A stretch of DNA of 64,000 bases from Bacteroides sp. (lineage in GTDB: Bacteria > Bacteroidota > Bacteroidia > Bacteroidales > Bacteroidaceae), in NCBI GenBank assembly GCA_015060765.1, contig SUXW01000007.1, positions 89,639 to 153,638 on the forward strand, written 5' to 3'. The notes beneath the pieces were generated by a model. The model saw only the letters and a list, made by a program, of their open reading frames with translations, ran no database searches and was not told the origin of the DNA. How positions within the stretch are numbered: the stretch's first letter is position 1; each line of letters begins with the position of its first letter. The translations under genes and the position numbers were made by a program. Shown here piece by piece: positions 1 to 64,000 of this stretch.

Positions 1-3000
1 TGAAGCTGGATGTACCCAAAGCGGCACGAGTAATACCTTGCAGAATCTGAGTGGAAGTTGCAGGAACCGCATCGCGTACTTCAACCGGTTTCAAGTCACG
101 GCGTTTCAACATACTGTTTTCATCACGGAGCTTGCGGGCAGTTACAATCTGACCCGGTTGCAAGTTTTGAGAATCACCAGCATCCACAACCACTTTCTTA
201 CCCCAGATACGGTCGTTTTCTTCCATGAATTCCTGCTTGTCTACTACTTGAAGTTCCAAGAAACGGGTATCACCCGGTTCTACAACTTCAACCTTACGCA
301 TCATCTGACGTACAATAATTTCAAAGTGCTTATCGTTAATCTTCACACCCTGCAAACGATATACGTCCTGAACTTCGTTTACAATGTATTCCTGTACGGC
401 AGTAGGACCCTTAATAGCCAAGATATCGGCTGGAGTAACCGCACCGTCGGACAACGGAGTACCTGCACGTACATAGTCGTTTTCCTGTACCAGAATCTGC
501 TTGGACAAGTTCACCAAGTATTTCTTTACTTCACCACTCTTCGAAGTTACCACGATTTCGCGGTTACCACGTTTAATCTTACCCATGGTAATTTCACCGT
601 CGATTTCGGATACAACTGCCGGATTAGACGGATTACGTGCTTCGAACAACTCGGTCACACGTGGAAGACCACCGGTAATATCGCCTGCCTTACCAACGGC
701 ACGAGGTATCTTAACCAAAATATCACCAGTCTTAACTGTCTGACCATTTTCAATGACAACGTGTCCACCTACAGGGAAGTTGTATGTACGAATCAAGCTA
801 CCTTCTTCTGAAACAATATGTGCCGAAGGAACCTTGGTCTTATCCTTAGATTCAATGATAATGATTTCACGCAAGCCAGTAGCATCGTCCGATTCTACCT
901 TGTAAGTTACGTTCTCTATCATAGATTCAAATTCAATCTTACCGGCAGTTTCTGTAATGATAACAGCGTTGAATGGGTCCCATTTGGCAATCAGTTTGCC
1001 CTTTTCAACGATTTCACCATCGGAAGCATACAATTTGGCACCATAAGGAACGTTGTGAGTAGAAAGAACAATACCTGTATTGACATCGACGAAACGAGCT
1101 TCGGCCAAACGACCAACTACTACTTTCACAGCTTCACCGGTTTCATCTACCGTATCCACCGTACGCAATTCTTCGAATTCCAAACGTGAATTGTTCTTGG
1201 CAACGATACTTGCATTGGCTGCCATATTACCGGCAATACCCCCTGCGTGGAATGTACGAAGTGTCAACTGAGTACCCGGTTCACCGATAGACTGAGCAGC
1301 GATAACGCCCACAGCTTCACCCTTATGAACCATACGGCTGGTAGCCAAGTTACGTCCGTAACACTTAGCACAAACACCCTTCTTCGATTCACAAGTCAAT
1401 ACCGAACGGATTTCTACACTTTCAATCGGAGAATCTTCGATTTCCTGTGCAATGGCTTCTGTAATTTCTTCTCCACCAGCAACAATCAACTTACCTGTTG
1501 TTGGATGAATGATGTCGTGAACAGAAACACGGCCAAGGATACGTTCGTACAAGGTAGCAATTACTTCGTCGTTGTTCTTCAACGCTGTACAAACAAGACC
1601 ACGCAATGTACCACAGTCTTCTTCGTTGATAATCACATCATGCGATACGTCTACCAGACGACGAGTCAAATAACCGGCATCGGCTGTCTTCAAAGCGGTA
1701 TCCGCCAAACCCTTACGGGCACCGTGAGTAGAGATAAAGTACTCGAGCACGGACAAACCTTCCTTAAAGTTAGAAAGAATCGGGTTTTCAATAATCTGCG
1801 CACCTTCGGCACCCGCTTTTTGCGGCTTCGCCATCAAACCACGCATACCCGACAACTGACGAATCTGTTCTTTAGAACCACGGGCACCAGAATCAAGCAT
1901 CATGAATACAGAGTTGAATCCTTGGTCGTCGTTCTTAATGGTCTTATAAAGAATATCAGACAAATCGCTATTTACGTGAGTCCATGTATCGATAACCTGG
2001 TTGTAACGTTCGTTATCAGTGATGAAACCCATATTATAGTTCATCATGATCTGTTCGATTTCTTCGTTACCACGCTTCACCAGTTCTTCCTTTTCCTTCG
2101 GGATGATGATATCGCCCAAGTTGAACGACAAACCACCCTTAAATGCCATTTGGTAACCTAAATTCTTGATACCATCCAAGAATTCACAAGCACGGGCTAC
2201 ACCCACAGCCTTGATTACATCGCTGATGATATCGCGCAAAGACTTCTTCGAAATGATTGTATTCAAATATCCGACTTCAGCCGGAACGATTTCGTTAACG
2301 ATGACACGACCTACCGAAGTTTCCTTGATCATCTTGTCTACTATGTTACCGTTTTCGTCCAAGTCTTTTGCCACAACATTAATAATGGCATGAATATCTA
2401 CCTTACCTTCATTATAAGCAATCATAGCTTCTTCCGGTCCGTAGAATGTCAAACCTTCACCCTTGGCACCTTTTCTCAATTTGGTAATATAATACAAACC
2501 GAGTACCATATCCTGTGCTGGCACTGTAATAGGAGCGCCATTGGCCGGATTCAATATATTATGAGCCTGGAGCATCAACATCTGAGCTTCCAGAATTGCT
2601 TCATTACTCAAAGGCAAGTGAACCGCCATCTGGTCACCATCGAAGTCGGCATTGAACGCAGTACAGGCCAACGGATGCAACTGAATAGCCTTACCTTCAA
2701 TCATATGAGGTTGGAATGCCTGAATACCCAAACGGTGCAATGTCGGCGCACGGTTCAACAGAACTGGATGACCCTTCATTACATGTTCCAGAATATCCCA
2801 GATCACAGCTTCCTTGCGGTCAACAATCTTCTTGGCCGACTTAACAGTCTTTACGATACCACGTTCTATCAACTTACGGATAATGAACGGCTTGTAAAGT
2901 TCGGCAGCCATCAATTTCGGAATACCGCATTCGCCCATCTTCAATTCAGGACCTACAACGATTACCGAACGCGCAGAGTAGTCAACACGCTTACCCAACA

Positions 3001-4060
3001 AGTTCTGACGGAAACGACCTTGCTTACCTTTCAAGCTATCCGACAAAGACTTCAAAGGACGATTAGCATCTGTCTTTACTGCACTCGACTTACGTGAATT
3101 GTCGAACAAAGAATCGACTGCTTCCTGCAACATACGCTTTTCATTACGCAGAATCACTTCAGGAGCCTTGATTTCAATCAGTCTCTTCAAACGGTTGTTA
3201 CGGATAATCACACGACGATACAAATCATTCAAGTCGGAAGTAGCAAAACGGCCACCATCCAGAGGAACCAACGGACGCAATTCCGGAGGTGTAACAGGAA
3301 TGATACGCATAATCATCCATTCAGGCTTGTTGCGTCCACGTGAAGCACGGAACGATTCTACCACCTGCAAACGCTTCAAAGCTTCATTCTTACGTTGTTG
3401 TGAAGAATCCTTGCTGGCCTTATCACGCAATTCGTATGACAATGCATCCAAATCCAATTTAGCCAAAAGGTCATAAATAGCTTCTGCACCCATCTTGGCT
3501 ATGAACTTATTAGGATCTGTATCTTCCAAATATTGGTTATCCTTCGGGAGCTTGTCCATCAAGTCCAAATATTCTTCTTCAGACAACAAATCATATTCAT
3601 TTATGCCTTCTTCAGCAGCAGCTCCCGCTTGAATAACTACATAACGTTCATAATAAATGATAGCATCCAACTTTTTGGTAGGCAATCCCAACAAATAACC
3701 GATCTTATTCGGCAATGAACGGAAATACCAGATATGAGCTACAGGAACAACCAATTGAATGTGACCTGTACGTTCACGACGCACCTTCTTTTCAGTTACT
3801 TCTACACCACAACGATCGCAGACAATACCTTTGTAACGGATACGTTTATATTTACCACAATGGCATTCATAATCCTTTACTGGTCCGAAGATACGCTCGC
3901 AAAACAAACCATCGCGTTCAGGTTTGTAGGTACGGTAGTTGATTGTTTCAGGCTTCAACACCTCACCATACGAGTTTTCCAGGATTTCTTCAGGAGAAGC
4001 CAATCCGATGGAAATCTTCGAGAAACTACTCTTTATCTTTGTTTCTTTTCTAAAAGCCAT
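1..4060 (-). CDS. rpoC: RNA polymerase beta' subunit (3' end outside window)
   Basis: Largest catalytic subunit of RNA polymerase. The start codon is at 4058-4060 and the frame stays open to position 1, giving 1353 residues; the family in Bacteroidetes is a little over 1400 residues, so roughly the last 70 residues lie outside the window. The N-terminus reads [20 protein letters not shown] zinc-ribbon cysteine cluster (CHCG ... CDRCG) follows near residues 66-86. The catalytic Mg-binding NADFDGD motif lies at 2633-2653 (residues 470-476). It follows rpoB by 34 bases with no terminator between, so the two are cotranscribed as in nearly all bacteria. No frameshift or insertion was seen in the parts I read. 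The exact C-terminus cannot be given. Confidence 0.98.
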
Positions 4061-4094
4061 ACTTTCTTAATTATATTGTAAAGAGTTAATTTTA

Positions 4095-7000
4095 TTATTC
4101 TAAGTTCACACTCAATCCCAAACCTCTCAATTCATGGAGCAACACATTCAGAGATTCCGGAATTCCCGGTGTAGGCATAGCTTCACCTTTCACGATAGCT
4201 TCATAAGCCTTTGAACGTCCCACTACATCGTCCGACTTGATAGTAAGGATTTCCTGAAGAATATGCGCTGCACCAAATGCTTCCAGCGCCCAAACTTCCA
4301 TTTCTCCGAAACGCTGTCCACCGAACTGTGCCTTACCACCTAAAGGCTGCTGAGTAATCAATGAATACGGACCAATAGAACGGGCATGCATCTTGTCTTC
4401 CACCATGTGACCTAATTTCAACATGTATGTAACACCTACAGTAGCCGGTTGGTCAAACTGTTCACCGGTACCACCATCATACAAATATGTCTTACAATAA
4501 CGTGGTAATCCGGCTTTATCTGTCCATTCGTCCAAATCATCCAATGACGCACCGTCGAAAATTGGTGTCGCAAACTTAACGCCCAATTCTTTACCTGCAC
4601 GTCCCAATACAGCTTCAAAAATCTGACCGATGTTCATACGAGAAGGCACACCCAACGGATTTAATACGATATCTACTGGCGTACCATCAGCCAAGAACGG
4701 CATATCTTCCTGACGAACTACGCGAGATACGATACCCTTGTTACCGTGACGACCTGCCATCTTATCACCAACACCAATCTTACGTTTCTTTGCAATATAA
4801 ACTTTGGCCATTTGAATGATACCAGAAGGAAGTTCATCACCAATAGTAATGGCGAATTTCTTACGCTTCAGTTCTGCATCCAATTCCTTATATTTCTTCA
4901 AATAATTCATAACCAAGTCACGAATCATATCGTTCTTGTGTGCATCAGCAGTCCACTTGCTCAATTGGATAATGGTATAATCCAAACCTTCCAAATCGCG
5001 CTTAGTGAATTTAGCACCCTTGGCTATAACTTCTGTTCCCAAATAATCTTTTACACCCTGAGAAACCTTGCCATTTGTCAAAACCAACAATTTTTCCACC
5101 AAGATATCCTTCAATTTGGCAACTTTTTCTTCAAATTCTTCTGTCAACTTAGGCAGAAGAGCCTTATCAGCATTCTTCTCACTACGTGTTTTCATAACAC
5201 GAGAGAACAACTTCTTGTCAATTACAACACCTCTAAGAGAAGGTGAAGCCTTCAATGAAGCATCCTTCACATCTCCAGCCTTATCACCAAAGATAGCACG
5301 AAGCAATTTTTCTTCAGGAGAAGGATCGGATTCTCCCTTTGGAGTAATCTTACCGATCAGAATATCACCCGGTTCGATGCAAGCACCGATACGAACAATA
5401 CCGTTTTCATCCAAGTCCTTGGTAGCTTCTTCGCTGACATTCGGAATATCTGCTGTAAGTTCTTCCAAACCGCGCTTGGTTTCTCGAACTTCAAGAATAT
5501 ATTCATCTACGTGTACAGAAGTCAAGATATCTTCACGAACAACGCGTTCGTTCAACACGATAGCATCTTCGTAATTATATCCCTTCCATGGCATGTAGGC
5601 AACCAACAAGTTCTTACCTAAAGCCAATTCTCCATTCGCTGTAGAATAGCCTTCAGTCAAAATGTCGCCCTTCTTTACACGTTGTCCCTTTTCACAAATA
5701 GGGCGCAAGTCGATGGTCATGCTTTGATTGGTCTTACGGAATTTAGGCACTTCGTATTCCTTCAAAGCTGGTTCAAAGCTAACAAACTCTTCGTCCTCTG
5801 TTCTATCGTACAATACGCGAATAGTCGTTGCATCTACATATTCGATAGTACCATCTCCTTCGGCTGCAATTTGTGTACGTGAATCTTCCACCAACTGCTT
5901 TTCAATACCGGTACCTACAATAGGAGCTTCTGTACGAAGCAAAGGTACAGCCTGGCGCATCATGTTAGAACCCATCAATGCACGGTTGGCATCATCATGT
6001 TCCAAGAACGGAATCAAAGAAGCGGCAATGGAAGCAATCTGCTGAGGAGAAACGTCCATCAATTCCACTTGATCGGGAGTTACCAATGGATAATCAGCAT
6101 CACGACGAGCCTTTACTTTCGAACGGATGAATGTACCGTCTTCATTCAAAGGAGCATTACCTTGAGCAATAATCTTGTCTTCTTCTTCCTCTGCAGTCAA
6201 ATATTCAATACCTTCTGGAGATATATCCACTTTAGCATTGGCCACCTTACGGTAAGGAGTTGAGATAAAGCCAAGTTCGTTAATCTTTGCATAAACACAC
6301 AAGGAAGAAATCAAACCGATATTCGGACCTTCCGGTGTTTCAATTGGACATAAACGACCATAGTGAGTATAGTGTACGTCACGTACTTCGAAACCTGCAC
6401 GTTCACGAGACAAACCACCAGGGCCCAATGCAGACAAACGACGCTTGTGAGTAATTTCGGCCAACGGGTTGGTCTGGTCCATGAATTGAGACAAAGCATT
6501 GGTACCGAAGAATGAATTGATAACGGAAGAAATGGTCTTCGCATTAATCAAATCAATCGGAGTAAACACTTCGTTATCGCGTACATTCATACGTTCACGA
6601 ATAGTACGGGACATACGAGCCAAACCAATAGCAAACTGATTGGACAACTGTTCACCAACTGTACGAACACGACGGTTACTCAAGTGGTCAATATCATCCA
6701 CGTCAGCCTTTGAGTTGATCAATTCAATCAAATATTTGATAATTTCAATGATATCTTGTTTGGTCAGCACCTTGACATCCATATCGGTAGTCAGACCAAG
6801 TTTCTTATTAATTCGATAACGGCCTACTTCACCCAAATCGTATCTCTTTTCAGAGAAGAACAAGTTATTGATCACTTCACGTGCACTTGCATCATCGGCC
6901 GGGTCCGCATTGCGAAGTTGACGGTAAATATACAATACAGCTTCTTTTTCCGAGTTACTCGGGTCCTTTTGAAGTGTATTGAATATAATCGAATAATCGG

Positions 7001-7907
7001 AAGAAGTCGCTTCATCATTGTGAACCAAAATATTAGACACGCCCGATTCAACAATCAAATCAATATGTTCGGGAGCAATAATCGTTTCACGATCGATTAT
7101 CACTTCATGACGTTCGATGGTTACTACTTCACCAGTGTCTTCATCAACGAAATCTTCAGTCCATGCTTTCAAAACACGAGCTGCCAATTTACGTCCTACA
7201 ACCTTCTTAAGATTTGTTTTATTGACTTTTACGTCCTCTGCCAAGTTGAATATTTCGAGAATATCCTTATCATTCTCAAATCCTACAGCTCTCAAAAGAG
7301 TTGTTACAGGCAATTTCTTCTTACGGTCGATATACGCATACATCACATTATTGATGTCTGTTGCGAATTCAATCCATGAACCCTTGAAAGGGATAATACG
7401 TGCGGAATACAATTTGGTACCATTGGCATGGATGCTTTGGCCAAAGAAAACACCTGGTGAACGATGCAATTGAGAAACGATTACACGTTCTGCACCATTG
7501 ATAACAAAAGTTCCTTTAGGTGTCATATAAGGGATAGGGCCCAAATATACATCTTGAATTACTGTATCAAAATCCTCATGATCCGGATCGGTACAATAAA
7601 GTTTCAACTTAGCCTTCAAAGGAACGCTATAAGTCAACCCGCGTTCCAAACAATCATCGATGGTATAATGAGGCGGGTCAATGTAATAGTCCAAAAATTC
7701 AAGAACGAAATTGTTACGAGTATCTGCAATAGGAAAATTTTCTGCAAACACTTTGTACAAGCCATCATTCTTACGTTTTTCGGGAGGAGTATCCAGTTGT
7801 AAAAAGTCCTGGAAAGACTTCAATTGCACTTCCAAGAAATCCGGATACTGCATCGGATTCTTGATGGAAGCAAAACTAATTCTTTGATTTTCAGTATTTG
7901 AAGACAT
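4095..7907 (-). CDS. rpoB: RNA polymerase beta subunit
   Basis: Second-largest RNA polymerase subunit, 1270 residues, the usual size for Bacteroidetes. It begins [18 protein letters not shown] and ends GLGLSVNLE. The rifampicin-pocket region is recognisable around residues 470-520 ([19 protein letters not shown], then [20 protein letters not shown]). The conserved C-terminal segment with [15 protein letters not shown] is also present. With rpoC it forms the catalytic cleft and binds sigma, NusG and Gre factors, two of which are encoded in this window. It sits between rplL, 99 bases upstream across a terminator-like hairpin, and rpoC. Production is therefore probably tuned by partial readthrough from the ribosomal genes. 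Confidence 0.99.
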
Positions 7908-7951
7908 CTGATATAGATTTTGTAGATCTTAATATTAATAAGACGCAAAAA

Positions 7952-7983
7952 GGTTAAGAATCCTCAAAGGAGGATTCCTAACC
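7952..7983 (-). terminator. rplL-rpoB intergenic hairpin with U-run (probable attenuator)
   Basis: A 14-position stem with one internal mismatch. GGTTA at 7952-7956 pairs with TAACC at 7979-7983, and GAATCCTC at 7958-7965 pairs with GAGGATTC at 7970-7977, with a 4-base loop. Read on the minus strand the stem is followed directly by TTTTTGC, so it looks like an intrinsic terminator. No promoter of the TAnnTTTG type is visible between it and rpoB. Since rpoBC must be expressed, it most likely acts as a partial terminator or processing site. Confidence 0.75.
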
Positions 7984-8006
7984 ATATAACCTTCTAGAGG
8001 TTAATA

Positions 8007-8384
8007 TTACTTAAGTTCAACTTCAGCGCCAGCTTCTTCGAGAACCTTCTTCAAAGATTCTGCTTCGTCCTTAGCCAAACCTTCTTTTACTGTACTAGGA
8101 GCACCGTCTACCAAGTCCTTAGCTTCTTTCAAACCAAGACCACATGCTTCCTTAACTGCCTTAACTACTTGCAATTTAGCTGCACCAGCACTCTTCAAAA
8201 CTACATCGAAAGATGTCTTTTCTTCAGCAGCAGCTGCACCAGCAGCAGCAGGACCAGCAGCAACAGCTACAGCTGCAGCAGCAGGTTCAATACCATATTC
8301 TTCTTTAAGGATAGTTGCAAGTTCATTAACTTCTTTTACTGTCAAGTTAACTAATTGTTCTGCAAAAGCTTTCAAATCTGCCAT
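8007..8384 (-). CDS. rplL: 50S ribosomal protein L7/L12 (bL12)
   Basis: Stalk protein of the large subunit that recruits translational GTPases such as the EF-Tu encoded upstream. It has 125 residues. The N-terminal dimerisation segment ([19 protein letters not shown]) is followed by an alanine/glycine-rich flexible hinge near residues 35-53. The globular C-terminal domain carries the conserved [20 protein letters not shown] helix region that contacts factors. It lies 44 bases after rplJ, the usual partner, and just before the hairpin preceding rpoB. Length and sequence are typical and nothing is unusual. Confidence 0.99.
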
Positions 8385-8428
8385 TTTTTTATGATTTTAA
8401 TTGTTTGATACTAAATTGAATTAATTGA

Positions 8429-8947
8429 TTATTCGGGACGTTCGCCCAGAGTCTTAAGAACTCCATGGATGGTATTACCACCTGATTGAAGAGCAGAAAT
8501 AACATTCTTGGCTGGAGATTGCAACAAAGCAACGATATCAGCAATAACTTCATTCTTACTCTTGATATTAGCCAATGCATCAAGTTGATCAGCACCTACA
8601 TAAATACCTTCTTCAGCATAAGCAGCCTTCAATGAAGGAACGCCATCTTTGTATTCCTTAAGCAATTTAGCAGGAGCATTAGCTACTTCGCTGAACAAAA
8701 CAGAAGTTGTTCCTTTCAAAGAACCATACAATCCAGAGAAATCTACATCTTCAATGCTCAACAAAGCCTTGTGAAGCAAAGTATTCTTCACAACAACCAT
8801 CTTGATACCAGCCTTGAAACATTTTCTTCTCAGTTCACTTGTAGAAGCTGCATCCATAGCAGTAGTATCAACCAAGTAGAAATGTCCATACTGTTTAACG
8901 ATTTCAGCCAACTGGCCGATAATTGCGATTTTATCTTCCTTTCTCAT
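8429..8947 (-). CDS. rplJ: 50S ribosomal protein L10 (uL10)
   Basis: Base of the ribosomal stalk; its C-terminal helix carries the L7/L12 dimers. It has 172 residues, begins MRKEDKIAIIGQLAEIVKQY and includes the FYLVDTTAMDAASTSELRRK region typical of the rRNA-binding N-terminal domain. It is separated from rplA by only 14 bases. There is therefore no room for the long L10-binding leader found upstream of rplJ in E. coli. Autogenous control, if present, must use another site in this operon. Confidence 0.98.
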   Translation of the reverse strand: MRKEDKIAIIGQLAEIVKQYGHFYLVDTTAMDAASTSELRRKCFKAGIKMVVVKNTLLHKALLSIEDVDFSGLYGSLKGTTSVLFSEVANAPAKLLKEYKDGVPSLKAAYAEEGIYVGADQLDALANIKSKNEVIADIVALLQSPAKNVISALQSGGNTIHGVLKTLGERPE

Positions 8948-8961
8948 GATAACCTCCTATA

Positions 8962-9660
8962 TTAGATTTCATCTACTGATTTAGGGTCAACTTTAACACC
9001 CTTACTCATTGTACTTGAAAGATAAATGCTCTTAATATATGTACCCTTAGCTGCGGTCGGTTTCAACTTAATGATAGTTGAGATAAATTCTTTCGCATTA
9101 TCACGGATTTGTTCCGGTGTAAAAGATACTTTACCAATTGAAGTGTGTACAATACCAGTCTTGTCAACCTTAAAGTCAATCTTACCTTGCTTCACTTCCT
9201 TAACAGCCTTAGCTACATCCATTGTTACAGTACCACTCTTAGGGTTCGGCATCAATCCACGAGGACCGAGTACACGACCAAGGGCACCAATCTTACCCAT
9301 GATAGACGGCATTGTGATAATCACATCAATGTCAGTCCATCCACCTTTGATCTTATCAATATATTCATCAAGACCAACATAGTCAGCACCAGCTTCTTTT
9401 GCAGCAGTTTCTACATCTGGTGTACAAAGCACCAACACACGTACTTGCTTACCTGTTCCATGAGGCAATGATACCACACCACGAACCATTTGGTTAGCCT
9501 TACGTGGGTCAACACCCAAACGTACATCAATATCCAATGAAGCATCAAACTTAGTAAAAGTAATATCCTTTACAAGTTGTGAAGCCTCTTTCAGTGAGTA
9601 TGCTTTCCCTGCTTCAATTTTTTCTGCAGCCAACTTTTGATTTTTTGTCAGTTTACCCAT
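8962..9660 (-). CDS. rplA: 50S ribosomal protein L1 (uL1)
   Basis: Large-subunit protein of the L1 stalk involved in E-site tRNA release, 232 residues. It begins [19 protein letters not shown]. The conserved family segments [20 protein letters not shown] (near residue 130) and [20 protein letters not shown] are intact. In enterobacteria L1 represses translation of rplK-rplA by binding the rplK leader. Here a hairpin lies just upstream of rplK, but I cannot show that it is an L1 site. The gene follows rplK by 15 bases. Confidence 0.98.
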
Positions 9661-9675
9661 TATAATTGAAGTTTA

Positions 9676-10119
9676 TTAATTATTACCCGGGAATTCCCCT
9701 TTTACAGCGATACCCATACTTCTTGCTGTACCAGCTACCATCGTCATTGCTGATTCGATAGTAAAACAGTTCAAGTCAACCAATTTGTCTTCAGCAATCG
9801 CACGAACTTGTTCCCATGTAATTTCGGCAACTTTCTTACGATTAGGTTCAGCTGAACCACTCTTAACCTTTGTAGCTTCAAGCAATTGAATTGCTACAGG
9901 AGGAGTCTTAATAACAAAATCGAAAGATTTGTCTGCATAGTAGGTAATGATTACAGGCAATACTTTACCTGCCTTGTCCTGGGTTCTGGCGTTGAATTGC
10001 TTGCAAAATTCCATGATATTGATACCCTTAGAACCCAATGCAGGTCCTACTGGAGGAGATGGATTTGCAGCGCCACCTTTAATCTGTAATTTGATTAGTC
10101 CAGCAACTTCTTTAGCCAT
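9676..10119 (-). CDS. rplK: 50S ribosomal protein L11 (uL11)
   Basis: Large-subunit protein of the GTPase-associated centre, 147 residues, binding 23S rRNA and sensing uncharged tRNA together with the RelA pathway. It begins [20 protein letters not shown], followed by the [19 protein letters not shown] proline/glycine-rich N-terminal domain. The C-terminal rRNA-binding domain ends with [18 protein letters not shown]. It is located 58 bases after nusG, in the common nusG-rplK-rplA order. Length is normal for the family. Confidence 0.98.
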
Positions 10120-10151
10120 TTTCTTTCTAATTTATATATATTAATTATAGC

Positions 10152-10177
10152 GAAAGAAACACATGTAACAAAATGTG
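10152..10177 (-). other. Hairpin in the nusG-rplK junction
   Basis: GAAAGAA at 10152-10158 pairs with TTCTTTC at 10171-10177, and ACACAT pairs with ATGTGT inside it, with a small bulge. The element lies directly after the nusG stop codon and 32 bases or more upstream of the rplK start. On the minus strand it is not followed by a clean U-run, so it is a poor terminator. Position suits an mRNA regulatory structure for rplKA (in E. coli L1 binds there), but the sequence does not prove that. Confidence 0.4.
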
Positions 10178-10720
10178 TTATTCTTTCTCGACATCCATAA
10201 AGCCAAGTTCCAACGGAGTTTTACGTCCGAAGATCTTAACCATCACTTTCAACTTACGTTTTTCACTATTAACTTCTTCAATAACACCATTGAATCCGCT
10301 AAAAGGTCCAACAATCACTTTCACAGTTTCTCCAACAGAATAAGGAATATTCAATTCCTCCCCGTTTTCCTGAAGTTCATCAACAGTACCAAGGATACGA
10401 TTCACTTCCGATTGTCTCAATGGTACAGGATTTTCTACCCCTCCCAAAAAGCCTATTACATTGGGGGTGTTTCTCAAATGATGAGCAACTTCACCAACTA
10501 AAGCGGCTTCAACTAAAACATAGCCTGGAAGGTAACTTCTTTCCTTAACGATTTTTTTACCGTTACGTACCTGATACACCTTTTCGGTTGGAATCAATAC
10601 CTGAGATACATAGTCGGCAAGGTTACTGTTCCTGATATCAGCTTCAAGATACTCCTTAACCTTACTTTCTTTTCCACTTACAGCACGTAATACGTACCAT
10701 TTCTTTTCAATCTCAGACAT
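10178..10720 (-). CDS. nusG: Transcription termination/antitermination factor NusG
   Basis: Essential elongation factor that bridges RNA polymerase to ribosomes or Rho. It has 180 residues. The N-terminal NGN domain (KKWYVLRAVSGKESKVKEYL) binds the clamp of the polymerase encoded in the same operon. The C-terminal KOW domain carries VGETVKVIVGPFSGFNGVIE near residues 128-147. It follows secE by 12 bases, the universal secE-nusG pair. No extra insertion domain is present, so this is housekeeping NusG; the specialised UpxY-type paralogs of Bacteroides capsule loci sit at the start of capsule operons. Confidence 0.97.
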   Translation of the reverse strand: MSEIEKKWYVLRAVSGKESKVKEYLEADIRNSNLADYVSQVLIPTEKVYQVRNGKKIVKERSYLPGYVLVEAALVGEVAHHLRNTPNVIGFLGGVENPVPLRQSEVNRILGTVDELQENGEELNIPYSVGETVKVIVGPFSGFNGVIEEVNSEKRKLKVMVKIFGRKTPLELGFMDVEKE

Positions 10721-10732
10721 CCTTCAGTAATT

Positions 10733-10927
10733 TTAATGCGGATAAACAATATCCTCCATAACAAACTGGAAGACTGAATCCATTAGAAAAACTACGAGCG
10801 CAATAAGCAGGGAAGCATATAAAACAACTACTGCGCTACTAGAAAGCTCTTTACGAGTTGGCCATGACACTTTATGGACTAATTCGTCATAAGATTCTTT
10901 ACAATAATTTGCGATTCTCTTAAACAT
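10733..10927 (-). CDS. secE: Preprotein translocase subunit SecE
   Basis: Small essential subunit of the SecYEG channel in the inner membrane. It has 64 residues. A short amphipathic N-terminal part ends in YDELVHKVSWPTRKEL, the conserved SecE signature. A single transmembrane helix (VVVLYASLLIALVVFLMDSVF) follows near residues 33-53. This is the single-span form found in most bacteria; the E. coli type has three spans. It lies between tRNA-Trp and nusG. Too small for most automatic functional evidence, but the signature and context make the call firm. Confidence 0.96.
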   Translation of the reverse strand: MFKRIANYCKESYDELVHKVSWPTRKELSSSAVVVLYASLLIALVVFLMDSVFQFVMEDIVYPH

Positions 10928-10944
10928 AATCTATTCTTTATTAG

Positions 10945-11017
10945 CACGGGAGGAGAGGCTCGAACTCCCGACACCCGGTTTTGGAGACCGGTGCTCTACC
11001 AACTGAGCTACTCCCGT
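10945..11017 (-). tRNA. tRNA-Trp (anticodon CCA)
   Basis: A 73-nt cloverleaf. The acceptor arms at 11011-11017 and 10946-10952 are perfectly complementary (ACGGGAG / CTCCCGT), with discriminator G. The anticodon loop CTCCAAA gives CCA. The 3' CCA end is not encoded. It sits between tuf and secE, as in many bacteria, and is preceded by a terminator-like hairpin. Confidence 0.97.
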
Positions 11018-11053
11018 AAAAATCAGTTCCCGACCTTACGACCGAGAACTGAT
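11018..11053 (-). terminator. Terminator-like hairpin between tuf and tRNA-Trp
   Basis: ATCAGTTC at 11022-11029 pairs with GAACTGAT at 11046-11053 around a G/C-rich interior. On the minus strand the stem runs into five U residues that end exactly at the 5' end of tRNA-Trp. It fits an intrinsic terminator after tuf. No consensus promoter is visible before tRNA-Trp or secE, so readthrough seems required. Confidence 0.7.
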
Positions 11054-11071
11054 CATTTGATTTAGTCAATA

Positions 11072-12256
11072 TTATTCAAACAATTCAGTGATCTGACCAG
11101 AACCTACAGTACGTCCACCTTCACGGATAGCGAAACGCAAACCTACGTTCAAAGCAACCGGATAAATCAATTCAACTGTGATTTCTACGTTATCACCAGG
11201 CATTACCATTTCAACACCTTCAGACAAAGAGATTTCACCGGTACAGTCCATAGTACGCAAATAGAACTGAGGACGATACTTGTTATGGAATGGAGTATGA
11301 CGGCCACCTTCTTCTTTCTTCAAAACATAAATAGAAGCTTTGAATTTAGAGTGAGGCTGAATCTGACCTGGCTTACAAAGTACCATACCACGCTTGATTT
11401 CATTCTTGTCGATACCACGAAGCAACAAACCTACGTTATCACCAGCTTGACCTTCATCCAACAATTTGCGGAACATTTCAACACCAGTTACAACAGACTT
11501 CTTATCTTCACCCAAACCAAGGATTTGAACTTCGTCACCTACGTGAATAACACCAGTTTCAATACGACCTGTAGCAACAGTACCACGACCTGTGATTGAG
11601 AACACGTCTTCAACCGGCATCAAGAATGGTTTATCAACTGCACGTGGAGGCAATGGAATCCAAGTATCGCAAGCTTCCATCAATTCCATGACTTTATCTT
11701 CCCATTCAGCAACACCATTCAACGCACCAAGCGCCGAACCGCGGATGATAGGAGTTTCATCACCATCGAATTCGTATGCAGAAAGCAATTCACGCATTTC
11801 CATTTCTACCAATTCCAACATTTCTTCATCGTCAACCATATCACACTTGTTCAAGAAAACAACCAAACGAGGTACGTTTACCTGACGAGCCAACAAGATA
11901 TGTTCACGAGTTTGAGGCATCGGACCATCTGTTGCAGCACAAACGATGATAGCACCATCCATCTGAGCAGCACCAGTAACCATGTTCTTAACGTAGTCAG
12001 CGTGACCCGGACAGTCTACGTGAGCATAGTGACGGTTAGCAGTTTCATACTCAACGTGAGCAGTGTTGATAGTAATACCTCTTTCCTTTTCTTCTGGAGC
12101 GTTATCGATAGAATCGAAAGAACGCATTTCAGAAAGACCCTTCTTTGCCAATACTGTAGTAATAGCAGCAGTCAAAGTGGTTTTACCGTGGTCAACGTGA
12201 CCAATAGTACCAATGTTAACGTGCGGTTTCGAACGTTCAAATTTTTCTTTAGCCAT
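11072..12256 (-). CDS. tuf: Elongation factor Tu
   Basis: GTPase that delivers aminoacyl-tRNA to the ribosomal A site; 394 residues. The G1 P-loop GHVDHGKT is at residues 19-26, the G3 motif DCPGHADY lies near residue 80, and the G4 motif NKCD near residue 135. Domains 2 and 3 follow, ending [14 protein letters not shown]. It is preceded by three tRNA genes and followed by tRNA-Trp, an arrangement close to the E. coli thrU-tyrU-glyT-thrT-tufB operon but without glyT. No second tuf copy is visible in the window. Expression is expected to be very high from the promoter at 12598-12627. Confidence 0.99.
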
Positions 12257-12304
12257 AGCTTTAATTTTTATTTATTTGATTAATAATCAGCATTTCAATT
12301 CAAG

Positions 12305-12376
<72 letters not shown>

Positions 12377-12392
12377 ATTATATTTAATCACG

Positions 12393-12475
12393 TGGGCAAA
12401 GATGGATTCGAACCACCGAAGGCGTAAGCCAGCAGATTTACAGTCTGCCCCATTTGGCCACTCTGGTATTTGCCC
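12393..12475 (-). tRNA. tRNA-Tyr (anticodon GTA)
   Basis: An 83-nt class II tRNA with a long variable arm. The acceptor arms GGGCAAA (12469-12475 on the minus strand) and TTTGCCC (12394-12400) pair perfectly, with discriminator A. The anticodon loop contains GTA. It is the middle member of the three-tRNA leader of the tuf operon. Confidence 0.96.
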
Positions 12476-12480
12476 TTTTG

Positions 12481-12554
12481 AGCCTCTTGTCGGATTCGAA
12501 CCAACGACCCCGAGATTACAAATCACGTGCTCTGGCCAACTGAGCTAAAGAGGC
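12481..12554 (-). tRNA. tRNA-Thr (anticodon TGT)
   Basis: A 74-nt cloverleaf. Acceptor arms GCCTCTT (12548-12554 on the minus strand) and AAGAGGC (12482-12488) pair perfectly. The anticodon loop TTTGTAA gives TGT. The anticodon stem contains one apparent U-U mismatch. First gene of the tuf operon. Confidence 0.94.
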
Positions 12555-12597
12555 TTATCACATTTGCAGCCGCCACCTTAAAGAGGCTAAGCGGCTG

Positions 12598-12627
12598 CAA
12601 AGTTAGATATTTATTTTAAAACACAAA
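12598..12627 (-). promoter_or_regulatory. Promoter of the tRNA-tuf-secE-nusG-ribosomal operon
   Basis: On the minus strand the -7 element TAACTTTG (12605-12598) matches TAnnTTTG and lies 18 bases downstream of a -33 TTTG (12627-12624). It is about 45 bases upstream of tRNA-Thr. One arm of an 8-bp inverted repeat (12566-12573 / 12591-12598, GCAGCCGC / GCGGCTGC) touches the -7 element. Confidence 0.8.
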
Positions 12628-12644
12628 AACTTTTAACGACTTTT

Positions 12645-12944
12645 TTATTTGCCGCGCAGTTTTTCCTTAGCTTTAGTCAACTGTTTGGATAGCGCATCCA
12701 TACACACATCCACAGATTCTTCAAATGTATCGCTCACCTTTTCTGCAAAGAATTCAGCATTCAACGCCAATACTTTGACACCAGCCTCCTTATTCATTGC
12801 ACTTTCAGGCTTTACAACCTTTAATGACACCTCCACTTTCTTTATATCATCGCAATATTTCTCCAATTTCACAACTTTCTTCTGGATAAAATCCTGAAGC
12901 CTTTCTGATGCATCAAAATGAATCGCTTGAATTCTTACTTCCAT
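12645..12944 (-). CDS. hpf: Ribosome hibernation promoting factor (short HPF/RaiA type)
   Basis: Binds the 30S decoding region in slow growth and blocks tRNA and mRNA binding. At 99 residues it is the short form, containing only the S30AE domain (MEVRIQAIHFDASERLQDFI at the start). It lacks the C-terminal dimerisation domain of long HPF. The basic C-terminus (LTKAKEKLRGK) fits rRNA contact. It is the last gene of an apparent rpsU-xerC-hpf operon, 14 bases after the recombinase gene, so its control probably follows the rpsU promoter. Confidence 0.92.
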   Translation of the reverse strand: MEVRIQAIHFDASERLQDFIQKKVVKLEKYCDDIKKVEVSLKVVKPESAMNKEAGVKVLALNAEFFAEKVSDTFEESVDVCMDALSKQLTKAKEKLRGK

Positions 12945-12958
12945 AAAACCTCCTTTTT

Positions 12959-13840
12959 TTACGCTCGTGGATGAGCTTGTTCATAAACCTTTTTTAATTC
13001 TTCAAAAGTTGTATGCGTATAAATTTCCGTCGTCGCCAAACTTTCATGTCCCAACAAATCTTTTACAGCACCCAACTCCGCATCATTATTCAGCATCGTT
13101 GTGGCAAAAGTATGTCTCAACACATGGGGACTACGTTTTTTTAGTGATACAACCTTGGAGAGATTTCGTTTCACTATTTCATAAACCCGACCTGCGTACA
13201 TCCGTTTCCCATTTTTCAGCAAGAAAAAAGCGCCTCTCACATTAGGGAAAATTTCATCCCTCACCTTCAAATAATGCAACAAGCTATCTTTCAGATTCTC
13301 ACCAAAAGGAATCAAACGTTGCTTATTCCTCTTTCCTGTCACTTTAATTTGCATTGAAGAAAAGTCTACATCCGAATCATCCAGCCCTATCAGTTCAGAC
13401 AAACGAATACCCGTCAAATAAAACAGTTCGACAATCATCTTATCCCGACAAGCCTCGAACCCATCGCCATAGGAAATCTCATCCAACAAGCAATCCATTT
13501 CGCTTTCTTTCAAGAACGAAGGCAACGGCTTTTTCCTTTTGGGTCCCACTATTTTTCGCAGAGGATCCGCCTCCACCATCTTCTTCTTTCTTAAAAAACG
13601 ATAATACGCCCGAAGCGAACTCAATTTCCGGTTTACCGAAGTAGGAGCAAGTCCGTCATCCATCAAGTATACAACCCATGAACGAACGATGCCCGAGTCT
13701 ACCGTAGTAAAATCCAACTCTTCATCAAGACCTTTAAAGAACTCCTCAAACTTACGCAAATCCGTCCCATATGAAACAATCGTCATATCGGAATAGTTCC
13801 GTTCAAGTCGCAGGTAATCCAGAAAAGATTCTATAGACAT
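12959..13840 (-). CDS. xerC: XerC/XerD-type tyrosine recombinase
   Basis: Site-specific recombinase, probably for chromosome dimer resolution, 293 residues. The N-terminal SAM-like DNA-binding domain (SIESFLDYLRLERNYSDMTI) is followed by a catalytic domain. Its active-site residues are all visible: R146 (TGIRLSEL), H239 and R242 (HVLRHTFA), H265 (LLGHES) and nucleophile Y274 (TEIYTH). The start at 13840 is preferred because an in-frame upstream ATG adds nine residues that precede the normal family start. Its setting between rpsU and hpf, without att sites or cargo, argues for a housekeeping role. Mobile-element integrases normally sit with such sites. Assignment to XerC versus XerD is not certain. 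Confidence 0.88.
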   Translation of the reverse strand: MSIESFLDYLRLERNYSDMTIVSYGTDLRKFEEFFKGLDEELDFTTVDSGIVRSWVVYLMDDGLAPTSVNRKLSSLRAYYRFLRKKKMVEADPLRKIVGPKRKKPLPSFLKESEMDCLLDEISYGDGFEACRDKMIVELFYLTGIRLSELIGLDDSDVDFSSMQIKVTGKRNKQRLIPFGENLKDSLLHYLKVRDEIFPNVRGAFFLLKNGKRMYAGRVYEIVKRNLSKVVSLKKRSPHVLRHTFATTMLNNDAELGAVKDLLGHESLATTEIYTHTTFEELKKVYEQAHPRA

Positions 13841-13914
13841 AGTACGTTGCGTTATGAAATTATGCAACGAATATATGAAAAGAATTCAATAATTCAAAGA
13901 AATACGCGTAAAAA

Positions 13915-14106
13915 TTACTCTTCTACTTGTTGGAGCTTCTGTACATACACAGCACGTTCCTTCTTCAGTCTGTTAATTACAGACGGTTTGTCGAACTGTT
14001 GTCTTGCTCTCAATTCTTTTACAACACCTGTCTTTTCAAATTTTCTTTTGAACTTCTTCAGCGCTTTTTCAATGTTTTCGCCTTCTTTTACTGGTACAAT
14101 AATCAT
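13915..14106 (-). CDS. rpsU: 30S ribosomal protein S21 (bS21)
   Basis: Small basic protein of the 30S platform near the anti-Shine-Dalgarno end of 16S rRNA; 63 residues, beginning MIIVPVKEGENIEKALKKF. The start at 14106 was chosen over an in-frame ATG 57 bases upstream because it matches the family start and lies 55 bases downstream of a perfect promoter. Bacteroidetes mostly do without Shine-Dalgarno pairing, and bS21 is one of the proteins thought to hold the rRNA tail there. First gene of rpsU-xerC-hpf. Confidence 0.97.
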   Translation of the reverse strand: MIIVPVKEGENIEKALKKFKRKFEKTGVVKELRARQQFDKPSVINRLKKERAVYVQKLQQVEE

Positions 14107-14160
14107 TTTTCTTTTAATTAAATATGTTGTTACTAATTTTTTCGCAGTCAAATTGCGGCG

Positions 14161-14191
14161 CAAAATTACATATACTTTCGTTATTTACAAA
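14161..14191 (-). promoter_or_regulatory. rpsU promoter
   Basis: On the minus strand, -33 TTTG (14191-14188) and -7 TAATTTTG (14168-14161) are separated by exactly 19 bases, a textbook Bacteroidetes housekeeping promoter. The predicted leader before rpsU is about 45 bases. Confidence 0.85.
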
Positions 14192-14208
14192 ACTTTCGCC
14201 CGTTTTTT

Positions 14209-14238
14209 ATTGAAAATGAACAAGAAATAGTATCTTTG
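14209..14238 (+). promoter_or_regulatory. Promoter of the aminopeptidase P gene
   Basis: The -7 element TATCTTTG is at 14231-14238. ATTG at 14209-14212 serves as a -33 element with an 18-base spacer. The start codon follows 22 bases after the -7 element, giving a very short leader. Confidence 0.75.
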
Positions 14239-14260
14239 CCTCCTACTTAACGAACAGACA

Positions 14261-16066
14261 ATGAAAAGAAAAGATGAAATAAAAAATAGGTTGGATGCAC
14301 TTCGAGAGCAAATGAAACTCCACCATCTATCAGCCTTCATCATACCGAGTACTGATCCGCATTCCGGCGAATATATACCAGAGCATTGGGAAACACGGAA
14401 ATGGATCAGTGGATTTACCGGTTCGGCCGGCACCGTTGTTGTCACTCTTGATCAAACTGGTTTGTGGACTGACTCCCGCTATTTTATCCAAGCCGAGGAA
14501 CAATTGAAGAATACAGGAATCCTTTTGTTCAAGGAGCGCTTACCCGAAACACCATCCATCAGTCGATGGCTAGCAGATGTATTAGAAAAAGGAGAGAAAG
14601 TTGGCATCAATGGATGGGTGAATTCACATCAGGAAGTGGAATCACTCTTCCATTCATTAGCATACAATGGATTGAACCTCGTAACAATGACCGAAGATAT
14701 TTTCGACAGCATTTGGGAGGGGCGTCCTGAATTACCTTCAAATCCTATTTATATTCTTGACGAAATACGCGCAGGAGTTTCCTGCTCCGAAAAAATCAGC
14801 CGCATACAAAAAGCAATTGCTGCAAACGGAGCTTCAGCCATCATTTTATCGGCTCTCGACGAAATAGCTTGGACACTCAATTTGCGTGGTGAAGATGTAC
14901 ATTGCAATCCGGTTTTCATCAGTTACCTACTAATAACAGAAAATGAACATACCTTATATATACAGAAAGAGAAAATCACAAAGGAAGTACGAAATTATTT
15001 AAAAAAGAATCAAGTACAAATCAAAGATTACGCCCAACTCGCCGAAGACTTGCGTACCTCCAATCTTTCAAACCGGCCCAACATATTGCAGGTCTCACCA
15101 TTGACTAACGAAGCCCTTTGTAAATTATCCTCCCAATACACCCAAACTATTATCGCACCATCACCCGCGACTCTCATGAAAGCTGTAAAAAACGGAGCAG
15201 AACAAGCAGGCTTTCGTAAAGCCATGGAATATGATGGTGTAGCCATGGTAAAATTCCTCCAATGGCTAGAAGAGGCCGTTCCCAAAGGAAACGAAACTGA
15301 AATGAGTATCGAACGAAAACTGTTTCACTTCAGAGCCGAGCAGTTTGGATTCAAAGGACTTAGCTTTGATACAATCGCCGGTTACAAGGAACATGCAGCC
15401 ATTGTACATTATGAAGCAAGTCCCGACACAGATATGCCTATAAAATCAGAAGGAATGCTCCTACTCGATAGCGGCGCACAATATATAGACGGAACTACCG
15501 ACATTACCCGAACCATCCCCTTAGGTCCACTGACAGAAGAGGAAAAGACTGATTACACCTTGGTTCTAAAAGGACATCTCCAATTACAGAATGCCCACTT
15601 CCCCGCCGGCACTTGTGGTACGCAACTTGATATACTCGCACGCATAGCCATGTGGAAAAAGGGTATCAATTACTTGCATGGTACCGGACATGGAGTTGGA
15701 CATTTCCTCTGCGTACACGAAGGCCCTCATCAGGTACGGATGAACCATATACCCACTTCACTAGAGCCAGGCATGATTTTGACTGATGAACCAGGAATCT
15801 ATAAGGCCGGTCGCCACGGTATCCGAATCGAAAACACCCTGCTCATCGTACCCGCTCGAGAAACCGAATTCGGTTCCTTTTATCGATTTGAACCGCTCAC
15901 CCTCTGCCCTATTAGCAAGGAAGCTGTCATTATTGACATGATGAATGATGAAGAATTGAAATGGTTCAACGAATATCATCAGATGGTATACAACCGTCTC
16001 TACCCATTGCTTGACCCAAACGGACAAGAATGGTTGAAGAAAGCTACAACCCCACTTAAACGATAA
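14261..16066 (+). CDS. Aminopeptidase P family (M24B) Xaa-Pro aminopeptidase
   Basis: Metallopeptidase that removes N-terminal residues preceding proline; 601 residues, the long three-domain form seen in eukaryotes and Bacteroidetes. Two creatinase-like N-terminal domains (residues 1 to about 310) precede a pita-bread catalytic domain. Metal ligands are visible: D403 (LLLDSGAQY), D414 (TTDITRT), the histidine in HGTGHGVGHF, and glutamates in TDEPGIY and GIRIENTLL. No signal peptide is present, so it is cytoplasmic. It starts divergently from rpsU and is followed by a hexapeptide protein after 5 bases, probably as a two-gene operon. Confidence 0.95.
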   Translation: MKRKDEIKNRLDALREQMKLHHLSAFIIPSTDPHSGEYIPEHWETRKWISGFTGSAGTVVVTLDQTGLWTDSRYFIQAEEQLKNTGILLFKERLPETPSISRWLADVLEKGEKVGINGWVNSHQEVESLFHSLAYNGLNLVTMTEDIFDSIWEGRPELPSNPIYILDEIRAGVSCSEKISRIQKAIAANGASAIILSALDEIAWTLNLRGEDVHCNPVFISYLLITENEHTLYIQKEKITKEVRNYLKKNQVQIKDYAQLAEDLRTSNLSNRPNILQVSPLTNEALCKLSSQYTQTIIAPSPATLMKAVKNGAEQAGFRKAMEYDGVAMVKFLQWLEEAVPKGNETEMSIERKLFHFRAEQFGFKGLSFDTIAGYKEHAAIVHYEASPDTDMPIKSEGMLLLDSGAQYIDGTTDITRTIPLGPLTEEEKTDYTLVLKGHLQLQNAHFPAGTCGTQLDILARIAMWKKGINYLHGTGHGVGHFLCVHEGPHQVRMNHIPTSLEPGMILTDEPGIYKAGRHGIRIENTLLIVPARETEFGSFYRFEPLTLCPISKEAVIIDMMNDEELKWFNEYHQMVYNRLYPLLDPNGQEWLKKATTPLKR

Positions 16067-16071
16067 CATTT

Positions 16072-16590
16072 ATGGCACTTATAAAATCAGTTAGAGGATT
16101 CACTCCTCAAATCGGTGAAAATACATACTTATCCGAAAACGCAACGATTGTAGGCGATGTAACCATCGGACGAGATTGCAGTATTTGGTTCAATGCCGTA
16201 CTCCGTGGCGATGTCAATTCCATTCGTATAGGCGACCGAGTAAACATTCAAGATGGGAGTGTACTACACACGCTTTACCAAAAATCGGTTGTCGAAATTG
16301 GCAACGATGTATCAGTGGGACACAATGTAACCATTCATGGCGCCATCATAAAAGACGGAGCTTTAATAGGAATGGGATCAACCATTCTTGATCATGCCAT
16401 TATAGGCGAAGGAGCTATCGTTGCTGCCGGCGCTTTAGTATTGAGCAACACCATAATTGAGCCAGGGACCTTATGGGCAGGAGTTCCAGCCAAATTCATA
16501 AAAAAAATCCCAACAGAACAAAGCAAAGAACTCAACCAAAAAATTGCAAATGGATATTTGATGTATGCTTCGTGGTTTAAAGAAGAATAG
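16072..16590 (+). CDS. Gamma-class carbonic anhydrase-like hexapeptide protein
   Basis: A left-handed beta-helix protein of 172 residues, built from hexapeptide repeats (for example VGDVTIGRDCSIWFNAVLRG). The three metal-binding histidines of the gamma carbonic anhydrase fold are present at H66 (GSVLHTL), H84 (SVGHN) and H89 (TIHGA). Many family members (YrdA/PaaY type) show weak or no carbonic anhydrase activity, so the reaction is unproven here. It lies 5 bases after the aminopeptidase gene and ends at a strong terminator. Trimeric and cytoplasmic by family. Confidence 0.9.
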   Translation: MALIKSVRGFTPQIGENTYLSENATIVGDVTIGRDCSIWFNAVLRGDVNSIRIGDRVNIQDGSVLHTLYQKSVVEIGNDVSVGHNVTIHGAIIKDGALIGMGSTILDHAIIGEGAIVAAGALVLSNTIIEPGTLWAGVPAKFIKKIPTEQSKELNQKIANGYLMYASWFKEE

Positions 16591-16605
16591 TCTCAATCTA
16601 TATAA

Positions 16606-16636
16606 ATAGTAGTCTCGCGACTCACGAGACTACTAT
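16606..16636. terminator. Bidirectional terminator between convergent genes
   Basis: A perfect 12-bp inverted repeat (16606-16617 / 16625-16636, ATAGTAGTCTCG / CGAGACTACTAT) with a 7-base loop. It separates the hexapeptide gene (plus) from waaA (minus). Confidence 0.75.
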
Positions 16637-16649
16637 CGTAATTTCATTT

Positions 16650-17870
16650 TTAAAAAGGAATGCTTTGCATAATCTTATCCAATGCACCGGCATTATGTTT
16701 CACATAATCACCAGCTGCTTTTCCGGATTGTTCCAAATAAGTTTTATCCGCCAAGAGCTTATCCAACAAGCATTCAAAATCTTTGTAATCCTTAATTTCA
16801 AAACCACCTTTCTTTTCCAAGAGATGTTGGGCTTCACGGAATTTCTTATTGTTTGGGCCAAAGACTACCGGTATACCATACACCGCCGCTTCCAATACAT
16901 TATGAATACCTACACCAAAGCCCCCACCCACATAGGATATTTCTCCATAACGATAAATGGATGACAACAAACCATAACAGTCTATAATCAGGCACCTTGC
17001 ATCGGATACATTTTCTTCGGTCGCCTGTGTATAACGTATAGAAGTACATTGCAGTTTTGAAATAATTTCTTTCAGATGGCCATCGCTTACCACATGTGGA
17101 GCAATCACCAATTTCACTTCTGGATGATTATTGAAATACTGAATAAAAATTTCTTCATCCGGCCCCCAAGAACTACCAGCTACAAACGTCAAAGCATCTC
17201 CTTTGAATTTTTGGACCAAAGGTAATTGTTTTGCAGCAGCACAGATATCGAGCACACGGTCAAACCGAGTATCTCCTGCCACAGTCACTTTATCTACCCC
17301 TATACCTGCCAGCAATTGTTTGGACACTTCATTCTGCACAAAAAGATGAGTAAATTTCTTCAGAACTTTGCGATAATCCTTTCCATACCAACGAAAAAAG
17401 ATTTGATTAGGTCGAAAAATGGACGAAACACTATAGACCGGAATCCCTTTCTCATACAAAGCATTCAAATAATTCTGCCAGAATTCGTACTTAATAAAAA
17501 AAGCCATGCAAGGATTAGCCAATTCCATAAACTTCCTGACATTGCCTGGCGTATCAAACGGCAAATAGCAAACAATATCTGCTCCTTCATAATTTTTTCT
17601 TACCTCATAACCCGATGGTGAAAAAAAAGTCTGGAGAATCTTATATTCCGGATACTCCTTGCGAATACGTTCTATTAACGGACGACCTTGCTCGAATTCA
17701 CCTAACGAAGCAGCATGAAACCAAATGTACCGCGCATTTCTGTCAATCTTGTTACGGAGTATCTCAAAGACTTCCCGATGGCCTTTTACCATTTTAGACG
17801 GTTTTTCTTTGAACAAAGCGACTACCTTGACCGCAAACAGATAAACATATATGGCAATATTATACATCAT
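16650..17870 (-). CDS. waaA: 3-deoxy-D-manno-octulosonic acid (Kdo) transferase
   Basis: Adds Kdo from CMP-Kdo to lipid A precursor at the inner membrane; glycosyltransferase family 30. It has 406 residues. An N-terminal membrane anchor (IAIYVYLFAVKVVALF) is followed by YIWFHAASLGEFEQGRPLIE, the conserved acceptor-domain segment with the catalytic glutamate. The C-terminal donor domain contains EISYVGGGFGVGIHNVLEA, the family signature. It follows gltX by 12 bases, so the two are cotranscribed. Whether it adds one or several Kdo residues cannot be told from sequence. Confidence 0.93.
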   Translation of the reverse strand: MMYNIAIYVYLFAVKVVALFKEKPSKMVKGHREVFEILRNKIDRNARYIWFHAASLGEFEQGRPLIERIRKEYPEYKILQTFFSPSGYEVRKNYEGADIVCYLPFDTPGNVRKFMELANPCMAFFIKYEFWQNYLNALYEKGIPVYSVSSIFRPNQIFFRWYGKDYRKVLKKFTHLFVQNEVSKQLLAGIGVDKVTVAGDTRFDRVLDICAAAKQLPLVQKFKGDALTFVAGSSWGPDEEIFIQYFNNHPEVKLVIAPHVVSDGHLKEIISKLQCTSIRYTQATEENVSDARCLIIDCYGLLSSIYRYGEISYVGGGFGVGIHNVLEAAVYGIPVVFGPNNKKFREAQHLLEKKGGFEIKDYKDFECLLDKLLADKTYLEQSGKAAGDYVKHNAGALDKIMQSIPF

Positions 17871-17882
17871 ATTCTCTTCTTA

Positions 17883-19400
17883 TCACTTGAGGACTTCAAC
17901 AGCACGATGTATACGAGCCAATGTTTCCTCTTTTCCCAACACTTTTGTTATATCAAAAATATGAGGACCTTTTCCTTCACCCACCAAAGTCAAACGGAAT
18001 GCATTCATAATGTTGCCCATGTGATATCCCTTGTCAGCAATCCACTGCATTACTACCTTTTCTTGATTTTCGGCAGAGAAATCATCCAAAGCTTTCAATA
18101 CATCAGCCAATTCCTTCATACGATCGGCCGAATCTTCTTTCCAACGTTTCTTACGGGTCTTTTCATCATATTCAGTCGGTGCAACAAAGAAAAACTTGCA
18201 AGTATCCCACAATTCCTTGACAAAACTTACACGATCTTTCATTAAACTCACTACGGTTGTCACCATTTCCTTTGAAACTTCCACACCATTTTCCTTTAGA
18301 ATAGGCATAAACAAATCGGCCAATTCACCGTTATCCTTCATTTTGATGTACTCGTGATTGAACCACTTACCTTTTTCAAAATCGAATTTAGCTCCAGCCT
18401 TGCTACAATGCTTCAAATCAAACAATTGCACCAATTCGTCGAGCGACATGATTTCTTGATTGTTGCCTGGGTTCCATCCCAACAAAGCCAAGAAATTAAT
18501 AACAGCTTCCGGCAAATAGCCTGATTCACGATAGCCCGAAGACACATCACCCGTTTTGGGGTCATGCCACTCCAATGGAAATACAGGGAATCCTAAACGG
18601 TCACCATCACGTTTACTCAATTTACCATTTCCATCAGGCTTCAGTAAGAGCGGAAGATGCGCAAATTGAGGCATGGTGTCTTCCCATCCAAATGCACGGT
18701 AAAGCAGCACATGAAGTGGAGCTGAAGGTAACCATTCCTCCCCACGGATTACATGGGTAACTTCCATCAAGTGATCATCTACAATATTGGCCAAATGATA
18801 AGTAGGCAACTCATCTGCCGATTTGTACAGCACTTTATCATCCAACACGGAAGAGTTCACAACCACTTCGCCCCGAATAATATCTTGAACATGCACCTCT
18901 TCATTTGGTTCAATCAAGAAACGCACTACATATTGTTTTCCTTCCGCTATCAAATCATCCACTTCGTCTTTCGATAGAGCCAATGAATTACGCATACTCA
19001 TACGAGTAGACGCATCGTATTGGAAATTAGCAATTTCTTTACGTTTGGCATCCAATTCTTCTGGAGTATCAAAAGCAATATACGCTTTGCCAGCCTCCAA
19101 CAATTGCTGTACATATTTCTTATAGATATCACGACGTTCCGATTGGTGGTAAGGTCCATGTTCTCCTCCAAAACTTACCCCCTCATCAAATTTAATCCCT
19201 AACCATTTGAACGACTCTATGATATATTCTTCCGCTCCTGGAACAAAGCGATTAGAATCTGTATCTTCAATACGGAAAATCAAATCGCCCCCATGTTGAC
19301 GGGCAAACAGATAGTTATACAATGCAGTACGTACACCGCCAATATGTAACGCTCCTGTAGGACTCGGAGCAAAACGAACTCTAACTTTTCTTTCTGACAT
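17883..19400 (-). CDS. gltX: Glutamyl-tRNA synthetase
   Basis: Class I aminoacyl-tRNA synthetase charging tRNA-Glu; 505 residues. The Rossmann domain opens with [20 protein letters not shown] (HIGH-type motif HIGG). The KMSKS-type loop is [11 protein letters not shown] near residue 262. The anticodon-binding helical domain follows to the end. Expected length for the family. It is transcribed divergently from the HD-domain phosphodiesterase gene and is followed by waaA in the same operon. Confidence 0.97.
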
Positions 19401-19427
19401 TTGTTCTTTAATCTATAAAATACTGTG

Positions 19428-19435
19428 CAAAATTA
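19428..19435 (-). promoter_or_regulatory. gltX -7 element
   Basis: TAATTTTG on the minus strand, a perfect TAnnTTTG, 27 bases upstream of the gltX start. No good -33 TTTG was found at the usual spacing. A near-consensus TATTTTG for the divergent plus-strand gene lies about 20 bases away. Confidence 0.6.
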
Positions 19436-19483
19436 ATTCAATTTCCCGATTTTTTCGTATTTTGCGAGCAAAATTATAGAATC

Positions 19484-21541
19484 ATGGATAGTTTCAAGGT
19501 TAATAACGGATTTTCTTATAAAGATTTGCTATATAAAGCGATTATTTTTATTGTTACAGTAGCCATCATCGCCTATTTCCTTCCTAAAGAGGGTAAATTC
19601 AACTACCAGTTTGACATCAATACCCCATGGAAATACGGGTTATTACAAGCCTCTTTCGATTTCCCTATTTACAAAAACGAACAACAAGTACAAGCGGAAG
19701 AAGACAGCATTATGGCTTCTTACCAACCTTACTATGAATTGGACAAGCAAGTGGGAATTGCCGCGTTGACTAAATTTAAGGAGGACTACAACAAACATTT
19801 AAAACAACAGATTGGGCCTGAATATTTCAAGTACATCGAACGAAACCTTAAAAAAATATACGAAAAAGGAATCCTCAGCGGAAATGAACAGCACCAATTG
19901 TTGGAAGACAACATTAATCACATTTTACTGGTGGAACAAAATGTAGCAAAAGGAACGGAAGTGGAACAACTGTATACTACTAAAGAAGCATATGAATACA
20001 TGTTGAATGCAGATACCACCCGTTTCAACAGACAAGCACTTCAACAATGCAATTTAAACAATTACATTGTACCCAACATCATTTACGATGAAGTAAAATC
20101 TGAATCAGCTCTAAAAGATCTCCTATCCAATATTTCATGGGCTAGCGGATACGTACTCAACGGCCAAAAGATTATTGATCGAGGAGAAATTATCGACGAA
20201 AATACTTTCAATATTCTAAATTCATTGGAGAAAGAATGGGAAAAACGAGGAGATACATTGGAAGAGAAACGACTTACCTTTCTCGGTCAGATTCTATTTG
20301 TCAGTCTGTTTATCTGCTGTTTCATGTTCTATTTGGAACTGTTCAGAAGGGATTTCTATGAAAGAAAAGGAAACTTATCTTTATTGTTTATCCTAATTAT
20401 ATTCTTTCCCGTCCTTTCCTCCATCATTGTAGAACAAAACTTGTCGAGCATATACATTATTCCGTTTGCCATGATTCCTATCATTATACGTATTTTTCTC
20501 GATTCACGTACAGCATTCATGGCTCATGTGACGATAATTCTACTCTGTTCCATAACCTTACGGTATCCTCATGAATTCATCTTATTACAAATATTGACAG
20601 GTATGGCCGCTATTTTCAGCCTACGCGAGCTTTCCCAACGTTCACAATTGTTCCGTACTGCATTTATCGTCTTTGCTTGTTACGCCCTACTTTATTTCGC
20701 TTTTGAATTGATTCATGAGGACGACCTGACAAAGTTGAATACGCGCATGTATATCTATTTCGGCATTAATGGAATCATGTTATTGTTCACCTATCCACTT
20801 CTATTTGCTTTGGAAAAGATATTCGGCTTTACATCTAATGTAACTTTAGTGGAACTTTCCAATATCAACCATCCTTTACTACGTAAAATGTCAGAGATTG
20901 CACCGGGAACATTCCAGCACTCCCTTCAAATGTCCAATTTAGCAGCAGAAGCAGCCAATCGAATCGGAGCAAACAGCCAATTGGTCAGAACTGGAGCATT
21001 GTACCACGATATCGGCAAATTGGAAAATCCTGCTTTTTTCACCGAAAACCAATCAGGAGTAAATCCACATAAAAGCCTTAATTACGAGCAAAGCGCACAA
21101 GTCATCATCGGACATGTAACCGATGGATTGAAATTGGCCGAAAAGTACAATCTCCCTAAAGTCATCAAGGAATTCATTGATACACACCACGGACACGGTG
21201 TAGCCAAATATTTTTATATTTCATATCAAAATGAGCACCCGGACGAAGAAGTAAGTATCGAAAAGTTCCAATATCCGGGAGTGAATCCATTTACGAAGGA
21301 ACAGGCTATTTTGATGATGGCGGATGCAGTGGAAGCCGCCTCAAGAAGTCTTGATGAATATACAGAAGAAAATATCGGTTCATTGGTCGACAAGATTATA
21401 GATTCACAAGTAAACGATGGTTATTTTAAGGAATGTCCCATTACGTTCAAAGACATTTCGCAAGTAAAAGCCTTGTTCAAGGAAAAATTGAAAACAATAT
21501 ACCACACCCGGATCACCTATCCCGAGTTGAAGAAATCATAA
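19484..21541 (+). CDS. 7TM-HD family phosphodiesterase (PgpH/YqfF-like)
   Basis: Membrane protein of 685 residues with the architecture of PgpH, which hydrolyses cyclic di-AMP in Firmicutes. One N-terminal transmembrane helix (near residues 15-32) precedes an extracytoplasmic 7TMR-HDED-type domain (to about 260). A block of about seven hydrophobic helices follows (about 265-440), then a cytoplasmic HD domain. Metal-binding residues include H479 (TFQHSLQ) and H508-D509 (LYHDIGK), plus the TDGL and THHGHG segments. Cyclic di-AMP turnover is known in Bacteroidetes, but the exact substrate here is inferred. Monocistronic between gltX and the PqqD cassette. Confidence 0.9.
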   Translation: MDSFKVNNGFSYKDLLYKAIIFIVTVAIIAYFLPKEGKFNYQFDINTPWKYGLLQASFDFPIYKNEQQVQAEEDSIMASYQPYYELDKQVGIAALTKFKEDYNKHLKQQIGPEYFKYIERNLKKIYEKGILSGNEQHQLLEDNINHILLVEQNVAKGTEVEQLYTTKEAYEYMLNADTTRFNRQALQQCNLNNYIVPNIIYDEVKSESALKDLLSNISWASGYVLNGQKIIDRGEIIDENTFNILNSLEKEWEKRGDTLEEKRLTFLGQILFVSLFICCFMFYLELFRRDFYERKGNLSLLFILIIFFPVLSSIIVEQNLSSIYIIPFAMIPIIIRIFLDSRTAFMAHVTIILLCSITLRYPHEFILLQILTGMAAIFSLRELSQRSQLFRTAFIVFACYALLYFAFELIHEDDLTKLNTRMYIYFGINGIMLLFTYPLLFALEKIFGFTSNVTLVELSNINHPLLRKMSEIAPGTFQHSLQMSNLAAEAANRIGANSQLVRTGALYHDIGKLENPAFFTENQSGVNPHKSLNYEQSAQVIIGHVTDGLKLAEKYNLPKVIKEFIDTHHGHGVAKYFYISYQNEHPDEEVSIEKFQYPGVNPFTKEQAILMMADAVEAASRSLDEYTEENIGSLVDKIIDSQVNDGYFKECPITFKDISQVKALFKEKLKTIYHTRITYPELKKS

Positions 21542-21580
21542 ATAATATGCAACAAACCATATTTAACCCATAAAAAAATA

Positions 21581-21588
21581 TACCTTTG
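21581..21588 (+). promoter_or_regulatory. -7 element of the PqqD-ABC-HprK-S26 cassette
   Basis: TACCTTTG matches TAnnTTTG exactly and lies 25 bases before the PqqD-like start. It follows the HD-protein stop by 39 bases, so the cassette is probably transcribed on its own. No convincing -33 TTTG was found. Confidence 0.65.
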
Positions 21589-21613
21589 CATACCAATTAA
21601 AAATCAATGAATC

Positions 21614-21883
21614 ATGAAAATCAAATCCAATTATAAACTACGTGAAATAGCAGGAGAAAATGTGATAATCAATCAAGGAATTACTGAAGCAAACCTGACA
21701 AGCATTATTTCCTTGAATACATCAGCTAAGTTGATGTGGGAAAAATTGATTAATCAAGAATTCAATTTAGAACAAGCTGCCCAAGTTTTGGTTGATACTT
21801 ACGGCATCGCCCCAGAACAAGCAATGAAGGATGCCGGGAATTGGGTAGAAGCTTTGAAAAAGTGCAATATCCTGAGCGATTAA
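21614..21883 (+). CDS. PqqD-like peptide-chaperone protein
   Basis: Small protein of 89 residues resembling PqqD/RRE proteins, which bind leader peptides of ribosomally made, modified peptides. Visible family features are an N-terminal beta-rich stretch (YKLREIAGENVIINQG), the LNTSAKLMWEKLI core with its conserved tryptophan, and a C-terminal helical half ending in ALKKCNILSD. It is followed after 7 bases by an ABC exporter, then a kinase-like protein and a signal-peptidase-like protein. This set recalls lasso-peptide and related clusters (family knowledge). No precursor is evident nearby. It could instead act as a regulatory partner for the ABC protein. Confidence 0.85.
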   Translation: MKIKSNYKLREIAGENVIINQGITEANLTSIISLNTSAKLMWEKLINQEFNLEQAAQVLVDTYGIAPEQAMKDAGNWVEALKKCNILSD

Positions 21884-21890
21884 AAGAGGA

Positions 21891-23516
21891 ATGGTCAAAA
21901 GGATTCTAAACCTTCTAATAGCCGAAGAAAAGAGAAAAGGGTTATGGGTAGCTGGCAGCATATTCCTGTCGGCGATTATAGACTTTATAGGATTGGCGAC
22001 TTTGATGCCAGTCCTATACTTTCTACTCGATGGAGGAGAGCAACGGAAAGCAGCACTTTGGTTTTGTCTATTGGCTATTGTTGTAGTAATAATTAAAAGT
22101 ATATTAAGTACTCTTTTTTCTCGCTACCAACAGAAATTCCTATTGGAGCTATACAAACGTTTGAGTTTCTCGCTCTTCACCGCTTACTACCGCCGGGGGC
22201 TCCTCTTTATACGAGAACAAGGTATTAATCGTTTAGGATATGAAGTGAATTTCGTTTGCTATGCATTCAGTCTGAATATACTAGCTCCTTTATTACGTAT
22301 TGTCGGCGATTGCCTGCTTATGGTAATGGTCATGGTTGCCCTACTTATATACGATTGGTATACAGCTTTAATCTTATTTGTATCGTTCCTCCCTTTCATA
22401 TTGTTATATACTTTTAGCATACGAAAACACGCTCGTGAATTCGGACGGCAAGAATTAGAAGCAAGAAGAAAACAGACAAGGGTAGTAACCGATACTTTTG
22501 GTGGATTTGCCGAATTGGAGGTGAACGATGCTTTCTACAATATGAAAGAATATTTCAAAGAAGGCTTGGAACAGATTACAAACAACCGAATGAAAATGGA
22601 GACCATGGCAAGAATTCCAATGCTCCTTTCCGAATTATCAGCTATTACAGGGCTGACTTGGATGACTATGACTGGTACCGGAGATATTAAAATGTTGATA
22701 GGAATTTTTGCTATAGCTGCTTTCAGATTATTGCCTGCTCTTCGTGGTATTCTATCAGGATGGACCTTAATACAAAACAATGCCAGCAACTTACAAATCA
22801 TAGAAGAAGGACTAAAAGATGACAATAAGACACCCGAGACTGCAGGCACATTGGATTTCGAAAAAGAGCTTTCCGTAATCGATTTATGCTACAAATACGG
22901 TGAAGGAGAAATGATTCTGGAACACTTTTCATGTAAAATCGGGAAAGGAGAATATATCGGTTTTCAAGGATATAGTGGAGCCGGGAAATCGACATTATTT
23001 AATTTGTTGTTAGGGTTCCTCACGCCCCAAAGTGGAGAAATCAGAATAGACCACACCAAACTCACTGCCGACATACAAGCGAAATGGTTGAGAAAAACAG
23101 GATATGTACAACAGAATGTATACATATTTCAGGGTTCTCTTGCTGAAAATATCGCTTTAGGATGTAAAGATATAGATAAAGAAAAAATTAATCGAATTTT
23201 AAAGCAAGTCTGCTTATACGATTGGGTACAGACTTTGTCCAAAGGAATGGAAACATCCTTGGGAGAATTTGGGAATAAAATTTCAGGAGGGCAAAAACAA
23301 CGTATTGGAATAGCCCGTGCTTTATATAAAGAAGCGGAAATCATCTTGTTGGACGAGGCTACTTCTGCACTCGACAACGAAACAGAAAAAGAAATAAACA
23401 ATATGTTGGCCTCTTTGAGAAAAACTTATATAGGGCTGACTATTCTTTCAATAGCCCATCGCGAAAGTTCATTATCGTACTGCGACCGTATCATAAACGT
23501 CAATCAAGAATCATGA
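21891..23516 (+). CDS. ABC transporter, fused permease and ATPase
   Basis: Half-size exporter of 541 residues. A six-helix membrane domain occupies about residues 15-300. The nucleotide-binding domain follows with Walker A GYSGAGKST (near 360), signature ISGGQKQRIGIARAL (near 465), Walker B IILLDEATSALD (near 485) and the switch histidine in SIAHRES. The signature begins ISGGQ in place of the usual LSGGQ. No N-terminal peptidase (C39) domain is present, so leader removal would need another enzyme, perhaps the S26-like protein downstream. It overlaps the next gene by 4 bases, implying translational coupling. Peptide export is the likely role; lipid or drug export remains possible. Confidence 0.9.
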   Translation: MVKRILNLLIAEEKRKGLWVAGSIFLSAIIDFIGLATLMPVLYFLLDGGEQRKAALWFCLLAIVVVIIKSILSTLFSRYQQKFLLELYKRLSFSLFTAYYRRGLLFIREQGINRLGYEVNFVCYAFSLNILAPLLRIVGDCLLMVMVMVALLIYDWYTALILFVSFLPFILLYTFSIRKHAREFGRQELEARRKQTRVVTDTFGGFAELEVNDAFYNMKEYFKEGLEQITNNRMKMETMARIPMLLSELSAITGLTWMTMTGTGDIKMLIGIFAIAAFRLLPALRGILSGWTLIQNNASNLQIIEEGLKDDNKTPETAGTLDFEKELSVIDLCYKYGEGEMILEHFSCKIGKGEYIGFQGYSGAGKSTLFNLLLGFLTPQSGEIRIDHTKLTADIQAKWLRKTGYVQQNVYIFQGSLAENIALGCKDIDKEKINRILKQVCLYDWVQTLSKGMETSLGEFGNKISGGQKQRIGIARALYKEAEIILLDEATSALDNETEKEINNMLASLRKTYIGLTILSIAHRESSLSYCDRIINVNQES

Positions 23517-24361
23517 AACAATATTACAACATAGCTGGACATAAATTGAGCATATCATCCCCTATCTGTGAAGCTCTGAAAAGACTTCCCGGGTTCCAAC
23601 CTTTTCGAATTGAAAAAACCGATATCGATTTCAACTTTTCTGAAGGCAAAGAAATGGATATCCCTTTATTTGCCAAAGAATTGTATACTTTGGAATTCGA
23701 AGATGTAAAAGGTGCTTTCGGAACCACAACAGGAGGCTACCTCATGTGTCTGACACCCGAAGGAAAAGACTGTTTGTACCTATGGACCAACATAACAAAT
23801 AGAACGGTATACTTATACGGTAATTATGAGCCCTATTTGTTACGTTATGCTATATGGGTTGGATATGGTATCATGACCGTACACCATCATACACTTGCCA
23901 TCCATACTAGTTGCATCGTATACCATGACAAGGCTGTCCTGTTTTTAGGAGAAAGTGGTACAGGAAAGAGTACACATACCCGTTTGTGGCAAGAGCATAT
24001 ATCAGGAGCTGTATTGCTTAACGATGACAGTCCTATCATCCGAATAGAGAACGAAAAAATATGGGCATATGGAAGTCCGTGGAGTGGAAAAACGCCTTGT
24101 TATAAAAACGAACGATACGAACTGCAAGGATGCGTACGCCTATCACAGGCGCCTTACAACCAAATCCAAAAGCTCACGATACTCCAATCCATTGGAGCCT
24201 TACATCCTTCTTGTGCGCCACAATTTGCATACGATGAAAATCTATACAATGGAGTAAGCCACACTTTGGATGGTATTTTGTCAGCCATACCTTGTTATCA
24301 CTTGGCTTGTTTGCCCAACAAAGAAGCTGCTTTATTATCATGCAAGACTTTGTTTGTATGA
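23513..24361 (+). CDS. HPr kinase/phosphorylase-like protein of peptide clusters
   Basis: 282 residues. The C-terminal half resembles HprK: a P-loop GESGTGKST near residue 148, then LLNDDSPIIRIENEKIW and the GSPWSGKTPCYKNE segment. The N-terminal DRTGG domain of true HPr kinases is not apparent. Such stand-alone relatives occur beside PqqD and ABC genes in lasso-peptide-type loci, where one characterised member phosphorylates the precursor peptide (established for paeninodin). The start overlaps the ABC stop by 4 bases and the stop overlaps the next start (ATGA), so the genes are tightly coupled. Substrate here is unknown. Confidence 0.82.
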   Translation: MKQYYNIAGHKLSISSPICEALKRLPGFQPFRIEKTDIDFNFSEGKEMDIPLFAKELYTLEFEDVKGAFGTTTGGYLMCLTPEGKDCLYLWTNITNRTVYLYGNYEPYLLRYAIWVGYGIMTVHHHTLAIHTSCIVYHDKAVLFLGESGTGKSTHTRLWQEHISGAVLLNDDSPIIRIENEKIWAYGSPWSGKTPCYKNERYELQGCVRLSQAPYNQIQKLTILQSIGALHPSCAPQFAYDENLYNGVSHTLDGILSAIPCYHLACLPNKEAALLSCKTLFV

Positions 24362-24807
24362 AAAAAAAAGTCCTTCAAAATTCATTTTTAACAGAAGCCG
24401 CTACCTTATTGAAGGAAGGAAAGTCGGTCCGTATCCGTATAAACGGAGAGAGCATGTTTCCTTTCATCCGAGGAGGAAAAGATATAGTGGAAATCATTCC
24501 CTATCATTTAAAAGATCCATTGAAAAAGTGGTGCTGCACCTTTTACGAATGGAACGGACACTATATGATACATCGGTATATTGGTAGTAACATGGAAAAA
24601 TGCAGAATGATGGGTGATGGAAATCTAGCACAAGTAGAAGAAGTGAATAGGTATGAAATCATAGGTATATTAAAGGCTATTTACCATCCAGACGGAAGCA
24701 TACAGGAATGCAATGACCCACAATGGTTGCGTAAAGCAGAATACTGGTATCGATTACGGAAACTGCGCCGTTTCCTGATCCCATTGATGAAAAGATTCAT
24801 CAAATAA
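24358..24807 (+). CDS. S26 (SipW-type) signal-peptidase-like protein
   Basis: 149 residues if it starts at the ATG overlapping the upstream stop (ATGA); a longer in-frame start exists but would overlap the kinase gene by 70 bases. It carries signal-peptidase box B as NGESMFPFI with probable nucleophile S32. Box D is YMIHRYIG with H72 where lysine stands in bacterial type I enzymes, and box E is MMGDGN (residues 84-89). A Ser/His dyad marks the ER/SipW branch (S26B). There is no clear transmembrane helix, only a basic C-terminal tail (RLRKLRRFLIPLMKRFIK), so it may be peripheral. It could process the peptide exported by the neighbouring ABC protein (inference). Confidence 0.78.
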   Translation: MKKKVLQNSFLTEAATLLKEGKSVRIRINGESMFPFIRGGKDIVEIIPYHLKDPLKKWCCTFYEWNGHYMIHRYIGSNMEKCRMMGDGNLAQVEEVNRYEIIGILKAIYHPDGSIQECNDPQWLRKAEYWYRLRKLRRFLIPLMKRFIK

Positions 24808-24810
24808 GAT

Positions 24811-25275
24811 TTATAGTCTGACTTCCTCCAACAATCCTGCACACGCATCCTCCAAGATATCAAGAACATTCTCAAAACCTTGTGCACCCCCGTAGTAAGG
24901 ATCAGGGACGTAATCTACTATTTTAGAACGACAAAAGTCAGTCATACGATATATTTTCTTTTCACTTTCCAAATCAGGAGCACGATCAATAAGATCCTGA
25001 ATGTTTCTATCGTCCATTCCCACAATCATATCGAAATTATAAAAATCAAAAGTGCAAATTGGACGAGAACGATGTACCAAATTATAACCACGACGAGAAG
25101 CATGCATCCGCATCCGACTATCGGGCAATTCGCCTTCATGATAGCTTAAAATACCAGCCGAATCTACCTCTATATCATTTTCCAATCCTGCATTCTTCAC
25201 TAGAACACGCATAATTTCTTCAGCTGATGACGAACGACAAATATTGCCTAAACAAACAAATAATATTCTTTTCAT
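24811..25275 (-). CDS. Low-molecular-weight protein tyrosine phosphatase
   Basis: 154 residues. The phosphate-binding loop VCLGNICRSS gives catalytic C8 and R14 (C-x5-R-S). The general-acid loop is DPYYGG near the C-terminus (VPDPYYGGAQGFENV). Members dephosphorylate tyrosines on capsule-export kinases or other proteins; the target here is unknown. The gene lies 9 bases after priA on the same strand, so it is probably cotranscribed with it. Its stop is 3 bases from the stop of the convergent S26-like gene, with no terminator between them. Confidence 0.93.
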   Translation of the reverse strand: MKRILFVCLGNICRSSSAEEIMRVLVKNAGLENDIEVDSAGILSYHEGELPDSRMRMHASRRGYNLVHRSRPICTFDFYNFDMIVGMDDRNIQDLIDRAPDLESEKKIYRMTDFCRSKIVDYVPDPYYGGAQGFENVLDILEDACAGLLEEVRL

Positions 25276-25284
25276 ACTCTAACT

Positions 25285-27747
25285 CTATTGAGGATCTACA
25301 TCATAATACACAACCAACGAACGGAAACGTTCATCTTCCAACAAAGCACGTTGTACCGACGTCAAGTATTCACGTACTTTCTTTACTGAAGCATTATGCT
25401 CCACCTTAATCACAATTTTTTTAATGAATAAAGTCTGTACACGTGCCACTGGAGGTTTGTCAGGGCCTAACACACGACTACCCAAAGAAGCACGTAAATA
25501 AGCTGTCAACGTATCAGCAGCCAAATCGAGTATATTCTCCTTTCGATGTTTTAGATATACATAAATCAACCGATAATATGGAGGATAACGAAACATTTGA
25601 CGTTCTGCCAATTGATCGTAATACATTTGTTCAAAATCGTTCTTCACTACTTGATGAATAACAGGGAGTTCAGGCGACTTCGTTTGAAGTATTACTTTCC
25701 CTTGCTTATTCTTTCTACCTGCCCTACCTGCAACTTGAGCCATCAGTTGAAAAGCCCGTTCATGACTTCGAAAATCAGGGTAGTTCAACAAAGTATCAGC
25801 ATTAAGAATACCTACCACACTCACATGATCGAAATCCAATCCTTTGGACACCATCTGTGTACCAATCAGGATATCCGTCTTTCCTGTTTGGAAATCGGCT
25901 ATGATACGTTCATAAGCTGTACGAGTACGAGTCGTATCCAAGTCCATACGAGCCACTTTTGCTTCAGGAAACAGCATTTTAATATCGTCTTCAATACGTT
26001 CTGTTCCAAAACCGCGATAATTCAATTCCATTCCTTCGCAAGCTGGACAGATACGAGGTATCTGATAGGTATACCCACAATAGTGACAAGTAAGTTGATT
26101 CAGTCCTTTGTGGTATGTCAAACTCACATCACAATTTTTACATTTCGGAACCCAACCACAAGTGTGACATTCTACCATTGGTGCGAACCCCCTCCGATTC
26201 TGGAACAAAATGACTTGTTCCTTTCGTCCCAAGGCTTCTTTGATTTCTTGTATCAAATAAGGAGAGAATGGCCCTTTCATCCGTTTTTGATGGGTCAATT
26301 CTTTGATATCTACCACATCGATAAGAGGCAAACGGATATCCTTATACCTTTCTTTCAATTTCACCAAACCATATTTACCTTCAGTGGCATTAAAATAACT
26401 TTCCACACTCGGAGTAGCTGTTCCCAACAAAACTTTCGCTTTGTACATTGAAGCTAACACAATAGCTGAACTTCGAGCATGGTAGCGCGGAGCAGGATCT
26501 TGCTGTTTATAAGTATTTTCATGTTCTTCATCCACAATAACCAACCCCAAACGCTGGAAGGGAAGAAAAACGGACGAACGTACCCCTAAAATTATATCAT
26601 AAGGATTGTCTGTCAGTTGTTTTTGCCAAATTTCCACTCTTTCGGCATCAGGGAACTTAGAATGATAAACCCCCAAACGATTACCGAAAACCCGCTTTAA
26701 ACGCTCTGTTATTTGAGTAGTCAGAGCTATTTCCGGCAACAGATAAAGTACTTGCTTACCTGTTTTCAATATCTCTTCAATCAAATGGATATATATTTCA
26801 GTTTTTCCACTGGAAGTCACTCCATGCAGTAAACAAACATCCTTCTTAGCAAAACTGCTTATAATGCTATTGAAAGCCTGTTGCTGCGAAACATTCAATT
26901 CATAGGATGCTTCTCCATATGTATTCTGCCTATCCAAACGACCTATTTCATGATAATATACTTCGAAAATGCCTTTTTCAACCAAACCGTTAAATACCGA
27001 AATCGAGGTATCGGATGCTTTCAGTAGTTGTTGTTTGGATACCTCCTTGAGTAATTTACCATCCCTCATCCAACCCGAAAGTTCAATGTATTTCATCAAC
27101 AAAGCCAATTGTTTTTTGGCTCTACTCATACCATCAAACAATGTATGCAATTTATCCTCCGTCATATCTTTATCAGCCAATCGTACACGCGCTTCCGTAC
27201 GAGGTTTATATTGACGTTTCAATTCTTCTTTTACAAAAATGGCCTCCTTTTCGAGTAATGATTTGATAAGCGGCAGGATATGTTTAAAACCACTGGCTTT
27301 TCCCAATTGCGTGATACACTGTTCCTTGTCTACACTCAATAAATCGAGTATACGTTGTTCCTTTTCCGGCAAAGGGTTCGAAGACTCGTATTCCTCATTA
27401 TATACGACCATTGTTTCGCTCTCAAGTTTCATACCCGACGGCATAGCAGCTTTGTATACATCGCCTATAGTAGAGAAATAATACGAAGAAATCCACTCCC
27501 AGAACTGAAGTTGACGAGGAAGTATTATCGGTGAAGAGTCGAGTACCTCTTCAATATCTTTCGTTTCATATCCTTCTGGAGCAGTATAATGAACTTTCGT
27601 TACAATACCCGTATAATACTTCTTCCGCCCAAATGGTACCACTACCCGACAACCTTCCATCACACTATCCGCCAATGAGACAGGCAGCGAATAAGTATAT
27701 TGCGAAGCAATGGGTAAAGGCACTATGACATCCACGTATTTCTTCAT
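25285..27747 (-). CDS. priA: Primosomal protein N' (replication restart helicase)
   Basis: Superfamily 2 helicase that reloads the replisome at stalled forks; 820 residues. The N-terminal DNA-binding domain starts MKKYVDVIVPLPIASQYTYS. The helicase core has Walker A HGVTSSGKTE and Walker B VIVDEEHE. An eight-cysteine zinc module follows (CHTCGWVPKCKNC ... CHYCGYTYQIPRICPAC), all cysteines intact. The start at 27747 was chosen since longer in-frame starts run through the promoter and terminator region. The -7 element ends only 4 bases before this ATG, so the mRNA may be almost leaderless. Followed by the phosphatase gene. Confidence 0.95.
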   Translation of the reverse strand: MKKYVDVIVPLPIASQYTYSLPVSLADSVMEGCRVVVPFGRKKYYTGIVTKVHYTAPEGYETKDIEEVLDSSPIILPRQLQFWEWISSYYFSTIGDVYKAAMPSGMKLESETMVVYNEEYESSNPLPEKEQRILDLLSVDKEQCITQLGKASGFKHILPLIKSLLEKEAIFVKEELKRQYKPRTEARVRLADKDMTEDKLHTLFDGMSRAKKQLALLMKYIELSGWMRDGKLLKEVSKQQLLKASDTSISVFNGLVEKGIFEVYYHEIGRLDRQNTYGEASYELNVSQQQAFNSIISSFAKKDVCLLHGVTSSGKTEIYIHLIEEILKTGKQVLYLLPEIALTTQITERLKRVFGNRLGVYHSKFPDAERVEIWQKQLTDNPYDIILGVRSSVFLPFQRLGLVIVDEEHENTYKQQDPAPRYHARSSAIVLASMYKAKVLLGTATPSVESYFNATEGKYGLVKLKERYKDIRLPLIDVVDIKELTHQKRMKGPFSPYLIQEIKEALGRKEQVILFQNRRGFAPMVECHTCGWVPKCKNCDVSLTYHKGLNQLTCHYCGYTYQIPRICPACEGMELNYRGFGTERIEDDIKMLFPEAKVARMDLDTTRTRTAYERIIADFQTGKTDILIGTQMVSKGLDFDHVSVVGILNADTLLNYPDFRSHERAFQLMAQVAGRAGRKNKQGKVILQTKSPELPVIHQVVKNDFEQMYYDQLAERQMFRYPPYYRLIYVYLKHRKENILDLAADTLTAYLRASLGSRVLGPDKPPVARVQTLFIKKIVIKVEHNASVKKVREYLTSVQRALLEDERFRSLVVYYDVDPQ

Positions 27748-27751
27748 ACGG

Positions 27752-27759
27752 CAAAGGTA
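27752..27759 (-). promoter_or_regulatory. priA -7 element next to the start codon
   Basis: TACCTTTG on the minus strand, a perfect match, ending 4 bases before the ATG. With transcription starting a few bases downstream of the element, little or no 5' leader is possible. The upstream T-run belongs to the terminator of the preceding gene. Confidence 0.65.
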
Positions 27760-27760
27760 C

Positions 27761-27791
27761 AAAAAAAGAGACACTCCCGATAGAATGTCTC
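27761..27791 (-). terminator. Terminator of the outer-membrane barrel gene
   Basis: GAGACA at 27768-27773 pairs with TGTCTC at 27786-27791. On the minus strand the stem is followed by seven T residues (27767-27761), and the priA -7 element begins one base later. Confidence 0.8.
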
Positions 27792-27821
27792 CCATTTTTA
27801 TAATGGATTGTAACCGTCCTA

Positions 27822-28421
27822 TTAAAAGATATAAGCGGCAGAAACTTGCCAAGTTTTCGTCTTTCCTACACCTTTGCCTAAATTTTCCAATTCAAAGCTA
27901 TCGCCCATCGGAATCTGATAAGTAATACCAACTTGCAATTTCTTCAACAGTTTCAAACCAGCTCCTAAATTCAAAGCGACTTGAGATTTTTTGGAATTAA
28001 TGGTTTCTGGAGTAGTTGGCTTCCCATTGATAGATATTATATCCTCCAAATTTATATCCTTGAAATTAAAAAAGAAATCGGGACCAGCTGCCAAATAAAT
28101 GCCAGCAAAACTACCCAATCCTATAGTATATTTTAAATTAACAGGAATTTCAAGCCCTTGTTCTTTAACTTCACCTTTACCACGTTGAGAATACATCAAA
28201 GCACCATCGAATCCCAAACCGACAACAGGTAATGTAATTTCCGCCATAGGTCCAATAAAGAAACCGGTAGTATTATCCTTGTTTCCTTCATATCCACCTT
28301 TCCAATCTATTTTGGACATATTCAAACCACCCTTCACCCCAAACTTAATTAATTGAGCTTGGACAGGAATCACCATCATTAGGGCCACAGCCACCATCAC
28401 TACATTAAAAATCTTTTTCAT
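27822..28421 (-). CDS. Outer-membrane beta-barrel (porin-like) protein
   Basis: 199 residues starting MKKIFNVVMVAVALMMVIPV, a Sec signal peptide with likely cleavage after VQA. The mature part begins QLIKFGVKGGLNMSK, a common opening of eight-stranded barrels of the PorT/OMP_b-brl group in Bacteroidetes. Alternating strands and a C-terminal aromatic end (TWQVSAAYIF) fit membrane insertion by the BAM machinery. Specific function is unknown; such small barrels can be structural or regulatory. The chosen start removes 13 upstream residues that would break the signal peptide. It has its own -7 element and terminator, hence it is monocistronic. Confidence 0.85.
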   Translation of the reverse strand: MKKIFNVVMVAVALMMVIPVQAQLIKFGVKGGLNMSKIDWKGGYEGNKDNTTGFFIGPMAEITLPVVGLGFDGALMYSQRGKGEVKEQGLEIPVNLKYTIGLGSFAGIYLAAGPDFFFNFKDINLEDIISINGKPTTPETINSKKSQVALNLGAGLKLLKKLQVGITYQIPMGDSFELENLGKGVGKTKTWQVSAAYIF

Positions 28422-28447
28422 ATCCACATATTTAATGTTTAACAATA

Positions 28448-28455
28448 CAAAGATA
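28448..28455 (-). promoter_or_regulatory. -7 element of the barrel-protein gene
   Basis: TATCTTTG on the minus strand, 26 bases upstream of the start at 28421. No strong -33 element was recognised. Confidence 0.55.
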
Positions 28456-28511
28456 AACAATTATTCTTATAACATGTTCATATTGTACCCAAATGGGAAT
28501 GTTGAATAATA

Positions 28512-30077
28512 CTACTTATTCTTTTCTTTAAATTCTTCCAATTGTTTGAAACAATGTGCATCGATGATTTGATTCAATTCTCTGTCATGATTATGAACAA
28601 TCTTACATTCATAATCAAAAACAAGCATTTCCCCATTTGCCGACGTATAGGGTTTCCAAGCCGGAAGACCTTCAACACTCGGTTTACCCGTATGGGCAAA
28701 TTGTGCCCACGAACTACTCATCAAATCGGCCAACCTATAATCTTCAGGAGTCGGTTGAGGCAATTCATTTGGTGAATGATGAAGTGTATTGAAACAGAAC
28801 TTCAATTCAGCACCATGCTGAGAACTTTTACTCTCTGGAGATCGCCAAGCAAACATATACATATACGTGTCCGCATTTCTACTTTCAGCAATTGAATCAG
28901 CTGTAATAATTGTCTTAGGACGGAACAACCAATCAATGCAAAGCAAATCTTGTGGAACATAATCTGGATAAGTTTCACCAAATACACGGATATATTCCTC
29001 CGTATTCTCACCAAACGTTTTCTTCAAGCCTGTCCGAGCTTCATCCAAAGTCATCGGTTCATTATAAAGTGGACGTTGCAATTCATTGAAAGTTGTCCCT
29101 ATTAATATAGGAATATCCGATGAAATATCCGAAAAGCCTGGTTGAAAAGGTTGTTGAAGCAAAGTCACGCCATCAGGAGTTGGTCCGAATCCCCACATCA
29201 TCGGTGTTCCCGGTTTACGAGTTCCAATACTGGCAGCCATCGCTCTTTGCCCAGCCGCATACAATTCTTTGTATGGTATTTCTTTGATTCGCTCAATGTG
29301 CTTGGCATCGATATCCAATTCCTTCAACACAGCCTTGCCAAGTTCTTCACTCATCGTTTTATTATTAATATTCAGTATTGTACCACTCATTATAATGGCT
29401 TTGTGAAACAATCCTTTGGCAGAAGGCATACAAAGCAAAGTACCGACCTTACCCCCTCCTCCAGACTCTCCAAAAATGGTAACATTGGTTGGGTCTCCTC
29501 CAAACTGGCGGATATTTTTCTGAACCCATTGAAGTGCCGCCACAATATCCAACATACCTACATTAGCCGAGTTCTTGTATTGTTCAGAACAAGCCGACAA
29601 ATCCAAAAAGCCTAAAATATTAAGCCGATGGTTCACACTTACAACTACCACGTCCTTCTTTGCCAAACCCATTCCCGGATTCCAAGCAGAAGTGCCGGAT
29701 TCGAATCCACCTCCGTGTAACCATACCATCACAGGTTTACAAGCTTTTTTATCGGTTGTCCAAACATTCAATACACATGAATTTTTCTCCGACATTTCCT
29801 CTTCACTCAACTCTCTTCCATGCGTCATTTGCATAGCTTGTGGTCCCCAATGGTCACACAGTCTCATTTCCTTCCATCCACCAACTGGTTGTGGAGGCAT
29901 GAAACGCTCCACTTTTGCATACGGAATACCTAAAAAGGCCAATGTACCTTCTTGTTCTACACCTTTTATTAAACCCGTATGAGTTTCTACTACTAAAGGG
30001 TCGGCAGAATGTCCACACCCCATTACGACCATCATCAAAGTCGCACACATCAACATTAAATTAGTTTTCATATTCAT
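28512..30077 (-). CDS. Type B carboxylesterase lipoprotein
   Basis: Alpha/beta-hydrolase of about 521 residues. The N-terminus MNMKTNLMLMCATLMMVVMG precedes a lipobox cysteine (VVMGC), so it is a probable lipoprotein. The oxyanion segment MVWLHGGGFESG and nucleophile elbow FGESGGGGK are intact, and HGAELKF supplies the catalytic histidine. The start at 30077 (or 30071) was preferred because the longer open frame would cross the terminator hairpin at 30091-30126 and hide the signal peptide. Carbohydrate de-esterification (acetyl or aromatic esters) is plausible given the nearby polysaccharide genes, but the neighbours give no direct hint. Stand-alone gene. Confidence 0.87.
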   Translation of the reverse strand: MNMKTNLMLMCATLMMVVMGCGHSADPLVVETHTGLIKGVEQEGTLAFLGIPYAKVERFMPPQPVGGWKEMRLCDHWGPQAMQMTHGRELSEEEMSEKNSCVLNVWTTDKKACKPVMVWLHGGGFESGTSAWNPGMGLAKKDVVVVSVNHRLNILGFLDLSACSEQYKNSANVGMLDIVAALQWVQKNIRQFGGDPTNVTIFGESGGGGKVGTLLCMPSAKGLFHKAIIMSGTILNINNKTMSEELGKAVLKELDIDAKHIERIKEIPYKELYAAGQRAMAASIGTRKPGTPMMWGFGPTPDGVTLLQQPFQPGFSDISSDIPILIGTTFNELQRPLYNEPMTLDEARTGLKKTFGENTEEYIRVFGETYPDYVPQDLLCIDWLFRPKTIITADSIAESRNADTYMYMFAWRSPESKSSQHGAELKFCFNTLHHSPNELPQPTPEDYRLADLMSSSWAQFAHTGKPSVEGLPAWKPYTSANGEMLVFDYECKIVHNHDRELNQIIDAHCFKQLEEFKEKNK

Positions 30078-30090
30078 GATATAGGTAAAA

Positions 30091-30126
30091 GGCGATGTCG
30101 CATTTAATTCCAATTGCGACATCGCC
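30091..30126. terminator. Bidirectional-type terminator hairpin
   Basis: A perfect 12-bp stem (30091-30102 / 30115-30126, GGCGATGTCGCA / TGCGACATCGCC) with a 12-base loop, flanked by A4 and T4. It ends the DUF2795-like transcript on the minus strand and lies just upstream of the esterase start. Confidence 0.8.
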
Positions 30127-30147
30127 TTTTCATTAAAAACAAAATTC

Positions 30148-30369
30148 TTAATATTCCTCTTCATCAAAGAAGAAGTCTTCTTTACTTGGATAATCAGGCC
30201 AAATATCTTCGATACTTTCGTAAATTTCACCTTCATCTTCCATTTCCTGCAAATTTTCGATTACTTCCAATGGAGAGCCCGAACGAATGGCATAATCAAT
30301 CAATTCATCTTTAGTTGCCGGCCATGGAGCATCTTCCAATTTGGATGCTAATTCTAATGTCCAATACAT
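30148..30369 (-). CDS. DUF2795-like small acidic protein
   Basis: 73 residues, strongly acidic, with a C-terminal run of D/E residues (SKEDFFFDEEEY). The core WTLELASKLEDAPWPATKDE followed by LIDYAIRSGSPLEVIENLQE resembles the DUF2795 family, common and short in Bacteroidetes. The function is unknown. It has its own promoter and a strong terminator, so it is a single-gene unit, well conserved in appearance and likely highly expressed. The acidity might suggest a nucleic-acid mimic or a protein-binding role, but that is speculation. Confidence 0.82.
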   Translation of the reverse strand: MYWTLELASKLEDAPWPATKDELIDYAIRSGSPLEVIENLQEMEDEGEIYESIEDIWPDYPSKEDFFFDEEEY

Positions 30370-30419
30370 AATATATCAGTTAAAAAACAACATTTTTATT
30401 TACAATCTCTATTTCGCCG

Positions 30420-30450
30420 CAAAAGTATAACAAAATATTTCAATTACAAC
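30420..30450 (-). promoter_or_regulatory. Promoter of the DUF2795-like gene
   Basis: On the minus strand the -7 element TACTTTTG lies at 30427-30420. GTTG at 30450-30447 is 19 bases upstream, within the 3' end of the adenosyltransferase gene. Confidence 0.6.
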
Positions 30451-31003
30451 TTTTATCCCAATAAATTTCGTTGGTCTTCGACAATAAATTCAATTTTCTA
30501 GCCAAAACAAAGAGCCAATCAGATAATCGGTTGACAAAAGCTAATACATTTTCATCCACTACACAAACTTCGGACAAAGCTAAAATACGCCTTTCAGCTC
30601 TACGACATATTGTTCTACAGACCTGACAAACAGCTGATTCACGGGAGCCACCAGGTATTACAAAAGCATTTAAAGGAGGCAGCAGAGAATCTGTTTCATC
30701 AATAGCAGCTTCCAATCGAGCAACATCTGATTCTTTCAACCGACTTTCTTCTTTCAATGCAATCTTTTCTTGATCAGTTGCCAAATATGCCCCTATCACA
30801 AACATTTTATGCTGTATCCAATAAACAAGTTTACGATCTTCCTCATCGGTCAGATAAGTACACAAAAGTCCCAATAGGGTATCAAGTTCATCTATAGTCC
30901 CATAAGCTTCCAATCGGATATGGGTTTTGGGGACACGGGTTCCTCCTACTAAAGAAGTAGTTCCCTTATCGCCTGTACGAGTATAAATCAGACTTTTTTT
31001 CAT
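30440..31003 (-). CDS. ATP:cob(I)alamin adenosyltransferase (PduO type)
   Basis: Transfers adenosyl from ATP to cob(I)alamin to make coenzyme B12; trimeric four-helix-bundle enzyme, 187 residues. The ATP-binding N-terminus [20 protein letters not shown] is intact, as are [11 protein letters not shown] and the RRAERRIL and NRLSDWLF segments of the active site. It follows the methyltransferase gene by 5 bases, probably in one operon. A B12-binding-type radical SAM protein is encoded 3 kb away, though that family uses methyl- or hydroxocobalamin and the link is loose. No cobalamin riboswitch was recognised upstream. Confidence 0.94.
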
Positions 31004-31008
31004 CCAAA

Positions 31009-31632
31009 CTATAAAAAATTAACTATATAATTTTGTTTAATTCGTTTCCGATCAAAAAACACCAATCCTATATCATACAAGTCGAATGTAAGTTTCACCC
31101 GCTCATCTTCCTGCAGATGTTTCCACCACATCTTCTTTTCCTTGGTCTGATATATATTGCCTATGATAAAGCACGAGTTATCCTTCACAAACGGCAAAGC
31201 CTGTTCAAAAACTTCCTGATAATAGGGAGTATAACCTATATGCAACAAGTCTATTCCTTCTAAAACCTGGATATCTTTGTCCAATGCATCCAAAGTCTTA
31301 TCCAGATCCTTTCCCTTAATAGTAAACGATTTCATAGAAGTTCTGGCAGCCCTCATATAACTAATGGATGCCCCATTCCCTATTCCTACTTCTATCAACG
31401 AATGGGGGCGCAAATGGTTTACCAAACGAAACAAGAGTCGGTTTACCTTCTTTCTATAATGAGGCAAAAATACTGAAAAATGTTTTTTGCCAAGCGTTTG
31501 ATAAGCATAATAGGCACCTTGCTCATAAATAACCGAAGTTATCAAGAAAAAATCGGAAGGAGAATGTACTCCATATCCACAGCGATGAGGGAAACGCTTA
31601 CACCAATTCCAATATCTATGAAAGATAGCCAT
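31009..31632 (-). CDS. SAM-dependent methyltransferase-like protein
   Basis: 207 residues from the ATG at 31632, which lies 24 bases after a perfect -7 element; the longer open frame would start inside that promoter. A Rossmann-type motif I is visible as [15 protein letters not shown] (near residue 86). The N-terminal [18 protein letters not shown] segment recurs in a Bacteroidetes family annotated as O-methyltransferase-like. The acidic residue at the end of strand 2 is not obvious (SFTIKGKD). The substrate is unknown. Directly upstream of the adenosyltransferase gene. Confidence 0.75.
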
Positions 31633-31656
31633 CTTATTTTCTGCTAAATAAACGGT

Positions 31657-31664
31657 CAAAGATA
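31657..31664 (-). promoter_or_regulatory. -7 element of the methyltransferase-adenosyltransferase operon
   Basis: TATCTTTG on the minus strand, a perfect match, 24 bases upstream of the start at 31632. It supports that start over the longer frame. No clear -33 element. Confidence 0.6.
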
Positions 31665-31761
31665 AGAAAAGATTCTTATTATACATCTACATTCATCCAA
31701 AAACAACAACTGATTACAAATGATAGTCTTGTCCGTCTTTTCATTATATAAATATAAGTGT

Positions 31762-32700
31762 ATGGAAAACAAGTTTAAAAGTCCGCTTTGCGGCATCATT
31801 CCTCCATTGGTCACTCCTTTGAAGGACAACGAGACATTAGACATAGAAAGTTTGGAACGTTTGATTGAGCACCTCATTGCTGGAGGAGTACATGGCCTGT
31901 TCATTTTGGGAACTACCGGTGAGGAACAAAGTTTGAGCTACCGAGTACGCAAGCAAATGATAGAAGAGACATGTCGCATCAACCAAGGCAGATTGCCGGT
32001 ATTGGCATGTATTACCGATACTTCCATCATTGAAAGTATTAATTTAGCAAACATAGCTGCCGATTGTGGAGCTTCCGGAGTTGTATCTGCTCCACCTTAT
32101 TACTTTGCAACCGGTCAGCCAGAATTAGCCCAATTCTATGAAGAGCTTGTCCCCCAGCTTCCACTACCTGTATTCTTGTACAACATGCCCTCGCATGTAA
32201 AAGTTAGTTTCGCTCCGTCTACTATACACCGCATTGCCCAAAACCAGCAAGTGGTAGGTTTCAAAGACAGTTCAGCCAATGCTGTGTACTTCCAATCTGT
32301 CATGCATACAATGAAAGACCGTCCCGACTTTGCCATGTTGGTAGGTCCAGAAGAAATTACCGGTGAATGTGTGTTATTAGGAGGACATGGAGGTATCAAC
32401 GGTGGAGCCAACATGTTCCCCGAACTCTACGTAGGCATGTATAATGCCGCCAAAGCAGGCAACTTACCCGAAGTACTTCGCTTGCAACAATACATTATGC
32501 AAATAAGTAGCAGCATCTATACCGTGGGACAACATGGGTCCAGCTATTTGAAAGGACTGAAATGTGCCCTTTCTATCTTGGGCGTCATCAATGATGACTT
32601 TGTAGCCTCTCCTTTCTATAAATTCCATGCTCCAGAACGAGAAAAGATTCGTCAGGCTCTTGAACGCTTGCCTATCGAAAATGGGAAACTAATCCTTTAA
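31762..32700 (+). CDS. DapA-superfamily aldolase/lyase (catabolic type)
   Basis: TIM-barrel lyase of 312 residues of the dihydrodipicolinate synthase/N-acetylneuraminate lyase group. The pyruvate-binding GTTGE motif has T51-T52, the catalytic tyrosine is Y140 (FLYNMPSH) and the Schiff-base lysine is K168 (VGFKDSS). In true DapA an arginine follows the YNxPxR pattern; here the residue is histidine (YNMPSHV), so lysine biosynthesis is unlikely. A sodium-solute symporter follows 10 bases later, suggesting uptake and cleavage of a 2-keto-3-deoxy sugar acid or sialic acid. The start MENKFKSPLCGIIPP was chosen over an upstream in-frame ATG because it matches the barrel's first strand. Confidence 0.85.
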   Translation: MENKFKSPLCGIIPPLVTPLKDNETLDIESLERLIEHLIAGGVHGLFILGTTGEEQSLSYRVRKQMIEETCRINQGRLPVLACITDTSIIESINLANIAADCGASGVVSAPPYYFATGQPELAQFYEELVPQLPLPVFLYNMPSHVKVSFAPSTIHRIAQNQQVVGFKDSSANAVYFQSVMHTMKDRPDFAMLVGPEEITGECVLLGGHGGINGGANMFPELYVGMYNAAKAGNLPEVLRLQQYIMQISSSIYTVGQHGSSYLKGLKCALSILGVINDDFVASPFYKFHAPEREKIRQALERLPIENGKLIL

Positions 32701-32710
32701 GAAATAGATT

Positions 32711-34162
32711 ATGCACATTATCGACCTCATAATTTTCCTCCTATTTACTGGAGGTATCGTAGTTTTTGGATGTTCGTTCTTCAATAAGAAAGCCTCTTCC
32801 GAAGATTTCACTTCAGCAGGACGGAGCCTCCCGGGTTGGGTAGTAGGTATGTCCATCTTTGCTACTTATGTAAGCAGCATCAGTTACTTAGGTTATCCAG
32901 GTAAAGCCTTTGCAGGCGATTGGAACGCATTTGTTTTCAGTCTGTCCATCCCCATTGCTTCGTATTTTGCAGCCAAGTATTTTGTCCCCTTCTACCGAAG
33001 CCAAGGTAGTGTATCGGCATACACCTTCTTAGAAGAACGTTTCGGAGTATGGGCACGATTATATGCTTCCGCTTGTTATTTACTCACACAGATAGCCCGC
33101 ATGGGATCCATCCTATTTTTATTGGCACTTCCTATGAATATTCTGATGGGTTGGAATATACAGATGGTTATCATCATTACCAGCATTGCTATCATCATTT
33201 ACTCTATGCTGGGAGGAATCAAAGCGGTTATTTGGACAGAAGCCATTCAAGGATTTATCCTAATAGGCGGTGCTTTGATATGCCTAGTCGTATTACTTTT
33301 CAGTATGCCAGAAGGTCCTGTACAAACTTTCGAAATAGCCATAGCCGAAAACAAATTTTCATTAGGCTCATTCGATTGGGGCATTGGGACCTCTACCTTC
33401 TGGGTTTGTTTGATATATGGTGTGTTTACCAATTTACAAAACTACGGTATCGACCAAAATTACGTACAACGATACCATACAGCCAAGAGTGAAAAGGAAG
33501 CCAAGTTTTCTGCTTTATTTGGCGGATATCTATTCATCCCTGTATCAGCAGTATTTTTTCTGATTGGTACAGCACTTTACGCCTATTATCAAGTTTATCC
33601 AGAACTATTGCCAGCTGACATTAAAGCCGATTATGTATTCCCGCTCTTCATTGTCAACCAACTCCCCGTGGGACTTACCGGTTTGCTTATTGCTTCCATC
33701 TTCGCAGCAGGCATGAGTACGGTAGCCACCAGTGTAACCAGTTCGTCTACCATCATTCTGACCGACTACTATAAGCGCATCCGCAAAGAGACTTCTGATC
33801 GTGAACAACTATTTGTTTTGAAAATATCCAGCGTTATTGTAGGTATTTTAGGAATTATTGTGGCTTTGGCATTGGTCAATGTTGATAGTATCCTCGATGC
33901 CTGGTGGAAACTCTCTTCCATCTTCAGTGGTGGTATGCTTGGGTTGTTCCTATTAGGCTATTTGGCACGTAAAGCACGAAACATTCATGCAGTTATCGGT
34001 GTCATCTGCGGTGTTATCATCATTGGTTGGATATCCGCTGCCCAATGGTTGGGACTCCCCGAATCGGGCATCCATGAATACATGGCCATAGTATTGGGAA
34101 CCATTGTCATCTTTTTAGTAGGATTTCTATTGGCTACTCTTTTCGGAAAGAAAAAAGCTTAA
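32711..34162 (+). CDS. Sodium:solute symporter (SSS family)
   Basis: Inner-membrane secondary transporter of 483 residues with about 13 hydrophobic helices; there is no signal peptide. The N-terminal IDLIIFLLFTGGIVVFG helix, the SSEDFTSAGRSLPGWVVGMS loop and the ASIFAAGMSTVATSVTSSST helix are characteristic of the SSS fold. It follows the DapA-like gene by 10 bases and precedes a radical SAM gene by 35. Substrate is unknown; the adjacent lyase suggests a sugar acid or sialic-acid-like compound released by extracellular polysaccharide breakdown. Confidence 0.92.
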   Translation: MHIIDLIIFLLFTGGIVVFGCSFFNKKASSEDFTSAGRSLPGWVVGMSIFATYVSSISYLGYPGKAFAGDWNAFVFSLSIPIASYFAAKYFVPFYRSQGSVSAYTFLEERFGVWARLYASACYLLTQIARMGSILFLLALPMNILMGWNIQMVIIITSIAIIIYSMLGGIKAVIWTEAIQGFILIGGALICLVVLLFSMPEGPVQTFEIAIAENKFSLGSFDWGIGTSTFWVCLIYGVFTNLQNYGIDQNYVQRYHTAKSEKEAKFSALFGGYLFIPVSAVFFLIGTALYAYYQVYPELLPADIKADYVFPLFIVNQLPVGLTGLLIASIFAAGMSTVATSVTSSSTIILTDYYKRIRKETSDREQLFVLKISSVIVGILGIIVALALVNVDSILDAWWKLSSIFSGGMLGLFLLGYLARKARNIHAVIGVICGVIIIGWISAAQWLGLPESGIHEYMAIVLGTIVIFLVGFLLATLFGKKKA

Positions 34163-34197
34163 TTAAATAGTTTTCTCCTTACATTGAAAATGCTTTT

Positions 34198-35835
34198 ATG
34201 AAGATACTTTGGATAGATCTGAATAGTTCATACGCTCATTCATCGTTAGCGCTACCCGCTCTCCATGCCCAATTGACAGAAGATGAAGCAATGGAATGGT
34301 ACACCGTATCTGCTACCATCAACGAAAACGTAGGAAACATAGCAAGTGAAGTCTGTAGTCATCATCCAGATATCATCGCCGCTACCGTATGGCTATTCAA
34401 TCATGAAGCAATGATGCACATTATATCACGCATAAAAGCCATGATTCCTGAGACTTGCGTTATATTGGGAGGACCGGAATTTTTGGGCGATAACGAAAAT
34501 TTCTTGCGGTGTAATCCATTTGTCAACTGTGTATTTCGCGGAGAAGGAGAAGAGCAGTTCCCTCGTTGGTTGTCCTGTTGGAACAATCAAGAACAATGGA
34601 CCAACATCACGGGATTGTGTTACTTTTCAGCCGACCAACAATACCATGACAATGGATTAGCAAGAGTCCTTGATCTTGAACAATTAAAAGCACCTGAAAA
34701 AAGCCGTTTTTTTAATTGGCAAAAACCGTTCGTACAATTAGAAACTACACGTGGATGTTTCAATACATGTGCTTTTTGTGTAAGTGGAGGAGAAAAACCG
34801 GTACGTACACTTTCCATAGACATTATCCGCCAACGAATAGAGACCATCCACGCTCATGGAATTAAAGATGTACGAGTATTGGACCGCACTTTCAATTTCA
34901 ATATCAGTCGTGCCAAAGAATTGCTAAAACTGTTTCAAGAGTATCATCCACACATGCGTTTCCATTTGGAAATTCATCCAGCTTTATTATCGAATGAACT
35001 AAAAGAAGCATTGAAAGGACTACCCAAAGGATTACTGCATCTAGAAGCAGGTATTCAGAGCTTACGTGAGCCAGTGTTGGAGAAATGCCAACGAGTAGGG
35101 AAATTAGAAGCAGCATTGGAAGGACTGGAATTCCTTTGTTCACTTGACAACATGGAAACCCATGCCGACCTTATAGCTGGCCTTCCTCTTTACCGTTTGC
35201 ATGAAATATTTGAAGACATACAAACATTAGCTTCTTGCGAGGCTGGAGAAATCCAATTGGAAGCATTGAAACTGCTACCAGGGACTGCAATGAAACGAAA
35301 TGCAAAAGATTTGGGGATATGCTATTCTCCACTTCCACCTTATGAAGTATTACAAACTCGCGAGATCAATGCAAAAGAATTACAAACAGCACGACTATTA
35401 TCACGTTTGCTCGATGCATTCTACAACACTCCTGCATGGCAAAAACTGACACGCATGATTATCCTACACAACAAAGTCTCACTCCAACATTTTCTTGATT
35501 ACCTGATAGAGAAAAAACTCTTGGACTATCCTATGAGTCTGGAAAGAAGAGGAATCGTTTTATACGAATATTGTAAAATATATCATCCTGAATATCTGTT
35601 GGAAGCTACCATTGCCTGGATAGAAGCAGGCATGTCACTCAAGAAACAACCGGCAGAAAGAGTTAAGACCAAACATCAAACCCCTCCCGAGCAATGGAAT
35701 GTAATTTACGGTGATTACAAAGACAGCCTTCGTCTTTGTTTTTTACCTACTGACGAGAAAGAGCTACATGGTTATTGGTTCGGTTTCGAATCTGAAATTC
35801 AAAAAATAGGACCAGTATTCAAAGCCCGTTCCTAA
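34198..35835 (+). CDS. B12-binding-type radical SAM protein (DUF4080-like)
   Basis: 545 residues. The N-terminal half (MKILWIDLNSSYAHSSLALP) has the fold typical of B12-binding domains. The radical SAM cluster motif TTRGCFNTCAFCVSGG supplies C187, C191 and C194. The C-terminal part resembles the DUF4080 extension seen in this subgroup. The reaction is unknown; relatives catalyse methylation, ring rearrangement or other anaerobic chemistry. It follows the symporter on the same strand. The last 17 bases overlap, tail to tail, the end of the sulfatase-maturating enzyme gene on the opposite strand. Confidence 0.85.
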   Translation: MKILWIDLNSSYAHSSLALPALHAQLTEDEAMEWYTVSATINENVGNIASEVCSHHPDIIAATVWLFNHEAMMHIISRIKAMIPETCVILGGPEFLGDNENFLRCNPFVNCVFRGEGEEQFPRWLSCWNNQEQWTNITGLCYFSADQQYHDNGLARVLDLEQLKAPEKSRFFNWQKPFVQLETTRGCFNTCAFCVSGGEKPVRTLSIDIIRQRIETIHAHGIKDVRVLDRTFNFNISRAKELLKLFQEYHPHMRFHLEIHPALLSNELKEALKGLPKGLLHLEAGIQSLREPVLEKCQRVGKLEAALEGLEFLCSLDNMETHADLIAGLPLYRLHEIFEDIQTLASCEAGEIQLEALKLLPGTAMKRNAKDLGICYSPLPPYEVLQTREINAKELQTARLLSRLLDAFYNTPAWQKLTRMIILHNKVSLQHFLDYLIEKKLLDYPMSLERRGIVLYEYCKIYHPEYLLEATIAWIEAGMSLKKQPAERVKTKHQTPPEQWNVIYGDYKDSLRLCFLPTDEKELHGYWFGFESEIQKIGPVFKARS

Positions 35836-37069
35836 TTTCTGTCGAATTTAAAAGCCGCATGACATTGGCAGGAGGACGCCCTGCCAACAACTCTGCTTTC
35901 ATCAATTCCATATACGGAGCGACATGATGAAAAAATTGGGAATACCCCTCACACAAATAATTCAGGCCTTTTTCTCCATCAGCAGTCATTGAAAAACGAT
36001 TCTTCGGACATTCCCCGTTACAAGCAAACAGAAATCTACATTGTTTGCATTGTCGTGGAAGGAATTTCCATTTAGCTTCACCAAAATCCCGCTGTCTTTT
36101 ATCATAAAGCATCTCCACCAATGACTGCCGATAAATATTCCCCAAACGATATTCAGGGAAAACGAAATGGTCACAAGCATATATATCTCCATTAAATTCC
36201 ATAATAGCAGCCCTTCCACAACTTTTGGACATGGAACAGACTCCCGGTTCTTCACCGATCCAATTTGCCAATGTTGCATCAAAGAGTTGGATGAAAAAAT
36301 CACCTACATCCTTTTGTATCCATTCATCAAACAAAGTACATAAAAAACTACCCCATTGGGTAGGAGTAATGGAATATTCAGTCAACACACCATTCGTTCC
36401 ATCATTAACATGGGCCAATCGCTTTTTCCCATCTTTAAGAACTAGTCGTTCCACAATTGGAGTAAACTGAATATAATGACACCCTATACTCTTAAAAAAA
36501 TGATAAAATTCCAAAGGATGTTCCACATTCAACCGATTGATTACCGCCATGGCATTCCATTCCACTCCATGTCGTTCCAAGAGTTCAATGCCTTTCATCA
36601 CTTCCTTGAACGACGGCTTTCCTTGTTGATTACAACGATATGCATCATGAAACTTCTGCGGTCCATCTATTGAAATTCCCACCAACCAATGATTCTCCTT
36701 AAAAAAACGACACCATTCATCAGTCAGCAATGTACCATTCGTTTGGATACAATTATCTACGATCCGTCCTTTGCCATATTTACGCTGAAAAGCCAATGCT
36801 TTCTGATAGAAATCGATCGAACGCATCAACGGTTCTCCACCATGCCATGTAAACAACACTTGAGGCATGGTTTGTGACTGAATATATTCCTTTGTAAAAT
36901 GTTCCAATAATTCTTCAGACATGAAGTGTCTGGGGATTTCTGGATACAATTTTTCCTTTTCTTGGTAGTAACAATAACTACACGCCAAATTACAACGGGC
37001 ACCTATAGGTTTCGTCATTACATAAAGCGGCCTGGCAAAAGGAAGAGCTACAGACATGGCTTTTATCAT
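35819..37069 (-). CDS. Anaerobic sulfatase-maturating enzyme (anSME)
   Basis: Radical SAM/SPASM enzyme that converts a sulfatase active-site Ser or Cys to formylglycine; 416 residues. The [4Fe-4S] SAM site is RCNLACSYCYY (C26, C30, C33), followed by the WHGGEPL motif. The C-terminal SPASM cysteines lie in CSMSKSCGRAAI, ACDHFVF and CKQCRFLFACNGECPKNRF. Its ATG overlaps the stop of the sulfatase gene (ATGA), so the enzyme and its substrate are translated together. This is direct operon evidence for function. The enzyme acts in the cytoplasm before sulfatase export. Confidence 0.95.
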   Translation of the reverse strand: MIKAMSVALPFARPLYVMTKPIGARCNLACSYCYYQEKEKLYPEIPRHFMSEELLEHFTKEYIQSQTMPQVLFTWHGGEPLMRSIDFYQKALAFQRKYGKGRIVDNCIQTNGTLLTDEWCRFFKENHWLVGISIDGPQKFHDAYRCNQQGKPSFKEVMKGIELLERHGVEWNAMAVINRLNVEHPLEFYHFFKSIGCHYIQFTPIVERLVLKDGKKRLAHVNDGTNGVLTEYSITPTQWGSFLCTLFDEWIQKDVGDFFIQLFDATLANWIGEEPGVCSMSKSCGRAAIMEFNGDIYACDHFVFPEYRLGNIYRQSLVEMLYDKRQRDFGEAKWKFLPRQCKQCRFLFACNGECPKNRFSMTADGEKGLNYLCEGYSQFFHHVAPYMELMKAELLAGRPPANVMRLLNSTEIRNGL

Positions 37070-38460
37070 TCGCCCGATAAGGGCCAGTTAGGAGAAGGAG
37101 TACGAATAGCATTCATTTCTTTTTCCAATTCCTGCAATATTTCGGGATGTTGTTCCGCCAAATTTTCAGATTCGGTCATATCCTCTTTTATATTATACAA
37201 TTCCAAGGGTGCATCCTTCTTTACTGTCACAGCCTTCCAATCACCCTTACGAGCAGCACGTTGTTTGCCAGGGAATTCCCAATACAACAAACGATCATCA
37301 GTATCCATCTGTTCTCCATAAAAAAGTGGAAGGATATTGATACCATTTCTGCGCGTTGGCAACTTATCTGTTGCCTGTGCTGCAGCAGCCAATGTAGGCA
37401 TTACATCTGGGAAATAAATCAAATTATCCAATTTCTGTACGGGAACTTTTCCTGGTTGGTTTACAATAAAAGGAATTCGAATTCCCCCTTCGTAGAGTGT
37501 CCCCTTCATTCCCTTCAACGAACCTTTGCATCCCAATTCTTCCAATGGAGCTTGTTTAGCAGCTCCATTATCGGAAGCAAAAATAATCAATGTATTTTCA
37601 CGCAGTTCCAATTCTTCCAATTCGGCTATCAAGCGACCGATGGCACGATCCATATGGGTAATCAATGAAGCATATCGTTTGGTATTCACATCCCATTCTT
37701 CATCGTCATACCAAGTGGTTTCTTCTATATTATAAGGTTCATGCGGAGCATCATATGCCAAATACAAGAAAAATGGATTCTCCTTATTTCGCCGTATAAA
37801 GTTAATGGCATCTTCTGTAGAGATATCCGTATTATGCTTTATCCGTTTATCGCCTTCATTTTCCTCTACATTCTTCAGTTCATGATTATCGAATCTCCAA
37901 TATGGATAATAATACGGATCATTGGAATGAGCTGTACTAATCAGCCAACCATAAAATTCATCAAAACCTCTATTTAAGGGAGTAGCCTCTGGATTGAAAC
38001 CATCCATATGCCACTTATTAACCAAACAAGTACGATAACCGGCCGCCCCTAATACAGTAGCTAATGTCGTATCATTCGGCAACAGATGCATTCTTCGTAT
38101 CTTATTTTTACCTTTGAATCCTTCAATACCTCCCTCTACGCAAAAATTATCACGGATAGTAGTATTACCCGAATTGCGTCCTGTCATCAATGCACAACGC
38201 GAAGGCGAACTGATACCCGACCCTGCATAAGCCTGTGTAAAGCTTGTTCCTGTCTCCGCCAATTTATCTATGTTCGGAGTTTCAATGAAACGGTTACCAT
38301 AACAAGCCAAATCACAATAACCCATATCATCTGCCAAAATAAAGATGATGTTCGGTTTGTCGTTCATCGAACCATCCTTCGAATCGGAACACGATTGCAA
38401 CGAAGGCAAGCCCAACAACCCCATCGTGCAGATACCTCCTACATAATAACCCTTTTTCAT
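37066..38460 (-). CDS. Sulfatase, S1 family, Ser-type, lipoprotein
   Basis: 464 residues. The N-terminus is a lipoprotein signal with lipobox SLQSC (C24). Metal-binding ILADDMGYCD (D44, D45) precedes the maturation signature SSPSRCALMTGR. Here S84 is the residue to become formylglycine, in the S-x-P-S-R form. Such Ser-type sulfatases require anSME, which is encoded immediately downstream and overlaps by 4 bases. The gene is 4 bases after GH28 and belongs to the GH2-GH115-GH28-sulfatase-anSME set, so it probably removes sulfate from a polysaccharide outside or in the periplasm. S1 subfamily and sugar specificity cannot be assigned by eye. Confidence 0.94.
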   Translation of the reverse strand: MKKGYYVGGICTMGLLGLPSLQSCSDSKDGSMNDKPNIIFILADDMGYCDLACYGNRFIETPNIDKLAETGTSFTQAYAGSGISSPSRCALMTGRNSGNTTIRDNFCVEGGIEGFKGKNKIRRMHLLPNDTTLATVLGAAGYRTCLVNKWHMDGFNPEATPLNRGFDEFYGWLISTAHSNDPYYYPYWRFDNHELKNVEENEGDKRIKHNTDISTEDAINFIRRNKENPFFLYLAYDAPHEPYNIEETTWYDDEEWDVNTKRYASLITHMDRAIGRLIAELEELELRENTLIIFASDNGAAKQAPLEELGCKGSLKGMKGTLYEGGIRIPFIVNQPGKVPVQKLDNLIYFPDVMPTLAAAAQATDKLPTRRNGINILPLFYGEQMDTDDRLLYWEFPGKQRAARKGDWKAVTVKKDAPLELYNIKEDMTESENLAEQHPEILQELEKEMNAIRTPSPNWPLSGE

Positions 38461-38464
38461 ACAA

Positions 38465-39880
38465 TTACTTATTACTTTCGTAACGGTTCAATCCTTGAGT
38501 ACCTTCACTATCTACACTACCGAATGTCACATTTTCGACCATTACATTTTCTGCATGAAGAACTTGGTTGGTACTATCCGCTACACAATTAACATGTACA
38601 TTCTTCATACTCACATTCCGGATTGGCAAACGAGCATCTCCTTTCAAATCATAAATCATTTTTGCAGATTCACATTGTACATTAGTCATATAAATGCCAT
38701 CAATTTTAGTAATACGTTCTTCGTAAGTAGGAACAATATCACGCCATTGATAAAGTACATCAGTATCTATTTCGAGAACGCGGAGTGTACTGCCTGTCTT
38801 CACATTCTCCATATGAATATTTTCAATAAACCCTCCTCTACGGTGATTGGTCTTGAGAAACATCAAACGGTGTACGGAATTAGGTGCTACGCAATCGTGC
38901 ATGTACACATTACGAACACCACCAGCCATTTCACTACCGATGCCCAACAATACATGTCCGGCCAAGATAGTACAATTACGTACAACAATATTTTCACTTG
39001 GAGTATTCAAACGCCACGCATCCTGATTCCGTCCTGACTTGATAACCACCGCATCATCACCTTGGTCAAACGTACAATCTTCTACCAAAAAATTACGAGT
39101 CATTTCCAAATCAATTCCATCGTTGTTATGTCCATGAGCCTTTACATGAAGGTTACGGGCTACCCCTCCATCACACATATACATGTGAATGGTCCAGAAC
39201 GGGCTTCCTTCTATCTGAATACCATCGAGTAACACATTCTTGCAACGATTCCAATGAATAAGATGTGGACGGAAATTATTTTCGCCAACAGCCACTTGAC
39301 GTTCTTCTACCGGAACGCCATTTGACATTTGGTGATACAAACCGGCCAATGCATCCATGTGAGCCTTGGGACGGGCAAACCAAATCTGCCATATATCCAT
39401 CTTTGGCTGTAGTTTCCCTTTGCCTGTCAATGCTATGTTCTCGCATTCAAATGCATACAACAAAGGAGAATAATTATAACATTCCATACCTTCCCACGAA
39501 GTAATTACTGCCGGTAAATAATCTTGCGGATTATCCGTAAAGCTCAATACAGCACCCTCCTCCAAATAAAGATTAACATTACTTTTATAATGAATAGGAC
39601 CGGTTACCCATGTTCCGGCGGGTATCACTACTCTACCACCGCCTGCTTCGTTACAGGCAGTTATGGCCTTAGCTATAGCCTCTGTATTATCCTGCCCTTC
39701 TTCTGCCACTGCACCATATTCTGTAATCACAAAATCCTGATCAGGGAAAATGCATACTTTGATTGGCTCCATAGGGAAAGGAGCATTCACTTCAATTGTT
39801 TCATAACCAATGGTGTGTTTACAAGCCATCATCAGACAGGCTACAACCATTGACCATCCGATTTTCACAATGTTTTTCAT
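38465..39880 (-). CDS. GH28 family polygalacturonase-like lipoprotein
   Basis: Right-handed beta-helix hydrolase of 471 residues, with lipobox LMMAC (C20). GH28 catalytic residues are all recognisable: D254 in NNDGID, D275-D276 in QGDDAVVIKSG, the histidine in AGHVLLGIGSE and the R-x-x-x-K of RLMFLKT. Members release galacturonic acid from pectin or act on rhamnogalacturonan linkages. The start at 39880 was chosen because it opens the lipoprotein signal; upstream codons run through the promoter. Own promoter and tandem palindromes lie upstream. It is followed 4 bases later by the sulfatase. Confidence 0.93.
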   Translation of the reverse strand: MKNIVKIGWSMVVACLMMACKHTIGYETIEVNAPFPMEPIKVCIFPDQDFVITEYGAVAEEGQDNTEAIAKAITACNEAGGGRVVIPAGTWVTGPIHYKSNVNLYLEEGAVLSFTDNPQDYLPAVITSWEGMECYNYSPLLYAFECENIALTGKGKLQPKMDIWQIWFARPKAHMDALAGLYHQMSNGVPVEERQVAVGENNFRPHLIHWNRCKNVLLDGIQIEGSPFWTIHMYMCDGGVARNLHVKAHGHNNDGIDLEMTRNFLVEDCTFDQGDDAVVIKSGRNQDAWRLNTPSENIVVRNCTILAGHVLLGIGSEMAGGVRNVYMHDCVAPNSVHRLMFLKTNHRRGGFIENIHMENVKTGSTLRVLEIDTDVLYQWRDIVPTYEERITKIDGIYMTNVQCESAKMIYDLKGDARLPIRNVSMKNVHVNCVADSTNQVLHAENVMVENVTFGSVDSEGTQGLNRYESNK

Positions 39881-39899
39881 AAGTTTATAGATTATGTCA

Positions 39900-39932
39900 C
39901 AAAAATAAAAAGAAACTATTAGATTCAACAAA
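39900..39932 (-). promoter_or_regulatory. Promoter upstream of GH28
   Basis: On the minus strand the -7 element TATTTTTG lies at 39907-39900. TTTG at 39932-39929 is 21 bases upstream, and a second TTG at 39928-39926 is 18 bases upstream. The start codon is 19 bases downstream. Two palindromes abut the -33 side. Confidence 0.65.
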
Positions 39933-39933
39933 A

Positions 39934-39968
39934 AAAGTGCCACTTTATGAAGAAAAAAGTAGCACTTT
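39934..39968. promoter_or_regulatory. Tandem palindromic operator candidates
   Basis: Two 13-bp palindromes, AAAGTGCCACTTT at 39934-39946 and AAAGTAGCACTTT at 39956-39968, have centres exactly 22 bp (two helical turns) apart. They sit just upstream of the -33 element of the GH28-sulfatase-anSME promoter, the usual place for an activator. Confidence 0.6.
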
Positions 39969-39988
39969 ATATGAAAGAAAACAATTCT

Positions 39989-42343
39989 TTATTCCAAGAC
40001 AGATGCAAACAATAGTTGATCAACTACTACCCCTTCATCCAAAGCTGTAATGGTAAGTTTCAATGATTTTCTACTACTTACTTTATGCCGAGTGGTACGG
40101 ATTGCCTGATTGGTTAACACATTTACTTTCCACTCCTCGCTACGACCTTCGGTATGATAATCCACCACTTGTGGTTCTTCACCATTCACCGATATAGCAT
40201 ATCGAAGTTGTCTGCCTTCAACCGGATGATTAGGAGCCAAAGCAACTGTAATATTTACAGAATCGGGCAAAGCGGTATTCACTTCATAAGTGACAGATGT
40301 ACCCTTTTCCATATGAATGGCTCCATGCTGATATCCCATACCATAACAAACCGGTTGAGTTCCTTGATAGGAAATATAATCCTTACCATTCAACAAACAT
40401 AACGGAGCTTTCTTTTCCGCCAATGGTTCCTCCACTTGAGTCCGGGGAACTTGATGGTAGACTGCCAAATTACGAGGTTGATAATCCATCATCTTGTTCC
40501 ATTTACCATGATTCATGGTATTATACTTTTCGGTCATTGCTACAATGGTATAGAAGGCCTCATCGCTCTGTTCCCATTTGGCTAATCCATGACGAGCCAA
40601 CTGCGCATAGAGATGTTTCTTATTCATTTCTGCTGCACCGCGCAAAGGATATTCCACCAGTTGGTACCACACCAGTTGTTTTTCGGCCGGCACATCTTTT
40701 GACAAAGTAATGACTTTCTCAGCCAAAGTTGTATACTCCTTCAAACGAGTATCTATTTCCTCCTTACTCCAAGGCAAATCTTTCACCACTTTAAATGCGG
40801 GATCTTTTTCTTCGGTACGAGTATTTCCCATGAATTCCGGCTTACGGATATAGGCCAACCGATAATATTCGTTCATCAACGGAAGTATTTCACGCGCCAT
40901 CGATGTACCAAACTCACGTTCTAACCAATCAAACAAGTGCTTTTCCAGTCCTCGTTCATTACCTTCGATGCCATGAATATCCCATCCCATATCCATAAAC
41001 AATTCTATTTGATATTCTGCCGGTTTGATATCGCCTACATTCAGTATCCACATATCACGCGCACCTTTATCGTACGCCATCTTCATTTGAGTATACAACA
41101 AACCCGGATGACAAGTGGACAACCACAAATAATCGTGCGGACGTCCCCAATAAGATACATGATAATAGACTCCATTGCCACCTTTACGTGCCGCTTCTTC
41201 CTTTGTTGGGAAATGACGGATGTATCCATAGTTATCGTCACACCACATCAACGATACATCCTCAGGAACTTCCAACCCCGCATTATATACATCAAGTACT
41301 TCCTTATAAGGAATAAATACTTGTGAAACCTGTTCCACATCCGGATTTACCAGTTCGGCTATCATTTTTCGTTGGTCTTTCAACACATTAGCAATGGCAG
41401 CTTTCTGCTCTTCCACCGTATTGGCTCCCAACATCTTGCTGTCATGTTCTCCACGGATACCCAAGGTATAGATATTATCAGAACCCGCCAATTCAGTCAC
41501 CCGTTCACGCCAAAACTTCAAAACGCTATCGCGGTTATGTACATAATCATATCGTCCACGTTCTTCTCTCTTCCACTCTCCGTTAGTATTACGCACCATC
41601 GGCTCACAATGAGACGTTCCTACATAAATGCCATACTTGTCGGCCATCTCTTTATTACCTTCCACCAAATAGAATGGTACCGAACATCCATGCATAGCCG
41701 GCCAAAATGTATTGGCACGCAAACGAAGCAAAAGTTCGAAAATACGGGCATGAGTTTTTGGACCAATATTCCCTGACCTATCCGAAGGTTCATAAGTTCT
41801 TCCACTCCAAGGCATCAAGCCCCAATCTTCGTCATTAATAAAAATACCTCTATGCTTGACTGAAGGGTATTCCAACATCGAGAATCCTTCCTTTAGCGTA
41901 AAAGTTTCTTTCTGCTTTACCGGAGAATCTGCCCACCACTCCCAAGGTGACACTCCAATGAAGCGAGAGAGTTCCAAAATACCATAAGCAGTACCCCGTT
42001 TGTCACTGCCCACGATGTAAATCTTACCCTCTTTTACTTGTAAAGCAAAAGCTTCACGATGAGACTTTAACTCATTCAATGATTGTTCGGACAGTTTCTT
42101 TTCAGCCTTACTTCCCAATCCAATGGTACCAATAATAACGTGCGCTTTGGAAGCCTCTACTACATCCGCATCGAATACCCGTTGATAGTCTTTCCTAAAA
42201 ATGTCAAGAGCTGTAGTTACTACTTCCGTTTCATTTGGCAATATATTTATTTTCAAATCTTTTCCTGATTTGAAGACGACATCGGCCAATAGACACATAG
42301 GAAGCCATAGAAATACCCAAAAAGGAACAATCTTTTTCATCAT
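39989..42343 (-). CDS. GH115 family alpha-glucuronidase-like protein
   Basis: 784 residues with a Sec signal peptide (MMKKIVPFWVFLWLPMCLLA). The N-terminal domain (ETEVVTTALDIFRKDYQRVF) and the barrel segments KHRGIFINDEDWGLMPWSG and MWCDDNYGYIRHFPTKEEA are characteristic of GH115, including the C-terminal helical bundle and beta-sandwich. Known members remove glucuronic or 4-O-methylglucuronic acid from xylan side chains or arabinogalactan. It overlaps the GH2 stop by 4 bases (ATGA), so both are translated together. Periplasmic by signal type. The linkage specificity here is not known. Confidence 0.88.
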   Translation of the reverse strand: MMKKIVPFWVFLWLPMCLLADVVFKSGKDLKINILPNETEVVTTALDIFRKDYQRVFDADVVEASKAHVIIGTIGLGSKAEKKLSEQSLNELKSHREAFALQVKEGKIYIVGSDKRGTAYGILELSRFIGVSPWEWWADSPVKQKETFTLKEGFSMLEYPSVKHRGIFINDEDWGLMPWSGRTYEPSDRSGNIGPKTHARIFELLLRLRANTFWPAMHGCSVPFYLVEGNKEMADKYGIYVGTSHCEPMVRNTNGEWKREERGRYDYVHNRDSVLKFWRERVTELAGSDNIYTLGIRGEHDSKMLGANTVEEQKAAIANVLKDQRKMIAELVNPDVEQVSQVFIPYKEVLDVYNAGLEVPEDVSLMWCDDNYGYIRHFPTKEEAARKGGNGVYYHVSYWGRPHDYLWLSTCHPGLLYTQMKMAYDKGARDMWILNVGDIKPAEYQIELFMDMGWDIHGIEGNERGLEKHLFDWLEREFGTSMAREILPLMNEYYRLAYIRKPEFMGNTRTEEKDPAFKVVKDLPWSKEEIDTRLKEYTTLAEKVITLSKDVPAEKQLVWYQLVEYPLRGAAEMNKKHLYAQLARHGLAKWEQSDEAFYTIVAMTEKYNTMNHGKWNKMMDYQPRNLAVYHQVPRTQVEEPLAEKKAPLCLLNGKDYISYQGTQPVCYGMGYQHGAIHMEKGTSVTYEVNTALPDSVNITVALAPNHPVEGRQLRYAISVNGEEPQVVDYHTEGRSEEWKVNVLTNQAIRTTRHKVSSRKSLKLTITALDEGVVVDQLLFASVLE

Positions 42344-44745
42344 TTAGTCTGCAATCGGGTTTTTATCGTCTTAAAGCCTTCTCCTTCGGTTATCAATGTT
42401 ATTTCACCCGGAGTCTGGCCAGCACGAAGAATCACAAGTGCAGAACCATGGAACAATTTACGTTCATTCACGGCATGAAGTTCATGAGAAACAATATTAC
42501 CATTGTCCACGCCTACAATACGAGCATCACCTTCCACTCTGAACTTTAATTGTGCATCTTCTGAATGCACCCTACGTCCTTTGCTATCCACTGCATAGAC
42601 ACGCAGATGTTGCAAGTCCTGACCATCGGCCATCCAATTCGTATTGTCGGCTTCTATCACCAACTTTTTCGCCTTACCTGCCGTTTCAATACGATGACGT
42701 GCCACTATCCGACCGTTCTTATAGGCTCTTGCTTCCAAATAACCAGGAACATACTTCACATCATTCCAACGGATACGGTTACGATCCTTTCCTTCCACAT
42801 TTTTCTTTTTGCCTATACTTTTACCATTCAACACCAATTCCACTTCATCGCCATTGGTATAAGTAATAATTGAAAGAGATTCATCCGCTTTATGGTTCCA
42901 ATGATTATTCATACGTGCCACACCCGTTTGTACTCCGTTCCACATACGATCTTCTTCGCTTTCTATAATACCGATATGAACGACAGGTTCGTCTACAAAC
43001 ATACTCTTCAAGAAATAGGCCAATGGTTTGGGTTGCAAAGAGATGTCGAATGAACCTTGTGCCCATCCTTTTGCCGGCCAACCGCCACTTTCGCCTAAAT
43101 AATCAATTTGTCCCCAATATGCCAGACCCAATACTTTATCAAGATTCATTTCAAACCAGTTTGGTCCCATATTGCTGGTATTGGCTTCACTCTGATAAAA
43201 CATCATGTGAGGGAAACGTTTGGAATCACCGGGGAAATACATGTAGCGATAGTTGTATGCAGCAATGTCTGTTTCGTGTACCAATGGTGCCGGCAAAGAA
43301 TCGGTTTCCAAGCTACGCCCACGTGGATGCATGGCAACTGTCACCAAACGAGTCTTGTCATAGCGTTTCAACAACTCGCGTTGCATACGATACGGAGTTA
43401 CACCCCAGTCGGCATGAGGAATATGCCAATAAGTCTGCAACTCATTACCCAGACTCCAGAAAATAACCGATGGATGATTGCGATCTCTTTTAATCCATTC
43501 GGGAATATCCTTCTGCCAAAGCAAGGCCCATGGAGCACGTCCTCCACAATATTGGTCAAGCCACTTGTCGTACAATTCATCTACAACCAAGATACCGTAT
43601 TCATCGCATAAATCCATAAACTCTTCACTATACGGATTATGGGAAGTACGGATATGATTGACACCAAACTCTTTCAGTAATTGAATACGTTTTTCGATAG
43701 CACGCGGATAAGCCGCTGCACCCAAAGCACCTAAAGTATGATGATTGGCTATCCCTTTCAACAGAATTTTCTTACCATTGAGTTTCATTCCGAATTTGGG
43801 CGAAAATTCAAGCGAACGGACACCAAAACGTTCTGTCACCCGATCGGCCACTTCTCCGTTATCATGATAAATAGTCACCTGAGCTGTATACATGTACGGA
43901 TGTTCGCAATCCCACAGCAAAGGATTTTGCAATTTGACTTCCTTCAACTGATATTCGCAAGTACGCATCTTTCTGTTAAAAGGCAAATCTTCCGTTTGAC
44001 GAGCTACCTCTTTACCGTCCTTATCTACAATAACCAATTCCGTCTTCAACGTTTTTTGATTGGTATAACAAGCCATTTCTACTTGTACGTTGACTGTAGC
44101 TTCCTTTTCCGATACTTGGGAAGTAGTAATATACAACGGATGACGCATCAAATAGAACTTCGGATCAGTTACCAGAATGTTCACATCTCGAAAGAGTCCA
44201 CCTCCTGTATACCAACGTGAGTTGTTCGGTTCACGAGTATCAGCCTTTACTGCGATGACATTCGGTTCGCCATACTTCAATAATTTAGTAATATCTATTT
44301 CAAAGCCTACATAACCATAATCGGTACCTCCTATCAACTGTCCGTTAAGATATACATCACCCACATACATGATTCCTTCAAAATCGATGACAACACGTTT
44401 ATCTTTCCATGAAGCATCAGGAGTAAAAGACTTTCGATACCATCCGATTCCCATTTCCTTAAATCCACGACTACTCAGACGGCTACGAATATTCGCACCG
44501 GGGTCACTGTTGTCAGCCCGTTCACTTGCATCAGGAGCTACCCACGGCTGTTCAATTTGAAAATCATGCGGTACATCCACCGTGCGCCAAGAACTGTCAT
44601 CCAATTGAGGTTGTTCCGCTCCTGCTACATCTTGCAGGATAAATTTCCATCCAAAATTAAAGTTATGAAATTCGCGAGATTCCGCCACTACCATCTGCCC
44701 CCATCCTACAAGAGCCACCAAAAATAAGAATAACTTGTTTTTCAT
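42340..44745 (-). CDS. GH2 family beta-glycosidase
   Basis: 801 residues with a signal peptide (MKNKLFLFLVALVGWGQMVVA). The sugar-binding, immunoglobulin-like and TIM-barrel domains follow in order. Acid/base E435 lies in WSLGNEL and nucleophile E520 in YQSEANTS. C-terminal extra domains (about 590-801) resemble the beta-sandwiches of Bacteroides beta-galactosidases (VELVLNGKSIGKK, GVDNGNIVSHE). Beta-galactosidase or beta-glucuronidase are both possible. It is the first gene of the set that continues with GH115 and has a clear promoter 24 bases upstream. Confidence 0.92.
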   Translation of the reverse strand: MKNKLFLFLVALVGWGQMVVAESREFHNFNFGWKFILQDVAGAEQPQLDDSSWRTVDVPHDFQIEQPWVAPDASERADNSDPGANIRSRLSSRGFKEMGIGWYRKSFTPDASWKDKRVVIDFEGIMYVGDVYLNGQLIGGTDYGYVGFEIDITKLLKYGEPNVIAVKADTREPNNSRWYTGGGLFRDVNILVTDPKFYLMRHPLYITTSQVSEKEATVNVQVEMACYTNQKTLKTELVIVDKDGKEVARQTEDLPFNRKMRTCEYQLKEVKLQNPLLWDCEHPYMYTAQVTIYHDNGEVADRVTERFGVRSLEFSPKFGMKLNGKKILLKGIANHHTLGALGAAAYPRAIEKRIQLLKEFGVNHIRTSHNPYSEEFMDLCDEYGILVVDELYDKWLDQYCGGRAPWALLWQKDIPEWIKRDRNHPSVIFWSLGNELQTYWHIPHADWGVTPYRMQRELLKRYDKTRLVTVAMHPRGRSLETDSLPAPLVHETDIAAYNYRYMYFPGDSKRFPHMMFYQSEANTSNMGPNWFEMNLDKVLGLAYWGQIDYLGESGGWPAKGWAQGSFDISLQPKPLAYFLKSMFVDEPVVHIGIIESEEDRMWNGVQTGVARMNNHWNHKADESLSIITYTNGDEVELVLNGKSIGKKKNVEGKDRNRIRWNDVKYVPGYLEARAYKNGRIVARHRIETAGKAKKLVIEADNTNWMADGQDLQHLRVYAVDSKGRRVHSEDAQLKFRVEGDARIVGVDNGNIVSHELHAVNERKLFHGSALVILRAGQTPGEITLITEGEGFKTIKTRLQTK

Positions 44746-44768
44746 GATATAATCGTTTTTTGAAAGTA

Positions 44769-44798
44769 CAAAACTACAATAAAAATCAATAAAACAAT
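44769..44798 (-). promoter_or_regulatory. Promoter of the GH2-GH115 operon
   Basis: On the minus strand the -7 element is TAGTTTTG (44776-44769). The -33 element is ATTG (44798-44795), with an 18-base spacer. The GH2 start follows 24 bases after the -7 element. Confidence 0.7.
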
Positions 44799-45068
44799 AT
44801 GGATAATTGTGCGTATAGATAGAATATCATTCACTATTTCAATTCTAAATGACCTTTATTGTATAGATGACTTATCAAGACTTAAAAATTGCAATTTCAC
44901 CTACATCCTTACATGATTTGGCTTATTGTTATTATAATCAGAATGTTATCCATGTAGGGAAGCATGTAGGGAGCATGTAAGGAGCGGTTTTTCCCTACAT
45001 GACGAAGAATAATCTGTGCAGATGGCGCGTAAATAGTTGATAATCACGGAAATAAATTCATATGAAGT
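44799..45068. other. Non-coding region with interlocking inverted repeats
   Basis: No credible gene. CATGTAGGGA occurs at 44951-44960, recurs with small changes at about 44963-44972 and 44974-44983, and is inverted as TCCCTACATG at 44992-45001. The 44974-44983 copy (CATGTAAGGA) has its own inverted partner at 44906-44915 (TCCTTACATG). Two mutually overlapping hairpins could therefore form. The rest is AT-rich and I see no further signal. Confidence 0.6.
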
Positions 45069-45178
45069 ACTATGAACGGAGCGACGAAGTACTGTGAACG
45101 AAGCGACGATACACTGTGAACGGAGCGACGGAGTACTGTGAACGAAGCGACGATACACTGTGAACGGAGCGACGAAGG
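45069..45178. repeat. Tandem 22-bp repeat, five units
   Basis: Five contiguous 22-bp units begin at 45069, 45091, 45113, 45135 and 45157. The consensus is ACTGTGAACGRAGCGACG plus four bases. Odd and even units alternate (GGAGCGACG with AAGT/GAGT/AAGG versus GAAGCGACG with ATAC), giving a 44-bp higher-order period. There are no spacers, so it is not CRISPR. It contains stops in most frames and encodes nothing convincing. Confidence 0.9.
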
Positions 45179-45319
45179 TTGCAAAGGATTCTGTTTTTTG
45201 TCAGTTAACGCTTTATGTTGACTGCTTTTAGTTTTATTTGTATAAGAAAGACTCTATTGAAACATTATTCTACATTGACTTATTTTATATTCAGTCATAA
45301 CTTCCCTTCTGGAATAAAC

Positions 45320-45349
45320 AAAAAAGGAGAAAGTTACAAAACTTTCTCC
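45320..45349 (-). terminator. Terminator of the tRNA-Leu pair
   Basis: GGAGAAAGT at 45326-45334 pairs with ACTTTCTCC at 45341-45349 around a 6-base loop. On the minus strand it is followed by TTTTTG. It lies just 3' of the second tRNA-Leu. Confidence 0.85.
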
Positions 45350-45354
45350 TTTCG

Positions 45355-45438
45355 TACCCAGACCCGGGGTCGAACCGGGATGGAAGTGAATCCACTGGTG
45401 TTTGAGACCAGCGCGTCTACCGATTCCGCCATCTGGGC
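45355..45438 (-). tRNA. tRNA-Leu (anticodon CAA), copy 2
   Basis: An 84-nt class II tRNA. The acceptor arm starts GCCCAGA and pairs with TCTGGGT (one G-U pair); the discriminator is A. The anticodon loop CTCAAAC gives CAA. Identical in sequence to the upstream copy and followed by a terminator. Confidence 0.96.
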
Positions 45439-45475
45439 AAAAAATATGTATTACAAACAGAACCTTCAGTTTCAG

Positions 45476-45559
45476 TACCCAGACCCGGGGTCGAACCGGG
45501 ATGGAAGTGAATCCACTGGTGTTTGAGACCAGCGCGTCTACCGATTCCGCCATCTGGGC
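45476..45559 (-). tRNA. tRNA-Leu (anticodon CAA), copy 1
   Basis: The same 84-nt sequence as the second copy 37 bases downstream. It is the first gene of the two-tRNA unit, with a perfect promoter at 45593-45623. Confidence 0.96.
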
Positions 45560-45592
45560 ATATCGAAACGATTCGTTTCTTGTTTGCGGTTG

Positions 45593-45623
45593 CAAAGGTA
45601 CTACTTTTTTGATTGCCTGCAAA
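45593..45623 (-). promoter_or_regulatory. tRNA-Leu promoter
   Basis: On the minus strand the -33 TTTG (45623-45620) and -7 TACCTTTG (45600-45593) are separated by exactly 19 bases. The first tRNA begins 33 bases downstream. Confidence 0.85.
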
Positions 45624-45734
45624 TTTTTCTGCACTTTTTCTATAAAAAAAGTATTTATAACATCATTTACACCCCTAATATAGAGATATAAGAAAATAAT
45701 TCTTACCTTAGCAAAAACTTTAAAGCAGTAAACA

Positions 45735-46778
45735 ATGATAAACTCCAATAACTATTGTGTCATTATGAGTGGCGGCATAGGAAGTCGATTTTGGCCATAC
45801 AGCCGTAAAGACCTTCCCAAGCAGTTCCTCGATTTTTTTGGAACAGGACAATCACTCATTCAGCAGACATATGATAGATATTGCAAGGTAGTCCCCCAAG
45901 AGAATGTATTTGTTATCACCAACATCCGATACAAGGAATTGGTACAACAACAACTTCCGCAATTATCTGAAGATCATATTTTATTAGAGCCAACCCGCCG
46001 AAATACGGCTCCTTGTATTGCATGGGCTTCCATGCATATCCAGCAGTTGAATCCTGAAGCAAACATCATCGTAGCTCCCAGCGACCACTTGATACTGAAA
46101 GAAACCGAATTCATCAATTCATTGAGCAAAGGATTGGAATTCGTTTCACAATCCCCTCAATTGCTTACACTCGGCATCAAACCTAACCGGCCTGAAACCG
46201 AATACGGATACATCCAGATTGACGAGCACTTGGCTGGTGATTTCTATAAAGTAAAGACTTTCATTGAAAAACCAGAACTGGAATTTGCCAAAGTACTTAT
46301 CGAGAGTGGGGAGTTCTATTGGAATTCTGGCATTTTCGTGTGGAACGTAAAGACAATTTTAGACACATTTAAAGAAATCATGCCTGAGATTATCCAATGG
46401 ATAGCAAAAGGAGAAGAAGGATTCGCCTCCTGTCCAAACATTTCCATCGATTACGGCATCATGGAAAAAGCCAACAATGTACATGTACAGTTATGCGATT
46501 TTGGCTGGGCAGATTTGGGGACTTGGAACTCACTTCATGAAGTAGCCCCTAAAGATATGAATCAAAATGTCAGTACCCATGGAAATGTATTGCTTTACAA
46601 TTGCCACAACAATATGATTGCCGCCCCCAATGGGAAACTGGTCGTTTTACAAGACTTGGAGAATTACCTGATAGCCGATACAGAAAACGTACTGCTTATC
46701 TGCAAAAAAGACGATAAAAACGCTATTCGCAAATACGTGAACGACGTACAGGTGAAGTTAGGTGAAGATTATATCTAA
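45735..46778 (+). CDS. Mannose-1-phosphate guanylyltransferase
   Basis: Makes GDP-mannose from mannose-1-phosphate and GTP, feeding fucose and mannose units of surface glycans; 347 residues. The nucleotide-binding N-terminus CVIMSGGIGSRFWPYSRKDL is intact, as are EPTRRNTAPCIAWA and the FIEKPELEFA and WNSGIFVW segments. No C-terminal phosphomannose isomerase domain is attached, so it is the short monofunctional form. A weak -7 element (TACCTTAG at 45704-45711) precedes it. It ends at a strong bidirectional terminator facing the HIT gene. Not part of an obvious glycan cluster. Confidence 0.95.
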   Translation: MINSNNYCVIMSGGIGSRFWPYSRKDLPKQFLDFFGTGQSLIQQTYDRYCKVVPQENVFVITNIRYKELVQQQLPQLSEDHILLEPTRRNTAPCIAWASMHIQQLNPEANIIVAPSDHLILKETEFINSLSKGLEFVSQSPQLLTLGIKPNRPETEYGYIQIDEHLAGDFYKVKTFIEKPELEFAKVLIESGEFYWNSGIFVWNVKTILDTFKEIMPEIIQWIAKGEEGFASCPNISIDYGIMEKANNVHVQLCDFGWADLGTWNSLHEVAPKDMNQNVSTHGNVLLYNCHNNMIAAPNGKLVVLQDLENYLIADTENVLLICKKDDKNAIRKYVNDVQVKLGEDYI

Positions 46779-46781
46779 AAA

Positions 46782-46807
46782 GAAAACCGCTACTTGTAGC
46801 GGTTTTC
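46782..46807. terminator. Bidirectional terminator
   Basis: An 11-bp perfect stem (46782-46792 / 46797-46807, GAAAACCGCTA / TAGCGGTTTTC) with tetraloop CTTG, placed between two convergent genes. Confidence 0.85.
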
Positions 46808-46830
46808 TCTATATATAAACAACAAAAAGG

Positions 46831-47232
46831 TTACTTACTATTCCAAGCCTCATTGAGCGCTTTTGCTATAGACGAAAATTCTTCACTTGAAAGTTTAAGT
46901 TTTGGATTGGAAAACAACATATCCGATTCTTTTTGAATAGGAATCAAATGAATATGAGCATGAGGTACTTCCAAACCAATGACTGCTTCACCCACTTTTT
47001 TACAAGGGAATACTTTTTGGATGGCTAAGGCCACACTCTTTGCAAACACATGCATAGCAGCCACCTCACTATCGTCCAAATCGAATATATAATCCACTTC
47101 CCGCTTCGGGACAACCAATGTATGTCCTTTTACCAACGGATTGATATCCAAAAACGCATAAAAGTGTTCATTTTCCGCTACTTTGTAGCTGGGTATTTCA
47201 CCCGCAATGATTTTACTGAATATTGTTGCCAT
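46831..47232 (-). CDS. HIT family nucleotide-binding protein
   Basis: Histidine-triad hydrolase of 133 residues; relatives split AMP from AMP-lysine or dinucleotides. The triad is visible as VPHAHIHLIP near the C-terminal third. The N-terminal half has TIFSKIIAGEIPSYKVAEN and the LVVPKREVDYIFDLDD strand-helix. The start at 47232 (MATIFSK) fits the family; upstream in-frame codons do not. It is 52 bases downstream of greA on the same strand and probably shares its promoter. The physiological substrate is unknown. Confidence 0.93.
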   Translation of the reverse strand: MATIFSKIIAGEIPSYKVAENEHFYAFLDINPLVKGHTLVVPKREVDYIFDLDDSEVAAMHVFAKSVALAIQKVFPCKKVGEAVIGLEVPHAHIHLIPIQKESDMLFSNPKLKLSSEEFSSIAKALNEAWNSK

Positions 47233-47284
47233 ATCAATAGACATTAAAAAAGACAGACCCACACAAAGTGGACCTGCCTTGCCA

Positions 47285-47749
47285 TTAAAACGAAATGTTC
47301 AAAATTTCCAAACTGATTTTTCCTTGTGGAATAGTTATTTCAGCCACATCGCCTACCTTTTTGCCAAGCAAGCCTTGAGCAATCGGAGTATTCACTGAAA
47401 TCTTACCTTCCTTCAAATTAGCTTCGCTTTCAGCAACCAGTGTGTAAGCCATCTTCATACCCGTTTTCACATTCTTCAACTCCACTTTAGTCAAAATCTG
47501 TACTGTATCAGCTTTTAACTTAGAAGTATCAATAATCTTTGCATCACCAATAGTAGCTTTCAGCTGACTGATTTTCATTTCCAACAAGCCTTGCGCTTCT
47601 TTAGCAGCGTCGTATTCCGCATTTTCCGACAAGTCACCTTTATCGCGGGCCTCAGCAATAGCTGCCACTACTTTCGGACGTTCTACCGCTTCCAAGTATC
47701 TCAGTTCTTCAACGAGTTTCTTGTAACCTTCTTCTGACATGTATGCCAT
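47285..47749 (-). CDS. greA: Transcription elongation factor GreA
   Basis: Stimulates cleavage of backtracked RNA in the polymerase secondary channel; 154 residues. The N-terminal coiled coil begins AYMSEEGYKKLVEELRYLE and carries the tip acidic residues in GDLSENAEYDAAKEA. The C-terminal FKBP-like domain ends ITIPQGKISLEILNISF. The promoter lies about 100 bases upstream and a terminator-like hairpin sits in the leader, a layout reminiscent of the attenuated greA leader of E. coli. Cotranscribed with the HIT gene. Confidence 0.96.
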   Translation of the reverse strand: MAYMSEEGYKKLVEELRYLEAVERPKVVAAIAEARDKGDLSENAEYDAAKEAQGLLEMKISQLKATIGDAKIIDTSKLKADTVQILTKVELKNVKTGMKMAYTLVAESEANLKEGKISVNTPIAQGLLGKKVGDVAEITIPQGKISLEILNISF

Positions 47750-47789
47750 AATTCTTTTCTTTTTTATTGTTTTATACTATAATTTCCCA

Positions 47790-47826
47790 TAAAAATAAAA
47801 AGAATTCCGACACTTGAATGTCGGAA
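47790..47826 (-). terminator. Terminator-like hairpin in the greA leader
   Basis: TTCCGACA at 47805-47812 pairs with TGTCGGAA at 47819-47826. On the minus strand it is followed by a U-rich tract of about 14 bases. It lies between the greA promoter and greA, and could also terminate the upstream lipoprotein gene. Confidence 0.75.
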
Positions 47827-47849
47827 CCCTCTTATGTTCATCTGTGCCG

Positions 47850-47881
47850 CAAAGATAGAATATTATCCGATATATACCAAA
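47850..47881 (-). promoter_or_regulatory. greA promoter
   Basis: On the minus strand the -7 element is TATCTTTG (47857-47850). The -33 element is TTTG (47881-47878), with a 20-base spacer. It is downstream of the preceding gene's stop codon and upstream of the leader hairpin. Confidence 0.75.
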
Positions 47882-47935
47882 CCCAAAGGGATGTTTAGCA
47901 ACATATTTAAACGAATAGTACTCTAAATTAGCATT

Positions 47936-49081
47936 TTACAACAATTTCTTCACTTCGTCTTCTAAATTTCTGATATCTTCCAAACGTGCTTTCAAGACAT
48001 TGTCTCTACCTACCAGATAAGCAGCAGGGAGATCATTTACATTGTACAATGTCACATACTGTGAATAAGGCCCATCAGCATCACGAACACAAACCCATGG
48101 CAAGTTATCAGCGGAAGTCTTCCAGAAATGTTCATCGGTATCCAAAGAAACCTGATAGATTTCCAGTCCTTGCGCTTGATATTTATTGTAAACTTCGCGC
48201 AAAGCCAAATTATGAGCAGCCGACAAAGTATGATTGTAAATGGTAAAGTGAATCAAAACAACTTTGCCTTTCAAATCAGTCAAGCGACGTACGTTTCCTT
48301 TCAAATCCTTTAATTCAATATCAATGATATCGGCTTCTTTGATAATACTTGGATCTATTTCTACAGTTTCCTGGCGAGGAGTTCGAGTGTTTTTCATGCC
48401 CTTTACCACCATATTGTACAAATTACGGGAACGATCGGCATGAGGGTACATGTTATTCAAACTGGTTGCTACGGCAGCAAAACATTTTACATCCTCCTTG
48501 TTGGTCAACGGATCAAAAATCATATATCCATTCAACGACTGAAACAAGGCAAAATAGGCATAAGTTGTATTGGGCGCCTTATAAATATAATCATTCTTAA
48601 CCTTTGTCTTGTATTCATTCACTATTTTAGTCAAACTGTCCTGCGCCACACCAGCAGGAATGTTTCGGTTCTGTGCCAATTGATACACCTGCTGCTGCAA
48701 TGCCGATTGAAGCAACACCAGTTCTTTTATTTTCTGATTACTTACAGAACCTTCGATTGTATAGTCTGTATCAAATTTTTCCGCAGACGCTTTCACTGCT
48801 ACAGTTTCTGTAGAATCCACCGCAAAATTAATAACTTTCCCATCGAGCCGTAAACGATAAAATTCTGGAGAATCCGGACGTTCACCTGCAAAGCTGAAAC
48901 GACCGTCACTTCCCAATTTCATAGAGTCGAGCACTTCCAATCCTGTTACTCCCGACATCTCCAAATAAAGCTTCTTGTCTTCAGCACCGTCTACCTTACC
49001 TTCTACATGGAACTTCGGTACTTGGTCACAAGCGGTCAGGCCAGCCAGCAACAACACAAACAAATAAAAAATTTTCTTCAT
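47936..49081 (-). CDS. Thioredoxin-fold lipoprotein without redox cysteines (DUF4369-like)
   Basis: 381 residues, lipoprotein signal MKKIFYLFVLLLAGLTAC with lipobox cysteine C18. The N-terminal domain (FHVEGKVDGAEDKKLYLEMS) resembles DUF4369, and the C-terminal domain is an AhpC/TlpA-like thioredoxin fold (VVLIHFTIYNHTLSAAHNLA). The CxxC of active thioredoxins is absent: the loop reads TIYNHTLSA. It is therefore unlikely to be an oxidoreductase of the usual type and may bind partners or peptides in the cell envelope. Such DUF4369 proteins are common in Bacteroidetes with mostly unknown roles. Own promoter; monocistronic. Confidence 0.87.
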   Translation of the reverse strand: MKKIFYLFVLLLAGLTACDQVPKFHVEGKVDGAEDKKLYLEMSGVTGLEVLDSMKLGSDGRFSFAGERPDSPEFYRLRLDGKVINFAVDSTETVAVKASAEKFDTDYTIEGSVSNQKIKELVLLQSALQQQVYQLAQNRNIPAGVAQDSLTKIVNEYKTKVKNDYIYKAPNTTYAYFALFQSLNGYMIFDPLTNKEDVKCFAAVATSLNNMYPHADRSRNLYNMVVKGMKNTRTPRQETVEIDPSIIKEADIIDIELKDLKGNVRRLTDLKGKVVLIHFTIYNHTLSAAHNLALREVYNKYQAQGLEIYQVSLDTDEHFWKTSADNLPWVCVRDADGPYSQYVTLYNVNDLPAAYLVGRDNVLKARLEDIRNLEDEVKKLL

Positions 49082-49121
49082 CACCAATGATTAAATGTGT
49101 GTTCAAAAAATAAATTCGCTG

Positions 49122-49151
49122 CAAAGATACTTCTTTTCACGGTTTAACAAA
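49122..49151 (-). promoter_or_regulatory. Promoter of the thioredoxin-fold lipoprotein gene
   Basis: On the minus strand the -7 element is TATCTTTG (49129-49122). TTTG at 49151-49148 is 18 bases upstream. Confidence 0.75.
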
Positions 49152-49245
49152 GCATTTATCTACGTTCTTGAACGTTAAAATGAAAAAAAACAGTAATATT
49201 TCCAACTTTTTACCTCATTTACACCTCATTAGAAGAATTATTATC

Positions 49246-49253
49246 TATCTTTG
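49246..49253 (+). promoter_or_regulatory. pnp -7 element
   Basis: TATCTTTG, a perfect match, 38 bases upstream of the pnp start. A well-spaced -33 TTTG is not obvious; the CATTTACACC motif lies 16 bases upstream of it. Confidence 0.65.
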
Positions 49254-49291
49254 CATGAATTTTAGATGATTTATTTTAATAAATACTTTTT

Positions 49292-51463
49292 ATGATCAAT
49301 CCAATTATCAAGACGATCGAGCTTCCTGATGGAAGAACCATCACGCTCGAAACGGGAAAGCTGGCAAAACAGGCAGACGGTTCTGTAATGCTCCGCATGG
49401 GTAATACCGTGCTCTTGGCAACTGTTTGTGCAGCAAAAGATGCAGTTCCCGGTACAGATTTCATGCCACTTCAGGTAGAGTACAAAGAAAAATATTCAGC
49501 ATTCGGACGTTTTCCGGGTGGCTTTACCAAGAGAGAAGGCAAGGCATCGGATTACGAAATCCTCACTTGCCGTTTGGTAGACCGCGCTTTGCGCCCGTTG
49601 TTCCCCGATAACTTCCACGCGGAAGTTTATGTAAACATCATCCTCTTTTCAGCCGATGGCGTAGATATGCCGGATGCATTGGCAGGTTTGGCTGCTTCGG
49701 CTGCTCTCGCCGTTTCTGACATTCCGTTCAACGGACCTATTTCAGAAGTACGCGTTGCACGCATCGATGGTCAGTTCGTCATCAACCCGACTTTCGCACA
49801 ACTTGAAAAGGCCGACATGGACTTGATGGTTGCTGCCACTTATGAAAACATCATGATGGTAGAAGGCGAAATGAACGAAGTGAGCGAACAAGATTTGCTC
49901 GAAGCATTGAAGGTAGCTCACGAAGCAATCAAAGTTCATTGCAAAGCGCAAATGGAATTGATGGAAGAAGTGGGTTCTACTGTAAAGCGCGAATATTGCC
50001 ACGAAGAAAACGACGAAGAACTGCGCAAGGCCGTTCACGATGCATGCTACGAAAAGGCATATGCCATCGCAGCATCGGGCAACCGCAACAAGCACGAACG
50101 TGGTGAAGCTTTCGAAGCTGTTCGCGAAGAATTCAAGGCTCAGTTCACAGAAGAAGAACTGGAAGAAAAGGAAGCCCTCATCAACAAGTACTACCACGAT
50201 GTAGAAAAAGAAGCTATGCGTCGTTGCATCTTGGACGAAGGCAAGCGTCTTGACGGTCGTCAGACTACCGAAATCCGTCCTATCTGGTGTGAAGTTGATC
50301 CATTGACAGGCCCTCACGGTTCTTCTATTTTTACTCGTGGTGAAACTCAATCATTGAGTACAGTAACTTTGGGTACTAAATTGGATGAAAAGTTGGTAGA
50401 CGATGTACTCGACCGTCACAACGAACGTTTCTTGTTGCACTACAACTTCCCACCGTTCTCTACAGGTGAAGCAAAGGCACAGCGCGGTGTAGGCCGTCGT
50501 GAAATCGGTCACGGTCACTTGGCATGGCGTGCATTGAAGGGCATGATTCCTGCTGACTATCCTTATACAATCCGTGTCATGTCGGATATCCTCGAATCAA
50601 ACGGTTCTTCTTCTATGGCTACCGTTTGTGCAGGTACATTGGCATTGATGGACGCAGGTGTTCCGATGAAGAAGCCGGTATCGGGTATCGCTATGGGTCT
50701 TATCAAGAACGCAGGCGAAGAAAAGTATGCTGTATTGTCGGATATCCTCGGTGACGAAGACCACTTGGGTGATATGGACTTCAAGGTAACAGGTACTGTA
50801 GACGGTATCACTGCTACTCAGATGGACATCAAGGTAGATGGTTTGTCATACGAAATCCTCGAAAAGGCATTGCTTCAGGCAAAAGCCGGTCGTGAACACA
50901 TCTTGGGCAAGCTCACAGAATGTATCGCTGAACCACGTGCTGATTTGAAACCTCATGCTCCACGCATCGAAATGATGACTATTCCGAAGGAATTCATCGG
51001 TGCAGTAATCGGCCCAGGCGGTAAGATTATCCAAGGAATGCAAGAAGAAACCGGTGCTACCATCACTATCGAAGAAGTGGACAATGTAGGCCGTATCGAA
51101 ATTTCTGGTACTTGCAAGCAAAGTATTGACGATGCTATCCGCCTGATTAAAGCTATCGTAGCCGTTCCCGAAGTAGGTGAAGTGTACAAGGGCAAGGTAC
51201 GTTCGGTTATGCCTTATGGTGTATTCGTTGAATTCCTCCCAGGTAAGGATGGTTTGCTCCACATCTCTGAAATCGATTGGAAGCGTCTCGAAACCATTGA
51301 AGAAGCAGGTTTCAAGGAAGGCGACGAAATCGAAGTGAAGTTGCTCGATATCGATCCTAAGACTGGTAAGTTCAAACTTTCACGCAAGGTTCTGTTGCCG
51401 AAACCTGAAAAGATGGAAAAACCGGAACGTGGAGAACGTCCAGAAAGAAAGGAAAAGAAATAA
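49292..51463 (+). CDS. pnp: Polynucleotide phosphorylase
   Basis: 3'-to-5' phosphorolytic exoribonuclease, 723 residues. Two RNase PH domains (about 10-230 and 320-555) are joined by an all-helical segment. A KH domain ([20 protein letters not shown]) and an S1 domain ([20 protein letters not shown]) follow. The phosphate-site residues ([16 protein letters not shown]) and the metal aspartates in [15 protein letters not shown] are intact. The C-terminus is lysine/glutamate-rich. The gene's third-position usage is more C/G-rich than its neighbours (many gaa, aag and cgt codons), as expected of a highly expressed gene. Followed by a strong terminator. Confidence 0.98.
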
Positions 51464-51500
51464 CAAGACTAACAAATAAGTCTTATTATAGATATAAAGT

Positions 51501-51536
51501 AAGTGGGTGTACCAAAAGTACATCCACTTTTTTCAT
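51501..51536 (+). terminator. pnp terminator
   Basis: AAGTGGGTGTAC at 51501-51512 pairs with GTACATCCACTT at 51518-51529 (one G-U pair), followed by a T-run. Confidence 0.85.
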
Positions 51537-51579
51537 TTTGAGTGGTTCTCACTTATAGGATTATTCCTAATTAAAAATA

Positions 51580-51621
51580 GGGATTTTCCCTTGAAAAAGG
51601 GAAATCCCCCATTTATTTTTG
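51580..51621 (+). promoter_or_regulatory. Promoter with dyad over the -33 element (M48-like gene)
   Basis: The -7 element TATTTTTG is at 51614-51621, and CTTG at 51590-51593 gives a -33 element with 20 bases between. This -33 sits in the loop of an inverted repeat, GGGATTTTCCC at 51580-51590 against GGGAAATCCC at 51599-51608. The dyad could be a repressor site. Confidence 0.55.
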
Positions 51622-51646
51622 TATTGTCATTAAAACTCTATAAATC

Positions 51647-53167
51647 ATGAAACGGTTAATATTATTTTGGGGACTGACAATTTTAACATTCTGTTCATTG
51701 TGGGCTGCCAAGGATAAGCCCATTACTCCATCATTATATATTAATGGTACAATAATCCGCGATTATGGTGATATCCATTCGGGAACACCAGCCTTGTTGG
51801 TATGTGTGGTAAAACATAAAATGGTCGAGCCAGAAGAAGAGCCCTACATGGTTGCCCTGTTAATCAACGACGATTGGCAATTAATTCCCCTCGATGAATG
51901 GGAAAAGTATTTTCGCCCAGATAGTGTAAGCAAAAAAGACTTCTGGAAACTGGAGCAATTGAAGATAGTAGAATATTTCGACAAGAAGGGAATGCGTGAG
52001 AAATTACGCTGGGAACAGAAACAAGAAGCCGACCAATATATCTTAGAATTAGAGAAATCAGAGTTATTCTATGACGATGCGGCCATTGAAGACTATTTAC
52101 AATGCGCATTACTTGACATCTTCCCTCAAGAACAATTGATCAAGCGTGAAGAAGGTGTACCTATTGTACGTATTCTGAAATCTTCCGCTCCTGATATAAT
52201 GATGCTGGCCAACCACACTTTATTAATTTCTACCGGCATGCTGGCTATTTTGGATTCGGAAGACGAACTATACGCACTCCTTTCCAGAGAAGTAGCCCAT
52301 TACATAAATGACCATGCCTTGATTACAGTTGCTAAGAATATCGCTCGTGCCAAGCGTGCTGTCTTTTGGGGAGCCGTTATGGATGGAGTGGTAGAAGCAA
52401 CTGAACAATATCTTTATGAACGATACGATTATTACGAACCGGGCTTGGTATTTGCCACTAACGACCTAATTCAAGCGTTGGTCAATCAAAACATAGCCAA
52501 TCGCATGGGTTTGGATTACTCTAAGGAGCAAGAGCAAGAAGCCGACGATATCGCCAACCGTTACATGTCGTGCATAGGAAGACATACGGATGCATTGGCT
52601 TCTGCTCTACACAAATTGAACAATTACTATCAATACGAGAAGGATATGGAAGCATTGAACAAATACGGTACATATGGTACTTTGGAGGAACGTGTTTCTG
52701 ATATGGAAATATCATCTCCATTACCTAAAGACCGCATTTTTCTGAAACGAATGAGAAGTATAGTTAGTTTTGAAGCGACCATGCAAGACTATAATAAACT
52801 ATACAAGAACTCCTATCGCATGGCCATGAAGAATATAGACAATCTGTTGGCCGCAGCCGATGATTATCTTTTAGTGGCCCGTAGTCTGATGAAGCAGTCA
52901 AACACTCCCGAAAGCAACGAAGAATGTTGGCTTTACTTGGAAAAAGCTGATATGATTGCCGAAGTGAAGAACGTAAACGTTACCAAGATGAAAATTCTGT
53001 TGAAATTACGTACCAACGAAAAATTAGAAGCTGTTGCATTATTAAAGCATTATCAGTCCTTATTGGATATATTATACCAACAACCTCATACAGAAGAAGA
53101 TGCCCAATGGATAGCTTCAGAGCAAATGTGGGCTGAAAAATTATTGGAACGACTCTATTTGATATAA
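51647..53167 (+). CDS. M48-like peptidase relative with broken zinc motif
   Basis: 506 residues with an N-terminal signal peptide (MKRLILFWGLTILTFCSLWA). The middle domain resembles M48 metallopeptidases: the segment LLISTGMLAILDSEDELYAL leads into SREVAHYINDHAL, where the HExxH motif should stand. The first histidine is R214 (codon aga at the site), leaving REVAH; E215 and H218 are kept, and EQEQEADDIA around residue 298 matches the third-ligand segment. It is therefore probably an inactive or altered-metal protein. The C-terminal 170 residues are helical with TPR-like character. It stands alone, with its own promoter. The function is unknown. Confidence 0.82.
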   Translation: MKRLILFWGLTILTFCSLWAAKDKPITPSLYINGTIIRDYGDIHSGTPALLVCVVKHKMVEPEEEPYMVALLINDDWQLIPLDEWEKYFRPDSVSKKDFWKLEQLKIVEYFDKKGMREKLRWEQKQEADQYILELEKSELFYDDAAIEDYLQCALLDIFPQEQLIKREEGVPIVRILKSSAPDIMMLANHTLLISTGMLAILDSEDELYALLSREVAHYINDHALITVAKNIARAKRAVFWGAVMDGVVEATEQYLYERYDYYEPGLVFATNDLIQALVNQNIANRMGLDYSKEQEQEADDIANRYMSCIGRHTDALASALHKLNNYYQYEKDMEALNKYGTYGTLEERVSDMEISSPLPKDRIFLKRMRSIVSFEATMQDYNKLYKNSYRMAMKNIDNLLAAADDYLLVARSLMKQSNTPESNEECWLYLEKADMIAEVKNVNVTKMKILLKLRTNEKLEAVALLKHYQSLLDILYQQPHTEEDAQWIASEQMWAEKLLERLYLI

Positions 53168-53225
53168 ATAGTAACGAAGGGCCTACAACTATAGGTCCTT
53201 CGCCATATTCAAATTAACAAAGCAT

Positions 53226-56200
53226 TTATCGTTGAATGGTTACACCCATCAATCCAATTACCACCTCATTGGAAACCGCTTCTACTGTCAAGTGAGAAAG
53301 TTCCTTACTTGAATCAACAGGAAGTTCCAATAAAATACCGGCACCACCATCCAATTCACGGGTTACACCCGGAAACCCAATTTCTTCCGCCAAACGGTTG
53401 CTTACTCTACCAGTTTTGAGCTGCAATCGATAAAGAGGTGATGAACCGTAGTCTAATGGCAATGGTGTACTGCCCGGCACATAACGATTACGGTTATACG
53501 ACCATCCGTCTTCAAAGAACAGTTGTTCGATAGGCGCCCAGTTATAAGGATTTACCAAAGGTAGTTCGCTATAAGTACCGTCGGTATAATAGGCACGTAC
53601 ATAACCGTTGTCAATGTGACACTGCATGTGATTGGTACTACCCGCCATAAGCAAGTACAAACTTTTCCCCTTGCCTTGCAATGGGATGCTAAGTTCGTCA
53701 GGGTAATTGTCCCATAACGAGGTATAAGCAATATTCCGTCCCTCTGCCGGAGTACGGAAAGAGATTCCCAATTCTGTTTGCAACACATCGGTTCCTTCAA
53801 CCTTTTCACGCAAACCTTTATCGTCGATATTAGCCGTTTTCAACGGATGACACCATTCACCGATGCCTTGCTTAGGTATCTGCAAAGTGGTATAAGGCGA
53901 ACGAGGAGACAGATATTCATTTTGGAATATGTCGGTAACCTTTGCATTGAAAACTTGGTTCATGTCCACAGTTTCACATTTGGATGCTTCAATGTGTTCA
54001 AAGGGTTTGGGTAAATTTTCGGACTTCACTTCTGCAGCGAAAGGTTCCACGGCAGCGTATTCTATTTTGCTTCCATTCCATTTGATATCAATAGCTAAAC
54101 TTTCATCTGGTATAGCAGACACCTTAACTGCTATAAGCCTACGCCCCATGGCTGCCGGCACATACGTCCAATCTGCCTTTTTACCGTTTACTTTTAATGA
54201 AGCTACTTTGGTATATATAGCCGGAAGATGTAACTCCACTTCCTTAACGGCAATCAACCGATGTTTCAACGTATAATGGGTACGTTTATCGTCTTGCTTG
54301 AAATCAAAATCAATGTCAGGAGTGTGCAAAGAAGCATGTTCCCATGCACTTGGGAAACCTGGCCGAACCAACAGACGATTATTCAACGCATCAGGCAAAA
54401 TACCATAAAGTCCCTGAATGAACAGTCGGGAAGCTACGCCGATAGGATCGCCGAAATCGCGGTAACATTCACCACGGGCAGCATCGTAGAAACTGACTTG
54501 CCCAAAGTTACCTGGGCTCTCACCCAAATACATACCGTCGAGGACCGAACTTTTCAACAACTTGAAACCTTCTTCCGGCCGATTGGCTTGGAAATAAGCC
54601 AAAGCTGTATGCATTACTTCAGCAAAAGCCACATTATTGATACTCCACGAATAAGGCAACCAATTGGTTGTCGCTATCGTAGCATAACTTGCCGAATTAA
54701 TTTCATCGGCATAAGGGGTACCTTCGGCAACACGTACCGGCAGATGCGGAATTTGTTCATCAATGTAGCGTGTAGCTTGATAAGCCTGTTCGGGAGTGGC
54801 TACATCGCTATCAAGAGCATGATAAATAGTCCATACACCGGCACTCTTATGCAAGCGCTTGTGTCCCATAAAATCCTGGAACTCTGCCCAATGTCCTGCT
54901 TCAGGCATCCATAAGCGTTCGTTCAGTCCTTTCAGTATCCGATCGGCTTCCTGTTGATAAGGAGTGGAGTCTTCGCCTATCTTCGAAGCGATTAAAGCAG
55001 CCAGACGGTTAGCTCTGTAATTGTAGGCTGAGCTATGTGTCACCGCGCCGCTGTTATAATAAAGCGCATCACTGGCCCAGATACAAGCATAAGCATCATA
55101 CAAACTATCTCCATCAGGATCGAAATTACGCTTTTCCCAAGCTAAATGCAATTGAATGACCGGCCATATTTGGCGGGCATAATCCAAATCGCCTGTCCAT
55201 TGCAAATGCCACAATAATTCATCAATATAACACAAATTCATGTCATAGTGATGCATTTGGTTGTTACGTTGCGGATTACGGCATATATAACCATTGCTGT
55301 AATGAGGTGTGCCCCATTCCTTAACGCTACGTGCCAGAGCTAATGTAGAATCTTGTGCTGGATGGGAGCGGGTACAAGGTACTTCCGTTACCTGACTGGC
55401 AGCATAGTTGTTGAAATGTTTACGGGCACGGTCATGCCATCCCAAGGCGTCACCGATATATCCAGCACGCCATCCACTTAACGGCATACGCCATCCTACA
55501 GCGCCATGCAACCAAACCTCTTCGGTACCCCATACACCATCGGCAGCTACTGCCAATGCTCCACCTATAGTATTGATGAACGGGTCGGGAGTAGTCATAC
55601 GAATACGGCCAGCCAATGTTTGACGGTCGGCTTCCCAAGCCAAAAATTCTTGTTTGTTGCCCGACTGTTCGAGCGAATTTACCTTTACCTTAATATAAGT
55701 ATTCTCTTGGACTGATAATGCACATTCAAGGCGCTGCAATACTTCACCAGTCTCTATCGGATCAAAGCTAAGGGGAGCATCGGCTCCCATGTCTCCATTA
55801 CGCGATAATTTGGGATTACGAATAGGGGAAACTATAGCTTCAATGACTGTACCTTCAGGAAGGTTGCCGGAAAATTCCCACAAAGCTTGCTCTTCCGTCA
55901 TACTTGGTAATGCCACTATACGTAACTCACTACTCTTTCCCCAAGATTCATCTTTCAACCGATAAGACCGGCGTCCCGGAGTATAACGGGCTTCACAAAA
56001 TGAAGTTTCTTCCAACGGAGTAACTGTACCATCAGGTAAATGAAGACGGAAACAAATATTACGGCAGTTATTCTTGACAAAAGTTGCAAAGATAGGTCGG
56101 TCACTGGTTTCCAATCGCCAGGCAGTCGGACTGCCATACAATGCACGGGTATATCGGTTCTTACCATTGACGCATACAAAATCCTCTCCATCGGGAAGAT

Positions 56201-56357
56201 ACTGCAAACTACGTTCCGTTCCTCGCTTGTGGTCATTAAAGGAGGTGGACTCTATCAAATCGCCAGCTCCTTTTACCTTATTGCTTTTCGTGGCGTATTG
56301 CGGCCAGACAGCCGTAACACACCACGAAAAAATAAATATAGCTGTTAATCTCTTCAT
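53226..56357 (-). CDS. DUF4450-like six-hairpin glycosidase candidate
   Basis: 1043 residues with a signal peptide (MKRLTAIFIFSWCVTAVWPQ). The N-terminal 230 residues form a beta-rich region resembling DUF4450. Next comes a helical domain (about 260-680) with repeated segments such as EEVWLHGAVGWRMPLSGWRA and PHYSNGYICRNPQRNNQMHH, suggesting an (alpha/alpha)6 barrel. A C-terminal part (about 690-1043) carries further beta domains. Possible acid residues are present but I cannot name the catalytic pair. It is the last gene of the pectin cluster, 4 bases after the preceding hydrolase. An exo-glycosidase role on pectin side chains is inferred from context only. Confidence 0.75.
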   Translation of the reverse strand: MKRLTAIFIFSWCVTAVWPQYATKSNKVKGAGDLIESTSFNDHKRGTERSLQYLPDGEDFVCVNGKNRYTRALYGSPTAWRLETSDRPIFATFVKNNCRNICFRLHLPDGTVTPLEETSFCEARYTPGRRSYRLKDESWGKSSELRIVALPSMTEEQALWEFSGNLPEGTVIEAIVSPIRNPKLSRNGDMGADAPLSFDPIETGEVLQRLECALSVQENTYIKVKVNSLEQSGNKQEFLAWEADRQTLAGRIRMTTPDPFINTIGGALAVAADGVWGTEEVWLHGAVGWRMPLSGWRAGYIGDALGWHDRARKHFNNYAASQVTEVPCTRSHPAQDSTLALARSVKEWGTPHYSNGYICRNPQRNNQMHHYDMNLCYIDELLWHLQWTGDLDYARQIWPVIQLHLAWEKRNFDPDGDSLYDAYACIWASDALYYNSGAVTHSSAYNYRANRLAALIASKIGEDSTPYQQEADRILKGLNERLWMPEAGHWAEFQDFMGHKRLHKSAGVWTIYHALDSDVATPEQAYQATRYIDEQIPHLPVRVAEGTPYADEINSASYATIATTNWLPYSWSINNVAFAEVMHTALAYFQANRPEEGFKLLKSSVLDGMYLGESPGNFGQVSFYDAARGECYRDFGDPIGVASRLFIQGLYGILPDALNNRLLVRPGFPSAWEHASLHTPDIDFDFKQDDKRTHYTLKHRLIAVKEVELHLPAIYTKVASLKVNGKKADWTYVPAAMGRRLIAVKVSAIPDESLAIDIKWNGSKIEYAAVEPFAAEVKSENLPKPFEHIEASKCETVDMNQVFNAKVTDIFQNEYLSPRSPYTTLQIPKQGIGEWCHPLKTANIDDKGLREKVEGTDVLQTELGISFRTPAEGRNIAYTSLWDNYPDELSIPLQGKGKSLYLLMAGSTNHMQCHIDNGYVRAYYTDGTYSELPLVNPYNWAPIEQLFFEDGWSYNRNRYVPGSTPLPLDYGSSPLYRLQLKTGRVSNRLAEEIGFPGVTRELDGGAGILLELPVDSSKELSHLTVEAVSNEVVIGLMGVTIQR

Positions 56358-56361
56358 ACTA

Positions 56362-58500
56362 TTACGGCATAGGTTTCAAACCTTCCCAACGTACATTCCA
56401 TGTACCGTCTTTGGGGAAGCCTGGATTTTCCACTTCACAACCATCCCAACCTGCACACATCAAAGCTATAGCCGTGAGCAAACCACCATTACCCGGCAAA
56501 TAACAACGCAAGCGACTGTCTTGGTAATTATGTCCGTTGGCCAAATAAGTATTGGTACGCTTATCCATCAACAAAGCGCCTACCGCCTTTTCAGGCTCAC
56601 CCAAACGGGTAGCGTTCATAGCTGTCATCGGATAATCCCATCCCCAAGTCTTACCCCAGTTCCAATTATCCCATATCCAGTTCAAGGTATTCTTCATATA
56701 GTCTTCACGAATCAGCTTGTTCATCGGCAGGATACCAACAGAACCAAGCACTGCCATGTGGTCGCTGGTGAAACGAATATCGATATAGGTATCGGTAGCA
56801 TCTTCGGAAGCCAAATACAATTCATCATCATTATATGCCAATGGAGAAAGCTTGTCAATCATTTCATCCCATTCCAAGTTACGGCCTTCACCCATTCGTT
56901 CACGCCATTCTTGGGCTACCTGCATAGCATAGTGCCAATATGACAATTCGAATGGCGAGTTAATAGTAGTAGCTGCTTTTAAGGTTTCTTGTGCCGGAAT
57001 AGCTCCCTTCAAGATGAAACGTCCTCCCAATTCATCATATACAGCGAATGAGTACATGAACTTAGCAGTTTCTTGTACCAAACGATAGTATTCCTTCAAT
57101 ATTTCTTCGCTTGGATTGGCACGATAAATTAGTTCGGCCATATAGATATAATGAGGTTGTTGCCAAATCAGGAAACTACCAACGTTCGACGGTGCTTCAG
57201 CACCACTCGGATCAGTCATCTTCATCCAACGGATACCATCAAACCCTGAACGCTGAGCTATTTCACGTGCCATCGGTTCCGCTTTTTCGTACCACTTCAT
57301 GGTACGGGCCAACAAATCGCCGTGTCCCCACAACGGTTGCCAAGCTTGATGCCACCAAATCATTTCCAAATGGAACTTGCCATACCATGAGTTGTATGTA
57401 AGACCTGTTTCCTGTGGAGGGACACTACCTGCGCTTTGAATAGCCAATATGTATTGAGATAATACCACGCGACGTTCTAACTCCTTGGCGCGAGGATCTG
57501 TACATTGTGAGAAGTCTACGATACCGCCGTTGTTCCAGAAAGCAGTCCAATGTGCATCACTTGCTTCCATCGTTTCTGCAAAAGAAGGAAGAGAATCAGC
57601 AGTAGGTTCTTCGCTAACAAAACGGCAAGTAAAATTCAACTTGTCTTCGGCGGGTGTAAGTACCCAATAGTTACGTGCCTTTTCGGTTAAAATGGCCTTA
57701 CCTTCCCAACGGAGGTCTACATAATAAGTGGTAGCATCGAGTGTACGTTTCAACAATGCCGAATTGGCACTCTGATGTACCACTTCGGTATTATGCTTGT
57801 CATCAGCTCCCCACAAACAAGCATCATCGGCATGCACCCCGGTCGGATAAGGAAAACGCAGACAGATACCTTGGTATTTGCCATCAGCTGTAGGTGCAGT
57901 TGTTTCCACAGAAGCAGCAATCATATCGAGTGTAGGGTGACAGGTAGTCTGTACCTTTACAGCCTGACCATCCAACATATATTTGCTGTGAATCTGGCCT
58001 TTCCACAAATCAAGCGTCTGCTGGATATCTGTAAAATCGGCAGGCACTGTACCTTCCTTCAATTCCAGTCCCACAATACCCAAATGCAAACGGTGTGGGT
58101 TCACGCGCAAGTAGTTACAAGCATCCTGCTGACGTCCAGGTTCTCTGAACTGACAAGAATATACTTCCCTATGTCCACGTCCGAAATCAAATTCCTTCAG
58201 CACTTCGGCCGGTTGGTAATTGTCCACATTCGGGAAACTATGCCATCCCCATTGGCTTTGAGTACCCAAGGGAACACCTTTCTTATAGTTATCCGGGAAA
58301 GTCTGCAAACCGGTAGCATCTACCGTAAAGGCAAATTCACCATTACCCACTGAGAGCGAAGCCAACGAATCGAATTTAGTCACTTGAGGATTATTGCGCA
58401 TCAAAAGCGCTTCACGGTCAATAGGCCCTTGTTGAGTAGAGCCACAAGCTGCCAATAACACGACCAGCAGCGCATAGAAAATCTTTCTCATATTTTTCAT
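56362..58500 (-). CDS. Six-hairpin glycosidase-like lipoprotein, paralog B
   Basis: 712 residues. Lipoprotein signal with lipobox LLAAC (C19). The N-terminal domain shares with paralog A (60188-62434) the blocks GNGEF, DATGLQTFP, WHSFPN and RVNPHRLHLG. The helical half shares TYNSWYGKFHLEMIWWH, GFDGIRWMKMTDPSGAEAPS and the C-terminal GWDGCEVENPGFPKDGTW. This is an (alpha/alpha)6-type hydrolase, distantly like the GH65/GH95 group (inference). It has its own -7 element and is cotranscribed with the DUF4450-like gene. The substrate is presumably a pectin side chain. Confidence 0.78.
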   Translation of the reverse strand: MKNMRKIFYALLVVLLAACGSTQQGPIDREALLMRNNPQVTKFDSLASLSVGNGEFAFTVDATGLQTFPDNYKKGVPLGTQSQWGWHSFPNVDNYQPAEVLKEFDFGRGHREVYSCQFREPGRQQDACNYLRVNPHRLHLGIVGLELKEGTVPADFTDIQQTLDLWKGQIHSKYMLDGQAVKVQTTCHPTLDMIAASVETTAPTADGKYQGICLRFPYPTGVHADDACLWGADDKHNTEVVHQSANSALLKRTLDATTYYVDLRWEGKAILTEKARNYWVLTPAEDKLNFTCRFVSEEPTADSLPSFAETMEASDAHWTAFWNNGGIVDFSQCTDPRAKELERRVVLSQYILAIQSAGSVPPQETGLTYNSWYGKFHLEMIWWHQAWQPLWGHGDLLARTMKWYEKAEPMAREIAQRSGFDGIRWMKMTDPSGAEAPSNVGSFLIWQQPHYIYMAELIYRANPSEEILKEYYRLVQETAKFMYSFAVYDELGGRFILKGAIPAQETLKAATTINSPFELSYWHYAMQVAQEWRERMGEGRNLEWDEMIDKLSPLAYNDDELYLASEDATDTYIDIRFTSDHMAVLGSVGILPMNKLIREDYMKNTLNWIWDNWNWGKTWGWDYPMTAMNATRLGEPEKAVGALLMDKRTNTYLANGHNYQDSRLRCYLPGNGGLLTAIALMCAGWDGCEVENPGFPKDGTWNVRWEGLKPMP

Positions 58501-58526
58501 GTTGTTGATATTAAACTATTGAATTA

Positions 58527-58556
58527 CAAAGCTAAGGGTTATTCCCAAAATTCAAA
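58527..58556 (-). promoter_or_regulatory. Internal promoter of the pectin cluster
   Basis: On the minus strand the -7 element TAGCTTTG is at 58534-58527. TTTG at 58556-58553 lies 18 bases upstream. The gene starts 26 bases downstream. GATAGTG (58601-58607) and CACTATC (58630-58636) form an inverted repeat further upstream. Confidence 0.7.
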
Positions 58557-58661
58557 AATTAAAAAGCTATGTTTTCTGATATAAATACTAAAAAAACAGA
58601 GATAGTGTATAAATGAGCTACTTTTTCTGCACTATCATTTTACACCCCTCATTGGTTTGAG

Positions 58662-60173
58662 TTATTCTATGATCAAGTAATTAATCAAATGCGTCATATT
58701 TTGCATGTATATAGACGTCGAAATACACTCTGTTGGCAAATCAGCTGTTGAGAATCCTGGATTTTCCCTTGATACCCCAGGAAGTTTTCCCGGCCAATAT
58801 GGTTTAGTTTTAAGGTCATTTACAAGTTTTGTAATCAACTCTTCATTTTCCTTTATTCCGCTTCCCTTAGATACATATTGGGGATATTTATATACACCTG
58901 AATTTTCGCCAAGGAATGGAGATTCCTTTACTGCTTCTTCTTTGCTCATAGCCAATACTTCTTCGTACTGCTTCTTCAATGCTGCAATCTTGATAAATCG
59001 ATAAGATTTGTAATGGTTAATGATATCGTGTGGATCATAATCTACCCAATATTTACCATCTGCTCTATGCAAGTACAATGGTTTGTTTGTGTCCACCTCT
59101 ACAAAGGTAGGACAAAGTATCTGTCCCTCAGGAATGCTTAGACCAAAGAAATCAATCTCTTTCTGTCCGTATTTAATACTCTCCAGAAACTCGAATGCAT
59201 CAGGAATACGCGACAAGTATTTGCTATCCCCAGTCCAACGATAGAACCTAATGAGATTACCAATCATTTCTGCAGTGGCAGTTGATGCATAGCCACGTGG
59301 CTCAAAGTCACGAGCGTGTCCGGGAGAATAGTTCATGTCCAACTGATGCTGCATAGCCCACCCAGCTTGGGGAGCACCACCTTGAAGAACAAGTACACAA
59401 GACATAGCACGATAGATAGGTTCTAGAACTCTATTTTCTCCAAGAACTCGATAACAGTCTAAAAGGAAATTGATATTACCAGTATGAACCCCATCATTGA
59501 TAGTCATAAATGATGAATAGTCAGCATTGCCATTCTTGACAAAATCGTACTTGAGCGGATATCTCTGTGGCCATCCACCTACCGGATACTGACTTTCAAT
59601 CATAAAATCAATTGCCTTATTTATAGCAGGACGATATTTGGGGTCCCAATTCTCTGCATACATTCTTAACAAGAAACCTGCTGCATCGATAGTACCGTCG
59701 TCAAAAGTCGCATTGCCTGCATAATGAAGATGTTCCTGAGCCGGATATGTGTATCCCTTCGCTACCTTTTCATACCAATCTTTAAGAGAACCTTCACCGG
59801 CATAGTCTGCCATGTAGTTCCATCCTCCGCAAGAAAGCTGAGCCCAAATTACAGCAGCAGCTGCCGCTTCTGCCGCTTTAAAATAATATTCATCACCAGT
59901 TGCATGGTAAGCATCAAGAAAGACATTGCCCATAGCTGGAGTACCTCTTTCTATCCACATCATGCTTGGTTTGCATTCCAACTCTCCCCATACTCGAGAA
60001 AAATCGGGAGCGTAGTTCCAAAGATACGAACCATTATTTGAAACTTTCTCGACCATAAATTGGGTTGCTTTCTTCATGGTCTGTATCACTTGGTCTTCTG
60101 TAAGCCGTTTAGGCTTGGCTGCCTGAAGCGGTAACATTGCACAGGCGCAAAGAATAATAAAAATCTTTTTCAT
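58662..60173 (-). CDS. PL10-like pectate lyase
   Basis: 503 residues, signal peptide MKKIFIILCACAMLPLQA. The fold appears to be an alpha/alpha toroid, with PL10-like blocks: ESQYPVGGWPQRYPL near residue 205, then SSFMTINDGVHTGNINFLLD, the conserved N-D-G stretch. PL10 enzymes cleave polygalacturonate by beta-elimination with calcium. Tight 14-base spacing to the upstream hydrolase gene and a 161-base gap with a promoter downstream place it at the end of a first transcript. The start at 60173 was chosen for the signal peptide. PL10 assignment is by eye; a different activity on pectin is possible. Confidence 0.75.
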   Translation of the reverse strand: MKKIFIILCACAMLPLQAAKPKRLTEDQVIQTMKKATQFMVEKVSNNGSYLWNYAPDFSRVWGELECKPSMMWIERGTPAMGNVFLDAYHATGDEYYFKAAEAAAAAVIWAQLSCGGWNYMADYAGEGSLKDWYEKVAKGYTYPAQEHLHYAGNATFDDGTIDAAGFLLRMYAENWDPKYRPAINKAIDFMIESQYPVGGWPQRYPLKYDFVKNGNADYSSFMTINDGVHTGNINFLLDCYRVLGENRVLEPIYRAMSCVLVLQGGAPQAGWAMQHQLDMNYSPGHARDFEPRGYASTATAEMIGNLIRFYRWTGDSKYLSRIPDAFEFLESIKYGQKEIDFFGLSIPEGQILCPTFVEVDTNKPLYLHRADGKYWVDYDPHDIINHYKSYRFIKIAALKKQYEEVLAMSKEEAVKESPFLGENSGVYKYPQYVSKGSGIKENEELITKLVNDLKTKPYWPGKLPGVSRENPGFSTADLPTECISTSIYMQNMTHLINYLIIE

Positions 60174-60187
60174 AAAAATCATGTTTT

Positions 60188-62434
60188 TTAAGGTAATGGT
60201 TTAAGTCCTTCCCAACGCACATCCCAAGTTCCGTCTTTAGGGAATCCGGGATTCTGCTCTGTACATCCATCCCAACCTGCACACATCATTCCAACTGCCA
60301 AAAGTATACCACCATTTCCAGGAAGATACATTCTGAGTGTACTTGAACGATAATTATTGCCGCTTGGTAAAAGAAGATCACTACGATTATTCATATTCAC
60401 TGCTCTCACAGCTATATCCGGACGTCCTAATCTTGTTGCATTAAGTGCCAGCGAAGGATAGTTCCAACTGAAATTTCCTCTATCCCAAGCCCACCTTTCA
60501 TTGGCAAGTTCTAAAGTCTTAAGCATGTTCTCCTTATTAAATAAACGACAAGCTGGAAGCATTCCATATGCAAGCAAATTCTCTGTCGAAGTACCGCTAA
60601 CACGGGCACGCATCTTTCCATCTTCATCATAAAGAGGTACATAAGATGCTGAGGTACGGCCTCTCTGTCCGTCCACATATCCTCCAGGAGGAGCAGGCGC
60701 AGCTTTTACTACAAGTATTCTCTCGTTTTGATAATCCGGAATACCCGAACCCTGCTCTGCCGGGAGATAAATTCCTTCCGGAGTCGTGCTAAGAGTAGAC
60801 AATTTTGCAAGAATGTCATCCCACTCTGGATTTCTCGCTTCTCCCTTACGTTCACGCCACTCTTGGGCGACGCTAAGGCCAAAATGCCAATATGAAAGTT
60901 CAAATGCCGGATTAACCGTATAGTCCTCGCTTAGAGACTCCGTTGCAGCGCAAGCTCCTTCTATAATATACCTATCTTCATCTTCATCATAGTTGACAAA
61001 TGAGGCCATGAAAGCAGCTGTCTGTTGCACAATCTCATAATATTCCTCTATAAACTCTACCGAAGGTTGAGCTCGATAGATAAGTTCAGCCATATAGATG
61101 GGATGTGGTTGCTGCCAGATGATATAAGAACCTATATCAGAGGGAGCCTCTATAGCCGTAGGATCAGTCATCTTCATCCAACGGACACCATCAAACCCCT
61201 GCCGCTTCGCGATTTGGCGTGCTACCGGGAGAGCTGTTTTGTACCAAACCAGTTGCTTGCGAAGAAGTTCCGGTTGATTCCAGATTCCATAATGGAAACT
61301 ATGCCACATTACCATCTCAAGATGAAACTTACCATGCCATGAGTTATAGGTCATTCCCGTCTCTGCCGGTGGGAAGTTTTGGGCTTCCTGTACCCTCATC
61401 AGATATTGAGAGAGAACAACCTTGCGTTCGAGCAACGAAGCCTGTTCATTAGTACAATGTGAAAAATCCACCACAGCTGTATTGTTCCAATAATCGTTCC
61501 ATAACTTCTGGGCAGCTGATGCAGCAGTTTTAAAGTCGGGGGCCACTTCTTGAGGCGAATTCTGTTCAAAACGCACACAGAAATCCCAGTTTCCGCTTTC
61601 AGGAATGAGAGTAAAGTGATGTGTACCATCCTGCTGAAAACGCACATTCCCCGACCAGGACACGGAAACATAATATTCCACATCATCGATTATTCTTTTC
61701 AATAAGGCTGTCTGAGAAGATGATGATACAATCTCTGTGCCATGTTTTTCATCAGCATCCCAATTGGAAGCATCGTCTGTGTTGGCTCCTGTAGGATAAG
61801 GGAAACGAATGGTTACAGGAATAGAACGCTGACATGTTACAGAAGCAGCTATTTGGTCGTCTTGCTGACCTCCACTAACTGTTTTCACTTCGACAGGAAC
61901 TCCATTCCACGTAAATCTTGAGTGTAACATTCCGTTCCACATATCTAAAGTCTGATTTACATTGCTAATTTCTGAAGGTTGCATACCGTCAAAGCCTACA
62001 TTACCCAAATGAACACGGTGTGGATTTGAACGGATCCACGAAGCTGCAGCTTTACTACGTTCCGACTGTGCAATGCCTACCTGCACTGCATATATTCCTT
62101 TGGGATGACCAGGTAAAGGATGCTCTTCATAGGTTTCTTCTATGCTATAGCCTTCGATATTAGGAAAAGAATGCCAGCACCATTCACTATATGTTCCAAG
62201 TGAAAGACCCTCCTTACAAAACTCCGGAAAGGTTTGTAACCCTGTTGCATCAAGCGTGAGAGTAAACTCTCCATTACCCAAATTAAGAGAGTTTAATGGA
62301 TCGAGTACTGTTACATGAGGATTGTTACGCTTGATTAGAGCTTCTCTATCTATCTTCTGCGAACCGCAAGATATAAAGCTTGTAGTTAATGCGGTAACAA
62401 TAACTAAACAATTTATAAATTTCAATATTTTCAT
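60188..62434 (-). CDS. Six-hairpin glycosidase-like lipoprotein, paralog A
   Basis: 748 residues from the ATG at 62434, which opens a lipoprotein signal with lipobox SFISC; longer frames run into the intergenic region. It is a clear paralog of the gene at 56362-58500, sharing GNGEF, DATGLQTFP, TYNSWHGKFHLEMVMWH, GFDGVRWMKMTDPTAIEAPS and the C-terminal PGFPKDGTWDVRWEGLKP. It carries an extra stretch of about 35 residues (VKAAPAPPGGYVDGQRGRTS) missing in paralog B. The two flank the PL10-like gene. Catalytic residues are not identified. Likely acts on an oligosaccharide released by the neighbouring lyases. Confidence 0.78.
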   Translation of the reverse strand: MKILKFINCLVIVTALTTSFISCGSQKIDREALIKRNNPHVTVLDPLNSLNLGNGEFTLTLDATGLQTFPEFCKEGLSLGTYSEWCWHSFPNIEGYSIEETYEEHPLPGHPKGIYAVQVGIAQSERSKAAASWIRSNPHRVHLGNVGFDGMQPSEISNVNQTLDMWNGMLHSRFTWNGVPVEVKTVSGGQQDDQIAASVTCQRSIPVTIRFPYPTGANTDDASNWDADEKHGTEIVSSSSQTALLKRIIDDVEYYVSVSWSGNVRFQQDGTHHFTLIPESGNWDFCVRFEQNSPQEVAPDFKTAASAAQKLWNDYWNNTAVVDFSHCTNEQASLLERKVVLSQYLMRVQEAQNFPPAETGMTYNSWHGKFHLEMVMWHSFHYGIWNQPELLRKQLVWYKTALPVARQIAKRQGFDGVRWMKMTDPTAIEAPSDIGSYIIWQQPHPIYMAELIYRAQPSVEFIEEYYEIVQQTAAFMASFVNYDEDEDRYIIEGACAATESLSEDYTVNPAFELSYWHFGLSVAQEWRERKGEARNPEWDDILAKLSTLSTTPEGIYLPAEQGSGIPDYQNERILVVKAAPAPPGGYVDGQRGRTSASYVPLYDEDGKMRARVSGTSTENLLAYGMLPACRLFNKENMLKTLELANERWAWDRGNFSWNYPSLALNATRLGRPDIAVRAVNMNNRSDLLLPSGNNYRSSTLRMYLPGNGGILLAVGMMCAGWDGCTEQNPGFPKDGTWDVRWEGLKPLP

Positions 62435-62485
62435 ATAGTAATAACTATTTTTGGGGGCGATATACAAAAAAAGAATATTTAATTC

Positions 62486-63865
62486 TTAAATTAAACCATT
62501 TAAATACATCTCTATGTTCGTATAACTGTCGTTCAACGAATAGATGGACGAATCGGACGAATCATTCGCATTCAATCCATTCTTCTTTTCCCAATAATCA
62601 GGCATACCATCATTATCGGTATCCTTCGGAGTTTTCCCTTTTTTCAGCAACGGCCATCCCCCCACGTCTTCCTGAGAGTTAATGATGCCGTTCTCACTTC
62701 CGAAAGCTGTTCCCTTCTTTACATGCTTAATAATTTCCTTATCGTATGCATCACGAGAAAAGTTGCATCCCACTTCGGCCAATACTTTCTTGTAGGCTAT
62801 ATGAGGAGAATCCTCTGTTATTTTTTCATAAGGGAAAGGGCTATCGACTAGACAAGTACTTGTTTCCTCACCTTCTGTAGGAATTGCATCTGGAGAAATT
62901 CCTTGAATGCTTCGAGCATTACGTAAAGAAGATTTATATTTTTTGCCAGGTTTATCCATTATACCTTTCCGATTGTCCTCGGTCACCTCTTGATTTCCCA
63001 CCATCATATTTCCGCTTATAAAATATCTTCCGGTAGCATCTTCAGCCACATCAAGCAAACGGGTATGTTCGGACGCCGGCCCAGGTTTATAATAATTGTT
63101 CACCACATTGATTTCTGCATGATGTCCACCTCCATACGATGACTTATAGCCCCAATTGTAAATTACATTATTTCTGACATCTACCCATTTGGTCCCATCT
63201 ACCGAGGAAAAACGTGGGTTGCGGCTTGCATGATTGGCTAACAAGTTATGATGGAAAGAAGCTTTGTATCCTCCCCATATTCCGCCAAATCCATGACTTC
63301 CTTTCGTATGCTTGGACTGGTTCAAACTATGAGCTACCAAACACCATTGCACGGTCAGGTTCTCTGTCTTATAGATAGACAAGCATTCGTCAATGCTCCA
63401 ACTAACCGACAAATGGTCCAATATTACATTCTTCTGACCATACCTTCCCCCACCAACCCCATCACTGTCTTGTTTGTAACGGTCGCCTACGCGTACACGA
63501 ATATAGCGTACTATGACATTACTTGCATTGATAGACAACGGATAGTCTTTCAGACAAATTCCATCACCTGGTGCCGACTGACCTGCGATAGTTATATTAT
63601 CATTGTTAATACGCAACGGCGATTTAAGTTCTATTGTTCCATCAACAGCAAATACCACAATACGAGCACCTTCAGCCTCGACTGCTTCACGCAAACTCCC
63701 GGAACCTGAATCATTTAAATTTGTGACTACATAGACCTTTCCCCCTCGACCGCCGGTAGTATATTTTCCATATCCTTCTGCTCCCGGGAAAGCCAATGTC
63801 TGGGCATTCAATCCTACCAAATACACTTGTAGCAATAATAGGACAAATAGAAATACTCTCATCAT
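62486..63865 (-). CDS. PL1-like pectate lyase
   Basis: Parallel beta-helix lyase of 459 residues, signal peptide MMRVFLFVLLLLQVYLVGLNA. Recognisable PL1 features are TLAFPGAEGYGKYTTGGRGG at the mature N-terminus, VTNLNDSGSGSLREAVE, and NVILDHLSVSWSIDECLSIY around the calcium site. ASRNPRFSSVDG supplies the likely catalytic arginine. The C-terminal 120 residues (DTDNDGMPDYWEKKNGLNAN) resemble a dockerin-like or thrombospondin type 3 calcium-binding repeat. First gene seen of the pectin cluster. Expected product: unsaturated oligogalacturonides. Confidence 0.88.
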   Translation of the reverse strand: MMRVFLFVLLLLQVYLVGLNAQTLAFPGAEGYGKYTTGGRGGKVYVVTNLNDSGSGSLREAVEAEGARIVVFAVDGTIELKSPLRINNDNITIAGQSAPGDGICLKDYPLSINASNVIVRYIRVRVGDRYKQDSDGVGGGRYGQKNVILDHLSVSWSIDECLSIYKTENLTVQWCLVAHSLNQSKHTKGSHGFGGIWGGYKASFHHNLLANHASRNPRFSSVDGTKWVDVRNNVIYNWGYKSSYGGGHHAEINVVNNYYKPGPASEHTRLLDVAEDATGRYFISGNMMVGNQEVTEDNRKGIMDKPGKKYKSSLRNARSIQGISPDAIPTEGEETSTCLVDSPFPYEKITEDSPHIAYKKVLAEVGCNFSRDAYDKEIIKHVKKGTAFGSENGIINSQEDVGGWPLLKKGKTPKDTDNDGMPDYWEKKNGLNANDSSDSSIYSLNDSYTNIEMYLNGLI

Positions 63866-63924
63866 AGTGTATTAATGTGCAAATTCAACTAATAAATGCA
63901 ACGGAATTATCGGTTTGAGATAAT

Positions 63925-63967
63925 TTCAGTAAGCAGAGAGGAAAATTCCCTCCCTTGCTCTACTGAA
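63925..63967. terminator. Long imperfect hairpin upstream of the pectate lyase
   Basis: TTCAGTA at 63925-63931 pairs with TACTGAA at 63961-63967, with further G/C-rich partial pairing inside (AGCAGAGAGG with CCTCCCTTGCTC). No strong U-run follows. It may terminate a gene that enters from the right. Confidence 0.45.
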
Positions 63968-63981
63968 TGGGATAAAAGTGC

Positions 63982-64000
63982 TTACTTTACTCCGTCAAAC
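63982..64000 (-). CDS. Possible 3' end of an upstream gene
   Basis: One minus-strand frame reads in from the window edge as FDGVK and stops at 63982-63984, just before the hairpin. The piece is too short to identify. In a pectin utilisation locus a SusD-like protein or another enzyme would be expected here (inference only). Confidence 0.3.

Follow-up and report, generated by a model that had tools for sequence, protein, structure and literature searches.

A PqqD-ABC-kinase-S26 gene cassette in Bacteroides and a family of dispersed peptides that may be its precursors

The cassette and the folds of its products

The window analysed here is the whole of a 64,000-nucleotide stretch of a Bacteroides sp. 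genome (assembly GCA_015060765.1, contig SUXW01000007.1, positions 89,639 to 153,638). It contains four open reading frames, all on one strand, for a PqqD-like protein, an ABC exporter, a kinase-like protein and an S26-like protein (Table 1). A 7-nt gap is followed by two 4-nt overlaps, and the close coupling claimed in the original prediction is thus borne out by the ORF positions. The most likely start of the S26-like gene is the ATG at 24358, and the promoter-like box agrees with the Bacteroides -7 consensus, TAnnTTTG. Among 79 kinase loci fetched from relatives and searched by BLAST, an S26-like ORF was present in 72, an ABC relative in 67 and a PqqD relative in 42, where a match anywhere in the fetched piece was counted and some pieces end at contig ends. 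The four-gene cassette is real and beyond chance; searches found neither a plasmid match of the cassette nor viral contigs.

Table 1. Features of the cassette, in window coordinates
Feature	Position	Strand	Basis
Promoter-like box TACCTTTG	21581..21588	+	5' of cassette; likeness by sequence
PqqD-like protein, 89 aa, predicted leader-binding component	21614..21883	+	PF05402, E 1.7e-8, over Pfam cut-off
ABC exporter, 541 aa	21891..23516	+	ABC_tran 2.5e-30; ABC_membrane 3.4e-7
HprK/PEPCK-fold kinase-like protein, 282 aa	23513..24361	+	Weak profiles, structure model, invariant motifs
S26/LexA-fold Ser/His peptidase-like protein, 149 aa	24358..24807	+	Structure model, invariant S32 and H72

The first two products agree with their original description as a PqqD-like protein, here a predicted leader binder, and an exporter that lacks its own peptidase: no C39 peptidase domain was matched in the exporter by Pfam at E values up to 1, and it is therefore not of the C39-containing (PCAT) type. 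The HPr-kinase-like and S26-like identities proposed for the other two are upheld by structure models despite weak or absent profile matches. By profile the kinase is weak (Hpr_kinase_C, E 0.21), and its likeness to the HPr-rel-A system (TIGR04352, NCBIfam HprK-related kinase A; E 9.6e-5) reaches 21.6 bits where the cut-off is 200, which places it below membership. Its model (pLDDT 94.3) has PEPCK (E 1.8e-7) and HprK/P (E 3.2e-5) as its best matches among solved structures, and the motifs GESGTGKST and NDDSP are invariant across 26 aligned relatives, pointing to a predicted kinase with an HprK/PEPCK fold and a P-loop. The S26-like protein yielded no S24/S26 or other relevant Pfam or NCBIfam match at E values up to 1, and when both proteins were compared with solved structures by sequence search only chance-level matches were obtained. 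The model of the S26-like protein (pLDDT 89.7) matches the LexA C-domain (6a2r, 5.6e-4) and the signal peptidase SpsB (4wvg, 7.5e-4). Across 20 aligned relatives G30, S32, M33, P35, D42, H72, R73, G86 and D87 are invariant, and S32, H72-R73 and G86-D87 presumably represent the catalytic boxes. The protein is thus a putative peptidase with a modelled S26 signal peptidase/LexA fold, a Ser box and a basic residue, and no transmembrane segment is evident in it. The model also resembles SipA (4n31), by the title of its structure entry a signal peptidase homologue required for pilus polymerisation in Streptococcus pyogenes, but this match is weak (E 4.2e-3, TM about 0.5) and involves another phylum and other substrates.

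Many relatives possess a fifth gene, encoding a PF14907 nucleotidyltransferase (NTase). In the genome of the window one such gene lies on a different contig, where it closes a polysaccharide gene run. The genome has a PqqD domain together with kinase-, NTase- and peptidase-like genes. A similar assembly of a PqqD-like B1, an ABC exporter D, an HPr-kinase-like K and a nucleotidyltransferase N occurs in the clusters of phosphorylated and phosphoglycosylated lasso peptides such as paeninodin and pseudomycoidin (A, B1, B2, C, D, K, N; PMC8498205 and PMC7533575). The cassette has the B1-like and D-type parts of such clusters, and these, like the K and N homologues, all belong to lasso accessory types, as a decayed or split lasso cluster with B2 and C encoded elsewhere would have it. 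This explanation is disfavoured and scarcely credible. In the assembly (84% complete), the B2 domain PF13471 (Transglut_core3) was unmatched and the cyclase domain PF00733 (Asn_synthase) gave only three partial hits (20.7-22.8 bits, ORFs of 355-438 aa), none convincing, which agrees with the absence of both enzymes noted originally; an informal reading of the relatives' neighbour listings likewise revealed no B2 or C genes. Thus, in the data examined, there was no constant linkage to a lasso B2/C pair, and neither the kinase fold nor the S26 fold was left unsupported. The cassette differs from lasso clusters in having an S26-fold peptidase in place of B2 and a convincing C.

A family of short peptides encoded outside the window

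No precursor was found in the window, as originally stated, or beside the genome's own NTase gene. The comparison of relatives for the gene set and for conserved small ORFs, an approach put forward with the original prediction, recovered cassette partners across the 79 kinase loci and also a peptide family. Peptides near the cassette in relatives share the motif Y.APxVEVIEVEVEKGFAxS followed by a hypervariable acidic tail. A pattern scan of the relatives' cassette loci gave 50 rows, of which 19 were kept by eye as the seed alignment A2 (L007 and L129 share one peptide, which was entered a single time). This alignment, which holds no row from the genome of the window, retrieved 15 members there, on 10 contigs and none inside the window. 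In reciprocal fashion, a model built from these 15 peptides alone matched 28 times across the cassette loci, in 25 of the 79, whereas shuffled sequence gave no match. The motif is not uniform throughout: a few relatives have Thr in place of the conserved Ser (L025, L037) or an altered motif (L180). In a database search 6767 of 7999 scored candidates match the peptide profile, and the 120 database candidates listed contain no Pfam domains.

The candidate precursors are 36-49 aa long. When the genome's 15 peptides are aligned, Y9, P12, E22, G24 and S28 are invariant while the tails vary, and the conserved Ser is the sole Ser/Thr of the peptide in three of them. Differences in the peptide genes are distributed 432/386/1179 by codon position, which implies constraint at the protein level. 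Near-identical duplicates (the C22 and C30 pairs) differ mainly in the tail. We infer that the conserved half is the leader and the variable half the core of a RiPP-type precursor. The opposite assignment, in which the S26-like protein cuts after the conserved Ser, the then C-terminal Ser is phosphorylated by the kinase and glycosylated by the NTase, and the tail is discarded, is unlikely. The AxS of the peptides is similar to a signal-peptidase site whose -1 residue is Ser, and the half preceding this Ser is the conserved part, both of which suit a leader-half product. It would also suit the lasso K enzymes, which read a C-terminal Ser largely irrespective of the remaining peptide, and the N enzymes, which add hexoses there (PMC8498205). 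Against it, a conserved region followed by a hypervariable one is the usual leader/core pattern, and the tail is where the duplicate pairs chiefly diverge.

Thirteen of the 15 peptides are encoded directly 5' of a long ORF, 12 of these ORFs being lipoprotein-like as assigned from the N-termini of the partner proteins. One peptide lies directly 5' of a second S26 gene, whose product is 52-60% identical to the cassette S26 proteins of three relatives (L003, L009, L026). Pfam was scanned for ten partners: two showed support for a fimbrillin-like identity through Mfa_like_1, one at 33.2 bits, over the cut-off of 27, the other at 25.1 bits and so short of it, and five of the ten had no domain. In two other genomes (G146, G188) several peptides are located 3' of the partner gene rather than 5'.

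Distribution of the peptides relative to the cassette

Of 201 genomes sampled from the family, the genome of the window and 200 others, 164 have a kinase relative. The model from that genome's own peptides found matches in 11 of the 12 other genomes with a window-type kinase and in 10 of the 188 remaining (Fisher 1e-11, a P value inflated, as are all those of co-occurrence, by kinship among genomes); one genome (G138) has a window-type kinase yet no match. All 21 matching genomes fall within the 163 with some kinase relative, and none of the 37 without one is matched. In 7 of 11 genomes a peptide is encoded no more than 10 kb from the kinase, compared with 0.26 expected. Alignment A2 gave matches in 12 of 13 genomes versus 52 of 188 at E 1e-3 (p 5e-6); with a threshold of at least 40 bits, picked after the list was seen, the figures were 12 of 13 versus 3 of 188. 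There is some circularity in this test, since surveyed genomes supplied several A2 rows (L004, L007 and L019 are pieces of G165, G062 and G123; L126, L129 and L130 derive from G140, G080 and G149), and not all seed genomes were left out; the test with the own-genome model stands in its place. A broader model (A8) found no peptide in 26 of 164 kinase genomes and matched 6 of 37 without the kinase, results that are supporting only, since A8 includes rows from the tested genomes and from L079.

Individual loci display the association directly. Peptide, PqqD, kinase, NTase, ABC and S26 genes form a single run in L011, all six are present in L032, and in L123 the six are accompanied by a lipoprotein-like gene as well as Wza/Wzc-like genes. 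That the short ORFs are instead translated leaders regulating downstream lipoprotein genes, unrelated to the cassette, would fit their position directly 5' of such genes in the genome of the window. It is disfavoured and highly unlikely given the 3' placements in G146 and G188, the peptides 5' of PqqD in L011 and L032, the peptide 5' of an S26 gene, the tracking of the kinase across genomes and the codon-position differences.

The polysaccharide neighbours raise a further alternative, in which the enzymes serve polysaccharide assembly by phosphate or nucleotidyl transfer to a glycan or carrier and the peptides are neighbours or regulators. The NTase gene closing a polysaccharide run is consistent with this, as are six loci (L111, L123, L124, L126, L127, L128) where NTase and kinase, with PqqD where called, adjoin Wza/Wzc-like genes. 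In those same loci, however, the Wzc- or NTase-like gene is followed by a peptide and a lipoprotein-like gene. Polysaccharide genes are not adjacent to many of the window-type cassettes, and PqqD-like proteins are known to bind peptides (PMC7533575), which together make such a role unlikely.

A possible RiPP-like pathway

The distribution of peptides and enzymes probably reflects a RiPP-like pathway in which a single maturation and export cassette serves dispersed precursors, most of them paired with a predicted surface lipoprotein. That the 15 peptides are substrates of the cassette is well supported by sequence comparison, and the original prediction of a peptide encoded elsewhere has thereby found remote candidates. 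Its overall reading stands in part: a peptide modification and export set with its precursor elsewhere, the folds and the missing lasso enzymes are retained, while nothing found points to the PqqD-like protein itself as a substrate, and this suggestion is not supported.

In the proposed pathway the cassette would be the sole maturation and export machine for peptides from 15 other genome sites. The conserved leader (YxAPxVEVIEVEVEKGF) would dock on PqqD as an extra beta strand, and the target of the kinase would be the conserved Ser with which the leader ends (GFAxS). The NTase may then add a sugar or nucleotidyl group to the Ser phosphate, by analogy with the pseudomycoidin cluster, whose nucleotidyltransferase is reported to add hexoses so that K and N enzymes together yield phosphoglycosyl-Ser (PMC8498205). 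Cleavage by the S26-like peptidase would fall next to this Ser; the variable tail would leave the cell through the ABC protein and work together with the co-encoded lipoprotein at the cell surface. We infer these steps, from binding to function, from sequence. Several observations count against the pathway: 37 of the 79 kinase loci have no PqqD by BLAST within the fetched piece, and the conserved Ser is internal, unlike the C-terminal Ser on which lasso kinases are reported to act (PMC8498205). The missing match in G138, the exceptions in both directions with the broader model, the Thr and altered motifs of a few relatives and the lack of an evident transmembrane segment in the S26-like protein also weigh against it.

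The candidate precursors are unrelated to those of lasso clusters, from which they also differ in being genome-dispersed and mostly paired with lipoprotein-like genes. The cassette shares its bacterial order and its logic of precursor plus exporter with Bacteroidales RiPP clusters, which employ enzymes of the radical SAM, LanC, YcaO or LanM kinds and whose exporters are mostly of the C39 type (PMC10352776); the cassette has none of these enzymes, its exporter lacks C39, and no GG-type leader is described for its peptides. No published account of this enzyme-peptide set was found in a search that covered few subscription papers or preprints, and the system may be a previously undescribed peptide system of gut bacteria.

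A more tentative extension is that these are a new Bacteroidales class of phospho- or phosphoglyco-peptides, in which one leader-reading, five-protein machine would serve hypervariable peptides genome-wide, each produced alongside a surface lipoprotein of its own. Once exported, the phosphoglycosylated tail might serve that lipoprotein as ligand, switch or glycan anchor, and one cassette would thereby control a diversified surface repertoire. If the pathway is as proposed, gut Bacteroidales would have thousands of short, unannotated genes for precursors of one pathway, an orphan enzyme set would gain its substrates, and peptide maturation would be linked with surface lipoproteins and also, at some loci, with polysaccharide export.

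The cassette, its predicted folds and its relatives

The four coupled genes of the original prediction were recovered, all on one strand and with the predicted spacings of 7, -4 and -4 bases. A 7TM-HD hydrolase gene adjoins the cassette upstream and a low-molecular-weight phosphatase gene adjoins it downstream on the opposite strand; both were assigned by Pfam and look ordinary. The PqqD-like and ABC proteins have clear Pfam assignments. The HPr-kinase-like and S26-like identities proposed for the other two proteins are supported by predicted structures, but profiles are nearly blind to both, and sequence searches of solved structures gave almost no signal. More specifically, the kinase model (pLDDT 94.3) best matches PEPCK (1oen, E 1.8e-7) followed by HprK/P (1knx, 3.2e-5; 1kkl; 3tqf), and the S26-like model (pLDDT 89.7) best matches the LexA C-domain (6a2r, 5.6e-4) and SpsB (4wvg, 7.5e-4), with human signal peptidase and then SipA further down; normalised to model length, TM-scores of the matches listed span a modest 0.24-0.53. 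GESGTGKST and NDDSP show no variation across 26 aligned kinases, and G30, S32, M33, P35, D42, H72, R73, G86, D87 and E94 are invariant in 20 aligned S26-like proteins. The precomputed Pfam label PF27840.1 is attached to kinase relatives including P0013 and P0020; with the local Pfam copy, P0013 gave no match to it.

Coordinates of cassette genes, peptides and related features
Sequence	Feature	Coordinates	Strand	Length
Window	PqqD-like	21614-21883	+	89 aa
Window	ABC exporter	21891-23516	+	541 aa
Window	Kinase-like	23513-24361	+	282 aa
Window	S26-like (start ATG 24358)	24358-24807	+	149 aa
Cassette locus L011	Peptide	214-318		
Cassette locus L011	PqqD	533-802		
Cassette locus L011	Kinase	806-1681		
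Cassette locus L011	NTase	1692-2801		
Cassette locus L011	ABC	2812-4455		
Cassette locus L011	S26	4459-4914		
L148 (own genome C7)	Peptide	6807-6917		
L148 (own genome C7)	Second S26-like gene	6901-7335		
Own genome, contig 1	PF14907 match (NTase)	160472-161230		
L132 (own genome C1)	Polysaccharide run; cupin (DUF6016), YjbH-like and PF14907 genes at end	1-10471		
L045 (Phocaeicola sartorii)	ABC and kinase, each split over two ORFs	8360-10920		
Genome G149, contig 1	Nine peptide genes around one cassette	1797300-1848322		51 kb

Kinase relatives made up 7747 of 8000 scored candidates in a protein search and, within the family to which the window belongs, 164 of 201 genomes have one. Thirteen of the 201 carry a window-type kinase, with identities of 50-100%; the other kinases, among the matches listed, are 32-48% identical. 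The 79 kinase-fetched loci contain an S26-like ORF in 72 cases, an ABC relative in 67 and a PqqD relative in 42. An extra gene of ~370 aa is found in 32 of 110 loci, in many of them between PqqD and ABC, and its copy in locus L002 is a PF14907 nucleotidyltransferase (NTase; NTP_transf_5, E 5.8e-41), with GDID invariant in ten aligned copies. The window has no PF14907 gene; the single match in its own genome, 60% identical to the L002 copy, is the last gene that could be recognised in a run of polysaccharide genes (PF02350 epimerase, PF00953 transferase, DUF6016/cupin gene, YjbH-like gene).

Some loci are compact. In L011 the genes run peptide, PqqD, kinase, NTase, ABC, S26. The order is peptide, PqqD, NTase, ABC, kinase, S26 in L032; L026 has a lipoprotein-like gene directly after the peptide and otherwise the same order, as does L004, without S26 in the fetched piece. 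L123 reads Wza-like, Wzc-like, NTase, peptide, lipoprotein-like gene, PqqD, kinase, S26, ABC. Five further loci (L111, L124, L126, L127, L128) place NTase and kinase inside polysaccharide loci, with PqqD called in the first three only and the peptide and lipoprotein-like gene downstream of a Wzc-like gene, with one additional gene between them in L127. Pfam confirms Wza and Wzc in L111 and Wzc in L126; the other Wza/Wzc-like genes are named by resemblance. In L040, L044, L048 and other Alistipes-group loci, ABC, kinase and S26 adjoin housekeeping genes, including by resemblance an ispF-like and a uvrD-like gene, and PqqD was not found within the fetched pieces. The split genes of L045 reflect either decay or sequencing error.

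Candidate precursor peptides and their partner genes

Scanning the small ORFs of the loci with a pattern gave 50 rows, from which 19 peptides were kept; these share the motif Y.aPxvEvxEvxvEkGFAxS followed by a variable tail. A model of these 19, to which the own genome contributed none, found 15 members there, spread over 10 contigs (E 1.8e-15 to 1.9e-6). Neither this model nor one built solely from those 15 (the own-genome model) found a member in the window. The suggestion that a peptide is encoded elsewhere is supported by the 15 candidate precursors. In reverse, the own-genome model gave 28 matches (one partly masked), distributed over 25 of the 79 cassette loci (1.31 Mb). Neither shuffled sequence nor the nucleotidyltransferase locus gave any.

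The own peptides are 36-49 aa long, with M1, Y9, P12, E22, G24 and S28 (first peptide's numbering) invariant in all 15 and tails of 8-17 aa carrying a net charge of -1 to -5. The conserved Ser is the sole Ser/Thr in three, and five tails have no Ser/Thr. In the 20-codon block up to this Ser, pairwise differences number 432/2100, 386/2100 and 1179/2100 at codon positions 1, 2 and 3, a pattern that constrained, translated sequence should give. The two C22 peptides share one and the same leader but not the tail, and those of C30 differ in a single residue ahead of the Ser. The C7 peptide is the most divergent (tail CCADESNS).

Directly after 13 of the 15 lies a same-strand ORF of 283-1325 aa, starting 17 nt before to 45 nt after the peptide stop. 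A script called lipobox-like starts in 11 of these 13; the C40a partner has one by eye, and the C30a partner's start looks disrupted. Of the remaining two peptides, C22b lies near a contig end, 280 nt away, and C7 runs into the beginning of a second S26-like gene; the product of that gene shares 27% identity with the window's S26-like protein and 52-60% with those of the L003, L009 and L026 cassettes. Among unmasked cassette-locus peptides, 22 of 27 have a lipobox-like ORF of at least 150 aa within 120 nt, against 37 of 3000 random window anchors when the limits were tightened to 60 nt and 250 aa. Among ten own partners, Mfa_like_1 occurs in two (once below its cut-off), LRR_5 in two, M64 in two, GLUG in one and DUF285 in one, and five have no domain; the M64 matches, to the IgA peptidase family, are in L158 and L159 (own genome C6 and C39). 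In genomes G146 and G188 (L161-L174) several peptides instead lie directly downstream of a secreted-looking partner gene, and the related peptides often have a W..IW-like C-terminal tail.

Association of peptides with the cassette

The clean test applied the own-genome model to the other 200 genomes (E up to 1e-3). Matches occurred in 11 of 12 genomes with a window-type kinase (all except G138) versus 10 of 188 others (Fisher 1e-11), and a peptide lay at most 10 kb from the kinase in 7 of 11 versus 0.26 expected (P 6e-10), all such P values being inflated because the genomes are related; dropping G080, a near twin of G062, leaves 6 of 10. All 21 matched genomes are among the 163 with some kinase relative, and none among the 37 without. 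Counts from a broad 25-peptide model (A8) are supporting and partly circular: it matches 144 of 201 family genomes (138 of the 164 that have a kinase relative and 6 of the 37 that lack one), and order-wide 7 of 149, the own genome among them. It also matches all 12 cassette-bearing Alistipes/Rikenellaceae genomes, which were picked for the kinase (1-11 matches each at E ≤ 0.01, with a best E no higher than 2.4e-4), although the sole match in G358 is itself an A8 row. Five of six readable peptide loci of this group have the peptide and then a lipoprotein-like gene, L187 being the exception.

A proposed pathway

The cassette and its candidate peptides would operate in the manner of a RiPP pathway. 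By gene content it is not a lasso pathway: the own assembly, 84% complete, gave no lasso B2 protease and no convincing cyclase. The clusters shown in excerpts of a Bacteroidales RiPP survey (PMC10352776) also differ from the cassette set, and a literature search of titles and abstract beginnings recognised no published account of it. According to excerpts on lasso pathways (PMC8498205; PMC7533575), the leader binder is the PqqD-like B1, K is the kinase that phosphorylates a Ser, and N is the nucleotidyltransferase that puts hexoses on that phosphate. By analogy with B1, K and N, the set would bind the peptides, phosphorylate them and cap the phosphate, then cut and export them, and the pathway probably works so. 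The leader half bearing a C-terminal Ser might instead be the product, which we consider quite improbable; on the preferred reading the tail would act at the surface alongside the co-made lipoprotein.
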